Assembly: GCA_947373245.1 (NCBI GenBank)
Contig: CANBWY010000011.1
Location: 1 to 46,649 of the forward strand
Length of the DNA stretch: 46,649 nucleotides
Source: Comamonadaceae bacterium
GTDB lineage: Bacteria; Pseudomonadota; Gammaproteobacteria; Burkholderiales; Burkholderiaceae_C
Direction of reading: 5' to 3'
Shown: piece by piece, positions 1-46,649 of the stretch
Layout: each line of letters opens with the position of its first letter
Numbering within the stretch: position 1 is the stretch's first letter
Made by a program: the position numbers and the translations under genes
Notes under the pieces: model-generated
Seen by the model: only the letters and a program-made list of their open reading frames with translations
Databases searched by the model: none
What the model was told of the DNA's origin: nothing

Positions 1-113
1 ATCACGCGCTCTTTGAGCAAACGTGAATAGATGTCGTAAGACCGCTCACCGCGGCCCGACTGCTCAATGACCATGGGGACCATGCCCAAGGCTTGTGTAT
101 CCAGTGCGCTCAT
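1..113 (-). CDS. clpP: ATP-dependent Clp protease proteolytic subunit, N-terminal fragment
   Basis: Only the first 37 or so codons lie in the window; the gene continues beyond base 1. The reading frame from the ATG at 113 gives the typical ClpP start, with the [20 protein letters not shown]-type stretch that forms the axial loop and first strand of the tetradecameric serine protease. It is downstream of tig on the same strand with a 20-base gap, the usual tig-clpP(-clpX) arrangement in proteobacteria, so the two are probably co-transcribed. The active-site Ser and His lie outside the window. The identification rests on the N-terminal motif plus context. Confidence 0.9.
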
Positions 114-133
114 GTTGTTTCCTTGTAGGTGAA

Positions 134-1447
134 TCAGCCTTGCTGACCCATCAATTCGTCGAATGAAATGGCTTTGGCGTTGACCTTAGCTTTAGACAAG
201 ATGAAGTCAGTCACGTTGTTTTCAATAACGATGGCTTCAACTTCGCCCAAACGGCTCATGTCGCTGTAGTACCAACGCACCACATCGGCTGGCTTCTCGT
301 AGCTAGAGGCCAGCTCTTCGATGTGAGCCTTGATTTGCTCAGCCGTGGCTTGCAAGTTGTTGGCGCGGACCAAATCAGCCACCACCAAGCCCATGCGTAC
401 GCGCTTTTCAGCTTGTGGGCGGAACACGTCGTCAGGAATTGGGGCGTTGTCAGCGTCTTTGATGCCACGGGCCTTCAGATCAGCGCGAGCGCCTTCGACC
501 ATGCGGTCGAGTTCTGCTTGCACGCTGGCTTTTGGCAAGTCGAGTTCAGCTTTGGTTGCCACGGCGTCCAAAGCAGCTTGCTTGTTGCGGCCCAACAAAC
601 GGAATTTCACTTCACGCTCGAGGTTGTTTTTGATGTCAGCACGCAGGCCAGCCACAGTGGCTTCAGCCACGCCCAAAGACTTGGCCAATTCGTCGTTCAC
701 TTCTGGCAAGTGAGCGGCTTCGACTTTCTTCAAAGTCACCAAGAAATCGGATTGCTTGCCGGCCACGTCTTTGCCGTGGTAATCAGCGGGGAAGCTCAGA
801 GGGAAAGTCTTGCTTTCGCCAGACTTCATACCGCGCACCGCATCTTCAAATTCTTTGAGCATCTGGCCTTCGCCGAGCAAGAACTGGAAGTCTTCGGCTT
901 TGCCGCCTTGGAAGGGTTCGCCGTCGATCTTGCCTTCGAAGTCAATGGTCACGCGGTCGCTGTCTTGGGCCGCACCGTCCAAACCACGCTGGGCGAAGGT
1001 ACGGCGTTGCTTGCGCAAGATGTCAATGGTTTTGTCGATGGCAGCTTCTGTCACATCGGCGGCCACTTTGTCCACTTCCACGCTGGCCAAATCGGCAAAC
1101 TTCACTTCAGGGTACACCTCGAAGATGGCGTCAAATTGCATTTCACCCTCGGGAGCGCCTTCTTTTTCAGTGATACGGGGCTGACCCGCGACGCGCAACT
1201 TGGCTTCATTGGTGGCCACAGCAAAGGCCTCACCCACTTTGTCATTCATCACTTCGAACTGGGTGGAGTAGCCGTAGCGTTGGGCCACGATGTTCATAGG
1301 CACTTTGCCTGGACGGAAACCGTCAATCTTGACTTGGCGTGCCACGCGCTTCAAGCGCACATCCACTTCCTTGGCGATCACATCCACAGGCAAGGTCAGC
1401 GTAATTTTGCGTTCCAGCTTTTCCAAAGTTTCAACGGTCACGGCCAT
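134..1447 (-). CDS. tig: Trigger factor, ribosome-associated chaperone and prolyl isomerase
   Basis: A 437-residue protein, close to the usual length of about 432. The N-terminal ribosome-binding domain contains the signature loop [12 protein letters not shown] (residues about 43-54). A FKBP-type isomerase domain (about 160-245) carries [17 protein letters not shown], and a helical C-terminal chaperone domain follows. It acts in the cytosol at the ribosome tunnel exit on nascent chains. The ATG at 1447 is preceded by a clear AGGAG about 7 bases upstream, which fixes the start. It lies just downstream of tRNA-Leu and upstream of clpP on the same strand. A G+C-rich stem-loop without a T-tract lies between the tRNA and tig (1476-1493). 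Confidence 0.97.
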
Positions 1448-1507
1448 GTGTTTCTCCTAAATTGGCATGGTTAGCAGCGGCCTGATGGCCGCTTGCTATG
1501 AATCAAG

Positions 1508-1594
1508 TGGTGCGCGGGGCGGGACTCGAACCCGCACATCCTTGCGGACGTCAGGACCTAAACCTGGTGCGTCTACCAATTTCGCCACCCGCGC
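1508..1594 (-). tRNA. tRNA-Leu (anticodon UAG)
   Basis: Read on the minus strand, the acceptor arm pairs GCGCGGG with CCCGCGC and the CCA end is encoded in the DNA. The anticodon stem CAGG/CCTG closes the loop TTTAGGT, giving anticodon TAG. A long variable arm and a canonical GGTTCGAGTCC T-arm are present, as expected for a class II tRNA of 87 bases. It reads CUA/CUG-type leucine codons. It lies 60 bases upstream of tig on the same strand. Confidence 0.96.
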
Positions 1595-1612
1595 GGGTTT
1601 CTAAATAACAAC

Positions 1613-1634
1613 GGGTGGTCTGGGAAGACCACCC
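1613..1634 (-). terminator. Probable terminator after the RND pump gene
   Basis: A perfect 9-bp stem (GGGTGGTCT/AGACCACCC) with a four-base loop starts 13 bases after the stop of the pump gene. The downstream side on the minus strand is T-rich (GTTGTTATTT) but not a pure U-tract, so termination may be partial, with possible read-through into tRNA-Leu. Confidence 0.55.
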
Positions 1635-1646
1635 GCTTGAAATCGG

Positions 1647-4600
1647 TCAGCTTTGCATTTTAGACGGCTTTTCGACCTTAAACCACGCCGCGTACATAGC
1701 AGGCAAGGCAAGCAGCGTCAAGACGGTGGCCACGATCAAGCCGCCCATGATGGCAACGGCCATGGGGCCCCAAAATACGCTGCGTGTGAGCGGGATCATC
1801 GCCAGCACCGCCGCCGCCGCCGTCAACACAATCGGGCGCAAGCGACGCACGGCAGACTCCACAATGGCCTCCCAAGCCGGCAGGCCATTGGCACGGTCTT
1901 GCTCAATCTGATCAATCAAGATGACGGAATTGCGTTGAATCATGCCCATCAATGCAATCACGCCCAGCAACGCGACGAAACCAAAGGGGCGATTGAGGGC
2001 TAACAAAGCGCCAGCCACACCCGCTAAGCCCAATGGGCCGGTAATAAACACCAACACGGCGCGGCTAAAGCTTTGCAACTGAAGCATCAGCAAGGTGAAG
2101 GTAATGAACAACATCACCGGCATGCCCGCCGAAATAGAACTCGAGCCCTTGGCGCTTTCCTCCACCGCGCCAGCCACCTCGATGCGGTAGTTGGCGATAT
2201 CGGTTTGCGTCCATTGCGCCTCTAGTTTTTTCAGCTCAGGCAACAACTGCTGGGTCACCGTCGCGCCTTGCAAGCCTTCAATGATGTCGCACTGCACCGT
2301 GATGGCGTATTCGCGCCCTTCACGCCACATGACACCAGGCTCCCACGTGAAGTTCAGCTTGGCAACTTGCGTCAGCGGAATCATGCGGCCCGCGCTGGTG
2401 GGTACATAGGCGTTGCCCAAGTCTGTGATGGCATCGCGCTCCTCCAAGGGTTGGCGCAACACAATGTCAATCAACTTGTTGTCTTCGCGGAACTGCTCCA
2501 CCGTTGACCCCACCAGCAAAGTGCGCACGGCTTGCGCAATGGACTGGCTGGTGACCCCCAAGGTCCGAGCTTTGCCTTGATCCACTTCGAGGCTGATGAC
2601 TTTGACGTTTTCGTTCCAGTTGTCATTGGTCCCGCGCGTGGCACTGTTGGCGCGCATGAAGGCCTTGACCTCGTCCGCCCGCAGCCGCAGCACTTTGGGG
2701 TCAGGCCCAACCACACGGAACTGCACGGGGTACGGCACAGGGGGGCCATTGGGCAGCAGCTTCACACGGGCACGGGCCTCAGGAAACGCTTGCGCCAACA
2801 ACGCCGGCAATGCCTTGCGCAACGACTCACGACGCTCCAGCGTTTCAGGCACCACAATGATTTGCGACACATTGGTTTGCGGGAACACTTGGTCCAGCGG
2901 CAAATAAAAACGTGGCACGCCAGAACCAATCCATGTGCTCACGGTTTGCACACCTGCCTCCTTGAGCAACCGCTGCTCCACCGCCTGCGTGACCGACTCA
3001 TTGGCTTTGAAGGCAGTGCCTTCGGGGAACCACAGTTCCACCAAAATTTCAGGCCGGCTTGAATCAGGAAAAAACTGCTGCTGCACTTGGCCCATGCCCA
3101 CAATGCCCAATACAAACAACACCACCGTGATGCCAATGGCTTTCCAGCGGTACTCGACGCACCACGTCACGGCAGTGCGAAAGTGCTTGTAAAACGGCCC
3201 ATCAAACAGTTCAAGCTCACCGCCGTGGGGGCCGTGCGGCTTGACTTTCAACAGCAAGGTCCCCAAGTAAGGCACAAAGTACACCGACACCCACCAACTC
3301 AGAACCAGCGCAATCACAGTGACGGCAAAGATGGCATAGGTGTACTCGCCCACGGTTGACTTGGCCATGCCGATAGGCAAAAAGCCAGCGGCTGTGATCA
3401 GCGTGCCCGTCAACATGGGCATGGCGGTGACCTCATACGCAAAGGTAGCCGCGCGCACGCGGTCGTAGCCCTCTTCCATTTTGCGCACCATCATCTCCAC
3501 GGCGATGATGGCGTCGTCCACCAACAAGCCCAAAGCAATGATGAGCGAACCCAGTGAAATTTTGTGCAGCCCAATGCCCCAATAGTTCATGGCCAAAAAC
3601 GTCATGGCCAACACCAAGGGAATCGTGATGGCCACAACCAAGCCGGGTCGCATGTCCACATACCAACCGTAGCGCCCGCCTTTGTGCAAGCCCAAGGCCA
3701 CAAAGCTGACCAGCAACACAATCAGCACCGCCTCGATCAGCACGTGGACAAACTCACCCACCGACTTGGCTACGGCTTTGGGTTGGTCTTGCACCTGCAT
3801 CAAGGTGACGCCGGCAGGCAATATTTTTTCAATGCGGGCAGTCGCGACTTCCAGCGCTTTGCCCAGCGCCATGATGTCCCCTCCCTTGGCCATAGACACA
3901 CCCAGCGCGATGACCGGCTGGCCTTGGTGGCGCACCTTCACCACCGCGGGATCGGCGTAGCCACGCTTGACTTGGGCGATGTCACCCAACTTGACTTGCT
4001 GGCCTGAGCTGCCGCGAATGGGCATGGCGCGCAATTGCGCCTCGGTCTCAAACTGACCTTCAATGCGCACCTGCAACACATCCAAGGGCGACTGCACGGT
4101 GCCTGCATTTTCGACGGCGTTTTCTTGGCCCAATTGCGCCAAGACTGCATTCAGGTCCAGCCCAAGTTGCACCAAACGCTTTTGTGGAATTTCAATGTAG
4201 ATTTTTTCATCTTGCACGCCAAACTGTTCCACCTTGGCCACGTCTTTGACACGCAAGAGCTGTTGACGCACATCGTCGGCAAACTTCTTCACCTCAGCGG
4301 GGTTGAAGCCCGGGGCGTCCAAGGCGTAGATGACGCCAAACACATCGCCAAACTCATCGTTGAAAAAGGGGCCCTGCACGCCTTGTGGCAAGGTGTAACG
4401 AATGTCGCCAATTTTCTTGCGCACGGCGTACCAAACACTGGGCACATCGGCGGGTTTGGACGAGTCTTTGATTTGGAAAATGATTTGCGACTCGCCGGGC
4501 TTGGAATAGCTGCGAATCTTGTCGGCATAAGGCACCTCTTGCAGCGTGCGCTCTAGCTTGTCGGTCACTTGCTCAGCGACTTGCTGCGCTGTGGCACCCG

Positions 4601-4769
4601 GCCAATAGGTGCGAACCACCATGGCGCGGAAGGTGAACGGCGGATCTTCGTCTTGACCGAGCTGAAAGTAGGACGCCATGCCCAACACCATCAACACGAC
4701 CATCAAATAACGGGTCAGCGCTGGGTGGTCCAGCGCCCATTTGGAGAGGTTGAACTTTTCCACATTCAC
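1647..4769 (-). CDS. RND-family efflux pump, inner-membrane permease
   Basis: A 1040-residue protein, the normal size for a hydrophobe/amphiphile-efflux (HAE1) RND transporter. It shows one N-terminal transmembrane helix, a large periplasmic porter loop, a block of helices (about 335-540), a second porter loop and a final helical block (about 880-1030). The proton-relay acidic pair is visible in LGLLVDDAIIAVEMM. The N-terminus (KWALDHPALTRYLMVVLM) resembles the MexK/TriC-like branch more than AcrB, but the substrate cannot be read. The start is a GTG at 4769, one base after the adaptor stop, so translation is probably coupled. No outer-membrane TolC-type gene is in the operon. Confidence 0.93.
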   Translation of the reverse strand: MNVEKFNLSKWALDHPALTRYLMVVLMVLGMASYFQLGQDEDPPFTFRAMVVRTYWPGATAQQVAEQVTDKLERTLQEVPYADKIRSYSKPGESQIIFQIKDSSKPADVPSVWYAVRKKIGDIRYTLPQGVQGPFFNDEFGDVFGVIYALDAPGFNPAEVKKFADDVRQQLLRVKDVAKVEQFGVQDEKIYIEIPQKRLVQLGLDLNAVLAQLGQENAVENAGTVQSPLDVLQVRIEGQFETEAQLRAMPIRGSSGQQVKLGDIAQVKRGYADPAVVKVRHQGQPVIALGVSMAKGGDIMALGKALEVATARIEKILPAGVTLMQVQDQPKAVAKSVGEFVHVLIEAVLIVLLVSFVALGLHKGGRYGWYVDMRPGLVVAITIPLVLAMTFLAMNYWGIGLHKISLGSLIIALGLLVDDAIIAVEMMVRKMEEGYDRVRAATFAYEVTAMPMLTGTLITAAGFLPIGMAKSTVGEYTYAIFAVTVIALVLSWWVSVYFVPYLGTLLLKVKPHGPHGGELELFDGPFYKHFRTAVTWCVEYRWKAIGITVVLFVLGIVGMGQVQQQFFPDSSRPEILVELWFPEGTAFKANESVTQAVEQRLLKEAGVQTVSTWIGSGVPRFYLPLDQVFPQTNVSQIIVVPETLERRESLRKALPALLAQAFPEARARVKLLPNGPPVPYPVQFRVVGPDPKVLRLRADEVKAFMRANSATRGTNDNWNENVKVISLEVDQGKARTLGVTSQSIAQAVRTLLVGSTVEQFREDNKLIDIVLRQPLEERDAITDLGNAYVPTSAGRMIPLTQVAKLNFTWEPGVMWREGREYAITVQCDIIEGLQGATVTQQLLPELKKLEAQWTQTDIANYRIEVAGAVEESAKGSSSISAGMPVMLFITFTLLMLQLQSFSRAVLVFITGPLGLAGVAGALLALNRPFGFVALLGVIALMGMIQRNSVILIDQIEQDRANGLPAWEAIVESAVRRLRPIVLTAAAAVLAMIPLTRSVFWGPMAVAIMGGLIVATVLTLLALPAMYAAWFKVEKPSKMQS

Positions 4770-4770
4770 C

Positions 4771-5865
4771 TCACTTGGCGGGGCTAAAGACCGAGACTTT
4801 TTGGCCCGCAGTCAGCACATGCACACCCGAGACCACCACTTGGTCACCGTTTTGCAATCCAGCGTCCACCACCACATCATTGCCATCTGCGGTGCTGACT
4901 TGAATGGTTTGTGCCTTGACCGTCATACTGGCGGGGTCCAACACCCAGACCGAGGTCGCCCCGGCTTCTGTGCGCAAGGCACTGGTGGGCAACTTGATTT
5001 GAGGTTTGGCACCTCGCATGCTGGCCGCGCGCAGACTGACAGTGACGGTAGCGCCCAGCACAGAATCCACATCCTTAGGCAAGGCGGCTTTCACCACAAA
5101 GGTACGGGTCACGGCATCGGCACTGGCGGACACATCGCGCACGATGGCTTCGCGGGTTTTGCCGTCCGTCCACTGGCGCACATCCACCACCACACCAGGC
5201 TTCAGAGAAGCCAACTTGTCCTCCGAAACCGAGAACACCACATCACGCGGGCCATCCATGGCCAAATGCACCACGGGCTGACCCGCCGCGACCACTTGCC
5301 CAGCGGAAGCGTCGAGCGAGGTGATCACCCCCGCACCATCGGCCAACAACTGCGTGTAATGGGATTGGTTCCCCTGCACCGTGTTTTGCGCTTGCGCTTG
5401 CTGCAATTGGGCTAGTGCGGCTTTGTCCGCAGCTTGGCGACGCTCCAATTCGGCAGTGCTGATAAAGCCTTGCTCAAACAGACCTTGGTAGCGTTTGAGG
5501 TCAGCCGCCGCCACCTCGCGGTTGCTCTGCGCGGCGATCAACTGGGCAGCAGCAGCTTGTGCGGCCACTTGATAGTCTTGAGAGTCCATTTGCGCTAACA
5601 ACTGCCCCGCTTTCACGCGTTGGCCTAATTCAGCAGGCCGGCTGATCAGCTTTCCGGCCACGCGAAAACCCAAGGTGGACTCAATACGCGCACGCACTTC
5701 GCCCGAAAACTCCAAGTCAAACGAGGTGTCCGATGCCCCCACGGTCAAGATCTTCACCGCGCGCACAGGGACTTGTTCAGTAGGTGTCTTGTTACAACCA
5801 GCCAAAACAGCCATACAAAGGATGGCAAAAGGCAACCGGGAAAGGGAAGGAAAATGACGCAACAT
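4771..5865 (-). CDS. RND efflux periplasmic adaptor, lipoprotein
   Basis: A 364-residue membrane-fusion protein. The signal peptide ends in the lipobox LAGC with Cys24 as the acylated residue, so it is a lipoprotein of the periplasm. The biotinyl-lipoyl-like half motifs (RVAGKLISRPAELGQRVKAG, then GVITSLDASAGQVVAAGQ) bracket an alpha-helical hairpin rich in Ala/Gln (about 85-150), followed by beta-barrel and membrane-proximal domains. It links the pump encoded immediately downstream to an outer-membrane channel. The ATG at 5865 has only a weak ribosome site. A palindromic operator lies 14-38 bases upstream, so the pair is likely repressor controlled. Confidence 0.93.
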   Translation of the reverse strand: MLRHFPSLSRLPFAILCMAVLAGCNKTPTEQVPVRAVKILTVGASDTSFDLEFSGEVRARIESTLGFRVAGKLISRPAELGQRVKAGQLLAQMDSQDYQVAAQAAAAQLIAAQSNREVAAADLKRYQGLFEQGFISTAELERRQAADKAALAQLQQAQAQNTVQGNQSHYTQLLADGAGVITSLDASAGQVVAAGQPVVHLAMDGPRDVVFSVSEDKLASLKPGVVVDVRQWTDGKTREAIVRDVSASADAVTRTFVVKAALPKDVDSVLGATVTVSLRAASMRGAKPQIKLPTSALRTEAGATSVWVLDPASMTVKAQTIQVSTADGNDVVVDAGLQNGDQVVVSGVHVLTAGQKVSVFSPAK

Positions 5866-5879
5866 AGAGCCCCGAAAAT

Positions 5880-5903
5880 ATTAATGACCAACTGGTTATT
5901 AAT
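5880..5903. promoter_or_regulatory. Palindromic operator at the RND promoter (TetR-type)
   Basis: A 24-bp imperfect palindrome: half-sites ATTAATgACCAa and its inverse match at 10 of 12 positions around the core ACCAACTGGT. It covers the AT-rich sequence that must contain the promoter of the adaptor-pump operon and lies only 14 bp upstream of the start codon. Such palindromes are typical operators of TetR-family repressors of RND pumps. No TetR gene adjoins it in this window, so the regulator would have to be encoded elsewhere. The assignment to TetR is inference. Confidence 0.55.
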
Positions 5904-5960
5904 ATACTCTAGATTCTGTTGTCCCCGCCTTCACACAGGGGCACGACAATCCCAAAGATT

Positions 5961-6740
5961 ATGTCAAGCATCGACCACTACGAAAATTTTCCCGTCGCAT
6001 CTTGGCTGTGCCCTGCGCACTTGCGCCCTAGCGTGGCAGCGCTGTACCACTTTGCACGCACCGCCGATGATTTGGCCGATGAAGGCAATGCCCCCGCCCA
6101 TCACCGCTTGGACGATCTTGGGCAATACCGCGCCGATTTGGAAAACTGTCTGCGTCACGCCCCAACCCCAAGCGTGCGCTGGCCCAAGGTGTTCAGCGCC
6201 TTAAAACAGGCATGCCAGCAGACGAAATTGCCGACTCAGCCCTTGTTTGACTTGCTCGACGCGTTTGAGCAAGACGTGGTCTACACCAGCGTCGGCCAAA
6301 CGTACCGAAGCCGCGCCGAGTTACTGGACTACTGCCGCCGCTCCGCCAACCCTGTAGGCCGCTTGATGCTGCATTTGTACGGCGTGAACGACAACGCCTC
6401 ACGCGCACAGAGCGACGCCATTTGCACCGCGCTGCAACTCATCAACTTTTGGCAAGACCGCGGCGAAGACCTGCGCCGTGGCCGTGACTATTTGCCGCAA
6501 GGCCACACCTTGGCCGAAGAACTTCACTTCGCCCGCGAACGCATGGCGCAAGGCGCCCCCCTGGTGCACCGCATCGCAGGCCGTGCGGGCTGGGAGCTGC
6601 GCGCTGTCGTGCAAGGCGGCTTGTGCATCTTGGACAAACTCGAGGCACGGCCAGAAACCACAGACCACACCCAGCTGACACGCCCCACCCTGAAAAAGCT
6701 GGACTTCGCACGCATCTTCTGGCGCTGCCTGCGCATGTAA
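5961..6740 (+). CDS. hpnC: Hydroxysqualene synthase (squalene synthase HpnC)
   Basis: A 259-residue trans-isoprenyl synthase of the squalene/phytoene synthase fold. The first Asp-rich motif is RTADDLADE and the second DRGEDLRRGRDYLP, both expected for Mg-diphosphate binding. In the bacterial three-step route HpnD makes presqualene diphosphate from two farnesyl diphosphates, HpnC hydrolyses it to hydroxysqualene and HpnE reduces this to squalene. The start MSSIDHYENFP fits family N-termini better than the in-frame upstream ATG at 5919. It is first of three consecutive genes on the plus strand, 32 bases ahead of hpnD. No hopene cyclase is present in the window. Confidence 0.92.
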   Translation: MSSIDHYENFPVASWLCPAHLRPSVAALYHFARTADDLADEGNAPAHHRLDDLGQYRADLENCLRHAPTPSVRWPKVFSALKQACQQTKLPTQPLFDLLDAFEQDVVYTSVGQTYRSRAELLDYCRRSANPVGRLMLHLYGVNDNASRAQSDAICTALQLINFWQDRGEDLRRGRDYLPQGHTLAEELHFARERMAQGAPLVHRIAGRAGWELRAVVQGGLCILDKLEARPETTDHTQLTRPTLKKLDFARIFWRCLRM

Positions 6741-6772
6741 ATGACATCGGCGTGCCCGATAATCAGGCACAC

Positions 6773-7612
6773 ATGACACCTCAAGACTACGTTCAGCAAA
6801 AAGCTTCGGCCTCTGGCAGCAGCTTTTACTACGCCTTCCTCTTTCTGCCGCCGCAGCGCCGTGCAGCGATCACCGCCTTCTATGCGTTTTGCCGCGAAGT
6901 AGACGACGTGGTCGATCACGTCAACGACCCCGGCGTGGCCGCCAGCAAACTGGGGTGGTGGCACAACGAAGTGCACCAAGCCTTTGCAGGCAAGCCCAAC
7001 CACCCTGCCACCCAAGCCTTGATGCCCCTGGTGGCCGAGTTCGGCATTGAAGAGGCGTGCTTGCAATCGGTCATCGAAGGCTGCGAGATGGACCTGACGC
7101 AAACCCGCTACCTCGACTACCCCAACCTCGCGCGTTACTGCCACTTGGTGGCCGGCGTGGTGGGCGAAGTCGCCGCCAAGATTTTTGGCCAAACCGAGTC
7201 TGCCACCACCGCCTACGCGCACAAGCTGGGGCAAGCCTTTCAGCTCACCAACATCATTCGGGATGTGGGCGAAGACGCCTTGCGCGGGCGCATTTACCTG
7301 CCCGTCGCCGAGTTGCAGCAATTCGATGTGAAGGCCCATGAAATCTTGAACCGTGTGGATTCCGAGCGTTTTCAAGCCCTCATGCAATTCCAAGCCGCTC
7401 GCGCACACGCCTTGTACGACGAGGCCTTGGCCCTGCTGCCCGCCAACGATTGGAAACATCAAAAACCCGGCTTGATGATGGCCAGTATTTACCGCACCTT
7501 GCTGCGCGAAATTGAAGCCCAGAAGTTTCCGGTGTTGACGCAACGCGTGGCCCTCACGCCACTGCGCAAACTTTGGCTTGCTTGGAAGATGCAAGCGCTC
7601 GGGCGTTTTTAA
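6773..7612 (+). CDS. hpnD: Presqualene diphosphate synthase HpnD
   Basis: A 279-residue squalene/phytoene synthase paralogue. Motif one is REVDDVVD (about residues 40-47) and motif two is RDVGEDALRGRIYLP. The N-terminal MTPQDYVQQKASASGSSFYY with the SSFYYAF segment is characteristic of HpnD. It condenses two farnesyl diphosphates to presqualene diphosphate in the cytosol, feeding HpnC and HpnE. The ATG at 6773 was chosen because it starts this conserved segment; the frame is open further upstream but overlaps hpnC. It is followed after 15 bases by hpnE. Confidence 0.94.
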   Translation: MTPQDYVQQKASASGSSFYYAFLFLPPQRRAAITAFYAFCREVDDVVDHVNDPGVAASKLGWWHNEVHQAFAGKPNHPATQALMPLVAEFGIEEACLQSVIEGCEMDLTQTRYLDYPNLARYCHLVAGVVGEVAAKIFGQTESATTAYAHKLGQAFQLTNIIRDVGEDALRGRIYLPVAELQQFDVKAHEILNRVDSERFQALMQFQAARAHALYDEALALLPANDWKHQKPGLMMASIYRTLLREIEAQKFPVLTQRVALTPLRKLWLAWKMQALGRF

Positions 7613-7627
7613 TTTTTTCTGAACACT

Positions 7628-8914
7628 GTGAAGCAACTGACCATCGTTGGCGCGGGCTGGGCTGGCTTGGCTGCGGCCGTGGCTGCGACGCAGGCGGGCT
7701 GGCAAGTCACCCTCTTTGAAGCAGCCCAGTTGGCCGGTGGCCGTGCGCGCAGCATGCAACAAACCTTTGCAGGCAAGCCACTGGACAACGGCCAGCACGT
7801 GTTGATTGGCGCTTACCGCGACACCCTGGCGTTGATGCGAACCGTGGGTTTGAACCCCGAAGCGCTGCTGCAACGCGTACCGCTGGATGTGCGTTTTGCC
7901 GATGGCCAAGGTCTGTGTTTGCCAGACTGGCCCATGCCCTTGAACCTGCTTGCAGGCTTGGGCCGGGCACAAGGGTGGCAACTGCAAGACAAAGCCAGCC
8001 TCATCCGAGCCGGCTGGCGGTGGCAACGTGCAGGCTTTGACTGCGACCCCACGTGGACCGTGGCGCAGCTGTGCGCAGAGGCACGCGTGCAGCCCCGCGT
8101 GATGCACCAGCTGATTGAGCCGCTGTGCTTGTCTGCCCTGAACACGCCGGTGATCGACGCCAGCGCCAGCGTTTTTTTACGCGTGCTGCACGACGCGCTG
8201 CTGGGTGGCGCGGGTAGTTCTGACTTGCTGGTGCCGCGTGTGGACTTAGGTGCCTTGCTGCCCGAGGCGTGCGTGCAGTGGCTGAGCGCACACGGTGCCA
8301 CGATTCATCAGGGCCAACGCGTCACAGCCAGCATGCTTGAGGCCTTGCATGCACAGACCTCCCCCAAGCAAGCGCTGTTGTTGGCGTGCCCCCCATGGGA
8401 AGCCGCGCGCCTCACGGCCGACATCGCACCCAAATGGGCCTACACGTGTGCCGAGTTGCAGCACACCGCCATTGCCACGGTGTATTTGCGCTGCACGGAT
8501 GACGGCTTTGCGGGCCTGCCCCGCCCGATGATGGCTTTGCACAGCCATGCGCAAGCCCCTGCCCAGTTCGTCTTCGACCGTGGTGCACTGACCGAGCAAG
8601 CCGGGTTGTTAGCGGCCGTGGTCAGCGCCTGTGGCGCAGAGCGTGATGAGGTGACGGAGCAAGTCCACGATCAAGTGTGTGAACAACTGGCATTGACCGA
8701 GGTCGACGTGGTGCAAACCGTGGTTGAAAAACGCGCCACCTTGGCCTGCACGCCAATGCTGAACCGACCTGAACCCTGGGTGGCCCAAGGACTCTGGGCC
8801 TGCGGCGACTACATCTGTGGACCCTACCCGTCCACCTTAGAAGGCGCGGTGCGATCAGGTCAGGATGTGGTCACACAGCTCAGCCAAGTGGCTGACCGTC
8901 AGCGGCTGGGGTGA
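7628..8914 (+). CDS. hpnE: Hydroxysqualene dehydroxylase HpnE (FAD-dependent)
   Basis: A 428-residue amine-oxidase-like flavoprotein. The N-terminal dinucleotide-binding motif is IVGAGWAGLAAAV followed by GGRARS, and the C-terminal FAD segment is WACGDYICGPYPSTLEGAVRSG. It performs the last step of squalene formation from hydroxysqualene. The start is a GTG at 7628 that begins directly with the FAD motif. The last 60 bases overlap the 3' end of the convergent HAD hydrolase gene, so the two C-termini share DNA. Squalene here could feed hopanoids, but the cyclase gene is not in the window. Confidence 0.92.
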   Translation: MKQLTIVGAGWAGLAAAVAATQAGWQVTLFEAAQLAGGRARSMQQTFAGKPLDNGQHVLIGAYRDTLALMRTVGLNPEALLQRVPLDVRFADGQGLCLPDWPMPLNLLAGLGRAQGWQLQDKASLIRAGWRWQRAGFDCDPTWTVAQLCAEARVQPRVMHQLIEPLCLSALNTPVIDASASVFLRVLHDALLGGAGSSDLLVPRVDLGALLPEACVQWLSAHGATIHQGQRVTASMLEALHAQTSPKQALLLACPPWEAARLTADIAPKWAYTCAELQHTAIATVYLRCTDDGFAGLPRPMMALHSHAQAPAQFVFDRGALTEQAGLLAAVVSACGAERDEVTEQVHDQVCEQLALTEVDVVQTVVEKRATLACTPMLNRPEPWVAQGLWACGDYICGPYPSTLEGAVRSGQDVVTQLSQVADRQRLG

Positions 8915-9550
8915 GGCATGCGGCCAAGCATGGCCTTGGGTATTGATCCAAGCGGTCTGCATGCCGGCGTTCAGGGCACCCATCACATCCGTCGTGGCAT
9001 CGTCCCCCACATGCAGCACAGCCTCGGCGGGTAGATTGAGTTGCGCCGCAGCCGCCTGAAAAATGCGTGTATCCGGCTTGGCCACGCCAAACATTCGCGC
9101 ACTGAGCGCGCCTTTGAAATAAGGGCCTGCTTCAGTCAGAAACACATCGGCATTGCCATTGGACAAGCCCACCAGCGGGTAACGCGCTGCCAACCGCGCA
9201 AGTGCGTGCTGCACGCCGTCATACAGCTTGACGTTTTGGCGCTCGGCAAAGAACACCTCAAAAGCGGCCTCCGCCAAATGCGGCGCCTCACCGGCACGCA
9301 ACAGACTTTCGCGAATCGCTTCACGCCTGAGAAAGCTCAAGTCATGCGCTTGGTCAGCGTGGCGCTGGTTGATCTCTGCGCGAATGGCGTGCTTTAGCGC
9401 AGGCTGGGCACACAAGAGCGCCGTTTGTGGCGCATGAAGCGTCAACCAATCTTGCAGCACCTGCTCGGCGCACGCGATGGTGGGCCAAACTGGCCATAAC
9501 GTGTCGTCAAGGTCTAGGGTAATGGCTTGGATTTTTGAAAGTTGGAGCAT
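8855..9550 (-). CDS. HAD-family phosphatase (class IA)
   Basis: A 231-residue haloacid-dehalogenase-type hydrolase. All four motifs are visible: LDLDDTL (nucleophile Asp13), GLSNGNAD with the motif II Ser, the motif III Lys in GVAKPDTRIF, and the Asp pair of HVGDDATTDVMGA. A helical cap follows motif I, as in phosphoglycolate/nucleotide phosphatases; the substrate cannot be read. The start at 9550 is chosen because the upstream in-frame extension would run 100 bases into hemH. It is convergent with hpnE (60-base overlap) and divergent from hemH with only 22 bases between start codons. Confidence 0.88.
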   Translation of the reverse strand: MLQLSKIQAITLDLDDTLWPVWPTIACAEQVLQDWLTLHAPQTALLCAQPALKHAIRAEINQRHADQAHDLSFLRREAIRESLLRAGEAPHLAEAAFEVFFAERQNVKLYDGVQHALARLAARYPLVGLSNGNADVFLTEAGPYFKGALSARMFGVAKPDTRIFQAAAAQLNLPAEAVLHVGDDATTDVMGALNAGMQTAWINTQGHAWPHASPQPLTVSHLAELCDHILT

Positions 9551-9572
9551 GGCTAGGCGAGAATACCCCATC

Positions 9573-10670
9573 ATGTTCAAACCCACCTTCAACCCCGAAC
9601 CGCCCTTCACCCACGGCCAAGCCCCACGCACTGCCGTGCTGCTGTGTAACTTGGGTACGCCCGATGCGCCCACCGCCAGCGCAGTGCGCCGCTACCTCGC
9701 TGAGTTTTTGGGCGACCACCGCGTGGTCGAGATCCCGCGCTTGGTCTGGCTGGCCATCCTGCACGGCATCATCTTGCGCGTGCGTCCCGCCAAGTCAGCG
9801 GCCAAGTACGCCACGATTTGGACAGATGAGGGCTCGCCCTTGAAGGTCTGGACCGACAAACAAGCACAGGCCCTGCAAAAGGTGTTCGACACGAGCGGCG
9901 AAGCCGTGGACGTGCGCTACGCCATGCGTTACGGCAATCCGTCGATGGGCAGTCAATTAGATGCCCTCAAAGCCGAAGGCGTCACCCGCGTGTTGGTGTT
10001 GCCCGCCTACCCTCAGTACTCCGGCACGACCACCGCGAGTGTGTTTGATGCGGTTTACCACTGGGGTTTACGCAGCCGCGTGTTACCTGAGTTGCGCTTC
10101 ATCAACCACTACCACGACCACCCCGCCTACATCCAAGCCTTGGCCGAACGCGTGCGCGCCCACTGGGCAGCCAACGGTCAAGCTGAGCGTTTGGTCATGA
10201 GCTTTCACGGCGTGCCAGAACGCACCTTGCATTTGGGCGACCCCTACCACTGCGAGTGCTACAAAACAGCGCGCTTGCTGGGCGAAGCATTGGGGCTCAA
10301 CAAATCGCAATACATGGTGACCTTCCAGTCGCGCTTTGGTAAGGCCAAATGGTTGGAGCCCTACACCGAGCCCACGCTCATTGCGCTGGCCCAACAAGGC
10401 ATCAAAAGCGTGGATTTGATTTGCCCCGGCTTTACCAGCGATTGCTTGGAAACCTTGGAAGAGATTTCACAAGAAGCACAAGAGGCTTATTTGCACGCAG
10501 GCGGCGAAGTGTTCCACTACATCCCTTGCTTGAATGACAGCCAGGCGTGGGTGCAAGCCATGTACGCACTCAGCAAAGAACATATGGTGGGATGGCCCAT
10601 GGCCTCAGCGGATGCAACGCAATTGGCCATTAGCCAACGCGAAGCGCTGGCACTGGGCGCTCAGCGCTGA
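9573..10670 (+). CDS. hemH: Ferrochelatase
   Basis: A 365-residue protein that inserts ferrous iron into protoporphyrin IX, the last step of haem synthesis, at the inner membrane. Family features seen: VLLCNLGTPDAPTASAVRRY near the N-terminus, the metal/catalytic His in MSFHGVPER, FQSRFGKAKWLEPYTEPTL, and ICPGFTSDCLETLEE near the C-terminus. The ATG at 9573 gives the common Burkholderiales N-terminus MFKPTFN. The promoter must lie in or beyond the 22-base gap to the divergent HAD gene, i.e. inside that coding region. Confidence 0.96.
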   Translation: MFKPTFNPEPPFTHGQAPRTAVLLCNLGTPDAPTASAVRRYLAEFLGDHRVVEIPRLVWLAILHGIILRVRPAKSAAKYATIWTDEGSPLKVWTDKQAQALQKVFDTSGEAVDVRYAMRYGNPSMGSQLDALKAEGVTRVLVLPAYPQYSGTTTASVFDAVYHWGLRSRVLPELRFINHYHDHPAYIQALAERVRAHWAANGQAERLVMSFHGVPERTLHLGDPYHCECYKTARLLGEALGLNKSQYMVTFQSRFGKAKWLEPYTEPTLIALAQQGIKSVDLICPGFTSDCLETLEEISQEAQEAYLHAGGEVFHYIPCLNDSQAWVQAMYALSKEHMVGWPMASADATQLAISQREALALGAQR

Positions 10671-10681
10671 GAAACAGGGAT

Positions 10682-11275
10682 TTAAGGCGTGTGGCTTGCA
10701 GGGGCCGCAGTCACAGCCGGGGGCTGGGCTTCGCTGGCGGCATCCTCTGCATCAGCTGGCACAACTTGCAGGGGGGGCGCAGGCTCTTCTGCGGGTTCAT
10801 CTTTCGGTTGCAGATAGGCCGCCAGCCCCAAAGCGCTGAATAACAAGGCCGCAATGAGCCACAACGATGCTTTGGATTTTGTCTCTTGGGTCGTCGCAAC
10901 ACCGCTGCTGGGCACGTCGATGCTGGCGACAGCTGGCGCGACTGGCACAAGGGCTTCCACGATTGGCTCGGATTCGACAAGGGCTGCGGCGTTGTCCGCC
11001 ATGCCATCCTCCGGTCCCTCCAACGCTTGGGACTGCTCAGGCTGCGGTGGAACCAGCACCTCATTGGCCGACAAGCCCAGCAGCGCACCCACTTTTTTGG
11101 CGGCTGTGATTTTCACGGCTTCGCCGTAAAAGGCACTCATGCCGCCCTCTTCTAACTGTTGAATTTGTCTGGTGGACAGGCAAGCTTGGCCCGCCATGTC
11201 ATTCAAACTCAAACCACGGGCTTCACGGCGTAAACGCAGCAACGCACCGTTGATGAAGCTGACTTCTTGACTCAT
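10682..11275 (-). CDS. RodZ-like helix-turn-helix membrane protein
   Basis: A 197-residue protein with an N-terminal HTH domain of the RodZ/HTH_25 kind (residues about 8-75, LRREARGLSLNDMAGQACLS), an acidic linker, one transmembrane helix (about 137-155) and a short Pro/Ala/Glu-rich periplasmic tail. RodZ couples MreB to the envelope; this version lacks the beta-rich periplasmic domain of full RodZ. It is the last gene of an apparent operon with two bactofilins and an M23 peptidase, supporting a role in cell shape or polar organisation. No clear ribosome site precedes the ATG. A classical membrane-tethered transcription regulator is the alternative. Confidence 0.75.
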   Translation of the reverse strand: MSQEVSFINGALLRLRREARGLSLNDMAGQACLSTRQIQQLEEGGMSAFYGEAVKITAAKKVGALLGLSANEVLVPPQPEQSQALEGPEDGMADNAAALVESEPIVEALVPVAPAVASIDVPSSGVATTQETKSKASLWLIAALLFSALGLAAYLQPKDEPAEEPAPPLQVVPADAEDAASEAQPPAVTAAPASHTP

Positions 11276-11308
11276 AAAAAAGTGATGCTTGGCTGTTGTG
11301 CGACTGAA

Positions 11309-11794
11309 TTACTTCACCAACAACAGTTCACCCTTGATGGACGCACCCTTTTGTACCGACAAGGTTTGATACACCACATGGCCGTCTACAGAAGCCGAAG
11401 ACGTCACGATCAACTCATTGCAAGTGGCAGTGCCTGAGAACTTACCTTTGATGTGCAAACTGTTGCAAGTCACCACACCTTCAACCTGGCCACGGGCGCC
11501 AATGGTCAACTCATCCACTTGGATTTGGCCATTCAACGCCCCTTCCACATGAATCGCGCCTTTGGCAGCAATCTCACCGCGAAACGAAAAGCCCTCACTC
11601 AAGATGGAAGGCTTGGAAGCTGTCGTAGAGATCATGTCCATCATGCTATTTCGTTGGGTTGGAGCAGGCGCCGACATGGCGACTGCGGGGGGTGGCGTCA
11701 CAACCTCAGCAACCGACTCAACTTGAGTCTCCTCATCGACAGAGGCGACGTCTTGCGAGGGATTAATGTTGTTGGTTTTGGATTTGTTGAACAT
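11309..11794 (-). CDS. Bactofilin (polymer-forming cytoskeletal protein), second copy
   Basis: A 161-residue protein with a disordered, acidic, Thr/Pro-rich N-terminus (1-70) followed by a bactofilin beta-helix of repeating short strands (FSFRGEIAAKGAIHVEGALNG and GARGQVEGVVTCNSL rungs). Bactofilins polymerise without nucleotide and act as membrane-associated scaffolds for cell-wall enzymes. The start MFNKSK at 11794 lies inside the 3' end of the M23 peptidase gene, a 32-base overlap, implying translational coupling. Cysteines in the rungs (TCNSL, TCNEL) are unusual compared with the first copy. Confidence 0.87.
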   Translation of the reverse strand: MFNKSKTNNINPSQDVASVDEETQVESVAEVVTPPPAVAMSAPAPTQRNSMMDMISTTASKPSILSEGFSFRGEIAAKGAIHVEGALNGQIQVDELTIGARGQVEGVVTCNSLHIKGKFSGTATCNELIVTSSASVDGHVVYQTLSVQKGASIKGELLLVK

Positions 11795-12803
11795 ACTGTG
11801 CCGTCCGTATAACTTTTTGTGGGTTGACTGGGTATCCACCAATCAGAATTTCCAAATGCAGGTGCTTGCCTGTTGACGAAGAACCCGTGCTGCCAATGTT
11901 GCCCAACACAGATTCGTAAGTGACTTTGTCGCCCAACTTCACCTCGATGTTGGCCAAATGCGCGTAGAGCGACTCCACGCCGTTCGTGTGCCTGACCACC
12001 ACCATGTTGCCATATTGGGTGTGAAACTGCGTCAACACAACCACGCCTGGCTTGACGGGGTGAACCTTTTCATCGCCGGTCTGACTCAGCAAGTCCAAAC
12101 CCGTGTGAAAGTGGGGTTGGCCCGTGATGGGATGCCGACGCACACCAAAGTCAGAGGTCACGCTGTAATTGGGAACGGGCATGACGCTGGGCAAAGCGTA
12201 CAACACCTCGCGCAAGCCACGGTTGGTGGACAACTCGTCCGCCACTTTGCCGCGCAGCAAGGGGTTGTTTTTCACGTCATCTTCTAAATTGAAACCACCA
12301 TTCGCAGCGTTTTGCTGAATGATTTTGACAATCTTCTCGGTCAACCCAGAGGTTTCGAGTTGTGACTTCATGGTCACGTTTTCTTGAGACACCGCCACCA
12401 TTGAAGTGTCGACGAAGCGACGAATGCTCATGTCTCGGTCACGAATCGTTTGAGCCAAAGAAACCATTTGCTCATCGTTCAAGCTCAAGCTGTCGCCACC
12501 TTCGGCATCCGAGGCGCTGCTGAGCAGGGCACGGTACACCTCTTCGTGCGAGCGCTCCAACTTGGCACGACTCACCATCAGGCCAATGCTGGTTGCCAGC
12601 AAGATACCAATGGCCACCAACATCGCCCCTGTGGCCAAAATGCCGCCGCGCACCAAAATACGTTGCACGCGCCCCGTGACGTTGAGGTAGTGAAGATCGC
12701 CGTTTTGCTCCAAGATAATGCGCGCGTCTTCATACTGGCGTGTCCAGCCACCAGACACGAGTCCGGGCAACAAACGCAGAGTGGTAGCGAGGCGACGCAA
12801 CAT
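11763..12803 (-). CDS. Membrane-anchored M23 (LytM-type) peptidoglycan endopeptidase
   Basis: A 346-residue protein with a short cytoplasmic N-terminus, one transmembrane helix (about 53-77), a helical region (about 80-190) and a C-terminal M23 domain. Zinc and catalytic residues are present: His233/Asp237 in HTGLD, His282 in YAHL and His314/His316 in GKHLHLE, so it should be active on peptide cross-links in the periplasm. The ATG at 12803 follows the upstream bactofilin stop by 13 bases; an in-frame start at 12863 would overlap that gene. The placement between two bactofilin genes matches bactofilin-M23 shape modules known in Helicobacter and Hyphomonas. Confidence 0.85.
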   Translation of the reverse strand: MLRRLATTLRLLPGLVSGGWTRQYEDARIILEQNGDLHYLNVTGRVQRILVRGGILATGAMLVAIGILLATSIGLMVSRAKLERSHEEVYRALLSSASDAEGGDSLSLNDEQMVSLAQTIRDRDMSIRRFVDTSMVAVSQENVTMKSQLETSGLTEKIVKIIQQNAANGGFNLEDDVKNNPLLRGKVADELSTNRGLREVLYALPSVMPVPNYSVTSDFGVRRHPITGQPHFHTGLDLLSQTGDEKVHPVKPGVVVLTQFHTQYGNMVVVRHTNGVESLYAHLANIEVKLGDKVTYESVLGNIGSTGSSSTGKHLHLEILIGGYPVNPQKVIRTAQYVQQIQNQQH

Positions 12804-12816
12804 CAAACGCAATGCA

Positions 12817-13188
12817 TTAAGCGACCGCGGCGCCACCCACCTTGATGGCAGGGCCGTTTGCATCTTGGCTCAAAGTACCTTCAATTTCGCCGCCCTTTTC
12901 AATCTCAATTTCTGAGTATTGAACCTTGCCAGCGATCTTGCCCGTGGAACGAACAATCAAGCTCTTCTCGGAAATGATGATGTTGTGGAGCTGACCACGC
13001 ACATCGATCACCTTGGCAGAAACACGGCCTGTGATCTTGCCTGTTGGGCCGATCAACACTTCTTCTGCGGTTAAATCGCCTTCAATGACGCCATTAATGA
13101 TGGCTTTAGATGGGACAGTGAAGGTGCCTTTGACGATAACACCGTCACCGATAACAACACTCTCGAGCGAATCTGATTGATTAGACAT
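12817..13188 (-). CDS. Bactofilin (polymer-forming cytoskeletal protein), first copy
   Basis: A 123-residue protein that is almost entirely bactofilin beta-helix (VIGDGVIVKGTFTVPSKAII through IEIEKGGEIEGTLS) with short tails. It begins the four-gene shape operon. The ATG at 13188 has a strong GAAGGAG ribosome site 6 bases upstream, which decides against the in-frame upstream start at 13215. Upstream lies a 267-base AT-rich gap (13189-13455) shared with divergent aroE; the candidate -10 TAAAAT of this operon sits about 30 bases before the start. It probably recruits the adjacent M23 enzyme to a defined envelope site. Confidence 0.9.
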   Translation of the reverse strand: MSNQSDSLESVVIGDGVIVKGTFTVPSKAIINGVIEGDLTAEEVLIGPTGKITGRVSAKVIDVRGQLHNIIISEKSLIVRSTGKIAGKVQYSEIEIEKGGEIEGTLSQDANGPAIKVGGAAVA

Positions 13189-13455
13189 AGGGACTCCTTC
13201 ACGTAATTTTATCAATCAAAACACCAGAAACCACATTTATGTAAATTTATTATTCTTAATTTACGGGTAAAAGTTCATTCATTGCAAGCACTTAGCGTAA
13301 TTTTTGAATGTGCCGCATAACCCATATTAGCTTTTTAAAAGTTATAAGCACCACGCCTAAGGGCTAACACTTACCCAAGCCCCTCGATCACTCGGATCGA
13401 AGCAGGCATCTGCTGTGTATTGGCTACCATTGCACTTCTAATTTCCTCACTCACC

Positions 13456-14292
13456 ATGCACAACACCTTCATCATGGCGGGCGTGATGGGATGGCCTGTG
13501 GCCCACTCCCGCTCCCCCCTCATTCATAACCATTGGATTCAGCAGCACAAGTGCAAGGGGGCTTATGGCTTGTTTCCCGTTGAACCCGGCCATCTCGATG
13601 CGGCCATTCAAGGGATTAGGGCATTGGGGCTGGCTGGCTGCAACATCACCATTCCGCACAAAGTTGACGCCATGAAATACATGGACTGGGTGGACCCCAT
13701 GGCACTGCGCATCGGTGCAATCAACACCATCGTGCGACAAACTGACGGCGCATTGCATGGGTTCAACAACGACGGTTTTGGCTATCTACAGAGTTTGCAA
13801 GAAGCACAACCCAATTGGCGAGCCGAGACAGGCCCCGTCGCCGTCTTGGGCGCAGGTGGGGCATCACGTGCCATCGTGGTGAGCTTGATAGAAAGCGGCG
13901 CGACCGAGATTCGTCTACTGAACCGCACACGCAGCAAAGCGGATGCCTTGGTACAAGAGTTTGGTGCACCCGTCACTGCATTTGATTGGTCCCAACGGCA
14001 CGAGGCCTTGGCCGGTGTCGCCCTGCTCGTCAACACAACCAGCCTAGGCATGCACGGTCAGCCGGGACTGGACATTGACTTAGCACAATTACCCGAAACC
14101 GCCTTGGTTTCGGACGCCATCTACGTTCCCCTTGAAACACCGTTGTTGCAAGCTGCGCGTTTGCGTGGCAATACAACGGTCAATGGGCTAGGCATGCTCT
14201 TGCATCAAGCGCGCCCCGCCTTCAAAGCCTGGTTCGGCGTGATGCCCGAAGTTTCAACCGAGTTACGCCAAACCATCGTGGCAAGCCTCTGA
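13456..14292 (+). CDS. aroE: Shikimate dehydrogenase
   Basis: A 278-residue NADP-dependent enzyme of aromatic amino acid synthesis, reducing 3-dehydroshikimate. It shows the substrate motif MGWPVAHSRSPLIHN, the catalytic Lys69 in NITIPHK, Asp106 in FNNDGFGYL and the nucleotide loop VLGAGGASRA. The usual NTDxxG has Asn instead of Thr at position 105. The opening AGVMGWPVAHSRSPLIHNHW resembles alphaproteobacterial AroE more than the enterobacterial type, so it may be a paralogue or acquired variant. The ATG at 13456 matches family length. It is transcribed divergently from the bactofilin operon. Confidence 0.88.
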   Translation: MHNTFIMAGVMGWPVAHSRSPLIHNHWIQQHKCKGAYGLFPVEPGHLDAAIQGIRALGLAGCNITIPHKVDAMKYMDWVDPMALRIGAINTIVRQTDGALHGFNNDGFGYLQSLQEAQPNWRAETGPVAVLGAGGASRAIVVSLIESGATEIRLLNRTRSKADALVQEFGAPVTAFDWSQRHEALAGVALLVNTTSLGMHGQPGLDIDLAQLPETALVSDAIYVPLETPLLQAARLRGNTTVNGLGMLLHQARPAFKAWFGVMPEVSTELRQTIVASL

Positions 14293-14296
14293 CGAA

Positions 14297-15679
14297 TTAA
14301 CACGTCACGCCATCGCCTGCGCCCGCGCCCACGGATGACATGGACGCTTTTGTCAACAGCCGTTCTTTTAAGAACGCTTCAAAGTCACAAGCCGAGAGTG
14401 CGTGCTGAAAATAAGCGCCTTGGCCCAAGACGCAGCCCATGCGCGCAAGCGCCGTATGCTGCTCGCCACATTCAACACCATCTGCCATGACTTGCACATC
14501 GTGTGACAACGCTTTGTCGCTGATGGTTTGAATCAACTGATGCAGCTGCTCATCGTGGCCCACGCGCTTGATCAACTTCGGGTCAAGCTTGATTTGGCTC
14601 ACCGGCAACGCTGCCAACACATCGAGTGAGCCTGGCAACAAACCAAAGCCTTGGACCGTGACGCTAAAGCCTTGCCCTGTCAAGGCACGCACCCGCGTCA
14701 GTGTTGGCAAGGATGGGGGCGACACCACCGACTCATGCACCACCAAAGCCAACATTCGGTGCGGGTATTGCGTTTGGTCACAGATCGCACGAATTTTTTG
14801 AGCGAACGACGCATCCTTGAACTGGGCTGCGTTGATGTCGAGCGTCAAAATCAAGGGACCATATTGCGCCTGCCAACGCGATGCTTGGGCGCATGCCGTG
14901 GTCAGCAACCAGTCGTCAAATGGCAGACAAATGCCACTTTTCTCGGCCAAATTCACAAAAGCTGAAGGCGACACATGCACCGTCTGCCCCGAAGGCTGTT
15001 GCCAGCAAACCATGACGGCCATCCCAAACACACCGCCATCTTTGAACCGCTGGATGGGTTGGTAGTCCAAGCTAATGCCAGCATCACGCATCTCGGCAGC
15101 TAGGGCTTGTTGGGCATCGAAAGGACGTCCGCCTTGCCCCGAACCGCCACCTTTTGAAATCTGTTCATAACCCAGACGAAAGCGCTGCTGCTTCATGACG
15201 ACGTACAGCACACTTGGCACCATCAGCAAAACGCCCAACCACGTGATGATGCGCAGATAAATAGGCCACAAATTGACTGCAATGTGCAAATTGGCAATCA
15301 CCATGCTGTCAAACGTAATGGGTACCATCAGACGCACTTGGTTGGGGTCGTCCTGCGCAAATGCCAATTCAAAACGCTGTGCAGCCGGCACAAACGAGGG
15401 CCCCACTTTGGCATAACTGACCAAGGATGAACCTTCTGCGCTGATGAGCTCCGCCGAAGCAACCCCCGGGTAATTCCCCAACGCCTTGACCAAGGCTTGC
15501 GCGTTCTGGGTATCGTTCACCAACAAAACAGGCAACAGGCTTTGCGCCACCGACTGGGCCAAGACTTGCTGGTCTTGAATCACCAAATGACGCACCGCCT
15601 GAAAGGCGAGCACAGTCACCACAAGCAACGCACCCACAACAGCAGGCACAGCCGCCAATTTCGTTAGTTTTTTATTCAT
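14297..15679 (-). CDS. Membrane receptor with degenerate EAL domain
   Basis: A 460-residue protein with a first transmembrane helix (about 10-30), a periplasmic sensory segment (about 31-135), a second helix (about 143-162) and a C-terminal EAL-type domain (about 200-445). The fold landmarks are present: LDYQPIQ, LTLDINAAQF, IKLD and MADGVECGEQ. However, the signature EAL is MAV (220-222), the metal-binding DDFG motif is QGFG (343-346) and the late Glu is Asp (400). Catalysis of cyclic-di-GMP hydrolysis is therefore unlikely, and a LapD-like binding or protein-interaction role is more plausible. It is convergent with aroE with 4 bases between stops. Confidence 0.82.
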   Translation of the reverse strand: MNKKLTKLAAVPAVVGALLVVTVLAFQAVRHLVIQDQQVLAQSVAQSLLPVLLVNDTQNAQALVKALGNYPGVASAELISAEGSSLVSYAKVGPSFVPAAQRFELAFAQDDPNQVRLMVPITFDSMVIANLHIAVNLWPIYLRIITWLGVLLMVPSVLYVVMKQQRFRLGYEQISKGGGSGQGGRPFDAQQALAAEMRDAGISLDYQPIQRFKDGGVFGMAVMVCWQQPSGQTVHVSPSAFVNLAEKSGICLPFDDWLLTTACAQASRWQAQYGPLILTLDINAAQFKDASFAQKIRAICDQTQYPHRMLALVVHESVVSPPSLPTLTRVRALTGQGFSVTVQGFGLLPGSLDVLAALPVSQIKLDPKLIKRVGHDEQLHQLIQTISDKALSHDVQVMADGVECGEQHTALARMGCVLGQGAYFQHALSACDFEAFLKERLLTKASMSSVGAGAGDGVTC

Positions 15680-15836
15680 AAACGCGCCCCATCCATTGAT
15701 TTCAGAAGGCTCTGAAAATCAATTTATTAAAACATTGGTAAACCTTCTGAAGCAACAATGATTCAAAAGAATACCTAATTCTACATTAGAAAGCGATTAT
15801 TTACGAAAATTGATAATCAATACACTGATTTCAGGC

Positions 15837-16940
15837 TTAAAGAGGCGAGGTAGATGTCATCACCAAGCCTCGGGCCACGCAGTCTGGGCATCTATAGCTC
15901 ACATTCACGGGACGCGAGTACTTGGATAGTTCACGTAAAAATTCTGCGGGACTCATGTTTGAACGCTGCGACAGCACGAGCGAAACGAATCCAGAAACCA
16001 AGGGCGCTGCGTAGCTGGTCCCCACCCCTCGGGCTGCCGCAATGTGCTTCTCATTGCCCATCAAGTTGACATCAAAAGACGCCACTTTGAGCTTGTTGTC
16101 ATGCCAAGGTGAATTCCCGCTCAAATCCTTGCCGCCCCCAGGCGCATAAATCACCGTGCGGGCATCCAGTGCGCTATACGCTTCAATGTTGTTTTCGGCA
16201 TCCACCGCCCCCACCGAAATAACCCCTTCACAATTGGCCGGTTCAGTCAACTTTGCGCCATAGGTATTGCCCACGGCCGCCACCACGAAGATGCTTCGTG
16301 TCGCCAAGCGGTCCACCACGCGCTGCAAATCTGGGCCACACGCACGCTGGCCACCCGAAAAACTCAAGTTAATCACGCGCGCTGGGTGCAGGTTGATGGG
16401 CAAGCCCGACACAGGAAAACCGCCAGCCCAAGTCATGGCATCCAACAAATCCGCACGGGTCGTTGGGCAAGCACCGAACAAACGGATGGGCAAAATCTTG
16501 GCGCTGGGGTTCACACCGAGAACGCCCGCTTGGCCATTTCCAGCAATCAAACTGGCCACTTCTGTGCCATGCGTGCGGGATGCAGCCGAGGCCACATGCG
16601 CGCCACAGGTCGCATCACGTGTATCGGGCGAGGCATCGGCAGATCGCCCACCCCGCCCATTCGCCAGCGACGACGACATGTCGTAGCCGGGCAGCAAACG
16701 CCCTTCCAAACTGGGATGTCCCGCCACAACCCCACTGTCGATCACAGCCACCACCACCTCATAAGGGCCAGGCTTCACACTTGCCGTGTTGATGGCCGAA
16801 GGCGCCACCGCTGCCGAAGGGCTCAAAGAACCCAAATGCCAAGGCAGCTCTTGCGCGTTCGCCACAAAAGATGCCATCGCCCAAACGATGACAGAAAAAA
16901 ACGCACGATCCAAACGCGAAAACACAAACACTGAAACCAA
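15837..16940 (-). CDS. Exported subtilisin-like serine protease (S8)
   Basis: A 367-residue protein with a signal peptide (cleavage likely after VANA, residue 29) and a single S8 catalytic domain. The triad is complete: Asp68 in VIDSG, His124 in RTHGTEVAS, Ser309 in GTSYAAP, with the oxyanion Asn225 in AAVGN. Six cysteines lie in the mature part (112, 158, 201, 237 and a CPDC pair near the C-terminus), allowing disulfides in the periplasm or outside. There is no long pro-domain or autotransporter barrel, so it is probably a compact secreted protease. Upstream is a 253-base gap, and the 156-base gap downstream to the EAL gene shows only AT-rich sequence. Confidence 0.88.
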   Translation of the reverse strand: MVSVFVFSRLDRAFFSVIVWAMASFVANAQELPWHLGSLSPSAAVAPSAINTASVKPGPYEVVVAVIDSGVVAGHPSLEGRLLPGYDMSSSLANGRGGRSADASPDTRDATCGAHVASAASRTHGTEVASLIAGNGQAGVLGVNPSAKILPIRLFGACPTTRADLLDAMTWAGGFPVSGLPINLHPARVINLSFSGGQRACGPDLQRVVDRLATRSIFVVAAVGNTYGAKLTEPANCEGVISVGAVDAENNIEAYSALDARTVIYAPGGGKDLSGNSPWHDNKLKVASFDVNLMGNEKHIAAARGVGTSYAAPLVSGFVSLVLSQRSNMSPAEFLRELSKYSRPVNVSYRCPDCVARGLVMTSTSPL

Positions 16941-17096
16941 CCTGATCCAAACATAACAAGCAAAATTGCTTTTGTTTGTTTGATGTTAGTTTTGATGTTT
17001 TAAATGATCAATTCGCTATAAATTGTTAATTCATGGGTCGCTTGTTTACATTCAGCACATGAGAGACTGCCATATGAGCCGTTTAGAACTCTAATT

Positions 17097-17134
17097 GTCA
17101 CTTTTTTAAAACTGCCACTTAAAAAAATAGTGAC
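17097..17134. terminator. AT-rich inverted repeat, possible bidirectional terminator
   Basis: GTCACTtttttaa (17097-17109) is inversely repeated by TTAAAAAAATAGTGAC (17119-17134) around a nine-base loop. The stem is closed by GTCAC/GTGAC and ends in A/T runs, so each strand has a T-run in one arm. It lies between the stop of the symporter gene and the subtilase start and could end the long operon upstream. The rest of the 16941-17193 gap shows no gene. Confidence 0.4.
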
Positions 17135-17193
17135 TGCTTAAAAGACCAGGTAGATCAGTGGGCGCTTCAACACCATCGCCTAACTTGCCCGCA

Positions 17194-18150
17194 TCACACA
17201 CGCGCAGCCCAGCGTTGAGACAGCACACCGCCCAGCGCCAGCTGCAGCGGGTGATAAAGCATGATGGGAATCAAGATCAAACCCAGCGCGGGATGGGCGC
17301 CAAAAATCAAATGCGCCATGGGAATGCCTGAGGCCAGGGTTTTCTTAGAGCCGCACAGCACGGCAGCAATACGGTCTTCGTCTGGCAAGCCCATCAGACG
17401 TGCTGAAAATTGCGTGAATTGAAAAACCAAAAAGAACAACAAACCACAGACCGCCAAGCTTTGAATCAAGACGATGCCGCCATATTGCGTCCAAATGCCT
17501 TGCTGCACCGAGTCACTGAATGAGGTGTAGACCAAAGTCAAGATGGTCCATCGGTCCACCCGCATGATGTGTGTCTTGTGACGTGCCGCCCAAACGGTCA
17601 GCCAAGGGCGTGACAACTGGCCCGCCATCAAAGGCAATACCACCCAGATCAACAAATCAACCACCACCGGCCATACGTCCAAAGGCTGGCCTTCGTGCCC
17701 CATGGCCCAAGCCATCCAAAGCGGGGTGAGCACCACGCCCATCAGCGCAGACAAGGTGGCATTGAACAAGGCAACCGGCACATTGCCCCGTGCCGCCGCG
17801 GTCAATGCGACAGACGACGAAACTGTCGAAGGCAGCGCACACAAATAAAAGTAGCCCAACAGCATGTCGGGCGACATCCAGTCTTGACCAATCTGCATCA
17901 GCCCGAGGCCCAACAGGGGGAACACCAAAAACGTGCTCAGTTGAATCAGCACGTGCACACGCCAGCGCGTGGCCCCCTCGCGCAATGACGCCATCGAAAG
18001 GCTGAGGCCATTGAGATAAAAAACCAAGGCAATGCCCACTTTGTTGAGCACCTCGGGATGCAAGAAACCACCATGGGCACCGGGTTGCGGAAAAACAAAT
18101 GCGAGCACAACCGCGGCGATCATGCCTTTCAAAAACCAGTCAAATTTCAT
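17194..18150 (-). CDS. Bile acid:sodium symporter-like (SBF-like) membrane carrier
   Basis: A 318-residue protein with about ten hydrophobic helices throughout, of the SBF-like family (PF13593; YfeH/RCH1 type). Recognisable parts are LVFYLNGLSLS in the second helix, YLCALPSTVSSSVALTAAARGNVPVALFNA in pieces, and CGSKKTLASGIPMAHLIF near the end. Substrates of this branch are mostly unknown organic anions. The ATG at 18150 is 5 bases downstream of the preceding hydrolase stop; a TTG at 18162 is less likely. As last gene of the peptide-ABC operon it may export or import a product of the Ntn hydrolase. Confidence 0.85.
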   Translation of the reverse strand: MKFDWFLKGMIAAVVLAFVFPQPGAHGGFLHPEVLNKVGIALVFYLNGLSLSMASLREGATRWRVHVLIQLSTFLVFPLLGLGLMQIGQDWMSPDMLLGYFYLCALPSTVSSSVALTAAARGNVPVALFNATLSALMGVVLTPLWMAWAMGHEGQPLDVWPVVVDLLIWVVLPLMAGQLSRPWLTVWAARHKTHIMRVDRWTILTLVYTSFSDSVQQGIWTQYGGIVLIQSLAVCGLLFFLVFQFTQFSARLMGLPDEDRIAAVLCGSKKTLASGIPMAHLIFGAHPALGLILIPIMLYHPLQLALGGVLSQRWAARV

Positions 18151-18155
18151 GCGCG

Positions 18156-19748
18156 TTACCAAGCAGAAACGCAGCCATCACTGCGTGGGTCTTCTCCGCC
18201 CTCGATCCAACCACTGGGGTGCAAAACCAAAGCACCCGCATGGCCCATGCGCTCATCAAAATCAGACACCACCTCGACCGGATGGCCCAGCGCTTTGAGC
18301 CCCTCAATCACCGCCGTCGAATAACGCGACTCCACTTTCAAGGATGTGCTTTGTTCGGCCCATGTACGGCCCAGCAGCCAGCGTGGCGCGGCCACCGCAG
18401 AGCGCACGTTGTGCCCACCCCAAACGTAGCGAGAGAACACCGCCGCTTGCGTCTGCGGCTGCCCCTCCCCACCCATGGTGCCGTAGACCAACAAGCGGCC
18501 ATCGTCCAATTGCGCCATGGCAGGGTTGAGGGTGTGAAACGGTTTACGACCTGGCTCCAAACTGCGTAACTTGCCCGGTTGCAAATCAAACGAGCAGCCA
18601 CGGTTTTGCCACCAAAAACCACTCTCCGGCAACACCACACCGCTGCCAAATTCAAAATAAATACTTTGAATCATGCTCACCGCACGGCCTTGGTCGTCCA
18701 CCACACCCATCCACGTGGTGTCGCCATCCGAGTTGGGCGCTGGCCATGGGCTGGCTTTGTCAATTGGCACCGCGTCGGCGAGGCGCTTCACCACGTCTTG
18801 CGTGAGCAACGTGACCGGATCGACTGCCATGTGTGATGGATCGGTGACGAATCGGTCACGCACGATGAAGGCCTGCTTGGTCGCTTCAACCAAGGCGTGA
18901 ATACCTTGGATGTTGTCGGGATTCCAACCTTGCTGGCGAATGCGGTCGTACACACCCAAGATGAGTAAGGAGGCCAAGCCTTGCGTGGGCGGCGCCATGT
19001 TGTAGACCGTGGCGTCAGACAACTTCAAGGACAAAGGTGCTTTCACCTGCGCATGGTGGCTGGCCAAATCTTGTGCCGTGATGGGGCTGCCCACGGCGGC
19101 TAAATCGCGAGCGATTTGCTGCGCCAAATCACCTCTGTAAAAGTCATCCGCACCGGCCTTGGCCAGCTGGGTCAACGTCGCAGCCAAGGCGGGGAAGGTG
19201 TGGCGGTCACCGTAGCGCGGCACTTGGCTTTGCGCGTTCAAAAATGCACCGGCAAATCCTGGCTGGTCTTGCAACTCAGCCAGTTTGGCACGGGTGTTGG
19301 CCTCTTGGCTGTGCGTGACGGGAAAGCCTTCACGTGCGTAATCAATGGCGCTCTCTAGCAAGCGCGCAAAGGGCAACTTGCCACCCCAGTTCGCTTGGCT
19401 ATAGGCATAGGCAGCGCCCCAACCCGAAATGGTGCCAGCCACCGTGTTGGCGGCCAAAGGACCGCGCCATGGAATGGTGGCCATGTCGCCGTACAAGGCA
19501 CGCGTCACCCCAGCACCCGCAGCGCCACAGGCATCGATGGATTGCATGGCTTGGCCGGGTGCGTGCATCAACCAAAAGCCATCGCCACCAATGCCCGTCA
19601 TGTGCGGATACACCACGGCCAAAGTGGCCGCCACCGCAATGGTGGCTTCGATGGCGTTGCCGCCCTCACGCAAAATATCCAAGCCTGCTTGCGAGGCCAG
19701 CGAATGGGGGGCAACAACAGCGCCACGTCGTCCAAGAATAGGATTCAT
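18156..19748 (-). CDS. Gamma-glutamyltransferase-family Ntn hydrolase (HpxW/oxamate-amidohydrolase-like)
   Basis: A 530-residue proenzyme-type protein without a signal peptide, so cytoplasmic, unlike periplasmic Ggt. The autoprocessing site reads GDTTWMGVVDDQG with Thr344 the expected nucleophile, and the glycine motif is TGIGGDGFWL (51-60). The canonical TTHxSVVD has Trp in place of His and Gly in place of Ser. This, with QSIYFEFGSGVVLPESGFWWQNRG, resembles HpxW, an oxamate amidohydrolase of purine catabolism, more than glutathione-cleaving Ggt. The ATG at 19748 overlaps the GntR stop by one base (TGATG) and has GGAG 9 bases upstream. The true substrate is open: an amide or gamma-glutamyl compound taken up by the linked ABC transporter. 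Confidence 0.83.
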   Translation of the reverse strand: MNPILGRRGAVVAPHSLASQAGLDILREGGNAIEATIAVAATLAVVYPHMTGIGGDGFWLMHAPGQAMQSIDACGAAGAGVTRALYGDMATIPWRGPLAANTVAGTISGWGAAYAYSQANWGGKLPFARLLESAIDYAREGFPVTHSQEANTRAKLAELQDQPGFAGAFLNAQSQVPRYGDRHTFPALAATLTQLAKAGADDFYRGDLAQQIARDLAAVGSPITAQDLASHHAQVKAPLSLKLSDATVYNMAPPTQGLASLLILGVYDRIRQQGWNPDNIQGIHALVEATKQAFIVRDRFVTDPSHMAVDPVTLLTQDVVKRLADAVPIDKASPWPAPNSDGDTTWMGVVDDQGRAVSMIQSIYFEFGSGVVLPESGFWWQNRGCSFDLQPGKLRSLEPGRKPFHTLNPAMAQLDDGRLLVYGTMGGEGQPQTQAAVFSRYVWGGHNVRSAVAAPRWLLGRTWAEQSTSLKVESRYSTAVIEGLKALGHPVEVVSDFDERMGHAGALVLHPSGWIEGGEDPRSDGCVSAW

Positions 19749-20428
19749 CAAGTGCTCCAAGAAGGTGAGACGTGCGCTGCTGCGCTACGTGCAGATAAAA
19801 GATGGCCGCGCATTTCGCGGTAACACGTCACCACATCCCTCGCCATCAAGGCTTCAACGATGACGGCGTGCTCTTCGTAGGAGGCGGACATGCGAGCCAC
19901 GTTGCGAAACTGTGTGCGACGAAAGCTTGAAATTTTATGGCGCAAGCCCGTGATCATGTCGATCAACACGGGGTTGTGACAGCCCTGAATGATGACGGTG
20001 TGCAAATCGCGGTTGATGGCATCGTAGGCATCCGCATCTTGGTGCTGTATGGCGACGCGACTTTGGGCATGCAATTCACACAAACGCTGACGCTCAGCCT
20101 CTGTCATGCGCAAGGCGGCATGGCGGGCACACGTGGCCTCTAGCTCACCCATGACTTCGAACATCTGGTCCAGCTGAACCGGCGTCATCTCAGCCACGAC
20201 AGAGCCCCGGTTAGGGCGATTCGCAACCAATCCGGTGATGGCCAACTGTTTCAATGCTTCGCGCACAGGCGTGCGCGAGACTTGAAAACGTGTCGCCAAG
20301 TTGGTTTCATCCAAGCGTTCGCCTGGCAGAAAAACGCCCATGGCGATGTCATCCGCTATTTTTTTGCAGACCTCATCGGCCAAGCCGCCTCGGCCACGCG
20401 ACACAACAGAGGTGCTGACTGACGTCAT
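19748..20428 (-). CDS. GntR-family transcription regulator, FCD subfamily
   Basis: A 226-residue regulator. The N-terminal winged helix (about 15-85) includes GERLDETNLATRFQVSRTPVREALKQL and NRPNRGSVVAEM in parts. The all-helical FCD ligand domain (about 95-215) has the expected metal-binding Asp/His set (DAINRDLHTVIIQGCHN). The start at 20428 overlaps the upstream ATPase stop as ATGA; a longer frame to 20515 runs into that gene. It lies inside the operon it probably controls, with the hydrolase following by a one-base overlap. Candidate operators are the two TTGCATGCAA palindromes upstream of the first gene. The ligand is presumably an organic acid related to the transported substrate. Confidence 0.9.
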   Translation of the reverse strand: MTSVSTSVVSRGRGGLADEVCKKIADDIAMGVFLPGERLDETNLATRFQVSRTPVREALKQLAITGLVANRPNRGSVVAEMTPVQLDQMFEVMGELEATCARHAALRMTEAERQRLCELHAQSRVAIQHQDADAYDAINRDLHTVIIQGCHNPVLIDMITGLRHKISSFRRTQFRNVARMSASYEEHAVIVEALMARDVVTCYREMRGHLLSARSAAAHVSPSWST

Positions 20429-21405
20429 CGCACGACCTGCGGCAGGGCGACTGGGTGCCAACATGCCAAGCGCGATGAACCTGTCATGACGGTCATGGGC
20501 ACTTCTGTTTGACACTGAACCGTCGCCTGTGCGCAGCGCGCTGCAAAACTACAACCGAGCGGCAAATTCGACAAGTCTGGTGGTGAACCCGGCACCGCCA
20601 TCAGGGGCTTGCCTCTGTCCTCAGCACTCACCGTCGAGGCCAACAAGCCCTGGGTGTACGGGTGCATGGGCTGACGCACGACTTGCGCAACGTCGCCCAT
20701 CTCCACAATGCGACCGGCATACATGACGGCAATGCGATCAGCCACCTCCACCGCAGCACCAATGTCATGCGTGACAAAAATAACGGACATGCCCGTTTCT
20801 TTTTGCAACTCACGCAAAAGCAGCAAGATTTGAATTTGCACAGTGGCATCCAAAGCCGTCGTAGGCTCATCGGCCAACAACAACTTAGGCTTACACACCA
20901 AAGCGAGCGCAATCATGGCGCGTTGACGCATGCCGCCCGACAACTCATGCGGGTAAGCATCAAAGCGGCGACGCGCTTGCGGAATTTGTACGCGCTCCAA
21001 CATGTGCAAGGCTTGGTGCTGCGCTGTCTTGGTGTCCACTCCCTCATGGGCCTGAATCGCTTCGACCATTTGCTGACCAATGGTGTAGACCGGATCAAAC
21101 GCCAAGCCGGGTTCTTGAAACACCATCGAGGCCACGCCACCTCTGTACTGATCCAAGGCGCGTCCTTTTAAAGACAACACATCGTGACCCGCGACAGCTA
21201 TCGAACCGCCAACTTGGGTTGTGCGCTCTGGATGCAAGCGCAGCAAGGTCCGCAAGGTCACACTTTTGCCAGAGCCCGACTCACCAAGTAAGCCCAACAC
21301 CTCGCCTTGCGCCACATCAAAGCTCACTTGATTCAAGGCCTTCGCTTTGCGGTGACCCGTGAATTGAACCGTCAAGTCTTTGACGCAAACCAATGGACTT
21401 GTCAT
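20425..21405 (-). CDS. Peptide-type ABC transporter ATP-binding protein (OppD/DppD)
   Basis: A 326-residue ATPase. Walker A is GESGSGKS (41-48), the signature LSGGMRQR, Walker B LLLADEPTTALD, with a switch His in VTHDIG. The C-terminal oligopeptide/dipeptide extension with spaced cysteines (CSFAARCAQATVQC) is present, as in Fe-S-containing DppD-type ATPases. It energises import by the permease pair in the cytosolic membrane face. Its start overlaps the previous ATPase stop as ATGA and its stop overlaps the GntR start in the same way. The DppD-type gene follows the DppF-type gene, the reverse of the usual order. Confidence 0.94.
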   Translation of the reverse strand: MTSPLVCVKDLTVQFTGHRKAKALNQVSFDVAQGEVLGLLGESGSGKSVTLRTLLRLHPERTTQVGGSIAVAGHDVLSLKGRALDQYRGGVASMVFQEPGLAFDPVYTIGQQMVEAIQAHEGVDTKTAQHQALHMLERVQIPQARRRFDAYPHELSGGMRQRAMIALALVCKPKLLLADEPTTALDATVQIQILLLLRELQKETGMSVIFVTHDIGAAVEVADRIAVMYAGRIVEMGDVAQVVRQPMHPYTQGLLASTVSAEDRGKPLMAVPGSPPDLSNLPLGCSFAARCAQATVQCQTEVPMTVMTGSSRLACWHPVALPQVVR

Positions 21406-22454
21406 GCCAGCCCCCCTTCACCGGTATGACCGGACTGTGCGTCATTCATGTGACAAGCCACGATGTGTTCGCTGTTGCCGTTGACTTCTATGAGTGCGGG
21501 GGTGCTTGAGGCACACACGGCTTGGGCAAAGGTGCAGCGGTCACGGAAACGGCAGCCACTGGGCGGATTGATCGGGTTGGGTGGGTCTCCGGTCAAAGGT
21601 GATTTCTGAGTCCGATGGCTAGGGTCCATGGACGGCACAGCCGACAACAACGCACGTGTGTAGGGGTGTGCGGCTTCGCTGTAAATCAGCTCGACGGGGC
21701 CGCGCTCCACCACTTGGCCTAGGTACATCACCATCACGTCGTCACTGATGTAGTGCACCACATGCAAATCGTGCGAGATGAACAGGTACGTCAACTGGCG
21801 CTCGGCTTTGAGCTCTTGCAACAAGTTCAACACCTGGGCCTGTACCGATTTGTCGAGTGCGGCCACCGCTTCATCCAAGATCACCAAGCGTGGATGAAAA
21901 GCCAATGCACGCGCGATGTTCACGCGTTGACGTTGACCGCCAGACAGCTCATGCGGATAACGCGACGCAAACTGATCGGGCTCCAGACCTACACGGGCAA
22001 GCAAGGCACGGGCTTCTTGCATCGCGGTTTCGGCATCCATGCCATGCACCTGTGGTCCATACGCAATGGTCTCCACAATGGTCAAGCGCGGATTGAGAGA
22101 TGCGAATGAATCTTGAAAGACCATTTGCAAATTACGGCGAAATTCTTTCAGGGCAATGCCACCGTACTCGGCCACGCCGTCACCATCAAACACCATGCTG
22201 CCGCTGTCGGGCGGCATGAGCCGCGCGATAAGTCGTGCAGTCGTGGACTTGCCGCAGCCCGACTCACCCACGATGCCCAAGGTTTTTCCTTTGGTCACCG
22301 AAAAACTCACCCCATCCACCGCGTGCACAAACTTGCGCTCACGCTCGAACAGACCGGTGCGCACAGGAAAGTGTTTTTTCAAATCGTGCACCACCAGCAA
22401 GGGCTGGGCTGGGCCACCGCGATCTTGCACATCAAGAACAGAAGAAGTAGTCAT
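21402..22454 (-). CDS. Peptide-type ABC transporter ATP-binding protein (OppF/DppF)
   Basis: A 350-residue ATPase. Walker A is GESGCGKS (63-70), the signature [15 protein letters not shown], Walker B LVILDEAVAALDKSVQAQVL, and the C-terminal extension carries CRFRDRCTFAQAVC. The common DEPVSALD is DEAVAALD here, with the catalytic Glu kept. The ATG at 22454 overlaps the OppC stop by 4 bases; an open frame continues to 22598 but inside oppC. It works as the heteromeric partner of the DppD-type ATPase encoded next. Confidence 0.94.
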   Translation of the reverse strand: MTTSSVLDVQDRGGPAQPLLVVHDLKKHFPVRTGLFERERKFVHAVDGVSFSVTKGKTLGIVGESGCGKSTTARLIARLMPPDSGSMVFDGDGVAEYGGIALKEFRRNLQMVFQDSFASLNPRLTIVETIAYGPQVHGMDAETAMQEARALLARVGLEPDQFASRYPHELSGGQRQRVNIARALAFHPRLVILDEAVAALDKSVQAQVLNLLQELKAERQLTYLFISHDLHVVHYISDDVMVMYLGQVVERGPVELIYSEAAHPYTRALLSAVPSMDPSHRTQKSPLTGDPPNPINPPSGCRFRDRCTFAQAVCASSTPALIEVNGNSEHIVACHMNDAQSGHTGEGGLA

Positions 22455-23317
22455 CGGCGAATGTCCATAGCAGAGCGAACCCCATCCGCCAACAAATTGA
22501 AGGCGATGGACGTGATGAAAATAAAAGCACCCGGCAAAGCCGCAATCCAAGGGTTGTTGTAAATCGCAGAACGCAAGGTGTTGAGCATCAAGCCCCACTC
22601 GGGCTCAGGGGGTTTCACGCCCAGACCCAGGAACGACAAGCCTGAGGCCAAGATCATGCTCACGCTCAACAAGCCCGTGGCGTACACAAACACAGGCCCC
22701 AACACATTGCCCAACACATGCACGCGGATGATGGAGAACGCACTCGCACCGCTCATGCGAGCGGCCTCGATGTAGTCAAGTTTGCGCACCTGTGTGGTCA
22801 CACTTTCGGCCACGCGCACCACTTGCGGCACAAACACCAAGGTCAAGGCGATCAAGCTGTTGCTCATGCCCGGGCCCAAGGCTCCCGAAATGGCCACGGC
22901 CAACAACACCGAGGGAAATGCATAAAACACATCCAAGACACGCATGATGACCATGTTCACGCGTCCGCCCGCATAGCCTGCAAACAACCCTAAGCTGGTG
23001 CCAATAAAAAATGCCGCGAACACCGGCACCACGCCCATCAACAAAGACAAACGGCCACCGTACATCAGACGCGTCACCATGTCTCGGCCCAACTCATCGG
23101 TACCCAACCAATAGCCAGGACTGCCAATGGGTAACAACCGGTTGAGCATGCTGGCCTTGAACGGATCAGCCGGCGCCAACCAAGGTGCAAACACCGCGGA
23201 ACAGAGGAGAAGCAACAGCACCACAGCGCTCGCCATGGCCACAGGCTCTTGACGCAACTGACGCGCCACCACATGCCAATAGCTGCGACTCGGAATAGAA
23301 GAATGAGATGAATTCAT
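22451..23317 (-). CDS. Peptide-type ABC transporter permease (OppC/DppC)
   Basis: A 288-residue inner-membrane permease. It has an N-terminal cytoplasmic tail, a first helix (AVVLLLLLCSAVFAPWLAP), the periplasmic HWLGTDELGRD-like segment (YWLGTDELGRDMVTRLMYG) typical of DppC, and the EAA loop YIEAARMSGASAFSIIRVHVL that docks on the ATPases. Further helices fill the C-terminal half. It pairs with the OppB-type permease encoded 9 bases upstream, and its stop overlaps the next ATPase start. Confidence 0.95.
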   Translation of the reverse strand: MNSSHSSIPSRSYWHVVARQLRQEPVAMASAVVLLLLLCSAVFAPWLAPADPFKASMLNRLLPIGSPGYWLGTDELGRDMVTRLMYGGRLSLLMGVVPVFAAFFIGTSLGLFAGYAGGRVNMVIMRVLDVFYAFPSVLLAVAISGALGPGMSNSLIALTLVFVPQVVRVAESVTTQVRKLDYIEAARMSGASAFSIIRVHVLGNVLGPVFVYATGLLSVSMILASGLSFLGLGVKPPEPEWGLMLNTLRSAIYNNPWIAALPGAFIFITSIAFNLLADGVRSAMDIRR

Positions 23318-23326
23318 GTCGCGCTC

Positions 23327-24280
23327 TCAACCACGGCCCATGCGTGGGTCAATCAAGGGTTGCAAAATATCCACCAACAAGTTCAGCACCACAAAGAACA
23401 TGCACAGCACCAGCAAGGTGCCCTGCAACAAAGGAATGTCACGTTGGAAAATAGCGGTGTTCAACAAAAAGCCTGTGCCCGGCCAAGCAAACACCGTCTC
23501 CACCAAGATCGAGCCACCCATGAGGTAGCCCACTTGCAATCCGGCCACGGCCAGTACTGTGGGTGCTGTGTTTTTCGCCACATGACGAAACACCGCCATG
23601 CCACTCAAGCCACGCGCACGCAAGGCCACTACAAACTCTTGCTCCAACATGTCGGCCACCAAAGCCCGCACCGTGCGGGTGATGATGCCCATCGGAATCA
23701 CAGACAACGTGACGGCGGGCAGCACCAAGTAGCGCATGTGATCCCAGTCCCACGACCAATCGGTGGAGCCCCCAGGCCCTGCCCCCATCGCAGGAAACCA
23801 CCCCAACCAAGTTGAAAAAATGATCGTCAACACCAAGCCGAGCCAGTAGTGGGGAATGCTCACCCCCACCACCGAGAAAGCTGTGGCGGCGCGGTCCACA
23901 CCGCTGCCGTGTTTGTATCCCGCAAGCGCCCCCAACACGCAACCGACCAATACACCCAAGCCAGAGGCAATGCCTGCCAACAGCAAGGTGTTGCCCACTG
24001 CGCCAAAGACTTCGGTCACCACCGCACGCCCAGAGGCAATGGAGGTGCCTAAGTCGCCCTGCACCGCGCGCCACAGCCAAAGGCCATATTGCACAGGCAC
24101 AGGACGGTCGAGGCCGTAGGCACTTCGAAGGGCCTCAATCACATCAGCTGGTGCATCAGCTGGGGCAATGGCATTGAGCGGATCGCCCGGTGCCAAGTAC
24201 ACCAACATGAAAGACACCACGGTGACGCTGAGCGCGATGGGTAATGCGTACAAGAGACGCTTGAGGATGTAGGTCAGCAT
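23327..24280 (-). CDS. Peptide-type ABC transporter permease (OppB/DppB)
   Basis: A 317-residue inner-membrane permease with six predicted helices. Family landmarks are the opening MLTYILKRLLYALPIALSV, FMLVYLAPGDPL, the EAA loop FVVALRARGLSGMAVFRHV and the end GGSILVETVFAWPGTGFLL. It forms the pore with OppC. The ATG at 24280 directly abuts the stop codon of the binding-protein gene (no spacer), suggesting coupled translation. Confidence 0.95.
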   Translation of the reverse strand: MLTYILKRLLYALPIALSVTVVSFMLVYLAPGDPLNAIAPADAPADVIEALRSAYGLDRPVPVQYGLWLWRAVQGDLGTSIASGRAVVTEVFGAVGNTLLLAGIASGLGVLVGCVLGALAGYKHGSGVDRAATAFSVVGVSIPHYWLGLVLTIIFSTWLGWFPAMGAGPGGSTDWSWDWDHMRYLVLPAVTLSVIPMGIITRTVRALVADMLEQEFVVALRARGLSGMAVFRHVAKNTAPTVLAVAGLQVGYLMGGSILVETVFAWPGTGFLLNTAIFQRDIPLLQGTLLVLCMFFVVLNLLVDILQPLIDPRMGRG

Positions 24281-25894
24281 TTATTTCATGCGAATGGTGG
24301 TGAGGTCTTGGAACCAGTGTTGTGCTTGCACAAACTCTTGCACCTTGGGCGACATGGCGTGTGGATTCACGTCATGCACAACCCACAACATGAGCGCTTG
24401 GTCAACCATCGTTTCGTGAATTTCAGCGAGCAGCTTGTCTTGAATCTTGGTGTCGAAATTCTTGCGAATCGTGTCAATCGCGCCGTCCACTTTGGGGTTG
24501 TTGTAGCCCCCCCAGTTCACGCCGTTGGGCGCGATGTAGCGGCTGTCCACAAAACGTGTGATCGCGTAGAACGGGTCGGCGGTGACGTAGCCCAAGTTGA
24601 TGGCCGAGATGCCCTTGCCAGCATTCATGTCCGCCTTGGCACCACTGCGCCAGTGCAGGTACAGGTTTTCCAACTCCACCACTTCAAACTCCAGCTGAAT
24701 GCCCACTTCGGCCAAACTTTGTTGGATGAACTCGTTCATGGGCAAAGACAACATTTGCCCCGTACCGCCCTGCGCGATGATGACCTTGGCTTTGAGGGGT
24801 TTGGCAGGGCTGTAACCCGCTTGCGCCATCAAGGCCTTGGCCGCTTTCACGTCATAACCAATCTTGAAAGAAGGCTGACCAAACCAAGGACTGGTTTTGT
24901 CGAGTTGACCTCTTGCAGGCGTGGCTAAACCATTGAGCAACTTCACAATCGCATCACGGTCAATCGCCAAGTTCGCGGCTTTGCGCACACGAATGTCAGC
25001 CCAAGGCGAACCCGGTAGCGTAGAGAAGTGATACGGCCAGACATGCGGCGTGACGTTGGTGACCAACTTAAAGCCAGAGCTCTTGAGTTGTGGCAACACA
25101 TCTGGTGGCGGTGTTTCAATGATGTCGACCTGACCATTGAGCAGCGCGTTAGCACGGGTCATGGCGTCAGGAATGGGCATCAAGATAATTCGGTCCGTCT
25201 TGGCCATGCGGGTCTTGTCCCAATAGGCGCTGTTTTTGACCAACTCGGCACGCTCGCGTGGCACCAATTTGTCCAACTTGAATGGTCCTGTGCCAGAGGG
25301 TTGGGCAGCAACCTTGCTCCAGTCGTGGCCTAGCTTTTCCCACTGGGCAGGACTTGAAATCAAGAACCAAGGCAGTTGATAAGGAAAGAGCGCATCCACG
25401 TCCTTGGTGGTGATCTCGACGGTGTAGTCATCGACCACGCGGTAGGACGCAATCGATGGAATACGTGAGCGTACTTGGGCGCTTTGTTTGGCATCGTATT
25501 GAGGCGACTTATCGGACAGCACTTTGTCCAAGTTCCACACCACCGCATCCGCTTTGAGCTCGGAGCCATCATGGAACTTCACACCTTTGCGCAGGGTGAA
25601 CAACCATTTCTTATTGTCTTTGGCGTCCACCTTCCAACTACTGGCCAAACCTGGCACCAACTTGCCGGGACGTGTGGCGATGTTGGCCTCCCACGCCACC
25701 AGGGGGTCATACAAGGTGTGCCCTGTGAATTGGTAAGCACCGGCACCCCGATCAGGCTGACCGGTGGTGAGCGGAATGTCCGCCATAGAGATGCCGTAAC
25801 GCGCCACGGTCTCGGCTTGCAAGCCAGAGTTCAGCAGCATGGCAATAGGCAACGCGACCAGCCAGCGTGGAAGTTGCTTGCAAACAGATTTCAT
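24281..25894 (-). CDS. ABC transporter substrate-binding protein, family 5 (peptide/organic solute)
   Basis: A 537-residue periplasmic binding protein of the SBP_bac_5 family, with a signal peptide ending at about LQA (residue 26). Family landmarks are YDPLVAWEANIATRPGKLVPG, WLFTLRKGVKFHDGSELKADAVVWNLD in parts, GTGPFKLDKLVPRE and VRKAANLAIDRDAIVKLLNG. It gives the transporter its specificity; relatives bind di- and oligopeptides, glutathione or opines, and this sequence does not decide between them. It is first in the operon. The ATG at 25894 has GGAG about 8 bases upstream; an in-frame start at 25954 would lie within the promoter. Confidence 0.93.
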   Translation of the reverse strand: MKSVCKQLPRWLVALPIAMLLNSGLQAETVARYGISMADIPLTTGQPDRGAGAYQFTGHTLYDPLVAWEANIATRPGKLVPGLASSWKVDAKDNKKWLFTLRKGVKFHDGSELKADAVVWNLDKVLSDKSPQYDAKQSAQVRSRIPSIASYRVVDDYTVEITTKDVDALFPYQLPWFLISSPAQWEKLGHDWSKVAAQPSGTGPFKLDKLVPRERAELVKNSAYWDKTRMAKTDRIILMPIPDAMTRANALLNGQVDIIETPPPDVLPQLKSSGFKLVTNVTPHVWPYHFSTLPGSPWADIRVRKAANLAIDRDAIVKLLNGLATPARGQLDKTSPWFGQPSFKIGYDVKAAKALMAQAGYSPAKPLKAKVIIAQGGTGQMLSLPMNEFIQQSLAEVGIQLEFEVVELENLYLHWRSGAKADMNAGKGISAINLGYVTADPFYAITRFVDSRYIAPNGVNWGGYNNPKVDGAIDTIRKNFDTKIQDKLLAEIHETMVDQALMLWVVHDVNPHAMSPKVQEFVQAQHWFQDLTTIRMK

Positions 25895-25917
25895 CAAATG
25901 CTCCAAAGTGAAATGAA

Positions 25918-25946
25918 CACTTATTTCATTGCATGCAACGTGCCAA
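25918..25946 (-). promoter_or_regulatory. Promoter of the peptide-ABC/Ntn-hydrolase operon with operator in the spacer
   Basis: On the minus strand a -35 like TTGGCA (25941-25946) and a weak -10 like TAAGTG (25918-25923) are 17 bases apart. The perfect palindrome TTGCATGCAA (25929-25938) fills the spacer. The downstream hexamer lies 23 bases before the start codon. An operator between -35 and -10 is the classical position for repression. The palindrome has the TTG...CAA form of FCD-GntR operators, and the regulator gene lies in the operon. Confidence 0.55.
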
Positions 25947-25974
25947 TTTTTCAATTTATAAGTTGTTTTTTATA

Positions 25975-26226
25975 AAGCCTTGTTTTCAATGTCTTTTTCT
26001 GAAATTGCACGCTCAAACGATTGCAAAGACGAAAACCCGAGACGCATCAACCCATCCCGGTTGCATGCAAGTGCACCAATAAAGTCACTCAATTTCATAA
26101 ATTCATACAATTTGTGTGCAATCCAGTCCAGCCCGAAACCACGATTACGACATGGCAATACCACGGGAAATGACACGATTGAAAACGAACTGTTACTCGA
26201 AAGTCTTGGGCTAACAGACAAAGAAA
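25975..26226. other. Low-GC stretch without a recognised gene
   Basis: Open frames exist on both strands (85 codons plus, 25980-26237; 120 codons minus, 25970-26332), but neither has a recognisable domain or convincing ribosome site. The minus frame runs through the terminator hairpin. The stretch contains the distal TTGCATGCAA palindrome. It may be the decayed end of an insertion next to the operon promoter. Confidence 0.4.
26061..26070. promoter_or_regulatory. Second TTGCATGCAA palindrome (distal operator candidate)
   Basis: An exact copy of the 10-bp palindrome found in the operon promoter, 132 bases further upstream. I saw no other exact copy in the window. A pair at this distance could allow looping by a dimeric GntR regulator. 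Flanks differ (cccgg...gtgca here, tttca...cgtgc at the proximal site), so the match is confined to the palindrome. Confidence 0.45.
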
Positions 26227-26257
26227 AAGCCCCGTAACACTGGGTGTTACGGGGCTT
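26227..26257 (-). terminator. Strong orphan intrinsic terminator
   Basis: A perfect 14-bp stem (AAGCCCCGTAACAC/GTGTTACGGGGCTT) with a three-base TGG loop, followed on the minus strand by CTTTTTCTTT counting from the stem base. It is oriented to stop minus-strand transcription arriving from above 26257, but no minus-strand gene ends there: the adjacent ParB-like gene is on the plus strand. It therefore looks like a leftover from a gene that has been replaced. Confidence 0.85.
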
Positions 26258-26324
26258 CTCATGCTGTCGTCCGATTCGATTGAATCTTGTCGGACTTAAT
26301 TTTGGCGGTGGACCTACCTCAGAC

Positions 26325-26804
26325 ATGATCACAAACTCCTACAAATGGGACCTTGATCAGACACATGTATGCGCTCCCCTTTTTGTATGCTGTGATGGGG
26401 ATAATTACTGGCTGTTTGACGGCTACCACCGACTAGCGGCGATGAAGCTGCTTGGATTTAACACCTGCAAAGTTACGATATACCCGGGAACGCGTCGCGA
26501 TGCGCTCAGGCGTTACATCAAAGACAAATTGCGATGTAAAGGCAAACTTTCAGTCTTTAGGCATTGCATCAATGTATTGAGTGAAGATGAAGAGTGGTGC
26601 GTTTCTAGTAGGCATGATCTTGCAAAACTTTTTGGACGAAAGCCCACTTTTTTTGAAAATATTGCGCTGTCAAGGATTCAAGAAAGACCATCAATACTTG
26701 TACGATTTTCTGTGAACAAGCACGGTACGTTTGATCTTTACAGAGTTCTTGGACAACCCCGAGATTTGCTACACAACGAAACTGGAAGGGCCACACATGG
26801 GTGA
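26325..26804 (+). CDS. ParB/Srx-like domain protein, probably truncated
   Basis: A 159-residue frame. The segment YWLFDGYHRLAAMKLLGF (28-45) matches the ParB-nuclease-fold core with its DGxHR motif. It is followed by YPGTRRDALRRYIKDKL and a helical stretch ending in SEDEEWCVSSRHDLAKLFG, which parallels the post-ParB helix-turn-helix of phage- and plasmid-borne ParB-like proteins. The usual N-terminal segment before the core is short, and the open frame continues upstream to a GTG at 26244 inside the terminator hairpin, so the 5' end may be lost or altered. No parA partner is present. It is AT-richer than its neighbours, consistent with acquired DNA. Confidence 0.5.
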   Translation: MITNSYKWDLDQTHVCAPLFVCCDGDNYWLFDGYHRLAAMKLLGFNTCKVTIYPGTRRDALRRYIKDKLRCKGKLSVFRHCINVLSEDEEWCVSSRHDLAKLFGRKPTFFENIALSRIQERPSILVRFSVNKHGTFDLYRVLGQPRDLLHNETGRATHG

Positions 26805-26855
26805 AAAGTCAATCCAATGCAGCTACGGTCGATGGGGTTACAGCTTAAAAAATCT

Positions 26856-26872
26856 GGTCTGATCGACAGACC
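26856..26872 (-). terminator. Intrinsic terminator of the HGG-motif gene
   Basis: A 6-bp stem (GGTCTG/CAGACC) with a five-base loop begins 2 bases past the stop codon and is followed on the minus strand by AGATTTTTTAAGC. It lies in the 70-base gap between the two convergent genes of the patch. Confidence 0.65.
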
Positions 26873-26874
26873 CC

Positions 26875-27318
26875 CTACATACGATGTAAACACCGTTCTC
26901 GAATCATTCTGATCACATCATCTTCAGTACGCACACCTTTGTATCCCACTGGTTTTCTGCCCCTTGTTCTGGGCCCCTCTGCCATCTTGAGTACATAAAG
27001 GGCATCTTCCAACTCATGGATAAGGATGCTGTCATCTCTGTACTTCTGTTTGGTAGCTTTGGTGGCTTTACCGTGTATCTCATTGACCTTCGTCAACATT
27101 AACAAAGTTGCAGCCGAAGGAGGCCTTCCGCCGTGAAATTCGCACTTTTGGGTTCGACTTAGCTTTAGTGCAGGCTTGCGGCATTGAAGCTTGGTTCGAG
27201 TGGACTTAGCTATACAGCGCAAGCACCTTATCTTGCCAGCAGCAGTAATTAAATATTGTTCGTTATAAGTTTTGCTCCTCTGATTCTCTGGAGACATATC
27301 ACTGAATTGTTCCCCCAT
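26875..27318 (-). CDS. HGG-motif Cys/His protein of mobile-element type
   Basis: A 147-residue basic protein. It has spaced cysteines CLRC (about 32-35) and then C(R)KPALKLSRTQKCEFHGGRP (about 46-66). This is the pattern of a small, uncharacterised family seen in phages and integrative elements, whose motif is C...P...C..HGG.S.G (often named HGGxSTG-domain protein). The typical STGP is RPPSA here. The rest is charged and helical (KATKATKQKYRDDSILIHELEDAL). Function is unknown; a metal-binding nucleic-acid role is only a guess. The start is uncertain between 27318 and Met8. It has its own promoter-like upstream sequence and terminator. Confidence 0.5.
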   Translation of the reverse strand: MGEQFSDMSPENQRSKTYNEQYLITAAGKIRCLRCIAKSTRTKLQCRKPALKLSRTQKCEFHGGRPPSAATLLMLTKVNEIHGKATKATKQKYRDDSILIHELEDALYVLKMAEGPRTRGRKPVGYKGVRTEDDVIRMIRERCLHRM

Positions 27319-27342
27319 AAAACGCCCCTATTTATTGCCTAA

Positions 27343-27373
27343 ATTTTAAGCAAATTCGAGACGGGCGTGTCAA
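27343..27373 (-). promoter_or_regulatory. Promoter-like sequence upstream of the HGG-motif gene
   Basis: On the minus strand a consensus -35 TTGACA (27368-27373) is followed by TAAAAT (27343-27348) at 19 bases, or the overlapping TTAAAA at 18. It lies about 25 bases before the ATG at 27318. The hexamers are strong for this genome, and the gap 27319-27453 otherwise holds no gene. Confidence 0.5.
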
Positions 27374-27453
27374 GCTTTTAGTAGCTAAAACGCCGTTGAG
27401 CAATCGATCTAACTAAGCCTTCTCAATAAATCAGGCCATGCTCACGCATTAGA

Positions 27454-28539
27454 TTACTCCACAAATACACGCGCCTTGCGGGGTGTGAGCACCAAGGTGT
27501 CACCCTCTGTGAATCCCTGCTCGTAGTACTGTGATGCAGGGATTTGCGCTTCTATGACCTGTTGATCTGACGGGCTGTCGCCCTCTGCGGCCACCAGCTC
27601 TAAGCGGGCAATCGGCCCCACCACAATGGCACGGATCAGTTGCGCCACGATGCCTTCGTCACCTGATGTGTATCGGCGCACATCCAAGTCATGCGGACGC
27701 ACATAAGCAAATGCTTTGGCATTTTGTGTGTCATGGTGCTCAGGGCTTGCAACGCGCACGGTTTGATCTTCCACACCAATGTGCATTTCGCCTTCGTGGG
27801 CACGGCCATGGAACAAGTTCACATCGCCCAAGAAGCCATACACAAATGGGCTGGCTGGATGCTCCCACACTTCTTGCGGGCTGCCCACTTGTTCGACATT
27901 GCCTTTGTTCATCACCACCACACGGTCGGCCACTTCGAGGGCTTCTTCTTGGTCGTGCGTCACAAAGATGGTGGTCACGTTCAAGTCGTCGTGCAAGCGG
28001 CGCAACCAGCGGCGCAGCTCTTTACGCACCTTGGCGTCCAAGGCACCAAAAGGTTCGTCCAGCAACAACACTTTGGGCTCAACAGCCAAGGCGCGAGCCA
28101 AGGCAATGCGTTGACGTTGACCGCCTGAGAGCTGCGATGGATAGCGGTCGGCCAACCAATCGAGTTGTACGAGGCTCAGCAAGTCGTGTACTTTTCGATT
28201 GATTTGCTCTTCGCTGGGGCGTTCGTTGCGTGGCTTCACGCGCAGGCCAAAGGCCACGTTTTCAAACACAGTCATATGGCGAAACAATGCGTAGTGTTGA
28301 AACACAAAACCCACTTGACGCTCGCGCACATGCACGTGCGTCGTGTCTTCACCGCTAAACAAAATAGTGCCCGTGTCTGCGTTTTCTAAACCCGCGATGA
28401 TGCGCAGCAAAGTGGTTTTTCCGCAGCCCGATGGACCTAGCAAAGCGATCAACTCACCAGAGTGAATGTCTAGGCTCACATCGCCCAGCGCTTGGAAGTC
28501 GCCAAACTGTTTGTGGATGTTTCTGATTTCGATGCTCAT
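27454..28539 (-). CDS. cysA: Sulfate/thiosulfate ABC transporter ATP-binding protein
   Basis: A 361-residue ATPase. Walker A is GPSGCGKTT (about 34-42), the signature [15 protein letters not shown], Walker [12 protein letters not shown] and the switch [14 protein letters not shown]. The C-terminal third is a TOBE-like regulatory domain with [15 protein letters not shown], the CysA hallmark. It drives sulfate and thiosulfate import for cysteine synthesis. It starts 20 bases after cysW and is the last gene of the operon. The region beyond its stop contains the acquired patch rather than the LysR-type cysB gene that I would expect. Confidence 0.95.
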
Positions 28540-28559
28540 GATTCGGTACTCGTATTGAT

Positions 28560-29456
28560 TTATGCGTGTGGGTTCTCGGGCGGCAAATCAGCCGTGGCTT
28601 TAAGCTCACGTGCATGACGCCACTCCACTGTGGACTTGATGGCCAAGGTCACCAAGGCCAACAAAGCCAAGAGTGAGGCCACGGCAAACGCCGCCACCGA
28701 TTGGTATTCGTTGTACAAAATTTCCACATGCAAGGGCATGGTGTTGGTCTGCCCGCGGATGTGGCCAGACACCACCGACACCGCGCCAAACTCACCCATG
28801 GCACGGGCGTTACACAAAATGACGCCGTAAATCAAACCCCACTTGATGTTGGGCAGCGTCACATACCAAAAGGTTTGCCAACCTGTGGCACCCAACACAA
28901 TGGCCGCTTGCTCTTCGTCATTGCCCTGCGCTTGCATAAGTGGAATCAACTCACGTGCGATGAAGGGGAACGTGACAAACACCGTGGCCAACACAATGCC
29001 GGGCACCGCAAAAATGATCTTGATGTCGTGCTCTTGCAGCCATGGGCCAAACCATCCTTGCGCGCCAAACATCAATACATAAATCAAACCAGCCACCACG
29101 GGCGACACCGAGAACGGCAAGTCCACCAGCGTGGTTAAAAAGGCTTTGCCTGTGAATTCATACTTAGCAATCGCCCATGCAGCTGCCACACCAAACACCA
29201 AGTTCAGCGGTACGGCAATGAGTGCTGTAATGAAGGTCAAGTAAATGGCTGACCACGCATCGGGCTCTTGCAAGGCCACCCAATACGCTTCAAAACCTTT
29301 GCGCAATGCTTCGGTGAAAACCGCGGCCAATGGCAAGACCAAGAAGAAGAACATAAACGTGAGTGCTAAGCCAATCAGGCTGTAGCGCACCCATGCGGGC
29401 TCAGTCGTGCCCGCTTGCGCTCTACGCGCAGAAGGATTGATTGCGGCGGTACTCAT
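28560..29456 (-). CDS. cysW: Sulfate ABC transporter permease CysW
   Basis: A 298-residue inner-membrane permease with six helices. CysW landmarks are [43 protein letters not shown], the EAA-type loop [20 protein letters not shown] and [19 protein letters not shown]. It forms a heterodimer with CysT. The ATG at 29456 overlaps the cysT stop as ATGA; the longer frame to 29486 would begin inside cysT. Confidence 0.96.
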
Positions 29457-30307
29457 GCTGGGGCTCCTGTGTGGCGACGCTGCCAAGCTTGCAGGGCATT
29501 GATGACCAACAACAAAATAAACGAAATGACCAACATCACCACAGCCACTGCGGTAGCGCCGGCGTAGTCGTATTGCTCCAGCTTGCCAATAATGATGAGT
29601 GGTGTGATTTCAGACACCATGGGCATGTTGCCCGCAATGAAAATGACCGAACCATATTCGCCAATCGCACGCGCAAACGCCATGGCAAAACCTGTGAGCA
29701 ACGCAGGTGCGATGCTCGGAAAGATCACACGGCTGAAAGTTTGCCAGCGCGTAGCACCCAAACAGGTGGCCGCTTCTTCGAGTTCTTTCTCTGCATCTTC
29801 CAACACAGGCTGCACCGTGCGCACCACAAACGGCAAGCCAATGAAGATGAGTGCAATCACCACACCATTGGGGTTGAACGCGAGTTGAATACCCATGGGC
29901 TCCAAATACTGCCCAACCCAACCGTTGCCCGCCAACAAAGCCGTGAGCGAAATACCGGCCACAGCAGTGGGCAAAGCAAAGGGCAAGTCCACCAAGGCAT
30001 CAACCACCTTCTTACCGAAGAAGTCGTAACGCACCAGCACCCAAGCCACGAGCAAGCCAAACACCACGTTCACCAAGGCTGCAATCAACGACGCACCAAA
30101 CGTGAGGCGGTATGACGCCATCACACGTGGGCCTGTGACGGCAGACCAAAACTGATCCCATGTGAGCGTGAAGGTTTTGAAGACCAAAGCTGAGAGGGGA
30201 ATCAACACAATCAAGCTCAAATAAGTGAGCGTGAAACCTAGCGTGATGTTGAAGCCGGGAAGAACACGCGCAGCCTTATGGCTGCGCGCCAGAGAGAACA
30301 ATGCCAT
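29453..30307 (-). CDS. cysT: Sulfate ABC transporter permease CysT (CysU)
   Basis: A 284-residue inner-membrane permease. It opens with [20 protein letters not shown] and contains the EAA loop [21 protein letters not shown] and [18 protein letters not shown], all typical of CysT/CysU. It lies 3 bases downstream of the cysP-like gene and overlaps cysW by 4 bases, so the permease pair is translated together. Confidence 0.96.
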
Positions 30308-30310
30308 GAA

Positions 30311-31303
30311 TTACTTAACTGTATAAATCTTGTCGAACTGGCCACCGTCATTAAAGTGGATTTTTTGCGCTTCGCTGAGTGAACCGAAATACTCGCTCAC
30401 AGGCACCAACTGAATGGGCTTGAAGGTAGATGCATATTTCTTCAGCAACGCGGGTGAGCGTGGGCGCAAGGCGTGCTTGGCCGCAATCTCTTGCGCTTCG
30501 TCTGAGTACAGATAGTTCAAATAAGCCTTGGCCAATTCGCCTGTGCCTTTTTTATTCACGGTGCGCTCCACCACAGCCACAGGGTTCTCAGCAATGATGC
30601 TGACCGATGGATGCACGGCATCGACCTTGCCTTCGCCAAACTCGCGGTCTACAGACACGACTTCTGATTCAAACGTCACCAGCACATCGCCGATGTTGCG
30701 TTGCAAGAAGATAGTGGTCGCATCACGGCCGCCTTTGGCGAGCACGGGCACGTTCTTGAAAATCTTGGCCACAAACTCAGCAGCTTGTGCATCGGTTTGG
30801 CCTTTCTTGCGGGCATAGGCCCAAGCGGCCAAATAAGCCATGCGGCCATTGCCGCCAGTTTTGGGGTTGACGATGATGACTTGCACGCCAGGCTTGGTCA
30901 GGTCGTCCCAATCCTTGATGCCCTTGGGGTTGCCATTGCGTGTGAGGAACAACATGGTCGAGGTGGTGGGCGATGCGTTGTTGGGAAACTTCTTCGCCCA
31001 GTCTTTGGCGACCACACCTGTACCAGCCAAGAACTCGATATCGGTGGTGGTGTTCATGCTGACCACGTCGGCATCCAAGCCGTCGTTCACCGCACGGGCT
31101 TGGGCGCTAGAGCCACCGTGGGCTTGGTCGACTTTGATGTCTTTGCCCGTGGTCTTTTTGTAATGGGCCACAAAGGCGGCGTTGTAGTCTTTGTAAAACT
31201 CGCGGGCCACGTCGTAAGACGCGTTCAGCAAAGTTTGTGCAGAAGCCAAAGAGCTGACTGCCAAGAGTGCAGCGGCCAAGGTGGTGTGTAGGAATTTATT
31301 CAT
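30311..31303 (-). CDS. cysP: Thiosulfate/sulfate-binding periplasmic protein, CysP-like
   Basis: A 330-residue secreted binding protein, with the signal peptide cleaved after ASA (residue 22). In the oxyanion pocket it follows CysP rather than Sbp: ASYDVAREF, HGGSSAQ, MNTTTDIEF, NPKTGGNGRMAYLAAWAYA, GGRDATTIF and TFESEV, where Sbp has a Trp in WENE. This suggests preference for thiosulfate or broader specificity; the assignment is from recalled E. coli sequences. It is coupled to the upstream hydrolase gene by an ATGA overlap and followed immediately by cysT. The protein works with CysTWA. Confidence 0.85.
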   Translation of the reverse strand: MNKFLHTTLAAALLAVSSLASAQTLLNASYDVAREFYKDYNAAFVAHYKKTTGKDIKVDQAHGGSSAQARAVNDGLDADVVSMNTTTDIEFLAGTGVVAKDWAKKFPNNASPTTSTMLFLTRNGNPKGIKDWDDLTKPGVQVIIVNPKTGGNGRMAYLAAWAYARKKGQTDAQAAEFVAKIFKNVPVLAKGGRDATTIFLQRNIGDVLVTFESEVVSVDREFGEGKVDAVHPSVSIIAENPVAVVERTVNKKGTGELAKAYLNYLYSDEAQEIAAKHALRPRSPALLKKYASTFKPIQLVPVSEYFGSLSEAQKIHFNDGGQFDKIYTVK

Positions 31304-31893
31304 ACCGTTTGAAGCTCCAAAGAATGAGAAGAAGTTGCAGGTGTCGAAGACTTAAACACCAAAGGTGTTTCAACCAAAGACTGCAACAGTGCCAGACCCA
31401 AGGGCCATGCACCAAAACCAGAATCGATGTTGATATGCCCTGCGTTTTGCAAGCGCACAAACTCGCTACCCCATGAGCGGGCATAAGCGCCTGCAGTGCG
31501 TACTGGGCAAAACGGATCGTTGCTGCTGGCCACCACCACGCTGCGATAAGGCAAGGCTTGGTAAGGCACAGGCGCAAAATCCACCAAGGGTGCACGGCGC
31601 TCAGGGTCAGCAGGTGCGACCAACAAAGCGCCATGCACACGTGCCGCCGCCTCAGGTGGCAAGTGTGTAGAAGCAATGCAACCTAGGCTGTGCGCCACCA
31701 GCACGACGGGTCCGTCTTGTGCAAGAACAGTTTCAGCAATACGGCCCACCCATGCACTGCGCGTGGGAGAAATCCAGTTGTCTTGTTGCACGCGCACAGC
31801 GCCCTCAATGGACTCGGCCCACAGGCTTTGCCAGTGACCGGGGTCGGAATTGCGCCAACCGGGCACGATGAGGATGGTGGGTGTTTGAGACAT
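31300..31893 (-). CDS. RBBP9/YdeN-type alpha/beta hydrolase
   Basis: A 197-residue serine hydrolase of the RBBP9 family. It shows LIVPGWRNSDPGHWQSLW at the N-terminus and the triad Ser69 in AHSLG, Asp126 in SSNDPFCP and His153 in NAGHINIDSGFG. No signal peptide, so cytosolic. Substrates in this family are largely unknown. It is inserted between the two sulfur-oxyanion binding proteins and coupled by a 4-base overlap to cysP, so it is expressed with sulfate uptake. Whether it acts on a sulfur compound is not shown. Confidence 0.88.
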   Translation of the reverse strand: MSQTPTILIVPGWRNSDPGHWQSLWAESIEGAVRVQQDNWISPTRSAWVGRIAETVLAQDGPVVLVAHSLGCIASTHLPPEAAARVHGALLVAPADPERRAPLVDFAPVPYQALPYRSVVVASSNDPFCPVRTAGAYARSWGSEFVRLQNAGHINIDSGFGAWPLGLALLQSLVETPLVFKSSTPATSSHSLELQTV

Positions 31894-31979
31894 GGCCGCG
31901 ATTGTGAAAGGGGGAGTCGAAATCTCAAACGACTCTTTTCTTGTTAGTTAATAACGGATGCGTATATAGAGATGCGGCA

Positions 31980-32993
31980 TCACTTCTTCAAGTAAATCTG
32001 ATCAAACTGCGCGCCGTCAGCAAAGTGCTCTTTACCCACTTTATCCCAGCTGCCAAATGCACTTTCAAGCGTGAAGAGGTTCAGCTTGGGCAACTGCTTC
32101 ACATACTTGGCTTGCGCTTTGGCAGAGATGGGGCGGTAGAAGTTTTTGCCTGCAATGTCTTGGCCTTCATCGGTGTAGAGGTAGTTCAGATATGCCTCAG
32201 CCACTTTGCGCGTGCCTTTACGCTCCACGTTTTTATCGACCACAGTGACAGGTGGCTCGGCCAAGATGCTGATGGATGGGTAGACGATATCTACCTTGTT
32301 GCCAAATTCTTTTTCTAGCAAATGCGCTTCGTTTTCCCAAGAGATGAAGACATCACCTTGGTTGCGTTGTGCAAACGTGACCGATGAGCCGCGAGCACCG
32401 GTGTCGAGCACAGGCACGTTCTCGTAGAGTTTTTTCACAAACTCTTTGGCTTTAGCCTCGCCACCGTATTTGCGTTTGGCAAATTCCCAGGCGGCCAAAT
32501 AGTTCCAACGTGCGCCACCTGATGTTTTGGGGTTGGGTGTAATCACGCTGATGCCGGGCTTGACCAAGTCATCCCAGTCTTTGATGCCCTTGGGGTTGCC
32601 CTGGCGCACCACCAACACGATGGTGGAGGTGTAAGGCGATGAGTTGTGTGGCAAACGCTTTTGCCAGTCTTGTGGAATGAGGCCACCGTTTTTGTATAAG
32701 GCATCAATGTCACCGGCCAAAGCCAAGGTGACCACGTCTGCATCAATGCCGTCAATGACCGAGCGAGCTTGCTTGCCAGAGCCACCGTGCGACTGCTTGA
32801 TGGTCACGTCTTGGCCAGTTTGTGCTTTCCAGTGTTTGGCGAAGGCGGCGTTGAACTCAGAATACAACTCGCGGGTTGGGTCGTACGACACGTTGAGCAA
32901 GGTGACAGGCGCGGGTTGCGCAGCAGCCAAGCCGCTCACAGCCAACAAGGCCGTGGCCACCAGAGTTTTGAGAAAGTGTTTGCGTTTAATCAT
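31980..32993 (-). CDS. sbp: Sulfate-binding periplasmic protein
   Basis: A 337-residue secreted protein, with the signal peptide ending near AAA (about residue 25). It carries the canonical sulfate pocket: [56 protein letters not shown] and SWENEA with the ligand Trp. It delivers sulfate to CysTWA. It is first in the operon. Its start codon lies 3 bases after a perfect 66-base folded leader that contains the ribosome site, suggesting post-transcriptional control. An 86-base gap with a small inverted repeat (GAGTCG/CGACTC) separates it from the hydrolase gene. Confidence 0.96.
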
Positions 32994-32996
32994 TGT

Positions 32997-33062
32997 GTTC
33001 CCTTTGAATCCATCTAAATTTGTGATGGATGGATTCTTGGCGCAGCAGCGCCAAAAGGGAAC
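32997..33062 (-). promoter_or_regulatory. Structured 5' leader of sbp: perfect three-way junction sequestering the ribosome site
   Basis: In mRNA sense the outer helix pairs GTTCCCTTT (33062-33054) with AAAGGGAAC (33005-32997), 9 of 9. It encloses one arm TGGCGC-TGCT-GCGCCA (33053-33038) and a second arm of 9 bp, GAATCCATC/GATGGATTC (33036-33028 with 33014-33006), with a 13-base loop. Only one base is unpaired at the junction. The 3' strand of the outer helix contains AAGGGA, the only ribosome site, ending 3 bases before the ATG. That all 24 pairs are Watson-Crick is strong evidence of selection. Candidate riboswitch, thermosensor or protein-binding leader; I do not recognise it as a known class. 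Confidence 0.7.
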
Positions 33063-33480
33063 GACAGAGTTTTTGATTGCTAATAACTAAAACATCTATG
33101 AGGTCATTTTCTGAGAGCGTTGGTTAAATATTTTTCAGCTGCGAAATTCATAATTCAAAGCAATTACACATTACATGTATTGAGCTCGCAAGCGCTTGAT
33201 TTAAATGCCCCTCAAGGGTGGATGAACCTAGGTTAATTAATTAAAAAAAGAATCGTTTGAGCAGTTCAATATGTTTATTTAGGCGGTAGGGACCCAAATT
33301 GAAAATGGGGGGTGGGGTACGGTGGAGTCAGCTCAGATCGAATTTTGAGGGGCTACCCCGTCCTTACATTCACCCCACAAGTTTTATACGTGTCCGCTTA
33401 AGTCTCCAGCAAGCCAACGGTGAACTTCACTTCGAAAACAAAAAAACGATGGAGGGTAAATTGGTGGGTAGAAATGAAAA
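33063..33480. other. Gene-free, AT-rich gap upstream of sbp and downstream of tRNA-Ser
   Basis: The sbp promoter must lie within about 33063-33130; TTAGTTATTA on the minus strand there is a possible LysR/CysB-type element. The part 33150-33290 is AT-rich with a palindromic TTAATTAATTAA. A plus-strand open frame starting at 33299 runs through the antisense of tRNA-Ser and is judged spurious. No gene is supported. Confidence 0.6.
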
Positions 33481-33498
33481 ACGCCCCGTGAGGGGCGT
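33481..33498 (-). terminator. Intrinsic terminator after tRNA-Ser
   Basis: A perfect 7-bp G+C-rich stem (ACGCCCC/GGGGCGT) with a four-base loop, followed on the minus strand by TTTTCATTTC. It ends the lysC-tRNA-Ser transcript 14 bases after the encoded CCA. Confidence 0.8.
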
Positions 33499-33512
33499 CT
33501 TTGCTTGTTTGC

Positions 33513-33605
33513 TGGCGGAAACGGAGGGATTCGAACCCTCGATGAGGCTCTACACCCCATACTCCCTTAGCAGGGGAGCACCTTCGGCCACTCGGTCACG
33601 TTTCC
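33513..33605 (-). tRNA. tRNA-Ser (anticodon GCU)
   Basis: On the minus strand the acceptor GGAAACG pairs with CGTTTCC, a G discriminator precedes an encoded CCA, and the anticodon stem CTCCC/GGGAG encloses CTGCTAA, giving anticodon GCT. A long variable arm and GGTTCGAATCC T-arm fit a class II serine tRNA of 93 bases. It is 24 bases after lysC on the same strand and probably cut from that transcript. Confidence 0.96.
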
Positions 33606-33629
33606 AGCAGGTAAGTATTATGCCTCAGC

Positions 33630-34898
33630 TTAAGCGCTTGGCTGATCCAAATCGAAAGCTTTGTGCAAAGCGCGCACAGCGAGCTCCATATATTTCTCAT
33701 CAATCACGACCGATGTTTTGATTTCGGAGGTGGAAATCATTTGGATGTTGATGCCTTCTTCGCTCAAAGAGCGGAACATCTTGCTCGCGACGCCCACATG
33801 GCTGCGCATGCCAATACCGACGATGGACACTTTGCAAATCTTGGTGTCACCTTGCACATCGGTGGCACCCAAGGCTGGCAACACTTTTTCTTTGAGCAAG
33901 TCGGTGGTGCGCGCATAGTCGTTGCGGTGCACGGTGAAGCTGAAGTCGGTTTTGCCATCTTTGCTGATGTTTTGGATGATCATGTCCACTTCAATGTTGG
34001 CATCCGCCACTGCACCCAAGATTTGGTACGCGATGCCTGGCTTGTCGGGTACGCCGACCACAGAAATTTTGGCCTCATCGCGGTTGAATGCGATGCCCGA
34101 TACGATTGCTTGTTCCATTTTTTCGTCTTCCTCAAAGGTGATCAACGTGCCTGATTTAGCTTCTTCGTTGATGTCAATATCCCAGGCGGTGAAGCTGGAC
34201 AACACGCGCAGCGGCACCTTGTATTTACCGGCAAATTCGACCGAGCGAATCTGTAAAACTTTGCTACCCAAAGATGCCATCTCTAGCATCTCTTCAAAGC
34301 TGAGTGTCTCCAAGCGACGCGCTTCGGGCACCACGCGTGGGTCGGTGGTGTAGACACCATCGACATCGGTGTAAATCAAACACTCTTTGGCTTTGAGCGC
34401 TGCCGCCACGGCCACGGCCGAGGTGTCAGAGCCGCCACGGCCCAAGGTGGTGATGTTGTCGTTCTCGTCTTTGCCTTGGAAACCGGTGATGATGACCACA
34501 CGGCCTGCATCCAAATCGGCGCGCACGCGCACATCATCGATCGACTCAATGCGTGCCTTGGTGTAGGCGTTGTTGGTGCGAATGGGCACTTGCCAGCCCG
34601 CGTAGCTGACCGAGGGCTGGCCTTCGGCTTGCAACGCGATGGCCAACAACGCAGAAGACGCTTGCTCGCCCGTAGAGGCCAGCATGTCGAGTTCGCGGTT
34701 GTAGGCCGAATCGGCTTTGGACGGTGCCAATTCTTTGGCAAGGCCGAGCAAGCGGTTGGTCTCGCCGCTCATCGCGGAGGGAACCACCACCATTTGGTGG
34801 CCGGCACGTGCCCATTTGGCCACGCGTTTGGCAACGTTACGGATGCGCTCTGTTGAGCCCATCGACGTGCCGCCGTATTTATGAACAATCAATGCCAT
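33630..34898 (-). CDS. lysC: Aspartate kinase
   Basis: A 422-residue enzyme phosphorylating aspartate, first step to lysine, threonine and methionine. The kinase domain opens with IVHKYGGTSMGSTERI and contains ITGFQGKDENDNITTLGRGGSDTSA in parts. Two C-terminal ACT domains (about 270-410; VVGVPDKPGIAYQILGAV and VSIVGIGMRSHVGVASKMF) mediate feedback by lysine/threonine, as in the heteromeric actinobacterial/betaproteobacterial class. It is 36 bases downstream of tilS and followed by tRNA-Ser. Single-domain kinase: no fused homoserine dehydrogenase. Confidence 0.97.
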   Translation of the reverse strand: MALIVHKYGGTSMGSTERIRNVAKRVAKWARAGHQMVVVPSAMSGETNRLLGLAKELAPSKADSAYNRELDMLASTGEQASSALLAIALQAEGQPSVSYAGWQVPIRTNNAYTKARIESIDDVRVRADLDAGRVVIITGFQGKDENDNITTLGRGGSDTSAVAVAAALKAKECLIYTDVDGVYTTDPRVVPEARRLETLSFEEMLEMASLGSKVLQIRSVEFAGKYKVPLRVLSSFTAWDIDINEEAKSGTLITFEEDEKMEQAIVSGIAFNRDEAKISVVGVPDKPGIAYQILGAVADANIEVDMIIQNISKDGKTDFSFTVHRNDYARTTDLLKEKVLPALGATDVQGDTKICKVSIVGIGMRSHVGVASKMFRSLSEEGINIQMISTSEIKTSVVIDEKYMELAVRALHKAFDLDQPSA

Positions 34899-34934
34899 AT
34901 TTCTTTAAAAGTGTTGTGTTATGGACAAAAAAGC

Positions 34935-35903
34935 CTAGGGATTGTAGCAACGCAGCACTGCCCCATCGCGGCGCACAAACCCCCGCCCCACCTTGATGTC
35001 GATGTGGTGGCCGCGCGTGGTGCACGCTTTGATTTGTACCAACAGCGCATGCAGCTGCGCAGCACTGGCTTGTGTGTGCGCTAGGGCCAGCCAATGGCGC
35101 AACACGTTGGACTGACGGGCCTCGCTCAGCAGCTGCAACGCTTGGATGCGGGGCGGATTGCCCACGAACTGCAAATCAAGATCGGCCACCTCTCGCAGCA
35201 GCGTTTGCGCTTGCGCGGCGTGCGAGGCACTGCGCGCAAAGGTTTGTCTGAAGGACGGAAAAGCTTTTTCAAGCACAGGCAGCAGTTCAGCACGAATGCG
35301 GTTGCGGGTGTAGCGGGTGTCGCTGTTGCTTGGGTCTTCCACCCATGCTTCGCCCACAGCCAACAAGGCATCGCGCAACTGCTGCCCCGGCACATTCAGC
35401 CAAGGGCGGTGGTAGGTCACGCCATGGCGTTCAGCAACGGCTGGCATACACGCCAAGCCGGGTAGGCCCGCGCCGCGAGACAGCGCCAGCAACAAGGTTT
35501 CGACTTGGTCATCCGCATGTTGGGCCAATGCAATGTCGTGGATTTGCCCACCCCAGTTGTGTTGCAGCGCCTCAGCCAGCGCGCGGTAGCGGGCTTGGCG
35601 CGCGGCGTCTTCTGGGCTTTGGCCTGCGGCATGTGCGGCGTTCACGCGTTGCACCACCAGTGGCACATTCAAGCGATCGCACAGTGCCACGCAATGCGCC
35701 TCAAAGCTGTCAGCTGCCGCTTGCAAGCCGTGGTGCACATGCACAGCATGCACTCTGCCCGGCCAACGGTTGGCACAAGCAATCAGCAAAGCGGTGGAGT
35801 CAGCCCCGCCGCTGAGCGCCACGGCGAAAGCCTCAAGGTGCTGGAGTGCGTCCAGCGAAGGAAAGTTAGCGGGCGTCAGCTTTGGTGTCGGTGTAACGGC
35901 CAT
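34935..35903 (-). CDS. tilS: tRNA(Ile)-lysidine synthase
   Basis: A 322-residue enzyme that converts the wobble C of the CAU-anticodon tRNA-Ile to lysidine, needed to read AUA. The PP-loop ATP-binding motif is SGGADST (31-37), followed by HVHHGLQ and [22 protein letters not shown]. It is shorter than the 430-residue E. coli protein and lacks much of the C-terminal tRNA-acceptor-binding domain, as in other compact TilS. The ATG at 35903 lies inside the 3' end of accA, a 38-base overlap. Confidence 0.94.
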
Positions 35904-36849
35904 AGCTTTGCAAACGCTCGTAGCGTTTGTCCAGCAACTCTTTGACCTTCAAGTCGCTCACTTGGCGCCATGCGTCGTTCAAGCCGCGCTTGAGTTGCGC
36001 CGACATTTGTTTGGGATCGCGGTGTGCGCCGCCCACAGGCTCGTTCACGATTTTGTCGACCAGCCCCAAGGCCTTCAAACGGTGCGCGGTGATGCCTAAG
36101 GCTTCGGCGGCGTCTTCGGCGCGGTCAGATGTTTTCCACAAAATCGAAGCACAGCCTTCAGGGCTAATCACCGAGTACACCGAGTATTGCAGCATCAACA
36201 CTTGGTCCGCCACGCTGATGGCCAACGCGCCGCCCGAGCCGCCTTCACCAATGATGGTGGTGATGATGGGCACTTCGAGCTGCGCCATTTCAAAAATGTT
36301 GCGGCCAATGGCTTCAGACTGGCTGCGCTCTTCGGCGTCGATGCCGGGGTAAGCCCCGGGGGTGTCCACAAAGGTGAACACAGGCAGATTGAACTTCTCT
36401 GCGGTCTTCATCAACCGCAAAGCTTTGCGATAGCCCTCAGGCTTGCTCATGCCAAAGTTACGCAAGGCACGTTCTTTGGTGTCGCGGCCTTTTTGCTGGC
36501 CTAGCACCATGCAAGCGTTGCCGTTGAAACGGGCCAAGCCACCGACGATGCTCATGTCATCGGCAAAGTGTCGGTCGCCATGCATTTCCACGAAATCGGT
36601 GAAGATGTCGTTGATGTAGTCCAACGTGTAGGGACGCTCCGCGTGACGCGCGATCTTGGTGATCTGCCAAGGTGTGAGGTCGCTGTAAATTTCTTTGGTC
36701 AGCTGCAAGCTTTTCTTGCTGAGCTGCTCAATCTCGTCCGAAATATCAACCGCTGATTCGCTTTGCACATAGCGCAGTTCGTCAATCTTGCCCTCTAGCT
36801 CAGCAATCGGTTGCTCAAAATCGAGGAAGGTTTTCTTTGCCAAAATCAT
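35866..36849 (-). CDS. accA: Acetyl-CoA carboxylase carboxyltransferase subunit alpha
   Basis: A 327-residue subunit with the crotonase-like carboxyltransferase fold. Landmarks: [20 protein letters not shown] at the N-terminus, [31 protein letters not shown] and [12 protein letters not shown], the last forming an oxyanion-stabilising glycine loop. With AccD it transfers carboxyl from biotin to acetyl-CoA in the first step of fatty acid synthesis. It lies 14 bases downstream of the glycosylase gene and overlaps tilS by 38 bases. Confidence 0.97.
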
Positions 36850-36863
36850 TACTCCTTAGCTGC

Positions 36864-37511
36864 TCAATATTCCACTGGCAGCGGATCTAGCGAGCGCCAA
36901 ATATACCAAGTCGCCACACTGCAATAAGGGGCCCACGCCGCAGCCACCTCGCGGGCCTCGCTGCGACTGACGGCTTCACCCGAAAAATAATTGTGGCTGA
37001 TGCCATTGATCAAACCCACATCGTCGAGCGGCAACACGTTGGGACGCATGAGGTGGAAGATCAAAAACATCTCAGCCGTCCAACGGCCAATGCCGCGAAT
37101 GGCCACCAGTTCTTCGATGATGGCGTCGTCCGTCATCTCAGACCACTTCTTCACATGCAAAGCGCCGTTGTCAAAGTGCAGCGCCAAATCGACGATGTAT
37201 TCCACCTTGCGAGCCGACAAACCGGCCGCACGCATGTCGTCCACCTTGAGCTTGAGCACATTGGCGGGCGTGATTTTGCGAGGCAATAAAACAAAGCGGT
37301 CCCACACGGTTTGCGCGGCCTTGACCGAAATTTGCTGGCCCACGATGCTGCGCGCCAGCGTGACAAACGCGTCGCCGCGTGACTGCAACGAGGCCTCGCC
37401 AAACTGCGGAATGAGGCGCTTCATCACCCGGTCTTTTTTGACCAAGTGCTTGCACGCATCGGCCCAATACTCGGGCGTGGCGATGGTAATTTTTTCTTTA
37501 TTCACGATCAC
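36864..37511 (-). CDS. DNA-3-methyladenine glycosylase II-like HhH-GPD protein
   Basis: A 215-residue base-excision glycosylase. The helix-hairpin-helix is LVAIRGIGRWTAEMF (about 135-149) and the catalytic Asp is Asp164 in VLPLDDVGL. It lacks the N-terminal beta domain of E. coli AlkA, like the compact bacterial AlkA/Mag1-type enzymes. It removes alkylated purines from DNA. The GTG at 37511 directly abuts the cysS stop; a second GTG at 37505 is possible. The cysS-glycosylase-accA-tilS order is one I associate with Burkholderiales. Confidence 0.9.
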   Translation of the reverse strand: MIVNKEKITIATPEYWADACKHLVKKDRVMKRLIPQFGEASLQSRGDAFVTLARSIVGQQISVKAAQTVWDRFVLLPRKITPANVLKLKVDDMRAAGLSARKVEYIVDLALHFDNGALHVKKWSEMTDDAIIEELVAIRGIGRWTAEMFLIFHLMRPNVLPLDDVGLINGISHNYFSGEAVSRSEAREVAAAWAPYCSVATWYIWRSLDPLPVEY

Positions 37512-38894
37512 TTAGCCACGCTCCCACGTAGTGCCCGTGGGCGAGTCTTTGAGCACGATGCCCTCAGCCGCCAAAGCTTGGCGAATGCGGTCCGCCTCGG
37601 CAAAGTTCTTGGCAGACTTAGCCGCTGCACGGGCCGCAATCTGGGTTTGAATGGCGTCTTCGTCCACGCCCGCCCCCGCTTGGGCAAAGGCTTGGGGGTC
37701 GTCTTGCAACAGCCCCAGCACACCACCCAAGGCCTTGAGCAAGCCAGCGGTTTGCGTCGAGCCCGTGCGGTTGACTTCACCTGCGAGTTCAAACAACACG
37801 GCCACGGCTTCGGGCGTACCAAAGTCTTCGTCCATCGCCGCTTTGAAGCGCGCGGCGTGCGGCTGGGCCCAGTCAATCACCACATCATCCGCGGCAACCT
37901 TGCCCAGTGCGGTGTAGAGGCGCTTCAAGGCGCCACGGGCATCGTTCAAATGCACATCGCTGTAGTTGAGTTGGCTGCGGTAATGGCTGCGCACCACAAA
38001 AAAGCGAATGGTTTCGGCGTCGAATTCTTTGAGCACATCTCGGATGGTGAAGAAGTTGCCCAAGCTCTTGGACATTTTTTCGTTGTCCACGTTGATGAAG
38101 CCGTTGTGCATCCACACGTTGGCCATTTTTTGGCCGTTCGCGCCTTCGCTTTGGGCAATTTCGTTTTCGTGGTGGGGAAACTGCAAGTCAGCACCACCGC
38201 CGTGGATGTCAAAGCTCTGACCCAACATGTCGCAGCTCATGGCCGAGCACTCAATGTGCCAGCCAGGACGGCCTGCACCGAAAGGACTGGCCCATTTCAC
38301 TTCTTCGGGCTCGCTTGTCTTTGCCGATTTCCACAGCACAAAGTCCAGCGGGTCTTGTTTGCCGCCTTCTTCGGTGCTCACGGCCACGCGCTCGCCCGCT
38401 TGCAACTCGTCCAGCGACTTGCCAGACAACTTGCCGTAGCCGGGAAACTTGCGTACGGCATAGTTCACATCGCCATTGCTGGCTTGGTAGGCCAAACCTT
38501 TGTCTCGCAAGGTTCCAATCATGGCCAGCATTTGTGGCACATAGTCCATCGCACGGGGCTCGTGCGTGGGGCGCTCAATGCCCAAGGCATCGGCATCTTG
38601 GTGCAGCGCATCAATCATGCGATCGGTCAGACCGCGCACGGTTTCGCCGTTTTCCAGCGAACGTTTGATGATCTTGTCGTCAATGTCGGTGATGTTGCGC
38701 ACATAGGTCACGCGGTAACCGCTGGCTTTGAGCCAACGCTGCACCACATCAAACGCCACCATCGAACGGGCATGACCCAAATGACACAGGTCGTACACGG
38801 TCATGCCGCATACGTACATGCGCACATGGCCAGGTTCTAGCGGCGAAAATTTCTCCAGCGCACGCGTGAGCGTGTTGTGAATGCGAAGCGTCAT
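37512..38894 (-). CDS. cysS: Cysteinyl-tRNA synthetase
   Basis: A 460-residue class I synthetase that charges tRNA-Cys. It shows the zinc ligand Cys29 in [10 protein letters not shown], the HIGH-like HLGH (38-41), [14 protein letters not shown] with another zinc Cys, [15 protein letters not shown] and the KMSKSLGN loop. The C-terminal helical domain is complete. First gene of the minus-strand run down to tRNA-Ser. A 102-base gap separates it from the divergent TPR gene and must hold both promoters. Confidence 0.98.
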
Positions 38895-38996
38895 GAGTGA
38901 ATCGAGAGAAGACCGCAGTGAAGGGCCGGTAAAGAGGTGAAAGCCAAAGCGTCGTTCAGACCCTCTGTTTTACAATGCTTCCAGTATACAAAGCAC

Positions 38997-39668
38997 ATGA
39001 CAAACCCTCACGCCCACCTCAGAGCCTCCTTATTAGCTCGGCCTGTCGCCCCCACCCAGCTGCGCACACCAAGCCGTTGGATCAGCCACGGGTTGCACAG
39101 TCTCGCGCTAGCTTTGGCACTGATGGGGGCCTCAGTAGACGCAGCCCGCGCACAAAGCGTCGAGGCCTTGGAGTGGCAACCCGGCCAGTCCACCACCCAG
39201 CCCACGGTGATCAGCACGCCGCACAACGACGTGCGCAAATTGCTGCGCCAAGCCAAGTACCCGCAAGCCTTGGTGTGGGTCAACAAAGCCTTGGCCACCA
39301 ACCCGCGTGACCCACAAATGCGTTTTTGGCAAGGGGTTATCTTTGAGCAGCTGGGCAAACCCGAGATGGCGCTCCAGGTGTATCTGAGCCTCACACAAGA
39401 ATACCCAGAGCTACCCGAGCCCCACAACAACCTAGGCGTGCTCTACGCGGCCAACGGGGACTACCCTAATGCCCAAGCCTCCCTAGAAGCGGCCCTGCGC
39501 GCCAACCCCAATTACGCAGTCGCCCACGAAAACATGGGCGACTTGATGGTCAACATGGCCCGCCAATCGTATGAACGTGCTTTGTCCATTGAGCCCAAGC
39601 TGCGCGAAGCGAGCCAAAAAATTGAACGCCTCAAACCTGTCCTAGCAATGACCCAAGGTAAACCATGA
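38997..39668 (+). CDS. Exported TPR-repeat protein
   Basis: A 223-residue protein with a long positively charged N-terminus, a hydrophobic stretch (about 37-50) and AQS that looks like a signal-peptidase site near residue 53. At least three TPR units follow (PQALVWVNKALATNPRDPQMR, PEMALQVYLSLTQEYPELPE and PNAQASLEAALRANPNYAVA in parts). TPRs mediate protein contacts; here probably in the periplasm. The ATG at 38997 is chosen over an upstream in-frame ATG at 38937. It overlaps the following cyclophilin gene as ATGA, suggesting a shared function in envelope protein folding. Confidence 0.82.
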   Translation: MTNPHAHLRASLLARPVAPTQLRTPSRWISHGLHSLALALALMGASVDAARAQSVEALEWQPGQSTTQPTVISTPHNDVRKLLRQAKYPQALVWVNKALATNPRDPQMRFWQGVIFEQLGKPEMALQVYLSLTQEYPELPEPHNNLGVLYAANGDYPNAQASLEAALRANPNYAVAHENMGDLMVNMARQSYERALSIEPKLREASQKIERLKPVLAMTQGKP

Positions 39669-40267
39669 CACTTTCACGCCTCACACGCCGCGCCCTTTGC
39701 AAGACAAGCTTTTGCGCCCTCGCCTTTGTGGGCTTGGCCCAAACGGCCATCGCCCAAGACGCGCCGCGCGTCAAGTTCGTCACCAACGCCGGTGAATTTG
39801 TGGTCGAGGTCTACCCCGACAAGGCCCCCAAAACCGTCGAAAACTTCTTGCAATACGTGCGCGACAAGCACTACGACGGCACCATTTTTCACCGCGTGAT
39901 TGGCAACTTCATGGTGCAAGGCGGTGGTTACGACCAACGCTACATCGAGCGCCGCACACGCGCACCCGTTGAGCACGAAGGCCGCGAAGCCTTGGCCAAA
40001 GGCGGCCCGCGCAACACCGTGGGCACCTTGGCCATGGCGCGCACCAACGCCCCCAACTCAGCCACCGCACAGTTTTTCATCAACGTGGTGGACAACGGCT
40101 TTCTTGACCCCTCCCCACAGCAACCCGGTTACACCGTGTTTGGCAAAGTGATTTCGGGCATGGACACCATCACCAAAATCAAAAGCGTGCCCACCGGCTT
40201 TGGTGGCCCCTTCCCGTCTGATGTGCCGCGCACACCCATCGTCATCCAATCGGCCACCGTGCTCTGA
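39665..40267 (+). CDS. Periplasmic peptidyl-prolyl isomerase (cyclophilin, PpiA-like)
   Basis: A 200-residue cyclophilin with a signal peptide ending at AIA (about residue 30). The catalytic core is present: [15 protein letters not shown] with the key Arg, [17 protein letters not shown] and [12 protein letters not shown]. It catalyses cis-trans isomerisation of prolines in exported proteins. Translation is coupled to the TPR gene by a 4-base overlap. It lies 44 bases ahead of its cytoplasmic paralogue, suggesting a tandem duplication followed by retargeting. Confidence 0.93.
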
Positions 40268-40311
40268 GCACGCGCTGGTTTCACTCACCTCAACTCTTAA
40301 AGATACACACC

Positions 40312-40818
40312 ATGAGCAACCCACAAGTCGAACTACACATCTTGGACCACGGCGTCATCACCATCGAACTCGATGCTGAAAAAGCCCCGAAGTGCACCGA
40401 AAACTTCCTGCACTATGTGAACAAAGGTCACTACGACAAAACCATTTTCCACCGCGTGATTCCTGGCTTCATGGTGCAAGGCGGCGGTTTCGAGCCCGGC
40501 ATGACGCAAAAAGAATGCGACGAGCCCATTGAAAACGAAGCCAACAACGGCCTCAAAAACAAGCACTACACGCTGGCCATGGCCCGCACGTCTGACCCCC
40601 ACTCGGCCACCGCCCAGTTCTTCATCAACGTGGCAGACAACGATTTCTTGAACCACAAAGCACCCAGCATGCAAGGCTGGGGCTACGCCGTGTTTGGCAA
40701 AGTGGTGAGTGGCAATGACGTGGTCGACAAAATCGCCGCCGTCAAAACGGGCCGCAAGGGCTTCCATGACGACGTGCCCAAAGAAGACGTGGTGATTGAG
40801 AAAGCCGTCGCGCTGTAA
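40312..40818 (+). CDS. ppiB: Cytoplasmic peptidyl-prolyl isomerase (cyclophilin B)
   Basis: A 168-residue cyclophilin without signal peptide, closely matching E. coli PpiB in length. The core shows [39 protein letters not shown] and [18 protein letters not shown]. It accelerates prolyl isomerisation in the cytosol. It is followed after 4 bases by lpxH, with which it is likely co-transcribed. Confidence 0.96.
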
Positions 40819-40822
40819 AGCC

Positions 40823-41656
40823 ATGGCGCCGCACCTGCCACTCGCCCCCGGCGAGACACCGTGTGTGCGGGCGATGCCTGCGTGGCAGCGCATTGACTTC
40901 ATCTCTGACTTACACCTCGATGCAGGCCAAGCCGCCACCTTCGAGGCGTGGGCCCAACACATGGCCCACACACCTGCAGACGCTCTGTTCATCTTGGGCG
41001 ATTTGTTTGAGGTGTGGGTCGGCGATGACACCCAAGACCCCTTCGCCCTGCAATGCATGGCCGTGCTCAAAGCCACGGCGCAGCGCATACCTGTGTATTT
41101 CATGTGCGGTAACCGCGATTTTTTGGTGGGCGCTGCCTTGCTCAAAGCGACAGGCATGCAACTGTTAAGCGACCCAACAGTGCTAGACCTTGGCATGCAA
41201 GCAGGTGACGACGCGAAGCCCACGCGCCTATTGCTCAGCCACGGTGACGCTCTGTGTTTGGACGACCACGACTACTTGGCGTTTCGCGCCCAAGTGCGCC
41301 AGCCCGAATGGCAGGCGGCGTTCTTGGCCCAACCCTTGACCGAGCGCCAAGCCTTCGCACGCAGCATCCGCAACCAAAGCGAAGCGCGAAAGCAAAGCAA
41401 CACCCCTGCTGATTACGCCGATGTGGACACGCAAGCCGCTGTGCGCTGGCTGAAAGCCGCTGACGCCCAAGTGTTGCTGCACGGCCATACCCACCAACCT
41501 GCCGAACACGATTTGGGCCAAGGTCTGAGTCGCTGGGTGTTGAGCGACTGGCATGCCGATGCCATGCCACCGCGCCTAGAAGTGACCAGTTGGCTGCGCC
41601 AAAAAGCACAAAGCCCCACCAGGGGGCTTTGTCGCTTACCACTCGACGCGGTTTAA
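40823..41656 (+). CDS. lpxH: UDP-2,3-diacylglucosamine diphosphatase
   Basis: A calcineurin-like phosphoesterase of 277 residues that makes lipid X in lipid A synthesis. All metal-binding motifs are visible: FISDLHLD, LGDLFEVWVGDD, CGNRDF, LLSHGDAL and HGHTHQP. The ATG at 40823 is 4 bases after ppiB; Met18 (40874), immediately before WQRIDFISDLHL, would give a more usual N-terminus. The last 17 codons contain the terminator hairpin of the opposing gene, and the two stop codons overlap by 4 bases, so the lpxH C-terminal tail (SPTRGLCRLPLDAV) is constrained by that hairpin. Confidence 0.94.
   Translation: MAPHLPLAPGETPCVRAMPAWQRIDFISDLHLDAGQAATFEAWAQHMAHTPADALFILGDLFEVWVGDDTQDPFALQCMAVLKATAQRIPVYFMCGNRDFLVGAALLKATGMQLLSDPTVLDLGMQAGDDAKPTRLLLSHGDALCLDDHDYLAFRAQVRQPEWQAAFLAQPLTERQAFARSIRNQSEARKQSNTPADYADVDTQAAVRWLKAADAQVLLHGHTHQPAEHDLGQGLSRWVLSDWHADAMPPRLEVTSWLRQKAQSPTRGLCRLPLDAV
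41608..41632 (-). terminator. Intrinsic terminator of the DUF349 gene, inside lpxH
   Basis: A perfect 10-bp stem (ACAAAGCCCC/GGGGCTTTGT) with a five-base loop lies 21 bases past the DUF349 stop and is followed on the minus strand by GCTTTTTGG. It is entirely within the lpxH reading frame. Confidence 0.85.
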
Positions 41657-44349
41657 CGCTTGAGCAAGACCTTCAAGGCGGCTTGCAAACGACGCGCCGC
41701 GGCTTCGTCATAGGCACCACCCAAAACCTGCGCGGCATCCGCTGCCCAAGTCATTTGGGGAGAAGGGTCGTTGCGGCGCGTCAGCAGTTGCAATTGCAAG
41801 GCACGGCGCGCATCCATTTGCGCGGCGGGCGTTGGCAGCTCCGCCGCCACTTCCAAACGCAGCAAAGGCGTGACCGCCTCGCCAGTCGGCTGTGCAGCCA
41901 AGGCTTGTGACCATTGCGTGCGTTGCGCGGGCGAGAGCTTGTTGCCGATGGCTTGCGCGGCTGGCAATTGCGCGGCATCGCGCTTTTCCCAAGCGTGCAT
42001 GAGTTGTGTCAACACCTCGCCATGGGCATGTGCCGCCAAACGACGCAAGGCGTCTTGTGCAGACTCCAAAGCAAAGCGTTGCGCACGGAAAGCGGCATCG
42101 CCTAAACGTGGGCCACGCGGCGCAAAGCCCTCGCGAGCACCGAAGCCCTCACGTCCCCCGTCACGCGGGGATTTGCTGTCACGACCAAAGCTAGGCTTGT
42201 CGCCGAATTTGCCACCCGGCTTGCCATCGCGACCACGCCCAGCGGGTACCGCTTCGGTGCGTTTTTGGCCCGGACGGTCATCACCGCGCACGGCCACCAC
42301 AGGACGTGGCGCCGCTTTGGGCTTGGCGGGGGCAACCTCAGCCACTGGCTCTGCAGGTACTTCGGAATCTGAAGCCTCTGCGGCTGGTGCTTCGTTTGCA
42401 TCTTCTGCGGCGTCTGCTGACGTCGCCTCTGCAGAAGCGTCAGCAGCTTCTGAATGGGTGGATGCTTCTTGCGTAGGTGTAGCGACAGGCTCAGCCGCAG
42501 CTGGTGCTGGTGCTGGTGCTGGTGCTGCAGCGCTAGCTACCACTTCACCACGTGCGATTTGTTCTAGTGTGTGCATCGCAGCACGAATGGCTGCGGCATC
42601 GCCTTTGGCTGTGGCCGAGTCCAAAGCCTTGGCAGCATCTAAAACGGCTTTGTCGTGCGGGGTCAATGCCGCTTGCGATTGCTCACGCACGGAGGATTTG
42701 CGGGCAAATGCTTCGTCGATGGGCTGACGGAAGGCGTCCCACAATTTTTGTTCTTGCTTGCGGTCGAGCACCACGGCGTGTGCTTCTTCTTGCCAGCGTT
42801 GTTGCAGGGCTTTGACGGCGTCCACACGCAACGATGGCGCAGCGCCCAAAGCTTGGGCTTCCGCAATGAGGGCGTGGCGACGGGCGAGGCTGGCTTTTTG
42901 CACGGCTTCCAAGGGCTCGTGTGCGGCATGGATGGCGGACTTCCAAACCGGCTGCAATTCGGCAAACATTTTTTCGCTCAGGTGACCGCTGTCGCGCCAG
43001 CGTTGGGCAAACTGGTGCAACTGACGCGCCACGCCTTTCCAATCCGGACCATTGGCGTGCACTTCGGCCCACGCCTTGACCTCTTCAATCAGGGCCAAGC
43101 GCTGCGCTTTGTGGGCCACGGTTTGCGCGCGCGCTTCTTTGAGCCACACATCCACCACCTCATGGGCGCGGTTGCAAGCCGCATCAAAACGCTTCCACAA
43201 AGCTGGGTTGGGCGCGGCTTCTTTGTCTATTTTTTTCCACTGCTCGCGCAAGTTGCGCAAGGTTTCTTGCATCTTGCGACCGCCCACGGCGGGCACGCGG
43301 GCCGCTTCTTCGGTTTTGGCTGCGACTTCGGCGGATTTTTCAATGGGTGTGGGTTGCGTGGCCTCGGCGACATCCGCGGCAGGGGCTTCCTCGGCTTGAG
43401 CTGCTTTGGCTTTCACAGGCTTGGCGGCAGGCGCGGGCTTGAACAAAGCCTCGGCTTGCATGGCCAACTCCAAACGCTTTTGATCCACCACGGCTTTGTC
43501 AGCGGTGGGCTTGACTTTGCGGGTGGCATCTACACCGGCCGCTGCGGGTTTGGCCGCTTTGGCGGGTGCGGCTTCTGGGTGCACCACTTCGCCGCGGGCC
43601 ACACGAATTTGGTCAGACCAAGCAGGCACGGCGGGCAAAGGCGCAGCGGCATCGGCAGCAGCAGCTTGGGTCAGCGTGAGTGCTTCGCAAAAGGCGGTCC
43701 ACACGGCTTGCACTTGTTGGGTACTGGTTTGCAAGGCTGGCGCGAACTTGGCATCCACGCTGGGCCATTGAACATCAGCCTCCAGGGCTTGGGCTTGGGC
43801 AGCCCAACGGTCCAAGTCAACTTGCAGGGCGTCGCGCTGGGCCAAGGCATCTTGCCAAGGCTTGGTGGAGAGCACCTCAATACGCTGAGCCAACAGCACC
43901 GCAGCTTCGCGCTGCACCTGGGTTTGGTGTTGCAGGTCTTCCACCGCTTTCACGCGCTCGGCCAAGGCGGCTTTCAAGCCTGCCAAAGGTTCGCGCGACA
44001 AGGGCGCACCCGCTTTGGCCGCGTCGCGCTGCCAGCCCATGGCGTCGCCCACGTTGATACGTGGCGCATCACGCAAGGCTTCGCCTTTGGCGGCCCACTC
44101 CACGATCAAGGCATCTTGGTCTTTGCTGCGGCGCAGCTCGTCGAGCTTCTCGCGCAGCACTTTGGACGCCCCCTTGTCGCGGTGGCTCATTTCGTCAAAA
44201 ACGGCTTGGAGTTGCTCCAAGGTGGGTTGGTTGGCCAGCCAATCGCGCAAGCGCGCGGTACGGTCAGCCGAGGTTGAAACGGTAAAGGCCCCGCCAGTCA
44301 GAGTGTCTAGGGCAGCGAGGTCGAGGGATTTGTTAGAAGAATCAGTCAC
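41653..44349 (-). CDS. Large DUF349-type coiled-coil protein
   Basis: An 898-residue, Ala-rich and mostly helical protein. Repeated units around Trp (NLREQWKKIDKEAAPNPALWKRFDAAC at about 367-393; LQQRWQEE...KLWDAFRQPIDEAF at about 530) match DUF349 repeats, which also occur in E. coli YeeN-neighbour YifE-type and YicH-like annotations only by name; function is unknown. Two low-complexity linkers interrupt it: an Ala/Pro/Lys stretch (about 255-345) and a long Ala/Pro/Glu then Arg/Gly-rich stretch (about 610-745). A final helical domain closes the protein. The RG-rich part suggests RNA or ribosome contact. It is divergent from the transglycosylase gene with a 76-base gap. Confidence 0.75.
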   Translation of the reverse strand: MTDSSNKSLDLAALDTLTGGAFTVSTSADRTARLRDWLANQPTLEQLQAVFDEMSHRDKGASKVLREKLDELRRSKDQDALIVEWAAKGEALRDAPRINVGDAMGWQRDAAKAGAPLSREPLAGLKAALAERVKAVEDLQHQTQVQREAAVLLAQRIEVLSTKPWQDALAQRDALQVDLDRWAAQAQALEADVQWPSVDAKFAPALQTSTQQVQAVWTAFCEALTLTQAAAADAAAPLPAVPAWSDQIRVARGEVVHPEAAPAKAAKPAAAGVDATRKVKPTADKAVVDQKRLELAMQAEALFKPAPAAKPVKAKAAQAEEAPAADVAEATQPTPIEKSAEVAAKTEEAARVPAVGGRKMQETLRNLREQWKKIDKEAAPNPALWKRFDAACNRAHEVVDVWLKEARAQTVAHKAQRLALIEEVKAWAEVHANGPDWKGVARQLHQFAQRWRDSGHLSEKMFAELQPVWKSAIHAAHEPLEAVQKASLARRHALIAEAQALGAAPSLRVDAVKALQQRWQEEAHAVVLDRKQEQKLWDAFRQPIDEAFARKSSVREQSQAALTPHDKAVLDAAKALDSATAKGDAAAIRAAMHTLEQIARGEVVASAAAPAPAPAPAAAEPVATPTQEASTHSEAADASAEATSADAAEDANEAPAAEASDSEVPAEPVAEVAPAKPKAAPRPVVAVRGDDRPGQKRTEAVPAGRGRDGKPGGKFGDKPSFGRDSKSPRDGGREGFGAREGFAPRGPRLGDAAFRAQRFALESAQDALRRLAAHAHGEVLTQLMHAWEKRDAAQLPAAQAIGNKLSPAQRTQWSQALAAQPTGEAVTPLLRLEVAAELPTPAAQMDARRALQLQLLTRRNDPSPQMTWAADAAQVLGGAYDEAAARRLQAALKVLLKR
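42501..42524. repeat. Hexanucleotide tandem repeat coding Ala-Pro
   Basis: Four exact copies of CTGGTG followed by a partial fifth, encoding the AP run of the low-complexity linker in the DUF349 protein. In-frame gain or loss of units would change linker length by two residues without a frameshift. Confidence 0.85.
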
Positions 44350-44425
44350 AAGTAGGGCTCACAGTAAATTAGGCGTGATTGTCGCCGAGGCTTTAAAATT
44401 TCCTCTACGCCTATTTTATAAATTT

Positions 44426-45271
44426 ATGTCTATTTCCATCTTTTCCAGATTAAAGCGAGGTTTACGCACCTTTGCGATGGATGTGGCGCAAGGTTTTTTT
44501 GCCATTTCTCACAACGGCTTGGCCGTGGTGGGCTTGTCGATCTTCTTTTTCGTGGTGGCGCTGACCGTGCGCCCCGATCTGCGCGTGGTGACAGAGGCCA
44601 AGGTCATGAGCTGGCTGCAAGAGCGCCAATACGACGAACTGGGCATTGCCACTGATGCCGATGCCGTCGACCGCGCCACGGCCACCGACCCCCGCGACCT
44701 GCCGAAACAACAAGCCAATTTGGCATATTGGCTCAGTAAAAAGTACCGCGTGGCGCCTGAGCCCCTCAGCGCACTGGTCGCCGAAGCCTATGACGTGGGC
44801 CCAAGCAACCAACTCGAACCCACCTTGATCTTGGCGGTCATGGCGGTCGAGTCAGGCTTCAACCCTTTTGCGCAGAGCAACGTCGGCGCCCAAGGCCTGA
44901 TGCAGGTCATGACCAAGGTACACGAGCAAAAATACGTCGGTTTTGGCGGCTCTTTGGCGGCCTTTGACCCTGTGGCGAACGTGCGCGTGGGGGTGAATGT
45001 GCTCAAAGAGTGCATCACCCGTGCGGGCGGCACCGAGGGTGGACTCAAACTCTACGTCGGCGCAGGCAACACCAAAGACGACCAAGGCTACGCGAGCAAG
45101 GTCATGGCCGAAAACGCCCGTTTGCAACAAGTGGCCAAAGGTGTGAAGGTGCCGATCGCCCCACCACCGGCCACTGCAGCTGAGGCAGCCACAGCGCGCC
45201 TTGAAAGCCTGTGGGAAAAAGCCCAGCGCTTGACCCCATTTGGCAAAGAGGACCCTGAGGATCCACGGTAA
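44426..45271 (+). CDS. Membrane-anchored lytic transglycosylase (SLT family)
   Basis: A 281-residue protein with one N-terminal transmembrane helix (about 31-48) and a periplasmic SLT domain. The catalytic Glu is Glu142 in MAVESGFNPFAQSNVGAQGLMQVM, the classic family-1 motif, followed by the shortened LYVGAGN in place of AYNAGPG. It cleaves the glycan strand of peptidoglycan. The ATG at 44426 opens MSISIFSRLKRG and is the first Met outside the divergent gene; the open frame further upstream is antisense to the DUF349 gene. The glyA riboswitch begins directly after its stop. Confidence 0.9.
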   Translation: MSISIFSRLKRGLRTFAMDVAQGFFAISHNGLAVVGLSIFFFVVALTVRPDLRVVTEAKVMSWLQERQYDELGIATDADAVDRATATDPRDLPKQQANLAYWLSKKYRVAPEPLSALVAEAYDVGPSNQLEPTLILAVMAVESGFNPFAQSNVGAQGLMQVMTKVHEQKYVGFGGSLAAFDPVANVRVGVNVLKECITRAGGTEGGLKLYVGAGNTKDDQGYASKVMAENARLQQVAKGVKVPIAPPPATAAEAATARLESLWEKAQRLTPFGKEDPEDPR

Positions 45272-45279
45272 ACTCTGGC

Positions 45280-45396
45280 TCGTGCGCAACTGGCGATAGG
45301 CGTACGGGGCTTACCCTGTACCGCTGACGTGGATGTATGACCACTGGGAAGCGCGCAGCCTCTTATCAAGAGGTTTTTAGCCGTTCGCCTGGGCAG
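45280..45396 (+). ncRNA. ZTP riboswitch (pfl motif) upstream of glyA
   Basis: Conserved parts of the pfl class are seen in order: AACTGGCG (45288-45295), a stem region ending in GACCACTGGGAAGC, then CCGTTCGCCTGGGCA (45381-45395). GGCG (45292-45295) can pair with CGCC (45386-45389) as the class-defining pseudoknot. Between the two halves is a linker hairpin CCTCTT-ATC-AAGAGG followed by five Ts (45359-45378). ZTP accumulates when 10-formyl-tetrahydrofolate is short, and glyA supplies one-carbon folate, so the link is physiologically sensible and known for this class. Confidence 0.85.
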
Positions 45397-45427
45397 CCAC
45401 AACTCCACCTTTTTACAGGACTGCCAG
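45389..45427 (+). promoter_or_regulatory. Expression platform: ribosome-site sequestering helix for glyA
   Basis: GGCAG (45392-45396), part of the riboswitch P3/pseudoknot domain, can instead pair with CTGCC (45421-45425), which directly follows the AGGA ribosome site (45417-45420). With one bulge the helix extends to CTGGGCAG/CTGCCAG. Ligand-stabilised P3 would prevent this helix and expose the site, i.e. translational switching on. Confidence 0.55.
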
Positions 45428-45428
45428 T

Positions 45429-46649
<1,221 letters not shown>

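Follow-up and report, generated by a model that had tools for sequence, protein, structure and literature searches.

The window (the whole 46,649-nucleotide stretch of DNA that was analyzed) carries sbp, which encodes a sulfate ABC transporter substrate-binding protein. Downstream of sbp are a serine hydrolase gene, a second sbp, cysT, and cysW, in that order (Table 1). The second sulfate-binding protein gene of the locus (30311-31303) is 52% identical, and in some relatives (L032, L115, L116, and L119) a similar gene start is preceded by a separate copy of the promoter module described below. Upstream of sbp are a tRNA-Ser(GCT) gene and an aspartokinase-like gene, which we take to be lysC. 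The tRNA-Ser/sbp gap contains a GC-rich hairpin with T-rich flanks, and by eye its minus-strand tail is T-rich too. This hairpin is likely a terminator, in which case some protection of sbp against read-through would already be present. Elsewhere in the window, positions 45276-45401 match the ZMP/ZTP riboswitch (RF01750) with 49.6 bits, which exceeds its gathering score.

Table 1. Features at and upstream of sbp in the window; promoter elements and transcript starts are predictions.
Feature	Coordinates	Strand	Basis or remark
Second module copy, ahead of serine hydrolase gene	31901..31954	-	34.8 bits; geometry
sbp, sulfate ABC transporter substrate-binding protein	31980..32993	-	ORF; NF008022, 475.6 bits; TIGR00971, 454.6 bits
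Native 5′UTR, 33 nt, predicted; predicted +1 at 33026	32994..33026	-	6 nt past -10
P1 outer helix, 3′ strand AAAGGGAAC	32997..33005	-	Sequence; includes SD
Shine-Dalgarno (SD) AAGGGA	32999..33004	-	Sequence
P3 hairpin, 9 bp, 13-nt loop	33006..33036	-	5′ strand overlaps -10; predicted +1 in loop
-10 element AAGAAT, predicted	33033..33038	-	Homologs: AGAAT-type block, spacing constant
P2 arm, TGCT loop	33038..33053	-	Occupies most of promoter spacer; poorly kept helix
Conserved upstream activator-type site and -35 region	33053..33086	-	Weight matrix, 50.7 bits
P1 outer helix, 5′ strand GTTCCCTTT	33054..33062	-	Within -35 region
-35 region TTCCCT, predicted; poor consensus match	33056..33061	-	17-nt spacer to -10
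Terminator-like GC-rich hairpin, tRNA-Ser/sbp gap	33481..33498	.	Reported on plus strand only
tRNA-Ser(GCT), co-directional upstream gene, possible read-through source	33513..33605	-	ARAGORN; Rfam
Aspartokinase-like gene, co-directional, upstream of tRNA-Ser	33630..34898	-	ORF; Pfam AA_kinase, ACT

An earlier note on this DNA described a 66-base three-way-junction pairing just ahead of sbp. The pairing was confirmed; it occupies 33062..32997 of the minus strand, which is the mRNA strand. It consists of an outer helix P1 (9 bp), a P2 arm of 6 bp with a tetraloop, and a P3 arm of 9 bp with a 13-nt loop. All 24 pairs are Watson-Crick, and a single junction base is unpaired. Along the minus strand, the first part reads GTTCCCTTT, TGGCGC, TGCT, GCGCCA, and A, and the rest reads GAATCCATC, the 13-nt loop, GATGGATTC, and AAAGGGAAC, followed by ACA and the sbp start codon. 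The A of this ATG is at 32993, and the fold ends 3 bases before it. The AAGGGA ribosome site does lie in the outer helix, as the note had stated, and forms part of its 3′ strand (33004-32999).

The exact 66 nt have a folding energy of -32.6 kcal/mol on the mRNA strand (z -6.2, 0/200 shuffles), and the fold with its flanks reaches -36.7 kcal/mol (z -6.7, 0/200 shuffles); the opposite strand gives -34.9 kcal/mol (z -7.2). Chance origin of the fold was rejected by these shuffles and by the permutation tests given below. An intrinsic terminator was also rejected (the stem runs into ACAATG without a U-run), as was a repeated element (a single match in the window's own genome, which is 84% complete). 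An Rfam search of positions 32900-33200 (E up to 1) matched no family; the earlier note had recognized no known RNA class. In silico, the SD of the window is hidden in a long transcript and open in a short one: the mean unpaired probability of the SD region (-18 to +3) is 0.13 in the long transcript and 0.60 in the short transcript, and it is 0.42 when the region is fused to unrelated upstream DNA.

A promoter-like module inside the fold

Upstream regions of Comamonadaceae sbp genes were taken from the best 80 of 577 named-contig loci, 30 + 13 same-genus loci, and one locus from a DNA search. This gave 124 loci, of which 112 were distinct and 111 were long enough for module scoring. An upstream block, with a consensus of roughly TAATNAACAACTGAAAANTCAGTCGTTCC(A/C)(G/T)TTTT, scored by weight matrix in 107 of these 111 regions. 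In 92 of the 97 regions passing both score limits, the distance from GTTCC to a second block, AGAAT, is exactly 25 nt; in the other five, the best second-block match is located elsewhere. By eye, departures from the second block (CATGAT, GATCAT, and others) occur at the same position. The distance from the second block to the ATG is variable (12 to 78 nt). The fixed 17-nt gap between TTCC(A/C)(G/T) and the hexamer, with variable sequence between them, suggests a promoter. A strict sigma-70 consensus scan did not report the module at sbp, which may be expected if the promoter needs an activator. The upstream activator-type site is a candidate CysB-like site; narrowly worded searches of open-licence papers on CysB showed no Comamonadaceae site.

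The weight matrix of the module matches twice within the 46.6 kb of the window and twice within 400 kb from a related genome. In both genomes one site precedes sbp and the other precedes the hydrolase gene of that locus. The serine hydrolase mRNA is probably leaderless, with a predicted +1 at or beside its ATG. At the hydrolase gene (31893-31954), GTTTGAGA of the -35 region can pair with TCTCAAAC in the first codons, and similar pairing is seen at L113, L118, and L132.

At sbp, the fold appears to contain the promoter of the gene itself, and the predicted start (33026) falls in the P3 loop. A start at this position would leave the gene's own mRNA without the 5′ strands of the fold, and its ribosome site would be open. 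The predicted native leader with the first coding bases has an energy of -1.7 kcal/mol (z +0.8), and in this model the native sbp leader is unstructured. The earlier note had read the fold as a leader that buries the sbp ribosome site. An RNA-capable fold that buries the SD is supported; its part as the leader of the normal mRNA is not. The note had also proposed a cis-acting switch sensing a sulfur metabolite, temperature, or a protein, and had named a transcription start too far downstream to include the 5′ strand as evidence against its reading. The fixed spacing of the module points to such a start, inside the fold, and the proposed switch is not supported.

The DNA search covered 299 genomes (E up to 0.1). 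Matches were found in 84 of them, and beyond the first seven these were short pieces. A shortened motif proved too unspecific (19 matches, 106 in the reversed control). When the pattern was lengthened and 3 mismatches at most were allowed, it gave one site each in 8 genomes, ahead of sbp. Conservation of the fold was examined in 17 homologs (including the window) that were picked because the fold is visibly present. Non-standard cells among them amount to 3/153 in P1, 8/153 in P3, and 20/102 in P2. The earlier note had proposed a search for compensatory changes in all three helices. P3 supplies one, a both-sided change in which two sequences that resemble each other have U-A in place of C-G; P1 is nearly invariant and without covariation, and P2 shows several pair types and is often broken.

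Among 26 representatives with a 5′ strand that opens with GTTCCCTT, the SD pairs with that strand in 10 and does not in 16. The same-genus loci L122 and L167 have the GTTCCCTT strand without SD pairing to it. The 5′ strand is thus kept whether or not it is paired, as promoter DNA would be. In distant homologs the module is retained and this pairing is absent, and many of them have other pairings at the same place. As judged from these homologs, the complete three-way junction is characteristic of the window and the relatives closest to it. In two Hydrogenophaga records (L103 and L070), the -35 region is repeated near the SD over 10 bp without a mismatch and in different letters (GTTCCTTATC with GATAAGGAAC; GTTCCTTGTT with AACAAGGAAC).

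A perfect fold burying the SD is what a riboswitch, a protein-binding leader, or an RNA thermometer could look like if it belonged to the ordinary sbp transcript, but several results make such a leader highly improbable. Rfam has no match to the fold, the module is common to homologs that mostly lack this pairing, P2 is often broken, and the predicted native transcript is without structure. The strength of pairing also varies with the way the upstream gene points (see below), which a ligand switch would not predict. A conserved aptamer was not found among the sbp homologs, most of which lack the structure. An RNA thermometer was rejected on energy, with -32.6 kcal/mol in the long form and almost no structure in the native form, provided that the predicted start holds.

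Pairing of the promoter core with the 5′UTR

For comparison across species, the collection was extended to 249 loci. Twenty were left out (19 because of a low motif score and one for want of a start), and 24 more were dropped because they were truncated or repeated another locus. Of the remaining 205, 82 came from 100 further stretches taken among the matches listed. There were 116 representatives, with a usable UTR length in 113. The sbp protein tree drew on 123 loci, of which 118 were kept, 103 remained after clustering, and 89 had a called neighbor. Neighbor and start calls were made with a custom script.

Averaged over 106 homologs, the stretch from GTTCC to the ATG is more stable than its shuffles (mean z -2.4; 51 below -2), and the portion past the predicted start has a mean z of +0.2 in 104 homologs. 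The 36-nt promoter core was then paired with its own 5′UTR and with the UTRs of other species (20000 permutations). For 58 representatives, the sum for own pairs was -532.8 kcal/mol vs -310.9 +/- 19.0 kcal/mol (z -11.7, 0/20000), and for 113 representatives the excess of own pairing had a z of -13.0 (0/20000). In the 58-representative set, segments outside the core gave z values of -0.5, +1.4, -0.5, and -1.6. Pairing of the core with the first 30 coding bases had a z of -5.4, and the UTR and the coding start avoid each other (z +6.1). Two other segments in the 89-tip set gave z values of -2.6 and -3.6, and their link with orientation had p values of 0.14 and 0.11. Genomes with a divergent upstream gene have excess pairing too (z -5.7).

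Upstream gene orientation is associated with the strength of this pairing. The mean excess is -7.5 kcal/mol below co-directional genes (n=46) vs -3.1 kcal/mol below divergent genes (n=43), and phylogenetic generalized least squares (PGLS) on the 89 tips gives an orientation slope of -5.8 +/- 0.9 (p 3e-9). The effect persists with UTR length and GC in the model (p 2e-9). Upstream orientation changed 20 times on the tree by parsimony. In independent tip pairs, the co-directional member has the stronger pairing in 17 of 18 (sign test p 1.4e-4); one of the 17 supporting pairs includes L121, whose neighbor is a weak 51-aa call. Representatives outside the tree (7 co-directional vs 39 divergent) also differ in energy (p 0.012), and their difference in SD occlusion is not significant (p 0.11). 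Exceptions are the weak co-directional loci L078, L130, and L051 and the strong divergent loci L069, L049, L097, and L075.

The co-directional neighbors inspected at 14 loci are of many kinds, and those tested were a metallo-beta-lactamase fold protein, SoxZ, and YggT. Six of 12 divergent neighbors inspected look alike; a single one was tested and proved to be a YggX-type protein of iron traffic. Four co-directional loci have cysA upstream, and their mean excess is -4.0 vs -7.8 in the 42 others (raw p 0.026). In the tree model, the cysA-upstream loci differ from divergent loci by -4.9 +/- 2.5 (p 0.055). Because they are still the stronger in that model, the expectation that pairing is unneeded beside a co-regulated neighbor was not confirmed.

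The orientation effect is not a general property of gene starts, which was rejected with a control of 87 starts in 400 kb of a complete relative. The set was limited to starts with 110 nt or more of intergenic DNA and included sbp; start calls were rough. No orientation trend was found among these 87 (p 0.70), with -0.30 kcal/mol for 37 co-directional and -0.76 kcal/mol for 50 divergent starts. sbp ranked second among them for SD occlusion and fifth for energy. Second promoters were chosen at 23 places among the 40 matches listed, and nine could be compared with the first copy at the same locus. The remainder were leaderless (8), had a UTR below 20 nt (2), were misanchored (1), or had no first-promoter value (3). 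By simple count, pairing at the second copy, which lies farther along the locus, was weaker in 8 of 9 genomes, the exception being L202.

The effect is centered on the SD. At position -8, the probability of being unpaired drops from 0.48 in the native form to 0.08 in the read-through form at co-directional loci, and from 0.46 to 0.20 at divergent loci; accessibility in the native form does not differ by orientation (PGLS p 0.84). In the long form, the SD is more than 60% paired at 39/46 co-directional and 28/43 divergent loci. Of the SD pairing, 95% at co-directional and 80% at divergent loci involves partners upstream of the predicted +1. The main partner at co-directional loci is the spacer in 17, the -35 region in 11, the discriminator in 9, and the -10 element in 2. 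On these comparisons, what defines the element is its position together with complementarity, not its sequence, and many homologs are therefore without the particular fold of the window.

Complementarity is equally strong on the antisense strand (z -16.5), so complementarity alone cannot separate RNA from DNA. The orientation slope is -5.9 for sense vs -4.5 for antisense, and a direct sense-minus-antisense comparison of the orientation effect was not significant (p 0.06). Such strand symmetry, together with inverted repeats that overlap the -10 and the +1, would fit a DNA-level element, that is, a start-site inverted repeat serving as the operator of a dimeric regulator, or a cruciform. However, the repeats vary by lineage and use different promoter segments, unlike an operator, they are stronger or weaker according to which way the upstream gene points, and the effect centers on the SD; we give a DNA-level element very little weight. 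The third alternative is a hairpin made for the upstream transcript (3′-end protection, RNase processing, or a terminator), with SD pairing as a by-product. Stronger pairing below co-directional genes is what it predicts, but the stem has no following U-run, pairing peaks at the SD and is not spread across the UTR, and the upstream gene families differ. We consider it the least probable of the three.

Proposed silencing of read-through transcripts

The reading we prefer, and hold to be quite probable, is silencing of read-through transcripts of the phage T4 gene e type, recurrently evolved in a cellular gene. The divergent loci with a paired SD and the result for the cysA-upstream loci weigh against it. 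The promoter, which is probably activator-dependent and sulfur-responsive, would sit in the 5′ half of the fold. Native transcripts would begin within the P3 loop and lack the 5′ strands, leaving the SD open for translation. Read-through RNA from the tRNA-Ser and aspartokinase genes would hold the whole element, fold, and hide the SD. With its own promoter off, sbp would then not be made despite read-through, through a block in translation.

Riboswitches and RNA thermometers share with the sbp fold a 5′ RNA structure that hides the SD. They work within the mRNA of the gene to which they belong and carry a conserved aptamer or a stem of marginal stability, and neither feature is seen at sbp. 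Transposases of the IS10/IS50 type are protected when read-through RNA from outside hides the ribosome site. The same is proposed for sbp, but IS10 and IS50 are mobile elements without a link to a regulated metabolic promoter. The closest known systems are the leaders of phage T4 gene e, soc, 49, and I-TevI, of which gene e has the anatomy predicted for the sbp element. Long early transcripts of T4 gene e (lysozyme) hide the ribosome site, and transcripts from late promoters, without the 5′ portion, are translated (PMC3014915). I-TevI is described as similar, and its 5′ portion has a late promoter close by (PMC3014915). The T4 leaders serve early and late timing in a virus, whereas sbp is a chromosomal nutrient-uptake gene, and the sbp element uses lineage-specific segments and follows gene order. 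Promoter-in-stem silencing as a kind is already known. A narrowly worded search of the open-licence literature found no description of a gene-order-dependent, recurrent version in a cellular metabolic promoter.

Terminators are usually viewed as the means by which bacterial genes are insulated from their neighbors. At sbp, the promoter sequence seemingly doubles as an antisense arm that closes the SD of transcripts started elsewhere. Such elements might be found by position and self-complementarity, a route suggested here because covariance models and Rfam would miss them. The locus also calls for caution, since perfect "leader" folds may be absent from the native mRNA. The gene-order contrasts, 17 of 18 in the same direction, make the silencing idea directly testable. 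More tentatively, and at somewhat less than even odds in our judgment, chromosomes may use a sequence-free element of promoter-core/SD self-complementarity that sets translation by transcript origin and is gained and lost with gene order. If this is true, regulated genes would stay silent beside actively transcribed neighbors.
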